Virus record (IMG/VR): IMGVR_UViG_3300021389_000002
Location: 1 to 34,764 of that record
Strand: one strand, 5' to 3'
Source: a virus
DNA length: 34,764 bases
Made by a program: the position numbers and the translations under genes. Position 1 is the first letter of the stretch; each line of letters begins with the position of its first letter. Below the pieces are notes generated by a model that had not been told where the DNA came from, ran no database searches, and saw nothing but the letters and a program-made list of their open reading frames with translations. Shown in pieces: positions 1-34,764 of this stretch.

Positions 1-127
1 GTAACTAACCGTGATTCATTCCGCAGCGAGAAAGACGCGGCAACAGTTAAAGCGCAAGAGGCGTTGCAGCAAGCAGAAGATACTCGCAAGGCTTTGCAGT
101 TAGCGGAAGAAGAAAAGCTAAAACTTG
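1..127. repeat. Terminal direct repeat, left copy (circular overlap)
   Basis: These 127 bases recur exactly at 34638-34764. The repeat lies inside a coding sequence and joining the two copies restores one uninterrupted reading frame, so this is the overlap of a circular or circularly permuted genome. 127 is also the largest k-mer commonly used by short-read assemblers. The genome without the duplicate is 34,637 bp. Confidence 0.95.
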
Positions 128-561
128 CTGGTGACATGGATGGTCTCAAGTCTCACTATGAAAAGGTCAACGCTGAGCAGCTAGCATCAATCAAAGCTGA
201 ATCAGACAAGGCGAGAAACGCATTGCTAGACAGAGATAAAACCTCTGTTATGGCAGACTTACAAACCATGCTGCACCCAGATATGGGTTACGCTGGAAAG
301 GCTATGTTGTCAAGTGCGCTTGACATTAGTTATAATGAAGAAGGAAAGGCGATCACTACATTCAAACATAACGGTGAAGTGGTGGCGGATAGTGTAGAGT
401 CGTTCAAGAGCTGGGCTTCTGAGAACGCAGACTACAAACAAGTTTTAAAAGGTGTTGATTCTGGCGGGGCTGGAGTAACTCTATCAAGTGGGACCACTGG
501 TGTTAGTGGCTCTGTTCAATCAAGACTAAGCCAAAGGCTGCGAGCTAAAGGCGTTAATTAA
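1..561 (+). CDS. Head scaffold-like protein, main part (5' end at 34554)
   Basis: Open from base 1, because the start codon is at 34554 on the other side of the circular junction. The first part is a long Glu/Lys/Ala/Gln helix, expected to be a coiled coil. The C-terminus is Gly/Ser-rich and ends in a basic tail (SQRLRAKGVN), as in phage scaffolds that bind capsid protein through a basic C-terminal helix. The gene ends 14 bp before the major capsid gene. Scaffold is the best call; a minor structural protein of the same position is the alternative. Confidence 0.75.
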   Translation, partial: VTNRDSFRSEKDAATVKAQEALQQAEDTRKALQLAEEEKLKLAGDMDGLKSHYEKVNAEQLASIKAESDKARNALLDRDKTSVMADLQTMLHPDMGYAGKAMLSSALDISYNEEGKAITTFKHNGEVVADSVESFKSWASENADYKQVLKGVDSGGAGVTLSSGTTGVSGSVQSRLSQRLRAKGVN

Positions 562-575
562 AAAAGGTTATTAAT

Positions 576-1553
576 ATGTCATTAGGTGATATGAAGGTTT
601 ATCAAGACGAAATCCAAACAACTACTATCGAGTTGCTTGGTCAGCGTGTAAATGATTTTGTTACATCTGCTGGTGGTGCGTTCACTATCGACACGTCAAT
701 GTGGCGCGGCGATTTCTCAAGTGAAGCGTTCTTTAATCAAATCGCTGGCGCGATGCGCGATGTTGATCGCTACGCTGCTAACGGCGTTGTAGCTCCTACA
801 GCCCTAACTCAGTCAGAGGTTGGCGGGGTTAAAGTTGCTGGTGGTTTCTCTGCATTGCTTGAGCCATCTCAGATGACTTATTTAATGGCGTCTCCAGAAG
901 CTGCGATCATGGCTATCTCTGATGGTTTCGCTAACGCATTGCTGGCAAAGTACATCAACCAAGGCTTAGCCGCTGGTGTTGCTGCCGTAGAGAACCAAGC
1001 GGCACTTGTTAACGACGTCTCCGCTCTAACTGCTGGCGCTGGCGCGTTAACTCAGTCAGCACTTAACGGCTCTCACGCTAAGTTTGGTGATATGTCTGGC
1101 ATGTTAGGTGCCGACTTTATGTCTGGTGCTGCATACCACAAGCTAATCGAAAAAGGTTTGGCTAATGGTGAGCGCTTGTTTGAAGCTGGCAACGTGACTG
1201 TCCAATCAATTCTAGGTAAGCGCGTTGTTGTTACTGACTCGCCTTCTCTTTATGTTGCTGGAGCGCCGAACAAGTTCAAGGTTCTATCTCTATCTGCTGG
1301 CGGTATTATCATTGATAACACTTCAGATATCATAACCAACCTAGAGCGCTCAAACGGTAAAGACCGAATTGAGACTACTTGGCAAGCAGACTTTACTTAC
1401 GGCGTGCGCGTTAAGGGTTACAAGTGGGATGAAGCGAATGGTGGAAAGTCTCCGACTTCTGCTGAGCTAGCCACTGGCACTAACTGGGATCTAGGTGTTG
1501 CTGAGATTAAGCATACGGCTGGTACACTAGCTATTGCTGACGCAGACCAGTAA
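576..1553 (+). CDS. Major capsid protein
   Basis: A 325-residue protein directly after the scaffold-like gene, the usual site of the coat protein. It is rich in Ala, Gly and Val, has no Cys, and has the size of an HK97-fold coat without a fused delta domain. Features typical of such coats are the N-terminal helical segment with repeated aromatic residues and a C-terminal part ending in a long beta-rich region with the aromatic phrase FTYGVRVKGYKW. The assignment rests on position, length and composition. A weak AAGG-like site precedes the ATG. Confidence 0.85.
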   Translation: MSLGDMKVYQDEIQTTTIELLGQRVNDFVTSAGGAFTIDTSMWRGDFSSEAFFNQIAGAMRDVDRYAANGVVAPTALTQSEVGGVKVAGGFSALLEPSQMTYLMASPEAAIMAISDGFANALLAKYINQGLAAGVAAVENQAALVNDVSALTAGAGALTQSALNGSHAKFGDMSGMLGADFMSGAAYHKLIEKGLANGERLFEAGNVTVQSILGKRVVVTDSPSLYVAGAPNKFKVLSLSAGGIIIDNTSDIITNLERSNGKDRIETTWQADFTYGVRVKGYKWDEANGGKSPTSAELATGTNWDLGVAEIKHTAGTLAIADADQ

Positions 1554-1563
1554 GGAGTAAGGG

Positions 1564-1740
1564 ATGAGTGAGATTATCTATCTTAAGCATCCCGTTTCAC
1601 CTGAAGATAAGGCTAAGTATCGCTCTGAAGGATTTAGAATCATTGATGAGAGATTTAAGCCTGTAGAGGTTGAAACGGAAAAGCCTAAGCCTGTAGAGGT
1701 TGAAACGGAAAATCCTAAGCGGAAGCGCAAAGCCAAGTAA
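1564..1740 (+). CDS. Small basic-tailed protein downstream of the capsid gene
   Basis: A 58-residue protein starting 10 bp after the capsid stop, with GGAGTAAGG as ribosome site. The N-terminal half (MSEIIYLKHPVSPEDKAKYR) looks like the short conserved proteins often found after coat genes. The middle is a 10-residue repeat (KPVEVETE + K/N + P) present twice, encoded by a 30-bp tandem repeat, and the end is strongly basic (KRKRKAK). The function is unknown; a head-associated role is inferred from position only. Confidence 0.75.
   Translation: MSEIIYLKHPVSPEDKAKYRSEGFRIIDERFKPVEVETEKPKPVEVETENPKRKRKAK
1657..1716 (+). repeat. 30-bp tandem repeat, two copies, in-frame
   Basis: Units 1657-1686 and 1687-1716 differ at a single base. 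Each encodes ten residues (KPVEVETEKP, then KPVEVETENP), so copy-number change would keep the frame. Confidence 0.9.
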
Positions 1741-1743
1741 ATA

Positions 1744-1773
1744 AAACCCACTCTAACAGGTGGGTTTTTTATT
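1744..1773 (+). terminator. Rho-independent terminator after the capsid operon
   Basis: Stem AAACCCAC / GTGGGTTT with an 8-nt loop, followed by a T-run (TTTTTTATT). It starts 4 bp after the stop of the preceding gene. Confidence 0.85.
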
Positions 1774-1788
1774 GGCTGATAAATAAGT

Positions 1789-1794
1789 TATACT
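1789..1794 (+). promoter_or_regulatory. Possible -10 element (TATACT) after the terminator
   Basis: TATACT lies just upstream of the structured leader of the decoration gene. No convincing -35 is seen at normal spacing, so this is a weak candidate for a promoter restarting transcription after the terminator. Confidence 0.3.
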
Positions 1795-1800
1795 ACCCAA

Positions 1801-1888
1801 GTGAAAGAATTGAGGGCTTTCACACGTTAACAGGCCTGTTAGCACCTCTCTCCCTCAAGTTATGCCCTCATACCCCCCCCCTCGGGGG
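1801..1888 (+). other. Structured leader with nested pairing elements
   Basis: The gap 1741-1910 holds several complementary elements. GTGAAAG (1801-1807) pairs with CTTTCAC (1817-1823). The loop of that hairpin contains TTGAGGG (1810-1816), which is complementary to CCCTCAA (1852-1858), so an H-type pseudoknot is possible. Between them is a perfect palindrome TAACAGGCCTGTTA (1828-1841). A C-rich/G-rich hairpin (CCCCC / GGGGG, near 1875-1888) follows. I do not recognise a known RNA family; a leader regulating the downstream decoration genes is inferred. Confidence 0.5.
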
Positions 1889-1910
1889 TTTCTCCCTCTG
1901 AGATATTGAT

Positions 1911-2018
1911 ATGACTATGAATAAACTTCTAGCCGATATAGTTTTAGCTAACGGCGGAGTAGTTACAAATCCAAATAACAGAAACCAACTGCTAAAAGAC
2001 TGGCTGAGCGCCTTATAA
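1911..2018 (+). CDS. Short protein (35 aa) before the decoration gene
   Basis: MTMNKLLADIVLANGGVVTN is followed by an Asn/Arg-rich stretch ending DWLSAL. Its start resembles the start of the next gene (MSIRNKLLEEILAKTGG), as if both share an N-terminal capsid-docking helix. The ATG follows the structured leader; the ribosome site (GAGATA) is weak. An alternative start is ATG 1917. Unknown function. Confidence 0.55.
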   Translation: MTMNKLLADIVLANGGVVTNPNNRNQLLKDWLSAL

Positions 2019-2026
2019 GGATTACT

Positions 2027-2572
2027 ATGAGCATCAGAAATAAACTGCTTGAGGAAATACTAGCAAAGACAGGTGGAGGGTCGCTACCTTCTGACAACTT
2101 AACTGGAGGGTGGGCGGCTTACTTTAACGGTGACTTAACACCAATAAGCATACCCGCTGCAACACCAACAAAGCTAACAATGGATGCGACAACTGGGAGG
2201 ATTCAGGATGCATACTTACCGCTGGGAGTCACAAAGATATGGGACTCGACAACCAGTCAGTTTGATTTTAGTGAGCTTAAGCTTGGCGATATGGTTGACG
2301 TTCGCGTTGATGGTTCACTAACAAATACCGGCTTTGATGAATCTTTCGTTTTGAATTTCATTGGCGCTAAAGGATCTGCTGGTGAGTACACGCTTCCTTT
2401 TGCATCTGGAAATAGATTGTTCCCAGGAGCTTCAATTGTATCTAGGTACAACGGGGTGTTTATCGGTTCTCAAGATATGATTGACAACCCTTCAGAGCTT
2501 GAGATTGTTACCACAGACCCCGCTACAGGGTTTTTAGTTGATATTTATGTGAAAATCATAAGGGTGGGCTAA
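2027..2572 (+). CDS. Probable head decoration or head-fibre protein
   Basis: A 181-residue protein with a short N-terminal helix (KLLEEILAKTGGG), a Gly/Pro linker and then a beta-rich domain of about 130 residues. This suggests a peg that docks to the capsid plus an exposed jelly-roll-like domain. It lies between the capsid genes and the head-tail joining genes and has its own leader and terminator, so it is transcribed as a separate unit. I do not recognise a specific family; the role is inferred from position and layout. Confidence 0.5.
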   Translation: MSIRNKLLEEILAKTGGGSLPSDNLTGGWAAYFNGDLTPISIPAATPTKLTMDATTGRIQDAYLPLGVTKIWDSTTSQFDFSELKLGDMVDVRVDGSLTNTGFDESFVLNFIGAKGSAGEYTLPFASGNRLFPGASIVSRYNGVFIGSQDMIDNPSELEIVTTDPATGFLVDIYVKIIRVG

Positions 2573-2576
2573 ATAA

Positions 2577-2606
2577 AAAGGCATCTTGATTGATGCCTTT
2601 GTTTTT
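2577..2606. terminator. Bidirectional terminator
   Basis: Stem AAAGGCATC / GATGCCTTT with a 6-nt loop. T-rich tracts follow on both strands (GTTTTTATC rightward, TTATTTAG leftward). It separates the rightward decoration gene from the convergent leftward cassette that ends at 2605. Confidence 0.85.
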
Positions 2607-2778
2607 ATCTGACTATGTACCCCTCCAGCTCGTAAGGATTGAAGTTCAAATCTGGTTTCATGCCTTTAAAGTCGTATCCAGTATATTCAAGAGTGTCAAA
2701 TGTGAAACTGTAATCGTCACACTTTACCGTGACCTCTCTACCAGACTTGAAGAGCAGAGTAACCTTAAACTTTGCCAT
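2605..2778 (-). CDS. Small accessory protein (57 aa), leftward cassette
   Basis: Begins MAKFKVTLLFKSGREV and is predicted to be a small beta-rich fold with many aromatic residues (YSFTFDTLEYTGYDF). ATG 2778 is chosen because GGGGTG precedes it; a GTG three codons upstream is possible. It is the last gene of a three-gene leftward unit inserted in the rightward structural operon. Function unknown. Confidence 0.65.
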   Translation of the reverse strand: MAKFKVTLLFKSGREVTVKCDDYSFTFDTLEYTGYDFKGMKPDLNFNPYELEGYIVR

Positions 2779-2780
2779 GC

Positions 2781-2945
2781 CTAACACCCCATAAATATTG
2801 GCAGTGACCTAACCTGCTTAACATTAACCAATCTATCTTTCTTGTTGTTATCAGCAGCGATAACCCACCTAGAGCGATGGCCTTGTTTACTTCGGCATTT
2901 TGCCAAGTCTGCGTTTACGCTATCCGTACCTGTGTATGATTCCAT
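2781..2945 (-). CDS. Small accessory protein (54 aa), leftward cassette
   Basis: Begins MESYTGTDSVNADLAKCR, basic in the middle (RSKQGHRSRW). GAGGA precedes ATG 2945, and the start lies one base beyond the stop of the upstream gene, so translation is probably coupled. No family recognised. Confidence 0.6.
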   Translation of the reverse strand: MESYTGTDSVNADLAKCRSKQGHRSRWVIAADNNKKDRLVNVKQVRSLPIFMGC

Positions 2946-2946
2946 T

Positions 2947-3135
2947 TTATTTTTCCTCACTATCAATATTGTTTAAAGTATTGTACGCATACTCAACCGA
3001 ATCGCTCTCGCTTAAGTCGCAGTCAAATATGCATCCGATAATTTCCTCTACTAAGTCGCGGCTAACAACGATATTAAACTCTTCTGATTTTGCACCGAAC
3101 ATTTCAGAAACCTTGCTCATATCAATTTCACTCAC
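2947..3135 (-). CDS. Small acidic accessory protein (62 aa), first gene of leftward cassette
   Basis: An acidic protein ending in DSEEK. The GTG at 3135 is chosen because AAGGAG lies 8 nt upstream; the in-frame GTG at 3144 overlaps the ribosome site. It follows the FadR-like promoter at 3164-3202, the best of the six. Acidic small phage proteins are often host-protein inhibitors, but nothing specific shows that here. Confidence 0.6.
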   Translation of the reverse strand: MSEIDMSKVSEMFGAKSEEFNIVVSRDLVEEIIGCIFDCDLSESDSVEYAYNTLNNIDSEEK

Positions 3136-3163
3136 TGCAATCACTCCTTATTAATTTAAACAC

Positions 3164-3202
3164 ATTATAACGCCAAACTTTCGTTTCACTGCTCCGACCA
3201 GT
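3164..3202 (-). promoter_or_regulatory. FadR-like operator-promoter P1 (leftward)
   Basis: Read leftward, the 15-mer ACTGGTCGGAGCAGT occupies 3202-3188. After exactly 18 nt comes a perfect -10 TATAAT (3169-3164). No -35 consensus is present; the palindrome occupies roughly -45 to -31 instead. It drives the 3135-2605 cassette. The same palindrome also lies upstream of the rightward gene at 3243, where a TATACT (3212-3217) is present. Confidence 0.8.
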
Positions 3203-3242
3203 ACAATATGGTATACTTGGTTAAAATTTAAGAGGGTTTATT

Positions 3243-3788
3243 ATGTTAATCGTGGAAGATGGAAGCGGCGTTTTAGACTCCGATAGTTATCAATCACTAG
3301 CAGACGCTAGAGCGCTTGCTGCTAAGTACGGAATAACACTACCTACTGATGACACCGAAGCAGAGGTATTATTGCGTAACGGCTATCTAGGGCTTATTCC
3401 GCTTGAGTCCACACTTCAAGGTGTTCGTACCCACGAAATCCAAACCAATATCTATCCGCGCACAGGTGTATTAAAAAACTGCGTTTCAGTTGATAGCGAT
3501 TCAATACCAAATGAGCTTAAGCTCTCGCAACTGTATCAGGCTGACGCTATTCAATCTGGCGCTAGCACTAACGAGGTTAGCGGCGGTCAGCGATTAGCAG
3601 GATTCAATGTTGACGGAGTTTACTCTGAAACCTACCAAGACGGCTCAAGCGCATCCATTAACGCTGTAGTTCAAGGCGTGGTTAATCAAATGTATCCGTT
3701 AACTAAAATAGGCCACAACAACTCACCGTGCGGCGGCGGTGGATATGGTAACGGCCTTGGGCGTGAAAATATGGGTTACTTAAGATGA
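3243..3788 (+). CDS. Head-tail connector (DnaT-like family adaptor)
   Basis: A 181-residue protein opening MLIVEDGSGVLDSDSYQSLA, the pattern of phage adaptor proteins often listed as 'putative DnaT-like'. Its position right after the head genes and before other neck genes supports head-tail adaptor (gp6-like). The C-terminus is Gly-rich (CGGGGYGNG). It overlaps the next gene by 4 bp (ATGA). The ribosome site is GAGGG, 7 bp before the ATG. Confidence 0.7.
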   Translation: MLIVEDGSGVLDSDSYQSLADARALAAKYGITLPTDDTEAEVLLRNGYLGLIPLESTLQGVRTHEIQTNIYPRTGVLKNCVSVDSDSIPNELKLSQLYQADAIQSGASTNEVSGGQRLAGFNVDGVYSETYQDGSSASINAVVQGVVNQMYPLTKIGHNNSPCGGGGYGNGLGRENMGYLR

Positions 3789-4156
3789 GCGGCGCAAGCG
3801 TAGCGGCTAAAGTTAAAAAAGGCTTACGCAAAGCTAACAAGGCAGTTGGCGAAAACCCTAACGCCATACTTAAAGAGGTTAAAGCCTTAACTGGTGGCGA
3901 TGGTATAACTCCACCTACCGAAACGATAACAACTGTTCAATTAGTTGATGCTATTTTCAAAAGCTACAACCAGAACGCTATTGACGGAACGAGCGTTAAA
4001 GCTGGTGATAGGCAGTTGGTATCTAATGGCGACATTACTATTGAATACGGCAATATCATCACTGAAGGCTCGGATAGGTGGCTTGTAGTTGGCGTAGACA
4101 ATAAAACACCAGCAGGTGTGCCGCTAGCCTACATCGCACAAGTGAGAAAACAATAA
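3785..4156 (+). CDS. Probable head-closure (stopper) protein
   Basis: A 123-residue protein with a basic N-terminal segment (AKVKKGLRKANKAVG) and a beta-rich C-terminal domain. It is the second gene after the DnaT-like adaptor, where head-closure proteins lie in siphoviruses. The start overlaps the previous stop (ATGA) and its stop overlaps the next start (TAATG), indicating coupled translation. The role is inferred from gene order. Confidence 0.55.
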   Translation: MSGASVAAKVKKGLRKANKAVGENPNAILKEVKALTGGDGITPPTETITTVQLVDAIFKSYNQNAIDGTSVKAGDRQLVSNGDITIEYGNIITEGSDRWLVVGVDNKTPAGVPLAYIAQVRKQ

Positions 4157-4611
4157 TGCCGCTAAAAGGTTTGGGTAATGTTAAAAAAGCCATGGCAGAT
4201 TTAAAGCAATCGGCTAACGATGATGTTACCGTCGTTTACCTTGATGGCATGAAAAACATGATCAAACAAACCCCAGCGCAATCAGGCGGCACTCGTAACA
4301 GTTGGTTTTTATCAACCAAGAGTCAAGTTAGCAACACTGCTAGAAAGCCGTCTATAGGTGGTTCTGATTCCATATCATCAGTATTGCGCGGAATTCCTAA
4401 AAACGTATTAGGTAAAACTTTATATTTTGTGAACAACTCACCACCTATTAACCTGCTTGAATATGGGGGATATCCAAACCCCGTTAAACTTGGTTCGTGG
4501 ATAGATGGCAAATATCAAATACTATCTAGCGGCGGATATTCAGAACAGGCTCCAGGTGGCTGGGTACGTAAAAACTTAATCCTTATGCAAAAGAAGATTA
4601 GAACATTATGA
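4156..4611 (+). CDS. Tail completion/neck protein (HK97 gp10-like)
   Basis: A 151-residue protein with the layout of HK97 gp10-like tail completion proteins: an N-terminal helix (GNVKKAMADLKQ), a central basic stretch with a TPAQSGGTRNSW segment, and a C-terminal NNSPPINLLEYGG. The phrase around LLEYGGYPNP is typical of this family. It lies between the head-closure and tail-terminator genes and overlaps both neighbours. Confidence 0.7.
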   Translation: MPLKGLGNVKKAMADLKQSANDDVTVVYLDGMKNMIKQTPAQSGGTRNSWFLSTKSQVSNTARKPSIGGSDSISSVLRGIPKNVLGKTLYFVNNSPPINLLEYGGYPNPVKLGSWIDGKYQILSSGGYSEQAPGGWVRKNLILMQKKIRTL

Positions 4612-5036
4612 GCGATTCAGATATACGAGATGCTATGGTAGGCCTGCTCAATACAGCTGGGATTCCGGTTGCTAACATATCATTTGAAAATAAGCCTTTC
4701 GATCCTGATGATAGGTCGGATAGTAGTTACTACATAGCATTTTACTTTATGCCATCAACTGAGGACTCAGCAGGGAAGACACTCAATGATGACAGCGAGC
4801 AACTTGGCTCGATTCAGATCTCAGTGTTTACAAACCTAAATTCTGACTACTACGGAACAAAATACCTAGAGACTATCGACACCATAAAAGGCGCGTTTTT
4901 AACTGGAGTAGAAGCAAGTTATAATGGTCAAGCGGTAACAATACTAGATTCATCTAACATAAGCCCTTCAGACTCAGAAAGTTGGTATCAGGGCGGTTTA
5001 ACAATTAACTATCGAGCATTTAAAAAGAGGGTTTAA
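4608..5036 (+). CDS. Tail terminator protein
   Basis: A 142-residue acidic protein located immediately before the tail tube gene, the usual place of the tail terminator that caps the tube. The pattern (short N-terminal helix, beta strands, a central helix, and a final GLTINYRAFKKR strand) fits DUF4128/gpU-like proteins. The start overlaps the previous stop (ATGA). Confidence 0.65.
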   Translation: MSDSDIRDAMVGLLNTAGIPVANISFENKPFDPDDRSDSSYYIAFYFMPSTEDSAGKTLNDDSEQLGSIQISVFTNLNSDYYGTKYLETIDTIKGAFLTGVEASYNGQAVTILDSSNISPSDSESWYQGGLTINYRAFKKRV

Positions 5037-5038
5037 AC

Positions 5039-5452
5039 ATGGCAGGTTCTAATGATTATGTAATCAAGGCTGGCACTGGTGGTTCAGAAGTTGACATTTT
5101 AGGTCAACTTGACGGGACGCTAACAATTAACGGTGCGCCAGTCGAAACAACTAACAAATCTAGCGGCGGTTACATTGAGTACCTTGATGCGTTTATGGCT
5201 GGTAAGCAGGTTCAATTTGCTGGTAACTTCAACCTGATAAACGAAGCTGGTCAAAACACTATTAAGGGCGATATCGAGTCAGGCGTTCAAGCTGAATACA
5301 CTATTGAAACTGGTGTTGGTGGCGAGTCATGGTCTGGTAAGTTTGTTGTGTCTGGTCGCTCTGATGGTGCACCACTTAACGGCGTACCAACTATGGCTGT
5401 AACATTCATGTCTAGCGGCATTTACACTTACACAGCTCCAACAGTGGTTTAG
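5039..5452 (+). CDS. Major tail (tube) protein
   Basis: A 137-residue beta-rich protein, high in Gly, Ser and Thr and with no Cys. It follows the tail terminator and precedes the tail assembly chaperone, which is the canonical tube position. Its size is at the small end for siphoviral tube proteins. GAGGG precedes the ATG. Confidence 0.8.
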   Translation: MAGSNDYVIKAGTGGSEVDILGQLDGTLTINGAPVETTNKSSGGYIEYLDAFMAGKQVQFAGNFNLINEAGQNTIKGDIESGVQAEYTIETGVGGESWSGKFVVSGRSDGAPLNGVPTMAVTFMSSGIYTYTAPTVV

Positions 5453-5454
5453 CC

Positions 5455-5880
5455 ATGCAATTTAAACTCTTTTACAAGAGCTATGACTATAAGGTTACGT
5501 GGGCAGCGAAGCGCGATTTTAAGCGTGAAACTGGTCGCGGCCTTTGGTCTACTTTGATGGGCGTCATTAATGTTGTTCATGCTAACAAAGGCGTGCCAAC
5601 GCTAAAGCTCATGGAGGCGATCAGTAATCACGTTGATGATATCGACGGCTCTATATTACTTTGGTGCCTAGCTAAGCAGTGCAATTCAGCGATAACTCTT
5701 AATGAGATATCTGACGCTTGCGACCGCTCAGGCTGGAGGCCTGTAAGCGATGATGGGGAGTACGCGCAGCCATACTGCTACGTGCTTTACGCTCTAGCTC
5801 TTGAAGTAGATCGCGTATATCAAGAAGAAGCTATTCAATCAAAAAAGGATTTTTGCCATTCCGAGGCAGAGCCAAGTTAA
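5455..5880 (+). CDS. Tail assembly chaperone, short form (gpG-like)
   Basis: A 141-residue, mainly helical protein between the tube and tape-measure genes. Near its end is a slippery heptamer A AAA AAG (5841-5847) in the correct phase for -1 frameshifting, and the -1 frame is open to 6074. This is the classic gpG/gpGT arrangement: the short form coats the tape measure and the frameshifted form recruits tube subunits. Confidence 0.8.
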   Translation: MQFKLFYKSYDYKVTWAAKRDFKRETGRGLWSTLMGVINVVHANKGVPTLKLMEAISNHVDDIDGSILLWCLAKQCNSAITLNEISDACDRSGWRPVSDDGEYAQPYCYVLYALALEVDRVYQEEAIQSKKDFCHSEAEPS

Positions 5881-5889
5881 AAGGCTCTG
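5841..5889 (+). promoter_or_regulatory. Programmed -1 ribosomal frameshift signal
   Basis: Slippery A AAA AAG in codon phase TCA AAA AAG, followed by a small TGCC/GGCA stem (5854-5868) and a 7-bp stem (5867-5889). The ORF-to-ORF phase change is exactly -1. Confidence 0.75.
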
Positions 5890-6074
5890 ATGAAATAAGC
5901 GACTTTGACCACTATGGATGGTGGCGCGCTTTGGTTTCAAAAGGAATACAACCTTCCGAGGCGTGGCAAATGGATTTTATTGAATCCTCAGTTTATTTCG
6001 ATGTTAAGCCTGTATCTAATGACACTACCTTAGCAATATATCATCAGCGACTAGCTAACGGGATGCCAAGATGA
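5847..6074 (+). CDS. Tail assembly chaperone, frameshift extension (gpT-like)
   Basis: This is the -1 frame reached after slipping on A AAA AAG at 5841-5847. It has no good start codon of its own (only TTG at 5853 without a ribosome site). The fused product would be about 206 residues (131 from the short form plus 75). A 7-bp hairpin, CAGAGCC (5867-5873) / GGCTCTG (5883-5889), lies 19 nt downstream with the zero-frame stop in its loop; a weaker 4-bp stem begins 6 nt after the slip site. It overlaps the tape-measure start by 4 bp. Confidence 0.75.
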   Translation, partial: GFLPFRGRAKLKGSDEISDFDHYGWWRALVSKGIQPSEAWQMDFIESSVYFDVKPVSNDTTLAIYHQRLANGMPR

Positions 6075-7966
6075 ACACTGAAAAACTAATCGTTGAGCTA
6101 GATGCAAAAACAGCAAAGCTTGATGCAAAACTATCCAAATCAGAGAAAAACCTAAAAGGAATAGATGACAGCACTAAAAGCGCTGATGCATCCCTTGATA
6201 AGTTCTCAAAAACGGCTGGGGTAGCCGGAACAGCGATGACTGCTGTTGCTTCAGCTTTAGCAATAGGAACTACTGCCATGGTTGCATTTGGCGTTGCGAC
6301 TGGTAGGTCTGCCCAAGAAACCGAAAACATGGCTAGGCTTGCGGGGGTAACTGCTGAAGAGTTCAAAGGTTTAGACTTCGCAATGAAGCGCGCCGGTGTA
6401 TCGGCTGAGAAATTCGGCGATCAATCCAAAGACGCAGCAGAGCGAGTTGGTGAATTCATAACTTCATTCGAGAAAACCGGCAAAGGCTCCGGCCCATTAA
6501 ACGACTTTTTCGACACGTTAAAGCTAACTGAGGAGCAAGCATACAAAACAGCTCAAGCAATGGACTATATGAGTGGTGAAGAAATTCTACAGTTCATGGT
6601 TACAGAGCTTGAGAAGGTTGACGCATCAGCCAAGCAAATGAGCTTCGCGCTTGAGTCTGTAGCAAGTGACACGACACTTTTAATCCCATTACTAGCTGAT
6701 GGCGGAAAAGAGCTTAAGAAGCTTAAAGAGGAGTTTAACGGTTTAAACAATGAGCTTAGCGATAGAGAGAAGCAGAACTATGTAGACTTTGCTAACAACA
6801 TGGACGCGCTAACAACTTCGTTTACTTCGTTTGTTGCCAACGCATTAGCTCCATTTATCCCTATGATGAATAACGCGACAATGTCAGTAGCTGAGTTTTT
6901 TGCAGAGTGGAACACAGAGCTAGATTTAGACCGTATTGGCGATGCAATCAAAGATGCTGACTTAGCGCAAATATTTGCTGACGCCGACACCCTGAAAGAA
7001 ATAGAAGCATTTAACAATCAGTTGGAAGTGCTTGCTAAGCAGCAGTTATCTCTTAATGAAAACAGACAGGCAGCATTAGCAGCGCAGCAGGAGCAAGGTC
7101 CAATTGTGGTTGCTGGTAGAGGCGGTGAGACTCAAGAGCAGTTTGAAGATCGCATAGCTAGAATGCAGCAGGATATAGATACAACAAGGGATTATTACGA
7201 CCAGATAAAACAAGCTCAAGCTGACTTCGCGGCATTTCAAGAGGAACAAAGGGAGGAATCAGGTACTGGCGACCCAGTGGAACCAGAGGGAACGGTTCTA
7301 CCAACAGGCAAAACTCTAGAGGTTCAGCTACAAATAGAGCAGGAGTATTATGATGCCTCTCTAGGAATGTTCGTAACCTACCTTGACGGAAAAGGAAAGG
7401 CGGAAAAGAAATCAAAGGATGATTCAGCAAAGCTAACAGAGTCATATCAAAAAAAGACTTTGGCTATGGAGTCCAGCAATGCCAAATCCATCATATCAAT
7501 AGGCCAATCGTTAGCTAGCGATAGCGACACCATAACCCAAGGATTGTTTATAGCGTCTCAAGCGCTAGCAGCATCAGAGGTGTTTTTTAATACCCAAGCA
7601 GCATCAGTTAGAGCGCTTGCTGAGTTAGGTCCAATTGCGGGAGCGCCAGTTGCGGCAGCTATCGAGGCTAACGGATATATAAAAATGGCAGCTATAGCGG
7701 CGGCAACTCTTGGCGGCCTTGGCGGTGGAGGGAGTGGCGGAAGCAGCGGGAGCATAGCGTCTGCTGGTGGAACTTCTGCACAAGATCAAGGCCAAGCATC
7801 AGTTACCGGTGAAGTTGAGATAAACGAATCAATCGGTAGCGGAGCAAATAGAGACAACATTAGCAACACTGTTACAATAACCGCAGAAGATGGCGACGAA
7901 TTAGCTGAGGCTTTCGCAAGCGTTATGAATAAGAAGCTTAACAGCGGCGAAATTACACTGGGGTAA
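6071..7966 (+). CDS. Tape measure protein
   Basis: At 631 residues it is the largest protein before the tail-tip genes, placed directly after the tail chaperone. It has long helices rich in Ala, Lys and Glu, a hydrophobic segment at about residues 47-75 (Ala/Val/Gly/Met-rich), a second near 540-570, and a Gly/Ser-rich stretch near 560. At about 1.5 Å per residue the tail would be roughly 95 nm. The start overlaps the previous stop (ATGA). Confidence 0.85.
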   Translation: MNTEKLIVELDAKTAKLDAKLSKSEKNLKGIDDSTKSADASLDKFSKTAGVAGTAMTAVASALAIGTTAMVAFGVATGRSAQETENMARLAGVTAEEFKGLDFAMKRAGVSAEKFGDQSKDAAERVGEFITSFEKTGKGSGPLNDFFDTLKLTEEQAYKTAQAMDYMSGEEILQFMVTELEKVDASAKQMSFALESVASDTTLLIPLLADGGKELKKLKEEFNGLNNELSDREKQNYVDFANNMDALTTSFTSFVANALAPFIPMMNNATMSVAEFFAEWNTELDLDRIGDAIKDADLAQIFADADTLKEIEAFNNQLEVLAKQQLSLNENRQAALAAQQEQGPIVVAGRGGETQEQFEDRIARMQQDIDTTRDYYDQIKQAQADFAAFQEEQREESGTGDPVEPEGTVLPTGKTLEVQLQIEQEYYDASLGMFVTYLDGKGKAEKKSKDDSAKLTESYQKKTLAMESSNAKSIISIGQSLASDSDTITQGLFIASQALAASEVFFNTQAASVRALAELGPIAGAPVAAAIEANGYIKMAAIAAATLGGLGGGGSGGSSGSIASAGGTSAQDQGQASVTGEVEINESIGSGANRDNISNTVTITAEDGDELAEAFASVMNKKLNSGEITLG

Positions 7967-7969
7967 AAA

Positions 7970-8725
7970 ATGTATATCTCAACAAGCAACATACTAACAG
8001 ATGGTAATGTAACGATAGTAGAGGACGCAGGAGCTAACCCGCTTCAGTACCTTTTAGATAAGGATTTTTCTGAAATATATCGAAGCGGTACCAGTTCAAA
8101 CTTTTTCAGAATTGAGTTAGAGACTGATAATGTTGGCTATATCGGGCTATCTGGTTTAGACGTATTCGGCAAAGTATCAACAATTGATATCGAGTATTGG
8201 GACGGCGTGGCTTATGTAGTAGATGGAACTTATAACATCACATCAGATTCCACGATAATGCACGTTAACACGTCTAGCACGGCTTACACCAAGTGGCGCA
8301 TAACATTTACTAAGATACTATCTAACTCTATTGTTGGCGTTGCTTACTTAGCTGCGGGTACTTGCTGGAATGTTCCAAACGGCGGCGAGGAATCTGGATA
8401 TTCTCGCCCTTGGTCAACTCCAGCATACAAGCAGAGAACGCAAACTAACTTGGGAATGCCCACAGCAAAAGTTATCGAGTCAACAGGTATTAGCGGAACT
8501 CTTAAGTTCAACAACATAACAAATATAGATATTGAAGAGGTCTGGGTTCCTATGCAGGGGTTTGCTGTAAGGAATGGAATTTTTGTTGTCGAGGAAGAGG
8601 CAAGAGGCGATCGCGGATATTATTGTTATGACTGCATACCATCATCAGTTAAAGCCCACTCCCAGACAAGAGAGCTTCAAAACGTATCGATGAAGTTTAG
8701 CTGCTGGACGGGGTACGTTCTATGA
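7970..8725 (+). CDS. Probable distal tail protein
   Basis: A 251-residue, beta-rich protein between the tape measure and the large tip protein, where distal tail (Dit-like) or adaptor proteins lie. Aromatic-rich strands and four C-terminal Cys (YYCYDCIPS, FSCW) are visible. GGGG lies 6 nt upstream of the ATG. I do not recognise the family; the role follows from gene order. Confidence 0.5.
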   Translation: MYISTSNILTDGNVTIVEDAGANPLQYLLDKDFSEIYRSGTSSNFFRIELETDNVGYIGLSGLDVFGKVSTIDIEYWDGVAYVVDGTYNITSDSTIMHVNTSSTAYTKWRITFTKILSNSIVGVAYLAAGTCWNVPNGGEESGYSRPWSTPAYKQRTQTNLGMPTAKVIESTGISGTLKFNNITNIDIEEVWVPMQGFAVRNGIFVVEEEARGDRGYYCYDCIPSSVKAHSQTRELQNVSMKFSCWTGYVL

Positions 8726-11079
8726 GTATTGAGCATTTTGAGGTTTTATCTATTGAACTGCCATACGTTAACGGCACATGCACTATCCCTCAAGGCGTTA
8801 ACTGGTCGCAAGGTTATCACACGCCTATTACTTGCGTAGAGAGCGGTAACGATACTTGGACGTATTACTTCGGCACAGCAAAAGTACCAATCAGCGTAAA
8901 TGAATTTGAAGCCGGGCATCCAATATATAGGCAGATTAAATCTATATCTGAAACAACGCCGACTTTAAAGTTAGACGGCATGGCAAGTCGTGGTAGTTTA
9001 TCGGTCACTTTTAATGACTGGGAAGGCGATCCCGGGCCAGTTAATACCACGCCAAACGGCACTTACATGTCAAAGTTTAACGCTCGCAACTTTTTAAGTG
9101 GTCGTGAAGTTAAACTCTATAGATTTACGCGAGAGGGCGGGGTTAATACCATCACCAGCACCTCTGTATACCTATCTGAGGCGTTAAAGGTGTCAGCTAG
9201 CGGTGATTACACGCTAATATGCAAATCTTACCTTGAGCGCACGTACAAGGACTATAACCAATACCCGCCATCAACGGATACGGTGTTAAGGCTTGATATT
9301 GACGAGACAGCAACGGAGATTCCAGTTAATGACTCCCAGTATGATTGGGTCTCACTGCCTAAAGCGATAAAGATTGGTGACGACTTAATGACACCTGTTT
9401 CTTACGATTCAGGAACTGAAATCTTAACAGTGCAAGGTCGCTCTTACGGCGTAAAAGGTGTGGGCGGGAATTCAATATCTAGAACCGTAGCCGAAAAGCA
9501 CGATGCTGGTGATAACATTCAGATATGCACAGTATCTGATGAGCAACCAATGTCTGACTACCTAGTCGAACTTTTGCTAGCCGCAGAATTGCCACCTAGC
9601 TATCTAGACGCTACAGCATGGCAATCCGAGTTTGATGATTACTGGGCTGGAACCACAATTACAAACGTATGGCACGAGCCAATAGCGGTTAAAGATAGGA
9701 TCAACTCCCTCTGCATGGATTACATGTTAGATATTTGGGAATCAGCTTTAGAGCCTGCAAAGATAAAAGTCTCTGCTGTTTCAGCATGGAAAGAGCCATC
9801 ACAAGATATTGTTGTAGGTCGCGGCATTACAGAGCTTGGGTTTACTTATTCAACAAAGCCAGACGAGAGGGCATCAAGGACATTTGTTAAATACGACAAA
9901 CCTTTTAAAACTGAAAATGATGACGCGGGTAATTATAAAAAAGTAGCTATTAACTCAGATACAACTTATGAAACCGATGATTTTTACGGATCAACAAAAT
10001 CAGTTGAGCTTGAATCATCATCATTGTTAAACACTAATGACGCAACTCTAAGAACTCAGAGAAATACATCAAGGTTTAGCGTTGAACCTAGAGAATACTC
10101 TTGGGATTGCGAGGAGAAATACCTAAACTACCTTACAGGTGATATTGTTTCATTCACCCATCAAGACTTGCAAAACGTAGAGGGTGATAGCGAAGTTGTT
10201 AGGGCGCAGATAATCCAAACAAAGCCACAATACTCTTATAAGGGCGTAGGTAGAGCATATAAGATTAAAGCGCTTACTTACCTTCAGGCTATATCTGGAG
10301 GTGGTGGTGAAAATATAACTTATCGTAAAGACTCTGTAATTTCAGAAATTGACATTCATAATGATTTTGCTGGTAGGCCATCACAATCGGTTGACTGGAC
10401 TGTAGTCCTAGATAACTGCAAGGTTTTATCCGATGACACGCTAAACCCATCAATGAGAAATGGCGCATTCGCAGCAGGCTCAACGGTAACGATTATCTGC
10501 ATCAACGGAACTGACTGGCAGTCTCACTCAGGAGATGGCGGTAACGGCGCTGGGTGGATATACGAACCAGAGTTTAACCCGCCTTGGATACAAACCCCAT
10601 TAGCTGGTGATGGTGGTGATGGTGGGATTTGTTTCAATGCTGACGGAGTAGACACCGAGATATATCTAGAAGGTGCAACAGGTAATCCGGCATATCCAAC
10701 TGCTGACGGGTATATTCGAGCGCCAGGCGGTGGCGGTGGCGGCTCTGGCGGCTCATCAATAGGAACGCCGGGTAATGGAGGCGGTTCTGGAGCTGGTAAC
10801 ACTCCAGCAGTTGGTGGCGCCGGAGGTTCTGCGACTGACTTTTTTACAACTGTTTATGGCGAGCCAGGGCAAGACGGAGACACTAACGGTAACGGCGGTA
10901 CCGGAGCAGGTGGTATAAATGGCGGCAACTGGGGTCAGAATGGCGTTGGCGCTGGTGGGATAGGGCCGGGCCAAGGCGGCTTAGCTGGTAGCGGCTTAAT
11001 TAAATCGGGCGCAACTGTTACAATACAATACACAGATACAGCACGATTCATTAATGGTAGTGGCGACACTCCAGATTAA
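8722..11079 (+). CDS. Tail tip/hub protein with C-terminal glycine-rich adhesin-like domain
   Basis: A 785-residue protein. Residues 1 to about 515 form a mixed alpha/beta body likely to be the tail hub. Residues about 600-770 are extremely glycine-rich (runs of GGGGGG, GNGG, GAGG). Such spacing is known in polyglycine-II sandwich adhesins such as gp38 of T-even-type phages, which bind host surface receptors; this resemblance is inference. Placement after the distal tail gene and before the tailspike fits a tip. It overlaps the previous gene by 4 bp. Confidence 0.65.
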   Translation: MSIEHFEVLSIELPYVNGTCTIPQGVNWSQGYHTPITCVESGNDTWTYYFGTAKVPISVNEFEAGHPIYRQIKSISETTPTLKLDGMASRGSLSVTFNDWEGDPGPVNTTPNGTYMSKFNARNFLSGREVKLYRFTREGGVNTITSTSVYLSEALKVSASGDYTLICKSYLERTYKDYNQYPPSTDTVLRLDIDETATEIPVNDSQYDWVSLPKAIKIGDDLMTPVSYDSGTEILTVQGRSYGVKGVGGNSISRTVAEKHDAGDNIQICTVSDEQPMSDYLVELLLAAELPPSYLDATAWQSEFDDYWAGTTITNVWHEPIAVKDRINSLCMDYMLDIWESALEPAKIKVSAVSAWKEPSQDIVVGRGITELGFTYSTKPDERASRTFVKYDKPFKTENDDAGNYKKVAINSDTTYETDDFYGSTKSVELESSSLLNTNDATLRTQRNTSRFSVEPREYSWDCEEKYLNYLTGDIVSFTHQDLQNVEGDSEVVRAQIIQTKPQYSYKGVGRAYKIKALTYLQAISGGGGENITYRKDSVISEIDIHNDFAGRPSQSVDWTVVLDNCKVLSDDTLNPSMRNGAFAAGSTVTIICINGTDWQSHSGDGGNGAGWIYEPEFNPPWIQTPLAGDGGDGGICFNADGVDTEIYLEGATGNPAYPTADGYIRAPGGGGGGSGGSSIGTPGNGGGSGAGNTPAVGGAGGSATDFFTTVYGEPGQDGDTNGNGGTGAGGINGGNWGQNGVGAGGIGPGQGGLAGSGLIKSGATVTIQYTDTARFINGSGDTPD

Positions 11080-11088
11080 GGACTTTAT

Positions 11089-13584
11089 ATGTCAGTTCAA
11101 ATAGCAGGTGTTTTACTTGATCCTTACGGCGAGATAGCCAGCTTTGCAGAGATACAATTCATAACCCTTCAGGGTGCAGGGGAAGTTATGACAACCGCCC
11201 CCGCTGTTTACAAGACTAGCGCGGATGGCTCTTACTCAATAAATGTTCAGTTCGGCGTGTTCGCTGTGCTGATGCGATACAATCAAAGCAATGGCAAGTT
11301 CCAGCAAATTAAAAAGGTTATTGTTAACTCTAGTACAGTTGCAACAACCTTGGGGGAGTTGCTGCTAAGCAATGAGCCGTTAACGCCTCCTGAAATTGCA
11401 TATGTGGAGCAGTTGGTTGCTGAAGCCAAAGAGTATAGAGATGAGTCTGAAGCTTTTGCAATAGCATCAGAAGCAAGCTCTCAAAGCTCAGCAGTTAGCG
11501 CGGCAGAATCAGCGCAAAGCGCAATAGAATCAGCGCAAAGCGCAATAGATGCAGCCAATAGCGCGGCATTAATTGCCCCAATACCATTAAACGGTGGCGT
11601 GTGGGCTAGCGGTCAAACTTACGACTTTTACAACCAATACATGATTTACAATGGCGAAGCTTACAGCCCATTACCTGCAACGGTTTTGCCTTACACTGTA
11701 GGCACAGCTCCTGATTTGGGGTTTGTTTATCAAATTAAACTAAATGATCACGCAGCACTCGCTAACAGGGACGCCCTTAATTCTCACAGCGCCAGCTCTA
11801 TTACTGGAGTTACTGAGATGGGGCTTTATTCTGATATTGTCATAGACAACTTTTCTGAGGCTGTAAATAACAACTCACGATTAGAGGCTATCGTGGACAA
11901 AAACACGGTGCCAATAGGCCGTGGCTCAACAATGTTTTTAAAGGGTTTCGACCACACCGGGGTATTTGGCTCTGGTAGAGATGGTATCCCGGCAAGCGGC
12001 GTAACAATAAACGCAGAGAACGGGCAAATGTCTGCAACGGGTGAGTACCTCTCCTGTCTAACCGCCTACTCTGCCACTGTTATCCCGTCAAACTGGAGTG
12101 TAAATAATGTTCGTCTTACTACGCCTAACGTACCCGATAAGTCAATAAACGTTTTTCCTGGCCTAGGGCGAGCCGATGATCATTTTGCATACGTGAATCG
12201 AGGAGGGAAAAATCATATAGTATCGGGTGTAAGGACGTTTAGCGATAATGGTATTAGTCACATGTTTGGTGACGTTGGTGTTGACGCAGCACGAATGGTC
12301 GAGAACGGTGTTTACTCTGACGTGATCATGGAGGGCGCGACAGATTTGGGGTTGCAAGTAGATTCAAGCAAATACGGGGTTTTCAACAATTTCGTGATAC
12401 GAGGGTTTGAATTCGGTATACCGCCATCTCTAATTCCCGGGACTGCATACACTCACGCGATTAGAATGCTGGCACAGCAAGGGATTAATGGGGCTGAGTG
12501 CACATTTAACAGAATAGATAACTTTGTTATAGCTGATTTCACAAACGGGGCTGCAATGCAAACGGGAGCGAAAAATAACTGTTTGTCTTACTCGATAGAC
12601 AACAGCTACTCTCTACTATCTTGGCAGCCATTAGCAGCGTCACCTACGGACATAACATCTATACGCAACAATGACGTAGATGTGAATTTCAGAGGCACAG
12701 TGATTGGCACCTCACAATCATCTTGTAACTTTAACAGAATCAGGATGACGGGAGAAGGCGCTGGGGGTTTAGTGTCTCAGACTAACCCTGATCCTCAAGA
12801 CTTCGACACCCACGAGCATAGTGATTTTGATATACTGGCGCATGATATAACTCAAAATGCGGTTGGATTCAAAACTAAGTCAAGTAGGATAGCACTAAAC
12901 CTGAAGGGTGGTCTGAGTAACGCAACTAACAGACCGTTTATTATAGACGCTGACACGTCGCGGTGTCACATCACCGGATTGATATCTGAGTTTAACCAAC
13001 CCCCGGTATTTAGCGCGTCGTACAACATTGTCGATTTAATACAAGACGCCAGCGGGCCCCTTGATATGGGGGGTTTTGGTAATATACTTCGACGCGTTGA
13101 TCCCAGCACCCAGTGCATTATATCGGGTTCGTACAACATTGTACAAACTCATAGCCGGGAGGTCAGAGACACCGCTTCAGCGTCACATAACATCCTAACC
13201 TGCGTTTCAAAAGCGACTGACGCAGCAATTCCTGTGATATTGAGTGGCTCTCGATACACTATGAACCTCTCTGTTTCCTCTGCTGCGGGACTGGGCACAT
13301 CCGTCTCAATCGCAGGGAGCCATAGCTCAGGATCGATTACGGCGAGGAACGTTAACAGCGTGTGCGCGTCTATTACGGGAGATAACAACGCGTTGGTTAT
13401 AGCTGCTGAGAGATCGGACGAAAACGACGCGCTGGTCGTCGGTGGAAACGAGAACGTTATACAAGTCAGCTCGAACGGTGTAGTGAGGGTAACAGGTGCC
13501 AATAATGTTATTTCTGGCGTATGCAGGTCGGTTGTTAACACGGGGTCAGGTAACGACGTAACAGGGTTAAAATCTATACCATAA
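11089..13584 (+). CDS. Tailspike / side tail fibre with beta-helix domain
   Basis: An 831-residue protein. The N-terminus (about 1-100) resembles the lambda Stf N-terminal tail-attachment domain (AGVLLDPYGE... GSYSINVQFGVFAVL). Residues about 105-160 form an Ala/Ser/Gln coiled coil with a doubled 7-residue repeat. The remainder, with repeated short Gly/Asn-containing strands, looks like a right-handed beta-helix as in tailspike depolymerases (residues about 300-830). Base composition in the second half looks richer in G and C than neighbouring genes, suggesting receptor-domain exchange. A polysaccharide receptor is likely but the enzyme activity cannot be read. Confidence 0.75.
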   Translation: MSVQIAGVLLDPYGEIASFAEIQFITLQGAGEVMTTAPAVYKTSADGSYSINVQFGVFAVLMRYNQSNGKFQQIKKVIVNSSTVATTLGELLLSNEPLTPPEIAYVEQLVAEAKEYRDESEAFAIASEASSQSSAVSAAESAQSAIESAQSAIDAANSAALIAPIPLNGGVWASGQTYDFYNQYMIYNGEAYSPLPATVLPYTVGTAPDLGFVYQIKLNDHAALANRDALNSHSASSITGVTEMGLYSDIVIDNFSEAVNNNSRLEAIVDKNTVPIGRGSTMFLKGFDHTGVFGSGRDGIPASGVTINAENGQMSATGEYLSCLTAYSATVIPSNWSVNNVRLTTPNVPDKSINVFPGLGRADDHFAYVNRGGKNHIVSGVRTFSDNGISHMFGDVGVDAARMVENGVYSDVIMEGATDLGLQVDSSKYGVFNNFVIRGFEFGIPPSLIPGTAYTHAIRMLAQQGINGAECTFNRIDNFVIADFTNGAAMQTGAKNNCLSYSIDNSYSLLSWQPLAASPTDITSIRNNDVDVNFRGTVIGTSQSSCNFNRIRMTGEGAGGLVSQTNPDPQDFDTHEHSDFDILAHDITQNAVGFKTKSSRIALNLKGGLSNATNRPFIIDADTSRCHITGLISEFNQPPVFSASYNIVDLIQDASGPLDMGGFGNILRRVDPSTQCIISGSYNIVQTHSREVRDTASASHNILTCVSKATDAAIPVILSGSRYTMNLSVSSAAGLGTSVSIAGSHSSGSITARNVNSVCASITGDNNALVIAAERSDENDALVVGGNENVIQVSSNGVVRVTGANNVISGVCRSVVNTGSGNDVTGLKSIP
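11506..11547 (+). repeat. 21-bp tandem repeat, two copies, in the tailspike
   Basis: The unit GAATCAGCGCAAAGCGCAAT + A occurs at 11506-11526 and 11527-11547. It encodes ESAQSAI twice, part of the coiled-coil stalk. In-frame expansion would lengthen the stalk. Confidence 0.85.
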
Positions 13585-13589
13585 CAACA

Positions 13590-13615
13590 AAGCCCCTATA
13601 AACGGGGCTTCTTTT
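13590..13615. terminator. Terminator between convergent operons
   Basis: Stem AAGCCCC (13590-13596) / GGGGCTT (13604-13610), followed by CTTTT rightward. It lies between the rightward tailspike and the leftward holin-like gene and probably serves both. Confidence 0.8.
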
Positions 13616-13995
13616 CACCTCTTAAGCCCGTTTAAAATCTGAGTGGTAAAGTAAAACGCCAGTATGATATTAAACGGGTTTGTTATATTCAAATCCATGA
13701 ACGCGCTAACGTCAGCGGCTAACACGGTGCCAGGATTCAAAGCGGTATCATATGCAAACCTACCGATAATAGACGCAACCAGCCAAGTTAAGATCAACAC
13801 TATCCACACAAAGCAAACGCACATAGCAATGAATCGCCTCGCTGGTGACTGATGCTTAGTTGCGTTCTGGTAGTCTAATACATACTGAGCTTTCTCCTTA
13901 GCTGTCCAATCTGTACCGCTGATTTTCTCAACAATCTTTAGCGCTGTATCAGCAACGCCGCTAAACCCGAACACCTTAGTGATAAAACTCCACAT
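13615..13995 (-). CDS. Probable holin (membrane protein)
   Basis: A 126-residue protein. The N-terminal third is soluble (WSFITKVFGFSG... TDWTAKEKAQYV). A strong hydrophobic segment at about 56-76 (FIAMCVCFVWIVLILTWLVA) follows an Arg pair, and a second weaker one near 107-120 precedes a short basic tail. This looks like three-segment holins found beside phage lysozymes. The stop of the lysozyme overlaps its start. A second holin-like gene lies at 28466, so the assignment is not exclusive. Confidence 0.6.
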   Translation of the reverse strand: MWSFITKVFGFSGVADTALKIVEKISGTDWTAKEKAQYVLDYQNATKHQSPARRFIAMCVCFVWIVLILTWLVASIIGRFAYDTALNPGTVLAADVSAFMDLNITNPFNIILAFYFTTQILNGLKR

Positions 13996-14408
13996 TATTT
14001 GTATTCCCCCACTCTCATTTGCTCGGCCAGCTCTAGAGCGCGATCACCTACTTGCCTAGCCCATTTACTATCAAGCATTTCAGCAGCAGCTCTAGTAAAG
14101 TAGCCATCATCAATTGCAGCTAGCATCTTTTTAAACCCAAGCAATCCGTTAACCCCAAGGTTAAACGCCATGTTAACCAATACATCGGCCCGGGCTTTAT
14201 CTAGCTCATTAAAGAATGATATTTTTGCTGGCAATACCGACATTAAAAACAGCACATCATTCTCCAGCATTAAGTCAGCTTCAGCCTGAGTGATACCTTT
14301 ATCATCTAGATTGCGACCATAACCAATTGTCGTTCTGTTGGATGTGCACTTGTAAGCCTTAAGCATTAACCCTTCATGACGCTTAAGCTGCTCTTGTAAT
14401 TTACTCAT
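13995..14408 (-). CDS. Endolysin, GH24 T4-type lysozyme
   Basis: A 137-residue muramidase. The active-site pattern is E12-x8-C21-x5-T27 (HEGLMLKAYKCT... TTIGYG), with Cys where T4 lysozyme has Asp20. The same E-C-T triad is known in P1-type endolysins, so activity is expected. The second half (FNLGVNGLLGF) also fits the fold. There is no signal or SAR anchor, so a holin is needed for release. ATGA overlap with the upstream gene. Confidence 0.9.
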   Translation of the reverse strand: MSKLQEQLKRHEGLMLKAYKCTSNRTTIGYGRNLDDKGITQAEADLMLENDVLFLMSVLPAKISFFNELDKARADVLVNMAFNLGVNGLLGFKKMLAAIDDGYFTRAAAEMLDSKWARQVGDRALELAEQMRVGEYK

Positions 14409-14578
14409 CTTAGCTCCTCAAACTTGTTAGGCGTACCGCTATCAAACGCATCAAGCCATAATAGTGATTTATTCTGATTACACGAGTATGGATTATCACA
14501 CTTGCACTTTCCATCCTCGCGAGCCTTATAACCTTCAGACTTTATACGTCTAATTGTAACACTGCTTAGCTGAGCCAT
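14405..14578 (-). CDS. RMF-like small protein
   Basis: A 57-residue protein matching the spacing of ribosome modulation factor-like proteins: GYKAREDGKC, then DNPYSC, then WLDAFDSG, compare GYxAGxxG...CPY...WxxGW. Phage RMF-like proteins (including CrpP-like) are known, with uncertain roles. ATG 14578 has GGGGTG before it; a TTG four codons upstream is less likely. It ends overlapping the lysozyme start, so it belongs to the lysis unit. Confidence 0.55.
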   Translation of the reverse strand: MAQLSSVTIRRIKSEGYKAREDGKCKCDNPYSCNQNKSLLWLDAFDSGTPNKFEELR

Positions 14579-14682
14579 TTTACACCCCAATTATAAAGTA
14601 AACACCATAAAGCAGACCGTTAATGCCAGCGCCACCGCCAAGCAAGCTGCTGATGATTACCCATGCTTCTCTTCTTCGTTAT

Positions 14683-14970
14683 CTAATCTAATAGCTTGCC
14701 GCCGTAGCACTTTGAAGCCATCTCGTTTCCGAATTCCTTGATAGCCTTTAGCTTTGTTTCCTTTGTTGTCCATACCGGGTATTCATAAGCCATAGACACA
14801 ATACTTTTAGCTGATTCATTATCTCCAGCCATAGCCATTAGCTTAGGCATTGGGAAATTATTCTGCCTCAACTTCATTGATGTCTCGCTGATTGAGTGAA
14901 CCGACTCGCATCTGTCTTTAGCCGATACAGGCGCAACTGCTATCATCGCAATAATAAATAATTTCTTCAT
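14683..14970 (-). CDS. Small secreted (periplasmic) protein
   Basis: 95 residues. It begins with a clear signal peptide (MKKLFIIAMIAVAPVSA, cleavage before KD), leaving a mature chain of about 78 residues with two Cys that could form one disulfide. ATG 14970 is preceded by AAGGAG. It is the first gene downstream of promoter P2 and precedes the lysis genes. It could be a periplasmic lysis helper or a superinfection-exclusion factor; no family recognised. The gap 14591-14682 between it and the RMF-like gene holds no convincing gene. Confidence 0.65.
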   Translation of the reverse strand: MKKLFIIAMIAVAPVSAKDRCESVHSISETSMKLRQNNFPMPKLMAMAGDNESAKSIVSMAYEYPVWTTKETKLKAIKEFGNEMASKCYGGKLLD

Positions 14971-14993
14971 AACTCTCTCCTTAATTTTTACCC

Positions 14994-15032
14994 ACGTTAA
15001 CACGGTTTAGGCTAATCACTGCTCAGACCAGT
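14994..15032 (-). promoter_or_regulatory. FadR-like operator-promoter P2 (leftward, lysis genes)
   Basis: Leftward, ACTGGTCTGAGCAGT spans 15032-15018 inside the last codons of the methyltransferase (encoding TGLSS). After 18 nt comes TAACGT (14999-14994), a weak -10 that keeps T1, A2 and T6. It would start transcription just upstream of the secreted protein and the lysis genes. Confidence 0.65.
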
Positions 15033-16049
15033 TATACCTCTAAATATGTGAGCGATAACTTCATCCGTCCACCCGTTGCCGGCAATTTTGTATAGTTGCG
15101 AGTTACTTACCCCGCAGCCAAGTATTTTATCAATGTAATGCTCTGGTGTTGTTTGTAGTCGGAAGCATTCGCGAGGAGTTAGATTTCTGTATAGCTGCTC
15201 ATTCTTAACTAGAAGGTTATCCTTAGTTACTGTTGATATGCAGCTTGTTTTATCATCACTACGAAGCTCTATAACCTGCTCTGTTTTTATCTCTTTATTG
15301 TAATCATCACGCTTGCCAGTCTCTGGGTTTATCTTTCTGCCAATCATCGCTCCAATTTTATAAAAATTACCATTCCATGAAGAAAACTGTCTAGCCGTCA
15401 TGCATATCGCCTTATCAACACTTCCGTCATTGACGATTGCAGAGTATCGCTTTCTTAATTGAAATGAACCTTTCTCCTTCCACCACTTATGCCACAAATG
15501 AGAGTTTGGCTTATCAAATTCGTGGTCTAATATGTCAACCAAAAAAATACCTCTACTCAACGGTTCATCAATAGGAATATTAGACCAGTACAAACGCTGT
15601 CGATTCTGAGCGCTAACCAGTGATGAATTAATTAATATACTTTCAACTCCTAACTGCTCATCAATAACAGCCATGTATTCTTTTTTCATCTTTACATTTT
15701 CAAGTAAAAACAAAACATCAGGGTTAACAGATTTAATATGATTAAGAATGTCGACGAACACAAAGAACAATTTAGATCTTGGATCATCAAAAGCAAGCTG
15801 CTTACCTACAAAACTAAAACCCTGACAAGGTGAGCCAGCAATAATCAAATCAATGCTAGCCCAATCAATATCCCACTCCTTCCACTTGGTAACGTCACCT
15901 AAGCGCGTTTGATTTGGGTGAATAGCGTTACTAACTTGAATAGCGTACTTGTCCACCTCTGAAGAGTAGTAATTAGTAACATTTTTGCCAGCTAACTCTA
16001 AAGCTGTATACCCACTAGACTTACCATCAAACAAACTTAATACATTCAT
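15012..16049 (-). CDS. DNA cytosine-C5 methyltransferase
   Basis: A 345-residue solitary methyltransferase. Motif I is LSLFDGKSSG (residues 4-13; the usual FxGxGG is altered to DGKSSG), motif IV GSPCQGFS with catalytic C75, motif VI ENV (117-119), motif VIII QNRQRLYW (148-155), and C-terminal LTPRECFRLQ and AGNGW motifs. It transfers methyl groups from S-adenosylmethionine to cytosine C5, probably shielding phage DNA from host restriction. No restriction partner is nearby. It follows NinB and is read from P3. A TAGGA ribosome site precedes ATG. Confidence 0.93.
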   Translation of the reverse strand: MNVLSLFDGKSSGYTALELAGKNVTNYYSSEVDKYAIQVSNAIHPNQTRLGDVTKWKEWDIDWASIDLIIAGSPCQGFSFVGKQLAFDDPRSKLFFVFVDILNHIKSVNPDVLFLLENVKMKKEYMAVIDEQLGVESILINSSLVSAQNRQRLYWSNIPIDEPLSRGIFLVDILDHEFDKPNSHLWHKWWKEKGSFQLRKRYSAIVNDGSVDKAICMTARQFSSWNGNFYKIGAMIGRKINPETGKRDDYNKEIKTEQVIELRSDDKTSCISTVTKDNLLVKNEQLYRNLTPRECFRLQTTPEHYIDKILGCGVSNSQLYKIAGNGWTDEVIAHIFRGITGLSSD

Positions 16050-16062
16050 AACTCAATCCTAA

Positions 16063-16461
16063 TTATAATTTTGACCAGTTAACGCCAGCATTCGTGCCAA
16101 ATGCATAAACCCACTCGATAAGATCTGCCATTTTCTTTCTGCTAAGCTTGCTAGTTTTTTCAAAAATAACCTCGATTCCATTCCCATCGATAGCTGGAAC
16201 CATTAACGCTTGCTCGTTTCGCTCTCTAAGCCAAGCAGCAACACAGAGTCTTTTCCAAACATCAACCGAGTACGTTTGCCCATAGTGAGTAATTTGAGCG
16301 CTTATATCGCTTAACATTGCGTGTATCTTTTTATTCTGCTCAGCATTGCGCCTATCGGTAGCCTTGACGATTTTAAACTCAAGACCACCTTTCGCTATTG
16401 CGTAGTCGATACTGTCAATCACAGATTGGCGTACCGACTCAGTTAGCTGGATTGATTTCAT
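16063..16461 (-). CDS. ninB: NinB-like recombination protein
   Basis: A 132-residue protein with the NinB family hallmark RRNAEQNKKIHAMLSDIS followed by a YGQTYSVDVWKRLCVAAWLRE segment. NinB (lambda Orf) binds single-stranded DNA and promotes recombination in place of RecFOR. It overlaps its upstream neighbour and is followed by the methyltransferase. Fits with Erf and RuvC-like genes elsewhere in the genome. Confidence 0.85.
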   Translation of the reverse strand: MKSIQLTESVRQSVIDSIDYAIAKGGLEFKIVKATDRRNAEQNKKIHAMLSDISAQITHYGQTYSVDVWKRLCVAAWLRERNEQALMVPAIDGNGIEVIFEKTSKLSRKKMADLIEWVYAFGTNAGVNWSKL

Positions 16462-16697
16462 AAAGTCGTACTCAAATACTTAGCGCTCATAAGCATAACT
16501 GGAGTGAGGCCACCGTTAACCTTCTTGCGATGGTAAATCTCCTTAGCTACCTTAGCGCACTTAACACAACCGCTACGGCCTCTAGAGTAACGCTCAAAGG
16601 TTTTACACTTCCTACATGGCGTAACATGGGTAAACGTTTCATAGCCACCGGCAACGGCTTTTTCTGCCAAGTATTGAATTGATTGGTTGTTGCTCAT
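16458..16697 (-). CDS. Zn-ribbon protein (79 aa)
   Basis: Two CxxC pairs (CRKC at about 28-31 and CVKC at about 44-47) separated by a basic 12-residue loop make a zinc-ribbon likely. The C-terminal half is basic. Overlaps both neighbours by 4 bp. DNA or RNA binding is inferred; the family is not recognised. Confidence 0.7.
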   Translation of the reverse strand: MSNNQSIQYLAEKAVAGGYETFTHVTPCRKCKTFERYSRGRSGCVKCAKVAKEIYHRKKVNGGLTPVMLMSAKYLSTTL

Positions 16698-16942
16698 GCT
16701 CCACCACCGTTTAGCTCAGTTAATAAAACTATGTTTCCACTTGAGTTTACAATTATCGAGGTATGTATTCCGCTGTAAAACACCCTGTTAATCGTCATTC
16801 TATTGTGCCCTAGTATGCGGCCGCACATTGTAAGATTGTGCTTTGTGGCCTTATACAGTCCCATTAGGGTTATATCGCCATTGGTTGTGAATCTAGTTAG
16901 CGCTTCATTGTCACGCTCTGCTTCTGGTTTGTACTGACTCAT
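16694..16942 (-). CDS. Hypothetical protein (82 aa), first gene after P3
   Basis: Begins MSQYKPEAERDNEALTRF. ATG 16942 is chosen because AAGGAG precedes it; an upstream in-frame start at 17017 would read through promoter P3. The C-terminal half looks like small beta strands (TSIIVNSSGNIVLL). No family recognised. Overlaps the next gene by 4 bp. Confidence 0.65.
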   Translation of the reverse strand: MSQYKPEAERDNEALTRFTTNGDITLMGLYKATKHNLTMCGRILGHNRMTINRVFYSGIHTSIIVNSSGNIVLLTELNGGGA

Positions 16943-16965
16943 CACAATCTCCTTAAGTTTTACCA

Positions 16966-17004
16966 ACCATACACCACAATCTAAAATTAACTGCTCCGAC
17001 CACT
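16966..17004 (-). promoter_or_regulatory. FadR-like operator-promoter P3 (leftward, NinB-methyltransferase unit)
   Basis: Leftward, AGTGGTCGGAGCAGT spans 17004-16990 (one change in the left half). After 18 nt comes TATGGT (16971-16966). It begins at the stop codon of the gene upstream and lies about 400 bp downstream of the mini-FadR gene, making it the first target met by early transcription. Confidence 0.75.
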
Positions 17005-17174
17005 TAATCGTTATCACATAGCATTTGCATTATTGTTTGGTCAGCTATCGTTGCGGCCAACTCTCCATCGATACTTACATTGCTAGCGGCAATAGAATAC
17101 TCAACACCATTAAACGCATATTCTAAAATCTCAACATCTGCCATAACATTCTGCATTGGTTTCCATGCTTCCAT
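17004..17174 (-). CDS. Hypothetical small protein (56 aa)
   Basis: Begins MEAWKPMQNVMADVEILEYA, acidic overall. A strong AAGGGGTG lies 4-5 nt before ATG 17174. The same ribosome-site sequence (AAGGGGTGATTTATG) is repeated before the next upstream gene at 17414. Its stop codon overlaps the first base of P3. No family recognised. Confidence 0.6.
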   Translation of the reverse strand: MEAWKPMQNVMADVEILEYAFNGVEYSIAASNVSIDGELAATIADQTIMQMLCDND

Positions 17175-17177
17175 AAA

Positions 17178-17414
17178 TCACCCCTTACCAAAAGAATACT
17201 TATTGCATTTGCTTTCCATTTCCTGACCTGACTCAAAGAACCCATGCGCCCAGTAATCATCGTGACCGCAATCTTTACACTTAGTTTTGCATTCCATTAA
17301 ATGACCTTCCAAAGTATCTGTTACGGTTACTTCGTTATTGCCTCCGCATGCATTGCATGAGTCGTTACAGTGGTATTGAGTTGGCTCATTGCTGCTATTA
17401 ATTCTTGGTTTCAT
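17178..17414 (-). CDS. Cys-rich Zn-binding protein (78 aa)
   Basis: Contains CNDSCNACGG (about residues 16-25) and CKTKCKDCGH (about 42-51), plus a later Cys: a two-half zinc ribbon. Phage zinc-ribbon proteins of this size are common in replication operons, with unknown function. Ribosome site AAGGGGTG precedes ATG. Confidence 0.7.
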   Translation of the reverse strand: MKPRINSSNEPTQYHCNDSCNACGGNNEVTVTDTLEGHLMECKTKCKDCGHDDYWAHGFFESGQEMESKCNKYSFGKG

Positions 17415-17424
17415 AAATCACCCC

Positions 17425-17658
17425 TTAGTAATGTTCTTCTGATGAAAGTGGATCAACACTAATAACACTGGGCTTGCCGTGACTCATAGCAATGACACCC
17501 TTTGCGTTCAACCTAGCCACCGCCTCGCGCCACGCTCCTCTAGATATTCCAGTTATTGCGCATCCATCATCCTGCGGTAAAAGCTTGTCACCCCTGTTAA
17601 ATCTTTCGCAAATATACTTCATGGCGAAATCGGTTACGTTTCTATATTTTATAATCAT
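17425..17658 (-). CDS. FadR-like stand-alone winged-helix DNA-binding protein ('mini-FadR')
   Basis: Only 77 residues, just a GntR/FadR-type winged helix. Against E. coli FadR (from memory) it aligns at the N-terminus without gaps: M1, I3, K4, F11, A12, Y15, I16, E18. After short gaps, the recognition helix G37-I38-S39-R40...R44-E45...R49-L50 matches G42-V43-T44-R45...R49-E50...R54-L55. The wing H60-G61-K62-P63 matches H65-G66-K67-P68. Equivalents of the DNA-contacting R45, R49, H65 and G66 are kept; R35 is not. The acyl-CoA-binding/dimerisation domain (about 160 residues in FadR) is absent. Together with six FadR-like operators this suggests the phage's own regulator. Encoded between DnaB and P3 in the replication operon. 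Confidence 0.8.
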   Translation of the reverse strand: MIIKYRNVTDFAMKYICERFNRGDKLLPQDDGCAITGISRGAWREAVARLNAKGVIAMSHGKPSVISVDPLSSEEHY

Positions 17659-17668
17659 CTAACACTCC

Positions 17669-19042
17669 CTATCTTCCGCCCCAAAGGTGATCTGTATCTC
17701 TCCAATCATCTTGAGGTTCGTCTTTGTCTTGATCTGGTATTTGGTGGAATGGAGACCAGTTTTCTTGAAGACCTTTAAACTTCAGGCATCTTGCTATCCA
17801 CTCAAGCCTAATAACGCCAGTTGCACCATGTCTATTTTTCTTTACGTCAATTTCTGCAAGACCTTTGTCTTGAGTATCATCAAAATAAACTTCATCACGA
17901 TAAATCGTTAATATCTGATCTGCTTCCTGCTCGATAGTTCCTGAATCCTTAATATCTCCAGTTCCTGGTCGCTTCTCAGGTCTAGACTCAACACTTCTGT
18001 TAACCTGTGCTAGTGCTATGATTGGGATGTCTAGCGTTCTTGCTAGCTCCTTCAGGGTCATTGCAATCTCGCCAACTTGCTCATGCCTTGGCGCGTTAGT
18101 GTTTACCGACTTAATACGTTGCAAGTAATCAATGTACAATCCATCGATATCATACTTGTGCTTCCACTCTCTAGCCTTATTGCAGATATCGGTTATTGTC
18201 GGGGCTGGCTTCTCGTATATTCTTCCTCCATTGTTTTGTAGCATCTCAGAAGCCGCAGCCATTGACTCGTATTCTCTTTCGTCCATACCTTTGCGGATAT
18301 TGCCAATCTCAACACCTGAAGTGGTAGAGAACATCCTGTAACCTATCTGAACCTTGGGTTGCTCTCCCGACATTATTCCAACCTTTTTGCCATCTCCAGC
18401 GCCCAACGCCATGTTTATCATGCAAGCTGTTTTACCCATTGCTGGCCTAGCTGCAAGAATAATCAGATCGCCATTGTGAAAGCCGCCTATCTGAGAGTCT
18501 ATATCTGCTATGCCAGTGCTTATCTTTCCTCTATCTTTAGCTCCATCTAAGCCTTCAGCAGCATCAGCCAAAGTGTCTGCAAACATTTCGCTAAATGAAA
18601 AGTCATAACACTTGCGCTCAACATTCATATTCATCAAAGGTTCAACACAACCTTGAATAGCCTCAACGTCTGCGCGCCCCACAGCCTCAGTTAGAGAGCC
18701 GATCACCTCGTTTGCTACCTTGCATGAGTGTGCGCGCCTAATATCGCTCTCAAGCGGCTTAACGTTGCCCATAAGGCTAGATCTACTTGCTTTAAGCTCT
18801 AAGTCTGCAAGCCAAGCAAAGTTTACATTTAACCCCTGCAAAACCATGTCATCTAAAACACCCATAGAGTCTGCGGTCATATTTCTAGCATTTAACGAAA
18901 CGATAGATTTAAAAGCGTCTTTCAAATCAACGCCAAATATCATGTCGTGAGTCAAAGTTATATCTTGGAATCTATCTGGCTTATCAAGAAGCATTCCAAC
19001 CAGCAGGGCGCTTGCATCCGTCCCTAATTCTAAATATCTCAT
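17669..19042 (-). CDS. dnaB: Replicative DNA helicase, DnaB-like
   Basis: A 457-residue protein. The N-terminal helical domain is followed by a RecA-like core with Walker A ARPAMGKT (198-205), Walker B YIDYLQ (about 303-308), the downstream LAQVNRSVE segment and the R-finger region EQEADQIL. It unwinds DNA at the phage replication fork, using ATP. The length is normal. It overlaps the replication initiator-like gene by 4 bp, as expected for an initiator-helicase pair. Confidence 0.92.
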   Translation of the reverse strand: MRYLELGTDASALLVGMLLDKPDRFQDITLTHDMIFGVDLKDAFKSIVSLNARNMTADSMGVLDDMVLQGLNVNFAWLADLELKASRSSLMGNVKPLESDIRRAHSCKVANEVIGSLTEAVGRADVEAIQGCVEPLMNMNVERKCYDFSFSEMFADTLADAAEGLDGAKDRGKISTGIADIDSQIGGFHNGDLIILAARPAMGKTACMINMALGAGDGKKVGIMSGEQPKVQIGYRMFSTTSGVEIGNIRKGMDEREYESMAAASEMLQNNGGRIYEKPAPTITDICNKAREWKHKYDIDGLYIDYLQRIKSVNTNAPRHEQVGEIAMTLKELARTLDIPIIALAQVNRSVESRPEKRPGTGDIKDSGTIEQEADQILTIYRDEVYFDDTQDKGLAEIDVKKNRHGATGVIRLEWIARCLKFKGLQENWSPFHQIPDQDKDEPQDDWRDTDHLWGGR

Positions 19043-19740
19043 TCACCAAACCCTCTAGGCTTTTTTCGTTCTTGTGGTTGAGCTGGAGCGGCGCTGTTCT
19101 TTTCCCAGGTTCTAACACATGCTTTCCAGTCTTTAATTTTAGTTTTCCCTCTCATCCATCCGCTTGCTGAATAGTGGTCAATGAAACCTTGGGGATCAAC
19201 ATAGTTTTTCCTTTCACAGCAGTACTGCACAACATCTTGTAATGAAGGAGGAGTGAAGCGACTAGTCTTTTTAATCTTTTCTACTTCTACTTCTACTTCT
19301 ACTTCTACTTCTACTTCTACTTCTACTTCTAATTCAGGACATGTCTTGGCATTGTCAGGTAATGTCATGACACTTGTTGGCTCTATAGGTAGGTTCCTTT
19401 CTCCTAGCCAGGCTCTCATTTTTGGACTGTTAGTCATTGATTTGTCCATGCTTTCTGCAAGCTTTAGGCACGTAATTACATTGTTTGAGCTTTCAAATAA
19501 CCCGATTGAAACCATAAATGTCATGATTTCCTCTACTGTTTTCTCTTGTATACATAGCTCAAACCCGATCGTCTCCGCATCTTCCTTAAGGTCAAAGGTT
19601 AGGTTGTCCTTATCTACTTCGTAGGCGATAGCTTCAAGGCAAAACCAGTAAATGGCATAACCATCCGCCCCATACTTGCGCCTTACCTTTCTAAGCTTTA
19701 GTGAGTTTCTTGCGTCGCTTTGATGCTTAAACCACTTCAT
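19039..19740 (-). CDS. Replication initiator-like protein (DUF4373 / Lin1244-type N-terminus)
   Basis: 233 residues. The N-terminus (MKWFKHQSDARNSLKLRKVRRKYG, written as MKWFKHQSDARN then a basic helix) is typical of phage replisome organisers placed before a DnaB gene. Between the two domains is a (Glu-Val)8-Glu linker encoded by a hexanucleotide repeat. The C-terminal part (YSASGWMRGKTKIKDWKACV) resembles the helicase-loading end of such proteins. ATG 19740 is chosen over 19761 because the family starts at MKWFKH. Origin binding is inferred. Confidence 0.75.
   Translation of the reverse strand: MKWFKHQSDARNSLKLRKVRRKYGADGYAIYWFCLEAIAYEVDKDNLTFDLKEDAETIGFELCIQEKTVEEIMTFMVSIGLFESSNNVITCLKLAESMDKSMTNSPKMRAWLGERNLPIEPTSVMTLPDNAKTCPELEVEVEVEVEVEVEVEVEKIKKTSRFTPPSLQDVVQYCCERKNYVDPQGFIDHYSASGWMRGKTKIKDWKACVRTWEKNSAAPAQPQERKKPRGFGE
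19279..19330 (-). repeat. Hexanucleotide microsatellite (GAAGTA)n in the initiator gene
   Basis: About 8.7 copies of GAAGTA (read leftward) encode the alternating Glu-Val linker. Because the unit is two codons, slippage changes linker length without a frameshift. Confidence 0.95.
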
Positions 19741-19933
19741 TTTGCTCTGCCTCTTCATCAAGTTGGCGAGCCATAGATACCAGCGAGTCTGCCAATAATC
19801 TTAAGTCTTGGTGAGATACAGTTATAGCGCTAACTTGTATATCGCTAAGCAAGTCTCCGTCTTGAACACCTGAAGCAATAGTTATATCTCCATTGCTATT
19901 TATAAAAGCTTTAAGAAAGTTATTTTCCATCAT
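19727..19933 (-). CDS. Hypothetical small protein (68 aa), paralogue of the 20546 gene
   Basis: Begins MMENNFLKAFINSNGDITIAS; the N-terminal 20 residues match the gene at 20546-20725 (MLNQNYLKVFQNQGGTITIA). Ribosome site GAGGTAA. Both genes also share a hairpin leader. Predicted small alpha/beta fold; function unknown. Confidence 0.65.
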   Translation of the reverse strand: MMENNFLKAFINSNGDITIASGVQDGDLLSDIQVSAITVSHQDLRLLADSLVSMARQLDEEAEQNEVV

Positions 19934-19960
19934 GTTATAATTACCTCGTATGGTTTATTT

Positions 19961-19987
19961 AGCCTCCGGTACAACGGGGGCTTTTTT
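19961..19987. other. Leader hairpin with A/T run, upstream of the 19933 gene
   Basis: Stem AGCCTCCG (19961-19968) / CGGGGGCT (19975-19982) followed by TTTTTT on the + strand. In the leftward mRNA it forms a hairpin preceded by an A-run, about 28 nt before the 19933 start. It can terminate rightward transcription; no rightward gene precedes it. A near copy stands before the paralogous gene at 20725. Confidence 0.6.
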
Positions 19988-20183
19988 AATTTAAAGCCTT
20001 TAAGTTATTTATCGCTACGTATTCGTTAACTGCAAACCCCTTTGGTATATCACCCCGTAGGATCTCCAAGCCTAATTGCATTGCTGCTCTAGCCACTTGA
20101 GATTGGTCAATGTTGTTCTTCTCTGACAAGTCTTTAACTTGAAGCCATTGCTTATCTGCAAACCTAACTGGTAGTTGTCTCAT
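19986..20183 (-). CDS. Ribbon-helix-helix regulator
   Basis: 65 residues with an Arc-like pattern: strand MRQLPVRF, helix DKQWLQVKDLSEKNN, then IDQSQVARAAMQLGLEIL. ATG 20183 is chosen because GGAG lies 6 nt upstream; ATG 20195 has no ribosome site. It is the first gene of the replication operon and its promoter contains an 18-bp perfect palindrome, so autoregulation is likely. Confidence 0.75.
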   Translation of the reverse strand: MRQLPVRFADKQWLQVKDLSEKNNIDQSQVARAAMQLGLEILRGDIPKGFAVNEYVAINNLKALN

Positions 20184-20203
20184 TTCATTCTCCATTAATA
20201 ATG

Positions 20204-20239
20204 TGCAGTCACTGTATATACAGTGAGATTACAAGTCAA
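20204..20239 (-). promoter_or_regulatory. Leftward promoter with palindromic operator for the replication operon
   Basis: -35 TTGACT (20239-20234), 17-nt spacer, -10 TACAGT (20216-20211). The perfect palindrome TCACTGTATATACAGTGA (20209-20226) covers the -10. It is a natural operator for the ribbon-helix-helix protein encoded just downstream. Confidence 0.75.
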
Positions 20240-20261
20240 CCCCTTAGTTACAGGCAATAAA

Positions 20262-20282
20262 AAACCCGCTAAGTGCGGGTTT
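20262..20282 (-). terminator. Leftward terminator
   Basis: Stem AAACCCGC / GCGGGTTT with 5-nt loop. Read leftward it is followed by a T-run (TTTTTTATT). It ends the unit 20725-20303 just before the RHH promoter. Confidence 0.8.
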
Positions 20283-20302
20283 GGTTGGTTAGATTGGCGC
20301 GG

Positions 20303-20542
20303 CTAATCCGATAATACGACATGCCCATCATGAAGTACCTTAACGATAAAATCTTCAGCAAGTATTGTCAGGTCGTTAAAATCAAGATCTATTTCCACGT
20401 TTGTAACATCGATATAATACTCATCGTAAGTTTTTCTTTGTCTGAAAAATTGTGGGTTTACGTAATTCTCAAGCTTCCTTTTGCTATCGCCATCTACAAT
20501 TTCAAGCGATCCAAGCTCTAAATAAGTTTTTACCTTGTCCAT
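20303..20542 (-). CDS. Hypothetical acidic protein (79 aa)
   Basis: Begins MDKVKTYLELGSLEIVDGDS; rich in Asp, Tyr and Val, predicted beta-rich. GAGGAGTGAG precedes the ATG. No family recognised. Downstream neighbour of the 20546 gene, gap 3 bp, and closed by the terminator at 20262. Confidence 0.6.
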   Translation of the reverse strand: MDKVKTYLELGSLEIVDGDSKRKLENYVNPQFFRQRKTYDEYYIDVTNVEIDLDFNDLTILAEDFIVKVLHDGHVVLSD

Positions 20543-20545
20543 AAC

Positions 20546-20725
20546 TCACTCCTCTAGATATCTAATACGCATCAAGTCTTGGATTGTTAACCCAGCTAGT
20601 TGCGCGTAATTCTTCGCTTCTTTAAATGTCATGTCGTGAATATCATCACTTACAGGTTCGGCGCTTGCGATAGTTATCGTTCCGCCTTGGTTTTGGAAAA
20701 CTTTTAAATAGTTTTGGTTTAGCAT
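20546..20725 (-). CDS. Hypothetical small protein (59 aa), paralogue of the 19727 gene
   Basis: Begins MLNQNYLKVFQNQGGTITIA and ends LMRIRYLEE. The first 20 residues match the gene at 19727-19933, but the C-terminal halves differ. AAGGTG lies before ATG 20725. Function unknown. Confidence 0.6.
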   Translation of the reverse strand: MLNQNYLKVFQNQGGTITIASAEPVSDDIHDMTFKEAKNYAQLAGLTIQDLMRIRYLEE

Positions 20726-20754
20726 ATAATCACCTTGTTACGTTAAATTAAATT

Positions 20755-20778
20755 GCCTCGCTGATACGGGGCTTTTTT
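20755..20778. other. Leader hairpin with A/T run, upstream of the 20725 gene
   Basis: Stem GCCTCG (20755-20760) / CGGGGC (20767-20772) followed by TTTTTT on the + strand; in leftward mRNA the A-run comes first. The T-run overlaps the stop codon of the HigA-like gene. Near copy of the element at 19961-19987. Confidence 0.6.
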
Positions 20779-21169
20779 ATTTCCGCAGCTCTGAAATCTT
20801 ACTGCTCATCATCGCGGCAACTTCATCGTTAGACAAATAAACAGACTTGCCTGATAACTCTTTCTGCCAAGCATCTTTTACACATGACTTAATTTCAGCC
20901 TCAAGTATTAAATCAGATCCTACTTTTTCATAGGCTTTATTGATTGAGTAGTTAAGTTGTAAGTTAGACCATTGCTCAGCAGAGTTGCCAACATACTTGC
21001 TAAGCCTTACCGCCATAGAAGGAGATAGGTCAAAATCGCCACGTATAAGTCGTGATAGTGTAGAAGGGCTAACGCCCATGCTGTCGGCTGCAACCGTGAT
21101 GGATATACCATTAGGCTTAAGGTAAACCTCTTGCAAAAACTCGCCTGGATGTGTAGAAATTCGTAACAT
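20777..21169 (-). CDS. HigA/XRE-family transcriptional regulator
   Basis: 130 residues. HPGEFLQEVYLKPNGIS followed by a helix-turn-helix (TVAADSMGVSPSTLSRLIRG) is the HigA/VapI antitoxin pattern; the C-terminal region is a family-typical extension. ATG 21169 has AAGGAG before it; the longer reading to 21238 has none. No HigB toxin is adjacent, so it probably acts as a phage repressor rather than an antitoxin. It lies at a divergent regulatory region. Confidence 0.8.
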   Translation of the reverse strand: MLRISTHPGEFLQEVYLKPNGISITVAADSMGVSPSTLSRLIRGDFDLSPSMAVRLSKYVGNSAEQWSNLQLNYSINKAYEKVGSDLILEAEIKSCVKDAWQKELSGKSVYLSNDEVAAMMSSKISELRK

Positions 21170-21196
21170 TGTTAACTCCTTTTGTTGTGTGCATGT

Positions 21197-21225
21197 ATTA
21201 TTGCGCAATGAGCATCGATAGTCAA
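21197..21225 (-). promoter_or_regulatory. Leftward promoter of the HigA-like gene
   Basis: -35 TTGACT (21225-21220), 17-nt spacer, -10 AATAAT (21202-21197). The palindrome ATTGCGCAAT (21200-21209) overlaps the -10 and may be the HigA-like operator. Confidence 0.65.
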
Positions 21226-21311
21226 CCCCCATTACCAAATAACCAATAAAAAGCCCAGTAAATAAGCATTGTTATTCTAAAATGTTATTAAGAGGCTGTT
21301 AACCTTTGGGG

Positions 21312-21317
21312 TATAAT
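21312..21317 (+). promoter_or_regulatory. Rightward -10 for the 21349 operon
   Basis: Perfect TATAAT preceded by GGGG, without a good -35. GGGGTATA also occurs in the operator at 23932-23949 (read leftward), so a shared regulator is possible. Confidence 0.5.
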
Positions 21318-21348
21318 TGCCACACAAACAACAAGGTTGGTGAATGAA

Positions 21349-21726
21349 ATGACAGAATGTAAAATTAATGAGCATAAGATTACTGAGATTGATCTTGAGG
21401 AGTACGAAAAAAGAAAAAAGGTGATTGATGAGCACAGGGCCTCAAGCGCTTTGTCTTGTGGCGCGTTTGGTTTGGGTGATGTTGGTGAAGGCGGGGTTAT
21501 TGATAAATCAATTTCTGAATACTTGTTGGCAATTGAAGGTATGTGCTTCGCCCAATTCTCAGCTCTTTGTTATGCAGTGTCTAAATTCGCATTCCAAGAG
21601 TATTGCTACACAGAAGATTGCAAGTTGACCGAGGCTGAAAAGATCAAGGCTGATATAATAAACGATGCTTTATATGATGATTGTGGAATAATTAGAGCTG
21701 CTGTTGCTATCGGTAGTAATGATTAA
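21349..21726 (+). CDS. Hypothetical protein (125 aa)
   Basis: Begins MTECKINEHKITEIDLEEYE and is Cys-containing with a mostly helical pattern. ATG 21349 is chosen; GGTGA lies upstream, while the earlier TTG and GTG are too close to it. No family recognised. It is divergent from the HigA-like gene. Confidence 0.6.
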   Translation: MTECKINEHKITEIDLEEYEKRKKVIDEHRASSALSCGAFGLGDVGEGGVIDKSISEYLLAIEGMCFAQFSALCYAVSKFAFQEYCYTEDCKLTEAEKIKADIINDALYDDCGIIRAAVAIGSND

Positions 21727-21955
21727 CATTGTATCATGTGGCGTGTGTCCGTATTGCGAGTACACGTTCACGAAAACTCAATTCCTCAGTTGCCACAACT
21801 GGGGGTATTGCAGTTCTGAGTGTATGGAGCTAGGAGAGAGCGGTAAAGCTTGGCTTTCAGGCATGAAAAAAGAAAATAACCCTGATTACGAGTTTGAATT
21901 CAAAATGCACTCCATGAGAAAGGCTCCAGTTAGAAGGAAAGGTATTTTAAGCTGA
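21719..21955 (+). CDS. Zn-ribbon protein (78 aa)
   Basis: CGVCPYC near the N-terminus and CHNWGYCSSEC downstream make a zinc finger/MYND-like arrangement, followed by a basic tail (MRKAPVRRKG). It overlaps the previous gene by 8 bp. ATG 21719 is chosen; the upstream TTG lacks a ribosome site. Function unknown. Confidence 0.65.
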   Translation: MINIVSCGVCPYCEYTFTKTQFLSCHNWGYCSSECMELGESGKAWLSGMKKENNPDYEFEFKMHSMRKAPVRRKGILS

Positions 21956-21981
21956 TCAAAAAAGCCCCAGGTAAGGGGCTT
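21956..21981 (-). terminator. Terminator of the 23905-21990 leftward operon
   Basis: Stem AAGCCCC (21962-21968) / GGGGCTT (21975-21981); leftward it is followed by TTTTTT. It lies between convergent units. Confidence 0.8.
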
Positions 21982-21989
21982 GGGGTTAA

Positions 21990-22307
21990 TCAGGTGTTAA
22001 GTATTTCTCTTATCTTTTTAAGTTTATCTTTCATTCCTTTGTTGCCGATCGTCTTTTCCTCTATACTGCTCTCGATTATCTTTAGTAGGGTTCTTGAGCT
22101 AATGCTTACCTCTGCAATTGTCTTTTTGCTTGTGTAGATAACAATATCCCTATTAGTTTCTGTCATCTTATTTGTATACGCAAAAGACTCATCGGCCGCA
22201 CCTATCTGCTCATTAAGTTCACCCTCTAACTGTCTCAGTGGGGATATTAACGCTTCAGATTCGGCTATAGAATCCTCAATAGCCTTTATCTTATTAAGTA
22301 CGTTCAT
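21990..22307 (-). CDS. Coiled-coil protein (105 aa)
   Basis: Long helical, Glu/Lys/Ile-rich sequence (NKIKAIEDSIAESEALISPL; KLKKIREILNT), predicted coiled coil. The ATG overlaps the stop of the upstream gene (ATGA) and GGGAG is close by. No family recognised. Confidence 0.65.
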   Translation of the reverse strand: MNVLNKIKAIEDSIAESEALISPLRQLEGELNEQIGAADESFAYTNKMTETNRDIVIYTSKKTIAEVSISSRTLLKIIESSIEEKTIGNKGMKDKLKKIREILNT

Positions 22308-22690
22308 CACTTACTCCCTATAAACTTATCTTCAAGCTCATTAATAAACGCAGCGTTGACCATAACGTGTGCCGAATGAGGTAGCCCGCTCTCAGGGTCG
22401 ATAACCTCACCACGTTGCATAGCGAAAGCGTGGCGTAACAATGCAGCACGATAGCGCTCTAATGGTTCATCGATTAACCGCCATGAGTTAGGTTGGTACT
22501 TCATTGCGCCGAATGTCATCACCTTAGCCATTGAATCTATCGCGTTAGCTGGCAGTAGGTTATACATTGGCTTTTCGTGGTCGTATTTTGCTTGTTCTTC
22601 CATGTTCTCAATCTCCATTAGCATTTCTTGCGATAGCGAATACCCGTGATTGGTCTTTGCTTTGATTGCTAACTGTTTAAGCTTGTTCAT
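22307..22690 (-). CDS. Nucleotide phosphohydrolase-like protein (DUF5664 / dATP-dGTP diphosphohydrolase family)
   Basis: 127 residues with the family pattern KYDHEKPMYNLLPANAI, TFGAMKYQPNSWR, RYRAALLRHAFAMQRGE and DPESGLPHSAHVMVNAAF. Related MazG-like phage enzymes hydrolyse dNTPs, adjusting the nucleotide pool during replication. The family is also known in 2-aminoadenine phages, but no PurZ is seen here. ATG 22690 has AAGGA before it; TTG 22696 is less likely. Confidence 0.8.
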   Translation of the reverse strand: MNKLKQLAIKAKTNHGYSLSQEMLMEIENMEEQAKYDHEKPMYNLLPANAIDSMAKVMTFGAMKYQPNSWRLIDEPLERYRAALLRHAFAMQRGEVIDPESGLPHSAHVMVNAAFINELEDKFIGSK

Positions 22691-22692
22691 AT

Positions 22693-23268
22693 TCAATCCT
22701 TAAGGTTTGCTTGTGTTTCTTTAGCTATTCTTAATAAGTAGCCTTTTAATTTAGGCTCTTGAAGGTTTGCAACAGCTATTATTCTATCGGATTTCTTCTC
22801 CTTGTAAGCGTTGCTTGCGTCTTCTTGGTTATCAAAAGACCCCAAAAACTTACGTCCAAATATCGCGTAATACTTTCCTGATGGCTTGTTAAGGCTAACG
22901 CCAGGTGGGTATTTACCCCTAGATGAATCGCTCATTGTCATCATTGAATTTATTGACGTCGTAACCAGTAGGCATGTATCTGGTGAATAGATTTTATTGC
23001 CAGAGTATTTTATATCTTTATCTAGAGCCATTCCTTCCCAGTTTTTAGTTAGCAGCCACGACCTAAAACTCATAAAAGACAGCCACTCGTCACAAACTGA
23101 ACACCCATTATAAGTTGGGTGTTTTTCATGGTACTTTGATGAGTAACACCTAGTTATCATGCTTCTCCATTTGGAATATATTTTACACACTGTTCTTTTG
23201 CCATTTATCACGGTATGCTTTTTATAGTCAGCATCATCTATACCGACTCCATTGATTAGATTTTTCAT
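22693..23268 (-). CDS. HNH/AP2-like homing endonuclease-type protein
   Basis: 191 residues. The N-terminal part (NLINGVGIDDADY... RCYSSKYHEKHPTYNGCSVCDEWLSF) and GNKIYSPDTCLLV are typical of phage HNH-type proteins with a C-terminal AP2-like DNA-binding domain (GVSLNKPSGKYYAIFGRKFLG...FDNQEDASNAYKEKK). Such genes are usually selfish homing elements. ATG 23268 overlaps the upstream stop (TAATG). The catalytic HNH residues are not certain by eye. Confidence 0.7.
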   Translation of the reverse strand: MKNLINGVGIDDADYKKHTVINGKRTVCKIYSKWRSMITRCYSSKYHEKHPTYNGCSVCDEWLSFMSFRSWLLTKNWEGMALDKDIKYSGNKIYSPDTCLLVTTSINSMMTMSDSSRGKYPPGVSLNKPSGKYYAIFGRKFLGSFDNQEDASNAYKEKKSDRIIAVANLQEPKLKGYLLRIAKETQANLKD

Positions 23269-23717
23269 TATTTGCACCCCAAAAATCCAAAGTATGCAGC
23301 ACTTCTAGTATCTTCATTGCTCAGGCCATCCCAGCCAGTTAAGCGCTTGAACTCGACTTTACCTGATGCAGCATCTTTCCACTTCTTACTAATTTTATGG
23401 TGAACCACTGGAACACCCATGCTTTCAGCTAGTCGTTCAATCTCAACTTGTGACTGCTGGCACATGCCAAGGCGTCTAGCTAGGGATTGCTGAACCTTTA
23501 CTGAGTGACCGCCTCTAAATACAGCGTTGTTAGCACATACGTTTTCCATGTGAATTTCAACTTCATCAAAGCCTGGTAGCTTCTTTAGTGCTAATAACTT
23601 TTCTTGTAACTGCAATAGCGTCATAGACTTAAGGCTTAACAGCTCGCCGCAATCATAAGACGCTACGCCGTGCGCTTTGCTGTCTGGATCAATTCCTATA
23701 ATGTATTTATCACTCAT
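23268..23717 (-). CDS. RuvC-like Holliday junction resolvase
   Basis: 149 residues, RNase H-fold. Visible acids: D10 in IIGIDPDSKAHG, E58 in IHMENV, and D136 in EDTRSAAYFG, matching the RuvC-type D-E-D arrangement. It would resolve branched DNA before packaging and during recombination, alongside Erf and NinB. ATGA overlap with the upstream gene. Confidence 0.85.
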   Translation of the reverse strand: MSDKYIIGIDPDSKAHGVASYDCGELLSLKSMTLLQLQEKLLALKKLPGFDEVEIHMENVCANNAVFRGGHSVKVQQSLARRLGMCQQSQVEIERLAESMGVPVVHHKISKKWKDAASGKVEFKRLTGWDGLSNEDTRSAAYFGFLGCK

Positions 23718-23905
23718 GCGTTATCTTCCTCAATAATATTCTGATTGTGAGCTTCAAGGTCTGCAATAACAGAATCAAGCTCTAGCAAGTACTTACCTGG
23801 AATCACTCCGCCTTTATCAAGTATCAGCAATCCGGTGATTTCACCATCTGCTTCAATCATATAGTCACATTCGAAAGTGACTGTTAACTCTGTTCTGCGT
23901 ATCAT
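23714..23905 (-). CDS. Hypothetical protein (63 aa), first gene of leftward early operon
   Basis: Begins MIRRTELTVTFECDYMIEAD; acidic C-terminus. It follows the divergent promoter region 23926-23966. No family recognised. Confidence 0.6.
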   Translation of the reverse strand: MIRRTELTVTFECDYMIEADGEITGLLILDKGGVIPGKYLLELDSVIADLEAHNQNIIEEDNA

Positions 23906-23925
23906 AATTTAATTCTCGTTTGTTG

Positions 23926-23966
23926 TTGACAGGGGTAATAGTATACCCCATAATTAACCCCGTCAA
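23926..23966. promoter_or_regulatory. Face-to-face divergent promoters with shared operator
   Basis: Rightward: -35 TTGACA (23926-23931), 17-nt spacer, -10 CATAAT (23949-23954). Leftward: -35 TTGACG (23966-23961), 17-nt spacer, -10 TACTAT (23943-23938). Both spacers contain the inverted repeat GGGGTA (23932-23937) / TACCCC (23944-23949). One bound regulator would affect both the 23905 leftward and the 23985 rightward units. Confidence 0.8.
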
Positions 23967-23984
23967 GTAAATAAAGGAATCAAA

Positions 23985-24137
23985 ATGGCAACGTTTAAAT
24001 GTGACATACCTTCCGACCACAACGAAATGATAAAGCTTGCTGCTAGCGAATCATTCCAGAGTCGGCAGAAGTATTTAGAGCAGAAGATTATAGAAATTGC
24101 AGAGAAGCAAGCTAAGAAAGTTTTAAAAGGTGACTAG
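23985..24137 (+). CDS. Ribbon-helix-helix-like small protein (50 aa)
   Basis: MATFKCDIPSDHNEMIKLAA, then a helix of mixed Lys/Glu. This strand-helix-helix shape fits an Arc-like DNA-binding protein, which could act at the operator just upstream. AAGGA precedes the ATG. Family assignment is tentative. Confidence 0.5.
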   Translation: MATFKCDIPSDHNEMIKLAASESFQSRQKYLEQKIIEIAEKQAKKVLKGD

Positions 24138-24138
24138 C

Positions 24139-24243
24139 ATGGGTGATGCAAGAAAAGCATATGAAGATGAATGCGCAGAACTTCAAGGTTTAACGCCAGA
24201 AGAAGCAGAGCGCAAAGAGTTAGAGTTCTGGGGGATAGCATGA
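24139..24243 (+). CDS. Small protein (34 aa) before erf
   Basis: MGDARKAYEDECAELQGLTP followed by EEAERKELEFWGIA. The stop overlaps the Erf start (ATGA), so it is probably translated and coupled. Function unknown. Confidence 0.5.
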   Translation: MGDARKAYEDECAELQGLTPEEAERKELEFWGIA

Positions 24244-24794
24244 ACAAGTCAGACACGATAGTTGAGCTAGCTAAGGCTATGTCACTGGCTCAAGGCGAAA
24301 TGGGAGGCGCACACAAGGGCGCTAATAACCCTTTCTTTAAAAGTAAATATGCTGACTTAGGCGCGGTGATTGAGGCTGTTAAAGAGCCATTCAGCAAGAA
24401 TGGGCTTAGCTATGTTCAGTTTCCTATTGAGGATAATGGGCGGGTAGGGGTTGAGACGATCTTAATGCATTCATCTGGGGAGTGGATGAGCAATAAGTTT
24501 ACAGTGCAACTAACAAAGCAGGACGCTCAAGGTGCAGGCTCTGCTATTACATATTGTAGACGCTACGGGCTGCAAGCTGTTGCTGGAATACCTTCTGAAG
24601 ACGACGATGGCAACGCAGCAAGTCCAGCAGCTAGCAAGCAAAAAGCAAATAAGTCTAATCCAGATTTAGATCTAATTGCTGATGCTATAAAGCGAGGCGA
24701 CAAAGATTTTTACGCTCAAAACTGGTCGGGAATAATCGCCCAGCAATGGGGCAACTTAACACCACAACAAACCGAAATTTTAAATAAAGGATAA
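24240..24794 (+). CDS. erf: Erf-family single-strand annealing protein
   Basis: 184 residues. The Erf core is clear: MSLAQGEMGGAHKGANNPFFKSKYADL, here abbreviated, then SYVQFPI...TILMHSSGEW and AGSAITYCRRYGLQAV. Erf promotes annealing of complementary single strands, and is needed by circularising phages that lack RecA help. Start at 24240 (ATGA overlap). It is followed at once by an SSB-like gene. Confidence 0.92.
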   Translation: MNKSDTIVELAKAMSLAQGEMGGAHKGANNPFFKSKYADLGAVIEAVKEPFSKNGLSYVQFPIEDNGRVGVETILMHSSGEWMSNKFTVQLTKQDAQGAGSAITYCRRYGLQAVAGIPSEDDDGNAASPAASKQKANKSNPDLDLIADAIKRGDKDFYAQNWSGIIAQQWGNLTPQQTEILNKG

Positions 24795-24799
24795 ATGAC

Positions 24800-25168
24800 A
24801 TGGCTAAAATAGGCGTAAGTTTAAAGATTGATGTGAGCAAGATTGAAAAGGCTAGACTGTTCCAAGGCCAGAAAGGAACCTATCTTGACGCAACTGTATT
24901 TATCGACATTAACGATTTAGATCAATACGGCAACTCAGGGATGATCACACAAGACGTTAAGAAGGAAGAGAAGCAGCAAGGCGTTAAGGGTGCGATCCTA
25001 GGTAACTGCAAAGTGTTTTGGAATGACGCAGGGCAACAGGCTACGCAACAACAGCAAGCCCCGCAGATGCAGCAGCAACAGCAGCAACAGCAGCGAGCAC
25101 CCCAACAGCAAACGCAGCAAATGCCTGGCGCTGATGACGGCTGGGACGATAACGAAATGCCGTTCTAA
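24800..25168 (+). CDS. SSB-like single-strand DNA-binding protein
   Basis: 122 residues. An N-terminal beta-rich domain is followed by a glutamine-rich linker (about residues 78-107, mostly Q) and an acidic tip ending DDNEMPF, close to the DDDIPF tip of SSB that recruits partner proteins. It pairs with Erf. The core is not the canonical SSB, so the fold assignment rests on tail and context. Confidence 0.75.
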   Translation: MAKIGVSLKIDVSKIEKARLFQGQKGTYLDATVFIDINDLDQYGNSGMITQDVKKEEKQQGVKGAILGNCKVFWNDAGQQATQQQQAPQMQQQQQQQQRAPQQQTQQMPGADDGWDDNEMPF

Positions 25169-25218
25169 CAACTTAAGCCGCTACTATTTGGTAGCGGCAA
25201 CTTAAAGGAGTGATTGTA

Positions 25219-26169
25219 ATGAGTAATGAATTAATAGTATTAGAAGAAAAGACAGCCTTAAGTGTTTTGACTAGTGATAATGGGGTTGAGCTGCTTATTG
25301 AGCATGTTCGTGATCAAGTCATGAATCTAGAGGGCGGCAACCTTAAATCAAAAGCAGGTCGCGCTAAAATCAAGTCAAACGCATTCAAGGCTACCAAGGC
25401 CAAAACTGCATCAAACGCCATTATTGACGACTTAATCAATCAGAATAAGCAATCTATAGCGGACAAGACAAAGGTTGAAGTGGAGACAATTGAGAAGCTT
25501 AAAGCGTCTAAAGTATCGCTAGGCGCAGGATTAGATTCAATTCGCAAAGATGTTAACGCTGAAGTTCAAAAGATTGAAGATGATATTCAGGCTGAGATTG
25601 ATAGGCTAGCAGCGGAAGACGAAGCCAAGAGGCGCAAGATTGAAATTGATAGCTGCATTGAGCTTGCTCACTATATGAATGCTGACTTTGACAAGGCTAA
25701 AGCTGATTACATTGAGGCTGAGCGCTTAGAGAAAGAGGAGCGAGACAGAAAGATCGCAGAAGACGCCAAGGCGCAAGCAAAGTTAGACGCTCAAGCTGAG
25801 ATTGACGCAGCGAATTTAGCAGCAAAGCAAGCTGAAGAGTTACGCATAAAGCAAGAGTTACAAGCTAAAGCTGATGCTGAAAACGCTGAACTTAAGCGCA
25901 AAGAAGATGCCAGATTAGCTGAGGTTAAAAGGCTGGCAGACATTGAGAAAGCAAAGCAGGATGCTATTGACGAGCAAGAGGTAATTGCTAAGCAGGAACG
26001 CGCAAAACAAGACGCAGCGGCGGCAAATGAAAAGCATGTTGCAAGTGTTCACTCTAACCTAAAATCGGTATACGTAGCCGCTGGATTCCCTGAAGACTTA
26101 GCGGTTAAAGCTGTGAAGCTGCTAGTTAAAAACAAACTTCCAGGTAATCACGTAATATTTAACTATTAA
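25219..26169 (+). CDS. Long coiled-coil phage protein
   Basis: 316 residues, highly charged with long runs of Ala, Lys, Glu and Asp from about residue 40 to 270, and a globular C-terminal end (VYVAAGFPEDLAVKAVKLLV). Proteins of this type commonly follow Erf/SSB in phage recombination operons, function unknown. ATG 25219 follows GGAG; the GTG at 25210 overlaps it. Confidence 0.7.
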   Translation: MSNELIVLEEKTALSVLTSDNGVELLIEHVRDQVMNLEGGNLKSKAGRAKIKSNAFKATKAKTASNAIIDDLINQNKQSIADKTKVEVETIEKLKASKVSLGAGLDSIRKDVNAEVQKIEDDIQAEIDRLAAEDEAKRRKIEIDSCIELAHYMNADFDKAKADYIEAERLEKEERDRKIAEDAKAQAKLDAQAEIDAANLAAKQAEELRIKQELQAKADAENAELKRKEDARLAEVKRLADIEKAKQDAIDEQEVIAKQERAKQDAAAANEKHVASVHSNLKSVYVAAGFPEDLAVKAVKLLVKNKLPGNHVIFNY

Positions 26170-26209
26170 CTACTAAACAGCCGCTCAAGGGCGGCAAGAG
26201 GATATGAAT

Positions 26210-26524
26210 ATGACAGAACTAACAGTAAAGCAGTTTTTAATCGAACGTAATGAACGCGATGGCGAAAGCGCTGATTATGATGGATTAGCCGAGACGCTAA
26301 CGGAAGAAGGCGAAAGAGTTTATACAGACCCAGAAGTTGATATGCACAGGTGGTATGGTCGTCAGCGAGTGGTAAATAAGATTGATGATAAGTTTATTAT
26401 GTTCTGGGATTACATTATTACTGGTGACAATAGCATGAGCGATATGGATTTAGAGTATGACCTAGACGGCGCTAAATTTGTAACCAAGAAAGAAAGAACC
26501 ATTACCGAAACCTATTACGGTTAA
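26210..26524 (+). CDS. Hypothetical acidic protein (104 aa)
   Basis: Begins MTELTVKQFLIERNERDGES and is strongly acidic with Trp/Tyr clusters (HRWYGRQRVV, MFWDYI). ATG 26210 fits the AGAGGA site better than ATG 26204. Its stop TAA overlaps the first base of P4. No family recognised. Confidence 0.6.
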   Translation: MTELTVKQFLIERNERDGESADYDGLAETLTEEGERVYTDPEVDMHRWYGRQRVVNKIDDKFIMFWDYIITGDNSMSDMDLEYDLDGAKFVTKKERTITETYYG

Positions 26525-26562
26525 CTGGTCAGAGCAGTCAATTGGCTAAACTGTGTAACAAT
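26524..26562 (+). promoter_or_regulatory. FadR-like operator-promoter P4 (rightward)
   Basis: ACTGGTCAGAGCAGT at 26524-26538, then 18 nt, then AACAAT (26557-26562; A2 and T6 kept). An inverted repeat CTAAACTG (26546-26553) / CAGTTTAG (26568-26575) brackets the -10. It drives the small genes from 26591 on. Confidence 0.7.
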
Positions 26563-26590
26563 ACATGCAGTTTAGTTAATTGGGGTTTTT

Positions 26591-26737
26591 ATGACGGATA
26601 TATCGAAGCAGATTAAGAAAGATTTGTTTAGCGCTAATAGGCGCATTGAGAGGCTGGAGGGTTTCATTAAAGCCTTACAGCTTAATAGTGTTTTAGATCA
26701 TGTTAAGCGTGAGAAGTTACTCGAGGAGAAATGGTAA
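26591..26737 (+). CDS. Small basic helical protein (48 aa)
   Basis: MTDISKQIKKDLFSANRRIE followed by a helix ending KLLEEKW. Predicted single amphipathic coiled coil. GGGG precedes the ATG. First gene after P4. Function unknown. Confidence 0.55.
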   Translation: MTDISKQIKKDLFSANRRIERLEGFIKALQLNSVLDHVKREKLLEEKW

Positions 26738-26820
26738 TGAGTCAATCAACTAAAAATAAGCTCCAAGTTGTAGGTTTGTTTATGGTTTGCATTTTGATTA
26801 TGTGCGCGGAGAGTTTCTGA
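26737..26820 (+). CDS. Tiny membrane peptide (27 aa)
   Basis: MSQSTKNK then a hydrophobic stretch (LQVVGLFMVCILIMCAESF). Overlaps both neighbours (TAATG, TGATG), suggesting real coupled translation. A single-span inner-membrane peptide, function unknown. Confidence 0.45.
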   Translation: MSQSTKNKLQVVGLFMVCILIMCAESF

Positions 26821-27008
26821 TGAGTATTCCAGCTGGCGCAACTCATGTTAGACAATGGAACGGTTCCGAGTGGATGCCAATGCATCTGAAGGTGGACGGT
26901 ACTGGTTGTTACTTTTACAGCAAGCTTAACGGGTGGTGTAAGGACTGCGCTATAGCCGGCCATATCCTTGACTTGTATTATGACAAAAGAGTCAGTGAAG
27001 GAAGTTAA
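26820..27008 (+). CDS. Hypothetical protein (62 aa)
   Basis: Begins MSIPAGATHVRQWNGSEWMP; Trp- and Cys-containing (WCKDCAIAGH), possibly a small metal-binding domain. Start overlaps the preceding stop. No family recognised. Confidence 0.55.
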   Translation: MSIPAGATHVRQWNGSEWMPMHLKVDGTGCYFYSKLNGWCKDCAIAGHILDLYYDKRVSEGS

Positions 27009-27186
27009 GTTTTACAATGGCGATGTATCTATAATGAAAAGCCAGAAATCTAGCGACCTGCAATACCTTAGAAAGCAAAATGAAGAATTGATGAATACAA
27101 TAGAGCGCTTGCAGATGGATATGGAAGAATATCTAGATGAGCAGCACAGGTCTTGTTGGTACTATGGTTTAAATAAAGGAGAGTAA
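26980..27186 (+). CDS. Small coiled-coil protein (start uncertain)
   Basis: Starting at ATG 26980 gives 68 residues; ATG 27034 gives 50 (MKSQKSSDLQYLRKQNEELM). Neither has a good ribosome site. The core is a Leu/Glu/Gln coiled coil and the end is aromatic (CWYYGLNKGE). Function unknown. Confidence 0.45.
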   Translation: MTKESVKEVKFYNGDVSIMKSQKSSDLQYLRKQNEELMNTIERLQMDMEEYLDEQHRSCWYYGLNKGE

Positions 27187-27187
27187 G

Positions 27188-27547
27188 ATGAGTATGCGCA
27201 AAATTGAGTTAACCAAACTTGAGCGTGACGGCCTAACAAGGCACAAATTAAGAGTTGACGCGCCTAGCCAGCAATCTGACGTATTCAGGCTTGGCGTTAA
27301 GTGGGCGCAAGATAACGCACCGCAAAGTGAGTGGATTAGCTGTGATGATAGGATGCCAGCCTCTCACGAAATGGTTGTAACCATTGGCGTTGATGACGAT
27401 GGAAGATTTTTGCGCCCAATAGTTGCAGCGCTAGCTGATGACGGTAAGTTTATTAGTGGCTATTCATTCTCTGGGAATAGGGTGGTGCGTATGCTGGTTG
27501 AGACATTCGCCACTCATTGGCAACCACTGCCAGAGCCACCAAAGTGA
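27188..27547 (+). CDS. DUF551-type protein
   Basis: 119 residues. SEWISCDDRMPASHEMVV... and the end THWQPLPEPPK are the DUF551 signature, common in phage accessory regions, with no known activity. AAGGAGAG precedes the ATG. Confidence 0.75.
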   Translation: MSMRKIELTKLERDGLTRHKLRVDAPSQQSDVFRLGVKWAQDNAPQSEWISCDDRMPASHEMVVTIGVDDDGRFLRPIVAALADDGKFISGYSFSGNRVVRMLVETFATHWQPLPEPPK

Positions 27548-27615
27548 AATCACACCATAAGCTAATCATAAGGCTTAAATTAACTGAATAGATAAATAAC
27601 AAAGAGGGTTTGATT

Positions 27616-27804
27616 GTGAGATATGAAAACATAGTCACAGTATCAATTGTAGCCGCTGGGTTTGTATCGCTAGCTTACCTAGTAGAGTACCACCCACTAA
27701 AGGTTACAGAGCCACCATTAAAGGAACTTAACCGTGATTATGTAGATTATCAAGGTAGAAATGTTTGCAAGGTGGTTAACGTTAGCGAAGGTGTGTTAAA
27801 ATAA
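27616..27804 (+). CDS. Small membrane protein (62 aa)
   Basis: MRYENIVTVSIVAAGFVSLA gives one N-terminal membrane segment; the rest is soluble. GAGGG fits GTG 27616 (TTG 27610 is an alternative). Function unknown. Confidence 0.5.
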   Translation: MRYENIVTVSIVAAGFVSLAYLVEYHPLKVTEPPLKELNRDYVDYQGRNVCKVVNVSEGVLK

Positions 27805-27805
27805 C

Positions 27806-27892
27806 CACAGACACACCCGCAAGGAGGTGATCCAAAGTGGCAAGGCACAGACACCTTGCAGGCTTGGTAGCGTAGAGATACGTAACCAAGCC
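27806..27892 (+). other. Structured leader with extended anti-Shine-Dalgarno match
   Basis: AAGGAGGTGATCC (27821-27833) is a 13-nt perfect complement of the 16S rRNA 3' end. It is followed by hairpin GCAAGG (27840-27845) / CCTTGC (27854-27859), then hairpin 27861-27892 (GGCTTGGT/ACCAAGCC closing onto CGTA-GAGA-TACG, a GNRA tetraloop). GCAAGG also occurs at 27819-27824, so the CCTTGC strand could instead pair with the Shine-Dalgarno, hiding it. CACAGACAC is repeated at 27806 and 27846. A regulatory RNA or leader is inferred. Confidence 0.55.
27837..27875 (+). CDS. Possible leader peptide (12 aa)
   Basis: GTG ... TAG encodes MARHRHLAGLVA, placed just after the 13-nt Shine-Dalgarno and overlapping both hairpins. 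It could couple translation to the folding of the leader, as in attenuators. Could be coincidental. Confidence 0.3.
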   Translation: MARHRHLAGLVA

Positions 27893-27923
27893 CCCTCAAT
27901 AACTAACGTAAGGATCTATTCTG

Positions 27924-28010
27924 ATGGCAGGAAAGCAAAGACCAATCAAAACTAAATCTAATGCAAAAACGACACCTAAGCCTAAAGCGAAAAAAAAGGC
28001 GGCTAAGTAA
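27924..28010 (+). CDS. Tiny Lys-rich protein (28 aa)
   Basis: MAGKQRPIKTKSNAKTTPKP followed by a short poly-Lys/Ala end. Preceded by the structured leader; GTAAGGA precedes. Highly basic, so nucleic-acid binding is possible. Function unknown. Confidence 0.45.
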   Translation: MAGKQRPIKTKSNAKTTPKPKAKKKAAK

Positions 28011-28013
28011 ATT

Positions 28014-28460
28014 ATGAGTCCAGTATGGTACATGTTGATATACATCATCGCGGCGCTTAAGCTTGATCGCGTGTCGTTTATATCTATGACTGCTATGGCT
28101 GGACTTATCATCCTTGAACACGTTACTCAAGATTACATATTCGCTCCTCTCGATATGCACCCCTCTTTTGATTACCTCGCAAAGCTAATAATACTAATCC
28201 CTTGGGCTTACTTCTTACACCACGAAAGGCATAGCGCTGTTCTGATGATTTACTCAGCGTGTTGCTTTGAGGTTCTTGTAGCTGTGAATATACTTCTTAA
28301 CCCTGGCGTTGAAACGTCACTGTATATCGCCTACCCGTATGTAGTGTTCTCGTTCCATGTTCTAGCTGGATCAACGATACTAGGGGGAGGGCATGGAGGC
28401 TTATTTGATAATTCTCCTAATCGCAGCGGTGGTAGTAATACTCGTAAGGTTAGGGGTTAG
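28014..28460 (+). CDS. Multi-span membrane protein (148 aa)
   Basis: Four hydrophobic segments can be picked out (about 4-16, 22-34, 56-69, 76-94 and a fifth near 103-118), then a Gly/Ser-rich tail. No clear ribosome site; the start is 3 bp after the previous stop. Could be an exclusion or lysis protein; unknown. Confidence 0.55.
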   Translation: MSPVWYMLIYIIAALKLDRVSFISMTAMAGLIILEHVTQDYIFAPLDMHPSFDYLAKLIILIPWAYFLHHERHSAVLMIYSACCFEVLVAVNILLNPGVETSLYIAYPYVVFSFHVLAGSTILGGGHGGLFDNSPNRSGGSNTRKVRG

Positions 28461-28497
28461 CATATATGAGGGAGCATCTAGACGCGCTGATAAATAA
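28393..28497 (+). CDS. Nested small membrane ORF (34 aa), overlapping two genes
   Basis: MEAYLIILLIAAVVVILVRL, then a basic soluble end. GGGGGAGG stands just before its ATG. It overlaps the end of the 28014 gene and the start of the 28466 gene in a third frame. A single-span peptide of this kind may be an antiholin or regulator; may be coincidental. Confidence 0.4.
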   Translation: MEAYLIILLIAAVVVILVRLGVSIYEGASRRADK

Positions 28498-28690
28498 AGC
28501 GGTTAGCTATGGAGCTATAGCTGCTGCGAGTGTTGGCGGCGCTAACGGCGTGATGAATCGCGTACCCGATGAAGTCGACTTAAGTATTGCTGAATGGGGT
28601 GGCATAGTTGGCATAGCTGGCGGAATCGTTCTTATAATCGAAAGGCTATACAATATTTACACTAAGTGGCAAGACAGAAGGGGTGAATAA
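28466..28690 (+). CDS. Holin-like membrane protein (74 aa)
   Basis: A weak segment (about 12-29) and a strong one (IVGIAGGIVLIIERLYNIYT near 47-66), with a charged end (KWQDRRGE), resembling class II holins. It is not near a lysozyme here; the holin-like gene at 13615 is beside the lysozyme. Its role is uncertain. Confidence 0.5.
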   Translation: MREHLDALINKAVSYGAIAAASVGGANGVMNRVPDEVDLSIAEWGGIVGIAGGIVLIIERLYNIYTKWQDRRGE

Positions 28691-28694
28691 CGCA

Positions 28695-28733
28695 ACTGGT
28701 CGGAGCAGTAAAAACAGAAAGCTATGATACCTT
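28695..28733 (+). promoter_or_regulatory. FadR-like operator-promoter P5 (rightward)
   Basis: ACTGGTCGGAGCAGT at 28695-28709, identical in the 15-mer to P1. 18 nt later is TACCTT (28728-28733; T1, A2 and T6 kept, a weak -10). A better hexamer TATGAT lies at 13-nt spacing (28723-28728). An inverted repeat AAAGCTA (28718-28724) / TAGCTTT (28741-28747) with a T-run overlaps it and may end the upstream unit. Confidence 0.6.
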
Positions 28734-28769
28734 GGTGTTGTAGCTTTTTTGGTTTAATAAGGAGTAGAT

Positions 28770-28937
28770 ATGAACTGGGTATTAGTAATTGCATTAGGTT
28801 TGAGTCAAGGCGGAGGAATGGTATCAATCGATGGGTTTAGCTCAAAGGTTGAAGGCGAGAAGGCTGCTGAAGAGGTAAAGGGTGAGTTGGCTAATAGCTG
28901 GCGTAAGTTTGACTTTAAATGTATTAAGGTGAAGTGA
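28770..28937 (+). CDS. Hypothetical small protein (55 aa)
   Basis: Begins MNWVLVIALGLSQGGGMVSI, hydrophobic then soluble and basic at the end (KFDFKCIKVK). A short N-terminal hydrophobic stretch may be a membrane anchor or a signal. AAGGAG before the ATG. First gene after P5. Confidence 0.55.
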   Translation: MNWVLVIALGLSQGGGMVSIDGFSSKVEGEKAAEEVKGELANSWRKFDFKCIKVK

Positions 28938-28940
28938 ATT

Positions 28941-29203
28941 ATGAATAAGAGGTATAGGTTTTTAAATGGCTAAAAGGTATTTGTGACGATCAAATGCAGG
29001 ATAACTACCTTAAGCCTAGAGGTGGATGTGACTCATGCTGCCCCAACTGTAAGTAGTGGGAGCCTCAAGGAAATAGAATTACAACAAGACCGCTAGATGA
29101 TGGAAGCGATGAGAGGGTGTGCAATAGATGCAACTACAAGTGGCTTGCTATTTTTACCCCTGCTGGGTTTATACCTATTGAAGACACCAAGAAAGAAAAG
29201 TAA
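28941..29203 (+). pseudogene. Zn-ribbon protein gene broken by frameshift and amber codon (or recoded)
   Basis: A zero-frame start MNKRYRFLNG stops at once. A -1 frame continues as WLKGICDDQMQDNYLKPRGG, CDSCCPNCK, then TAG (29054-29056), then WEPQGNRITT...VCNRCNYKWLAIF to a stop at 29201-29203. The four Cys pairs across the TAG make one zinc ribbon. The shift point is TTTTTAAAT: either a lost T in the T-run, or a slippery U UUA AAU in phase. With two lesions a decaying gene is most likely; recoding is possible. Confidence 0.6.
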
Positions 29204-29208
29204 CAACT

Positions 29209-29229
29209 AACCCTCAGTTAAGAGGGTTT
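29209..29229 (+). terminator. Weak hairpin after the broken gene
   Basis: Stem AACCCTC (29209-29215) / GAGGGTT (29222-29228) without a long T-run. It may separate accessory from packaging genes. Confidence 0.45.
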
Positions 29230-29252
29230 ACCCCATACCCCCCGATTAATGT

Positions 29253-29283
29253 TATAATTACATATCGCGCAGGGCGCTATAAT
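29253..29283 (+). promoter_or_regulatory. Two -10-like TATAAT boxes before the packaging operon
   Basis: TATAAT at 29253-29258 and again at 29278-29283, with a GCGC/GCGC inverted repeat between (29267-29277). No good -35 is found. Upstream of the 29299 gene and terminase, so a candidate late promoter. Confidence 0.45.
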
Positions 29284-29298
29284 CTCGGGGAGATAACA

Positions 29299-29436
29299 AT
29301 GAAACCACTAACGGTAGAAATAAAATTCACAGAACTACCTCAATTCAATTATCTGGTTGATTTAATCGCCAGGTATCAAGATCAGCTACCGCAAGAAATG
29401 ATAGACGAGTTATCAGAATTCGTTAAGGTCGGTTAG
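29299..29436 (+). CDS. Small protein (45 aa) before the terminase
   Basis: MKPLTVEIKFTELPQFNYLV followed by an acidic helix. GGGGAGA is the ribosome site. Ends 1 bp before the terminase gene. Function unknown. Confidence 0.55.
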   Translation: MKPLTVEIKFTELPQFNYLVDLIARYQDQLPQEMIDELSEFVKVG

Positions 29437-29437
29437 C

Positions 29438-29839
29438 ATGGCATCCCTCAAGAACTCCAAGCATGAGAAGTTTTGCCAAGTGTGGCATGAGACTAATAAC
29501 AAGTCTGAAGCTTATCGGCAATCACACCCAACGGCCTCGAAGTGGAAGGATGCAACTGTAAACAACAGGGCTTCAGAGTTAAGTAAGCAGGATGAGATTT
29601 TAGGTAGGTTTAGTGAGTTGCAAGAATTGGCCTTAAAGTCCCACGGCATAACGATTGAGAGCCTTCTTAAAGAGCTGGACGAGGCTAGAGGAATCGCTTT
29701 AAGTGCCGAAACTCCCCAAACCTCATCAGCAGTGTCTGCAACTATGAATAAAGCTAAGTTGGTCGGGTTAGATAAGCACGACGCAAACGTTAAAGTAGAT
29801 GTTACCGTAAGGAATACACTTGACGACTTCTACAGCTAA
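29438..29839 (+). CDS. terS: Terminase small subunit
   Basis: 133 residues, starting immediately before the large subunit, with a helix-turn-helix-type N-terminus (KFCQVWHETNNKSEAYRQSHP... NNRASELSKQ) typical of small terminases that bind the packaging site. Overlaps the large subunit start by 20 bp. TGG of neighbour frames are shadows. Confidence 0.85.
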   Translation: MASLKNSKHEKFCQVWHETNNKSEAYRQSHPTASKWKDATVNNRASELSKQDEILGRFSELQELALKSHGITIESLLKELDEARGIALSAETPQTSSAVSATMNKAKLVGLDKHDANVKVDVTVRNTLDDFYS

Positions 29840-31211
29840 CCCAACTCTAAACCCAAACCTAAAAGACTTCTGGAAGACAAGGGTTTTACCTGACGGAACG
29901 CCTGTGACAATGCGTACGCTACACGGTGGCCGCATGTCCTCCAAATCTCATGATGCCGCAGGAATGGCAATAGCTAGAGCTAACCACCACAAAGAGGTAT
30001 TTCTATGCACTCGAATGTACCAGAACAAGATTGAAGACTCTGTATACACACTTTTGGTAAATAAGATTGCCTACTTCGGGCTGCAAAACAATTTCAAGAT
30101 TACAGCCAATTCTATCGAGCATGTTAGTAATGGGTCTGCCTTTAAGTTTTACGGCATAGCGAGAAATATCGAAGAAATTAAGTCATTTGAAGGAGCTACT
30201 GTTTGGTGGAATGAAGAAAGCCAGAACCTGAATAAGAAGATGTTTACCACTATTCGACCTACCATTATGCGCAACAAGGGAGCTGAGATGTGGTTTACGC
30301 TTAACGGCCAGCTGGTGTCCGATTACTCATGGACTCGGTTAGTTGAAAAGCCACCAAAGGGCGCGCTTGTTAGGCAGATAAACTATGATGAGAATCCATT
30401 CCTAACTCAATCCGCTCTAAATGATATCGACGCGGAATTTGAAGAAGATCAAGATTTAGCTGAACACGTATACCTTGGCATCCCTTATGCTGATGACGAC
30501 CAATCAATCATTAAGCGGTCATGGATTAACGCCTGTGTAGATGCACACATCAAGCTTGATATGGATTTAACAGGCAATTGCTGTGTTGGGTATGATGTCG
30601 CAGATAGCGGGGCAGATAGAAACTGCATCACTAGGTTTAATGGATCCATAGCTGAAGAGCTGGATTCGTGGAAAGCTGGGGAGGATGAGCTAACAAAGTC
30701 TTCACTAAGGGCTTATGGTCACGTTGAGCAAGGAGGGTTGCTTTCCTATGATTCGATAGGTGTTGGTGCAGGTGTTGGATCGGTACTAAAGAATGCAGGG
30801 AAAAAGAATTACTCTAAGTTCAACGCTGGCGACACCCCGTTCAACCCTGATAGAGAATACGCCCCAAACATCAAGAACAAAAAGAAGTTTGAGAACCTAA
30901 AAGCTCAGGCTTGGCGAGATGTAGCTGACAGGATGAGAAACACTTTCAACGCCGTAACTAAAGATGCTAAATATAGCCCTGACGAGTTAATAAGCATAAG
31001 CTCTAGCATTAAAAGCCTAGAGGAGCTAAAGAGCGAGTTAAGCGCTCCAAGGTCTGACTACTCAAAGCGAGGCCTTGATATAGTCGAGTCAAAAAAGGAC
31101 GTTAAAAAGCGATTGGAAGACAGGTCACACGATTTAGCAGACAGTTTTGTAATGGGGGCCTGTCCACACCTAGTTAAGCGCTCATCAACCCGACTTAATA
31201 TCGGGTACTAA
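29820..31211 (+). CDS. terL: Terminase large subunit (ATPase-nuclease)
   Basis: 463 residues. ATPase motif GGRMSSKS (36-43) and Walker B VWWNEE (128-133), then a nuclease domain opening with GYDVADSGAD (D259, D262) and a late LADSFVMG acidic motif. It pumps DNA into the capsid and cuts it. Start TTG 29820 follows AAGGA by 6 nt and lies inside the terminase small gene. PBSX-type terminase. Confidence 0.92.
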   Translation: MTTSTANPTLNPNLKDFWKTRVLPDGTPVTMRTLHGGRMSSKSHDAAGMAIARANHHKEVFLCTRMYQNKIEDSVYTLLVNKIAYFGLQNNFKITANSIEHVSNGSAFKFYGIARNIEEIKSFEGATVWWNEESQNLNKKMFTTIRPTIMRNKGAEMWFTLNGQLVSDYSWTRLVEKPPKGALVRQINYDENPFLTQSALNDIDAEFEEDQDLAEHVYLGIPYADDDQSIIKRSWINACVDAHIKLDMDLTGNCCVGYDVADSGADRNCITRFNGSIAEELDSWKAGEDELTKSSLRAYGHVEQGGLLSYDSIGVGAGVGSVLKNAGKKNYSKFNAGDTPFNPDREYAPNIKNKKKFENLKAQAWRDVADRMRNTFNAVTKDAKYSPDELISISSSIKSLEELKSELSAPRSDYSKRGLDIVESKKDVKKRLEDRSHDLADSFVMGACPHLVKRSSTRLNIGY

Positions 31212-31251
31212 TTGGTGGTACAATGAACAAAATTCAAAAGGGTTAAATGAA

Positions 31252-32814
31252 ATGTCAAAGAAATCAGGTTTGCGCGAAGTAGACTGCGAATATCCAACAC
31301 ACCTGCAAATGTGGGAGGAGATTGACGCTTGTAACAAGGGCGCAAAGGCTGTGTTAGCGCTTGTAAGCGATGAACCGCCATCGGTGTACTTGCCATATTG
31401 TAACGGCCTTCAGTACAATCATTTAGACGAAGAGAGTCAAGCGCTAGCGAATAGCTACACCCACAATAGAAACTTAGCATCTACATTTAAGCGCAAAGCG
31501 TATTGGACTAGAGGGCGATTCTTTAACGCACTAGGCAAGACGATTGACAGCCTTCACGGGATGATTCATAACTACCAAGCAGTGTCTGACCTTTCTCCAC
31601 AGATGACTATTATCGCTGAAAACATTACAGGTTCAGGGCAGCCGATTGAGGTAATGGAAAAGGTTATCACTTACCAGTTAATAAAAGATGGTCGTTATGG
31701 AGGCCTGTCTGATATGGCGTCAACTGACCGACAACTAACCGGCGCTGAGCAAGATATGCCAGAGTTCAGGCCTAGAGTGATTGGATACGAGGCAAAGCAG
31801 ATACTTAGAGTTATAGTGATGGGTGGGTCATTGGTAGACATTCGACTTGATGAGCCTACGACGGTTAAGTGTGAAGATGACGAATTTAGCTATAAATGCG
31901 TAAGATACACTCGACGCTTAAATCTTCAGTATGCAGCAGATAAAGATGGAAATAACATCGGGAAGCCTGTTTATCACAATACATTATATGACGAGAATGA
32001 CGACGTCATTAGTCAGTCGATACCTCGTGCTAACGGCCAATACTTAACAGAAATACCATTCGTGTTCTATGGCTCGGACGCCAACACCCCCGAGTACTCC
32101 ACCCCGCCTGTGTTTGACATAGCCCACTTAAATCTTGGTCATTTCTCATTAGATTGCGACAACAGAAACGCAATAAATTACCACTGCAACCCAATGACGG
32201 TTGTCACTACCGACATGGACCCTTACGAGTTCAACACTAGAAACCCTGCTGGCATTGATTCTAGTGCAGATGGTAAGAACCAACTAAAGCAAGGCGATGA
32301 TTTAAAGTTGGTGCAAATGGAAGCGACGGGAGCGGCACCTTCAGAGATGTTACGCGACCAAGATAGAATGGTAATGGCTGGCGCTCAACTTATAATGCCG
32401 AATAGCTCAACAATGACTCTAGGGCAAAAGCGCATAGAGACTGGATCATCCATGTCAACACTCGGGCGTATATCTCACAACGCATCAGCGGGTATTGAGA
32501 AGCAACTAGAGTACTTGGCAATGTTCGCGGGCGCGCCACTTGGTGATACTTACAAAGTAAACTCTAAGTTTATCACTGATGAAATGACGCCAGAGTTGCT
32601 TAACGCTCACGTGGCATTAGTTCAATCCGGCGCGCTTCCAGCGTCTACGCTTGGCGGGTCTGCTAGAGCGGCAGGGCTAACTAAGCTAGATGATGACCAG
32701 ATTAAAGAGAAGCTAATGGAAGAAAGCGAATCGCTAACGGGTACACCTGAAGAAGTTGCATTGTTACAGGCTGAGATTGACGCACTGAAAGAACAGCTGG
32801 CTAGTCAAGAGTAA
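31252..32814 (+). CDS. Portal protein (DUF4055-type)
   Basis: 520 residues between terminase and head genes, the portal position. Sequence phrases RVIGYEAKQILRVIV and PPVFDIAHLNLGHF match DUF4055 phage portals. It forms the ring through which DNA enters and to which the tail attaches. C-terminal end is a Glu/Leu helix. Normal portal length. Confidence 0.85.
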   Translation: MSKKSGLREVDCEYPTHLQMWEEIDACNKGAKAVLALVSDEPPSVYLPYCNGLQYNHLDEESQALANSYTHNRNLASTFKRKAYWTRGRFFNALGKTIDSLHGMIHNYQAVSDLSPQMTIIAENITGSGQPIEVMEKVITYQLIKDGRYGGLSDMASTDRQLTGAEQDMPEFRPRVIGYEAKQILRVIVMGGSLVDIRLDEPTTVKCEDDEFSYKCVRYTRRLNLQYAADKDGNNIGKPVYHNTLYDENDDVISQSIPRANGQYLTEIPFVFYGSDANTPEYSTPPVFDIAHLNLGHFSLDCDNRNAINYHCNPMTVVTTDMDPYEFNTRNPAGIDSSADGKNQLKQGDDLKLVQMEATGAAPSEMLRDQDRMVMAGAQLIMPNSSTMTLGQKRIETGSSMSTLGRISHNASAGIEKQLEYLAMFAGAPLGDTYKVNSKFITDEMTPELLNAHVALVQSGALPASTLGGSARAAGLTKLDDDQIKEKLMEESESLTGTPEEVALLQAEIDALKEQLASQE

Positions 32815-32820
32815 AGGATA

Positions 32821-32845
32821 AGCCCCAAGGAAGGGGCTGTTTTTA
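32821..32845. terminator. Terminator after the portal gene and accessory cassette
   Basis: Stem AGCCCC (32821-32826) / GGGGCT (32833-32838), then GTTTTTATTTA rightward. It separates the portal gene from the convergent leftward cassette. Confidence 0.8.
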
Positions 32846-33034
32846 TTTACCCCAGACGGTTAATTCTAGGAAGCCAATTATAATGCTGCTAGTGGTGCTA
32901 AAATCTAACTCACCATCCGCAATGAAATCCATAAGTAAAAACATCGGCACAACAATCACCATAAACGGAATTAACAGGCCTATAAACAATGCCAGCCTGA
33001 TAGTGTATCTAATAATCAGTAATGGCTTGTTCAT
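32843..33034 (-). CDS. Small membrane protein (63 aa), leftward cassette
   Basis: MNKPLLIIRYTIRLALFIGL and a second hydrophobic part (IPFMVIVVPMFLLMDFI) predict two spans; a third near the end is weaker. Start overlaps the upstream stop (ATGA). Unknown; exclusion is possible. Confidence 0.6.
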   Translation of the reverse strand: MNKPLLIIRYTIRLALFIGLLIPFMVIVVPMFLLMDFIADGELDFSTTSSIIIGFLELTVWGK

Positions 33035-33288
33035 CGCTTACCACCTTTCGATAATTCATCAGCAATTACAGTAGCCGAGTTAAGCATAATATTAGCCATT
33101 GCTACAGATTTACCCATCATAGAGAATGCATCAGTAGCGCGCTGCGCCGCTATTGATGATGCTTGAAGTTGCGCCCCAGCTGCTATCATTGCGGCATTAT
33201 AATGCCTAAACGCTAATCTAGCTTTAAACGGTTTGCAGTATCGAGTATCAACCCACTTTCTTTTTTTGTTCCACTTAACTTGCTTCAT
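33031..33288 (-). CDS. Hypothetical basic protein (85 aa), leftward cassette
   Basis: Begins MKQVKWNKKRKWVDTRYCKP, highly basic, then an Ala-rich helix. AAAGGAGTG precedes the ATG. First gene after P6. Function unknown. Confidence 0.6.
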   Translation of the reverse strand: MKQVKWNKKRKWVDTRYCKPFKARLAFRHYNAAMIAAGAQLQASSIAAQRATDAFSMMGKSVAMANIMLNSATVIADELSKGGKR

Positions 33289-33314
33289 AAATCACTCCTT
33301 TATTAACTATATTG

Positions 33315-33353
33315 ATTGTATGCTAAAATGACTTATTAACTGCCCCGACCAGT
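33315..33353 (-). promoter_or_regulatory. FadR-like operator-promoter P6 (leftward)
   Basis: Leftward, ACTGGTCGGGGCAGT spans 33353-33339 (one base change in the right half). After 18 nt comes TACAAT (33320-33315), 5 of 6 matches to TATAAT. It drives the 33288-32843 cassette. Confidence 0.75.
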
Positions 33354-33363
33354 CAGGGATAAA

Positions 33364-34497
33364 ATGACAACCGAAATCCTAACCACAATAGCAGCACAAC
33401 AAACCGCAGACCTTCAGCGAGTAGCTAAGCAATTAGGTGCTGACTTTGCGCCATACGCTAAGCGAATCGAATTAGGTATATTTGATATCCTCAAGCCGTA
33501 TGAAGATAAATCCATCACAAAGCAGCGCCAGGATAAAATACTTTCAGATATAGGTAAGTTAACTAACCTTGAGTACGCGGAATATAACAAGTACCTCGAC
33601 ACTCAAATGAAACTGGTTAGCGCTGAAGAGGTCTCGACAGGAGTGATGGCACTAGATACCGCTATAATTTCTGATGTTGATATTAACGAGCCTAAAAAGT
33701 CAGACGTTACTACTGCTGTAATCGGTACGCCTATTCAGCAAGGTGATAAATCTTGGACTACTTACCGTGGTTCACAAGATGCCTTCAAGTCTTCATATGT
33801 AAGCGAGATTAATTCAGCGGCACTAGCCTCTATGCAGGGCGCGGCGAATGGTAAAGAAGTAGCAGATGCACTTTATAGTCAAATACATTACACAGGCAGA
33901 AAGGCGTCTAAGAGTGTTCTCGACAGGTCGCGCAGAAGTGCCAACTCACTAAGCGCAACGCTAACAAATCACACGGCGAACGTTACTCGCGTTCAATTTG
34001 GCGAGGCTAATTCGAAGTTGGTTAAGGGTTATGTGTTCATCGCTGTGTTGGATTCTCAGACCTCGCAAACTTGCCGTAGCGCAGACCAAACCACAATGAA
34101 AGCCAGTAACCCCAAGTTTTCGGCATGGTCTCCACCGCGTCATAGAAATTGCAGAAGTGCCCTAAGCTATGATGTTGACGAGAGATATAGATTAGACGAT
34201 GACAGCACAAAGCGCGCATCCTCTTTCACTGTGGGCGGTTTACGCGACCCTAAGCCAGTATCGAGCAAAGGTATTTATTACGATAAGATGCGATCACTTA
34301 GCGCTGCTGACCAAGACAATATTATGGGGCCAACTTTAGGTAAGGCGTTTAGAGCCGGACTAAAAGACGGAACTATGACCCCTGAGTCATTCGCTAAGAT
34401 GACGGTTGATAGCCTTTATCAACCTCTAACCGTAGCACAGATGAGTGATAGAAATAACGCCCTAGGTGAGATATTACGTAAACAAAACAAACAATGA
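33364..34497 (+). CDS. MuF-like minor head protein (SPP1 gp7/Mu gpF family)
   Basis: 377 residues after the portal gene. The C-terminal TCRSADQTTMKASNPKF...PPRHRNCRS (about residues 231-263) is the hallmark of MuF domains, here with Cys and His. It sits inside or at the capsid and is involved in DNA exit. No polymorphic toxin domain follows. It begins 10 bp after P6's operator. Confidence 0.85.
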   Translation: MTTEILTTIAAQQTADLQRVAKQLGADFAPYAKRIELGIFDILKPYEDKSITKQRQDKILSDIGKLTNLEYAEYNKYLDTQMKLVSAEEVSTGVMALDTAIISDVDINEPKKSDVTTAVIGTPIQQGDKSWTTYRGSQDAFKSSYVSEINSAALASMQGAANGKEVADALYSQIHYTGRKASKSVLDRSRRSANSLSATLTNHTANVTRVQFGEANSKLVKGYVFIAVLDSQTSQTCRSADQTTMKASNPKFSAWSPPRHRNCRSALSYDVDERYRLDDDSTKRASSFTVGGLRDPKPVSSKGIYYDKMRSLSAADQDNIMGPTLGKAFRAGLKDGTMTPESFAKMTVDSLYQPLTVAQMSDRNNALGEILRKQNKQ

Positions 34498-34518
34498 TAT
34501 AATCATTCAATCAATAAC

Positions 34519-34551
34519 GTGGCAGGAGCCACTAACTATCCTTGGAGGATA
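34519..34551 (+). promoter_or_regulatory. Tandem hairpins before the scaffold gene
   Basis: GTGGC-AGGA-GCCAC (34519-34532) and TATCC-TTGGA-GGATA (34537-34551). The second includes the Shine-Dalgarno GGAGG, so it may tune translation. A TATAAT at 34498-34503 lies upstream, but has no clear -35. Confidence 0.45.
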
Positions 34552-34553
34552 AC

Positions 34554-34764
34554 ATGAGCGAGTTTAAAGCGGCAGATTTTGAAGGTAAAACACCGGAAGA
34601 ATTGATGGTGATGGCTAATGAGCGCGTTAACGGATTGGTAACTAACCGTGATTCATTCCGCAGCGAGAAAGACGCGGCAACAGTTAAAGCGCAAGAGGCG
34701 TTGCAGCAAGCAGAAGATACTCGCAAGGCTTTGCAGTTAGCGGAAGAAGAAAAGCTAAAACTTG
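34554..34764 (+). CDS. Head scaffold-like protein, N-terminal part (continues at base 1)
   Basis: The ATG at 34554 follows a strong GGAGG, part of which sits in a small hairpin (34537-34551). The frame runs off the window end and continues at base 1 to the stop at 559-561, giving about 214 residues for the whole protein. It lies between the MuF-like head gene and the major capsid gene, the usual place of a scaffold. The N-terminal part is charged and Ala/Glu/Lys-rich, predicting a coiled coil. Scaffold (GP20-like) is inferred from position and composition; no catalytic motif is visible. Confidence 0.75.
   Translation, partial: MSEFKAADFEGKTPEELMVMANERVNGLVTNRDSFRSEKDAATVKAQEALQQAEDTRKALQLAEEEKLKL
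34638..34764. repeat. Terminal direct repeat, right copy (circular overlap)
   Basis: Exact second copy of bases 1-127. The join falls after codon 28 of the scaffold-like gene that starts at 34554 and keeps its frame. It therefore marks circular closure, not a biological long terminal repeat. Confidence 0.95.

Follow-up and report, generated by a model that had tools for sequence, protein, structure and literature searches.

The window, that is, the whole stretch of DNA analysed in this study, is a viral record of 34,764 nucleotides. Positions 1-127 of the window are identical to positions 34638-34764, and these 127-bp identical ends suggest that the genome is complete and either circular or permuted. 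The gene of interest encodes a small protein, hereafter mini-FadR. The gene order around it is a replication initiator-like protein, the DnaB helicase, mini-FadR, two small ORFs, and a region with NinB and a DNA methylase. Three genes of this region are referred to below.

17425 to 17658, minus strand: mini-FadR, a 77-residue stand-alone GntR/FadR-type winged-helix protein (homologue, profile, fold and dN/dS)
17669 to 19042, minus strand: DnaB-like replicative helicase, the gene upstream of mini-FadR
19989 to 20195, minus strand: RHH-like small protein, further upstream on the same strand as mini-FadR (RHH assignment by eye)

Positions 20780-21238 encode a HigA-like HTH protein (PHROG 1381, plasmid antitoxin with HTH domain). 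An earlier note on this DNA had placed the mini-FadR gene just upstream of a promoter called P3. This holds only roughly, since the gene and the promoter at 17006, should that be P3, are about 420 bp apart with two small genes in the gap.

The mini-FadR ORF starts with ATG on the minus strand, and the AGGGAG right before the start was read by us as a ribosome-binding site. The top match among PDB sequences was FadR (phmmer E-value of 5.7e-4, residues 1-67 against FadR 1-72), and FadR was also the top NCBIfam match (5.7e-5). Against the Pfam GntR family (PF00392), the window protein alone scored 15.3 bits, below the cut-off of 27. In the alignment, R40, R44 and the H60-G-K-P wing correspond to R45, R49 and H65-G-K-P of FadR, in agreement with the earlier note. 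FadR contacts DNA through seven residues, R35, T44, R45, T46, T47, R49 and H65 (PMC4259882). R45, R49 and H65 are identical in mini-FadR, T44 is replaced by Ser, and R35, T46 and T47 are not conserved. The C-terminal acyl-CoA-binding domain of the full FadR family is absent from mini-FadR. The ORF stops at residue 77 with no effector domain after it, and the next two ORFs have no Pfam match. The description of the product as a stand-alone FadR-type DNA-binding domain without the sensor was thus borne out. The sister phage G001 (37 kb) carries a copy with 94% amino acid identity. Between the two genes, 12 codon changes are synonymous and 5 are non-synonymous (dN of 0.028, dS of 0.335, dN/dS of 0.083). 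Mini-FadR was confirmed as a stand-alone GntR/FadR-type winged helix kept by purifying selection.

With a three-row alignment, AlphaFold gave a winged helix for mini-FadR with a pLDDT of 78, the elements of which (H8-19, H29-36, H40-52, E56-59 and E62-65) have the helix-helix-helix-strand-strand order; with two rows only, the model was poor (pLDDT 51.6). The top Foldseek matches of the model were the winged helices of Vibrio and E. coli FadR, PdhR and LutR, and the probability against GntR regulators was 1.00 (best E-value of 2.6e-3). The structural comparison with FadR that had been proposed earlier thus placed FadR among the best matches. In VIA-align, FadR was tied with many GntR proteins at a Z of about 9. 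The fold itself therefore indicates a GntR protein, and FadR is favoured by the sequence alone.

Such domains are also encoded by other phages, a point for which the earlier note had proposed a profile search. Mini-FadR was found in four phages, the window, G001, G039 and Alteromonas phage P24, plus one relative of P24. The protein of G039 (29.8 kb) is 38% identical to that of the window and scored 38.1 bits against Pfam GntR, above the cut-off. The tails of these two proteins are similar (...SDEEHF against ...SSEEHY). The profile made from the three members of the window, G001 and G039 matched FadR at 2.7e-6. The P24 protein is clearly FadR-like (4.8e-11) and, in our reading, keeps every FadR contact residue except H65. 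Its relative in L138 (80%) is located at a contig end, with no upstream region readable. No relatives of mini-FadR were found in a protein scan of genome contigs. The contig with the G039 mini-FadR was also seen, at the same coordinates, in a MAG labelled Arcobacter (G042 contig C84), which indicates that a phage contig was binned there, rightly or wrongly. Weak GntR hits among 52-residue HTH proteins of G012, G020 and G037 were rejected, as these proteins resemble other HTH types, and a weak hit in G027 was a replication initiator-like protein instead.

Six sites in the window match the FadR palindrome at 13 or more of 16 positions (range 13-14), whereas 0.07 are expected in shuffles. The six FadR-like operators reported in the earlier note are thus present, and they are further found to be parts of predicted promoters. 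The layout consists of TAACTGGTCnGAGCAGT, a fixed 18-nt gap and a TAnnnT -10 element, without a -35 element.

3164 to 3204, minus strand: predicted FadR-type promoter (GTACTGGTCGGAGCAGT, 18 nt, TATAAT), upstream of three small minus-strand ORFs (2605-3144)
14994 to 15034, minus strand: predicted FadR-type promoter (TAACTGGTCTGAGCAGT, 18 nt, TAACGT), upstream of lysis-side genes (14970 to 13615)
16966 to 17006, minus strand: predicted FadR-type promoter (TAAGTGGTCGGAGCAGT, 18 nt, TATGGT), upstream of 16942 to 15012 (small ORFs, NinB, DNA methylase)
26522 to 26561, plus strand: predicted FadR-type operator (TAACTGGTCAGAGCAGT, weak -10 TAACAA at 17 nt), preceding small plus-strand ORFs (26591 onward)
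28693 to 28733, plus strand: predicted FadR-type promoter (CAACTGGTCGGAGCAGT, 18 nt, TACCTT), upstream of 28770 and then the terminase-portal genes
33315 to 33355, minus strand: predicted FadR-type promoter (TGACTGGTCGGGGCAGT, 18 nt, TACAAT), upstream of two small minus-strand ORFs (33288 to 32843)

TAnnnT is present at 18 nt in five of the six sites, and each -10 has a start codon no more than about 40 nt downstream. Coding sequence is wholly or mostly avoided by four of the operators; of the other two, one overlaps the 3' end of a gene and one is inside a gene; the operator of the promoter at 14994-15034 is within the 3' end of the Dcm ORF. The fixed -10 spacing, the scores and the gene placement suggest that the six sites are most likely promoters in which a regulator site replaces the -35 element. 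The site at 26522-26561, the -10 of which sits within a strong stem-loop, is the weakest promoter among the six. This 19-bp stem-loop (26538-26583) comes straight after the operator, is terminator-like and overlaps the -10 region, and a near-identical sequence also follows the operator in G001, G019, G027 and G038. The site at 26522-26561 may therefore act as an attenuator instead of a simple promoter.

The same signature recurs in other phages. The window and G001 together have 13 sites, 10 of which are followed by TAnnnT exactly 18 nt downstream. An IMG/VR scan for AACTGGTCRGAGCAGT gave 71 stretches. In 66 distinct IMG/VR flanks of the exact motif, TAnnnT was found at offset 18 in 40 against 1.3 expected, and at any other offset in nine at most. 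Since the motif search used the exact right half-site, the conservation of GAGCAGT follows in part from the way the sites were chosen; this does not apply to the -10 spacing of the 66 flanks. A matrix of 58 sites, selected for TAnnnT at the 18-nt spacing, showed a G-rich stretch ahead of the -10 (GnGnTATAGT) and no TTGACA. With the full 43-bp matrix, which was partly trained on these sites, six hits in the window scored above 30 and none in shuffles scored above 0. A search of 84,980 bacterial and archaeal genomes for the motif with the -10 yielded only three contigs, two of which belong to a single phage-bearing MAG. V039C and 1.144.O, the Vibrio phages closest by terminase, have no motif site above the threshold. 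Several of the records are fragments. A second promoter variant, ACTGGTCGGATATGT with another right half-site, 18 nt and TATAAT or TACAAT, was observed in G003, G039, G012 and G020.

Several FadR-type promoters are present in three of the four mini-FadR phages, and P24 has a single strong site. In the 47 kb of P24, the motif is best matched 143 bp upstream of the mini-FadR gene. G039 has a motif promoter ahead of its mini-FadR gene, in the same orientation. An inverted repeat, ACTGCTCGG...CCGAGCAGT, was also seen between the operator-like site and the mini-FadR gene of P24 (L130, 10941-10965); it could be a spaced half-site pair or a hairpin.

The predicted phage promoters were compared with promoters activated by FadR. 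The 17-bp consensus of FadR is aaCTGGTCnGACC(T/A)Gtt. Host fab and fad genes have FadR sites upstream of them, and where FadR activates, it is bound upstream of the -35 (PMC9329746). An operator directly upstream of the -10 at a fixed spacing is a trait of FadR-activated promoters and was found in the phage promoters. In the E. coli fabA and fabB probes and the S. oneidensis fabA probe (sequences in PMC4537474), the FadR site is followed by 19 nt and TAnnnT, which in our reading would be the real -10 elements. The S. oneidensis fabA probe, which contains the half-site GGAGTTGT, is bound by FadR (PMC4537474). Exact copies of this half-site are present in G017 and P24, and G017 further carries palindromes close to the perfect FadR form, such as ACTGGTCGTACCAGT, with an equal distance to the -10. 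The two promoter types differ in the spacer. A FabR box matching at 15-17 of 18 positions fills the 19-nt gap of the fab promoters, whereas the 18-nt gap of the phage promoters has no FabR box (at most 10 of 18). From the shared layout, the recurrence of the half-site and the G017 palindromes, the phages appear to have copied a FadR-activated promoter.

G003 and G017, which were judged complete (terminal overlaps of 127 and 123 bp), have the same promoters, and no GntR protein or mini-FadR was detectable in them. Mini-FadR is therefore not required in these two phages, and host FadR, as the simplest common candidate, is probably the default activator. That the exact phage motif is nearly absent from bacterial genomes is no objection to host FadR, because host sites differ at several positions. 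No phage-encoded regulator common to the motif-bearing phages was found by all-against-all BLASTP. The earlier note had regarded mini-FadR as the leading candidate regulator. The FadR-type domain and the sites support this candidacy, but in view of G003 and G017 mini-FadR need not be the regulator of these promoters.

Our preferred reading, to which we give about an even chance, is that mini-FadR is an acyl-CoA-blind substitute for FadR acting on promoters that mimic fabA. Mini-FadR would be the DNA-binding half of a FadR-type regulator, encoded without the acyl-CoA-sensing half. Two monomers would most likely occupy one palindrome, at the sites forming the upstream part of the six promoters, where a FadR site centred near -38 would replace the -35 box and be followed by the fixed gap and the -10. 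Host FadR, which is itself assumed here, would probably activate these promoters by default, and mini-FadR would hold their sites whether or not acyl-CoA is present. Delayed-early and late phage genes would then stay on when fatty acids would release host FadR. Binding of mini-FadR to the six sites is likely from the homology, the kept contact residues and the linkage in P24; we further infer activation through this binding, as well as the action of host FadR on the phage promoters. The substitute is preferred because the mini-FadR gene is located in a replication operon adjoining such a promoter, or downstream of one. The three of seven FadR contacts that are not conserved, the gap of 18 instead of 19 nt, the single strong site of P24, the small number of phages in which mini-FadR was found and the presence of the promoters in G003 and G017 speak against it, and the FadR dimer or the C-terminal domain may be needed for activation.

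There is another possible interpretation, in which host FadR activates and mini-FadR is a competitor covering the sites without recruiting RNA polymerase, so as to turn the set down or time it as an anti-activator. This would be consistent with the persistence of the promoters in phages without detectable mini-FadR and with a mini-FadR that lacks the remainder of FadR, and the P24 site upstream of its own mini-FadR gene would suit autorepression. However, the gene is in the replication-gene operon just upstream of one promoter in the window and G001, and downstream of one in G039. A pure blocker at such positions would oppose the genes around mini-FadR, and we regard the competitor as possible but rather unlikely. 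It is improbable that host FadR uses the phage promoters while mini-FadR acts elsewhere, for example by redirecting fatty-acid metabolism through the fab and fad promoters of the host. The FadR sites upstream of those host genes (PMC9329746) and the only partial retention of FadR contact residues would agree with it, but the joint presence of mini-FadR and many sites in the window, G001 and G039, together with the P24 site, would then be a coincidence. It seems very unlikely that the sites are bound by some other protein of the phage, for instance the small RHH-like protein, the gene of which lies upstream of the replication genes. Homologues of the RHH-like protein are present in the window, G003, G027, G032 and G008, all of them motif carriers, but none was detected in G001, G039 or G017. 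The sites also fit the published FadR consensus and the S. oneidensis fabA half-site, and G017 has palindromes such as ACTGGTCGTACCAGT. That the FadR resemblance is a chance winged-helix similarity of an ORF without a DNA-binding role, as the window protein's score under the Pfam cut-off when taken alone might suggest, is hardly credible given the dN/dS of 0.08, the G039 homologue that passes the cut-off, the FadR-like protein of P24 and the fold match.

With mini-FadR as the FadR substitute, the phage would probably run much of its gene expression through a FadR-type switch minus the fatty-acid sensor. The wider proposal, that a phage group built a promoter class copying the host fabA promoter and that some members encode a sensorless FadR driving these promoters independently of the fatty-acid state, is put forward tentatively, at somewhat less than even chance. 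In this proposal, the phages would take over transcription by retaining the DNA reader of a host regulator and dropping the sensor. If true, phages tie their gene expression to a host lipid regulator by promoter mimicry, with a minimal DNA-binding domain bypassing the sensor. This would allow a direct test of whether the winged helix of FadR is sufficient for transcriptional activation, which bears on the activation of fabA and fabB. The promoter signature could also serve in searches of phages that otherwise lack annotation.

No phage-encoded FadR/GntR regulator or FadR-linked phage promoter was found among the listed titles and abstracts of the openly accessible journal literature searched. 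Among the closest known systems is FadR of Gammaproteobacteria (GntR superfamily, FadR subfamily), the activator of fabA and fabB. It shares with mini-FadR the winged-helix sequence and fold, the equivalents of R45, R49 and H65-G-K-P, and the operator type, just upstream of the -10 at a near-fixed distance; mini-FadR differs in being phage-encoded and in lacking the acyl-CoA-binding C-terminal domain. AraR-DBD, YvoA-DBD, PdhR 1-75 and LutR-DBD (PDB IDs: 4egy, 4u0y, 5kvr and 8pqm) have the fold and size of mini-FadR, and the isolated winged helices of AraR and YvoA were crystallised on their operators according to the PDB entry titles. These domains were cut from longer regulators for structural work, whereas mini-FadR is encoded alone. 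Phage activators that replace the -35 box include lambda CII, Mu Mor and C, and T4 MotA. Mini-FadR resembles them as a small phage protein proposed to switch on -35-less promoters from a site beside the -10. The families and sites are unrelated, however, and the site of mini-FadR resembles the operator of a host regulator.
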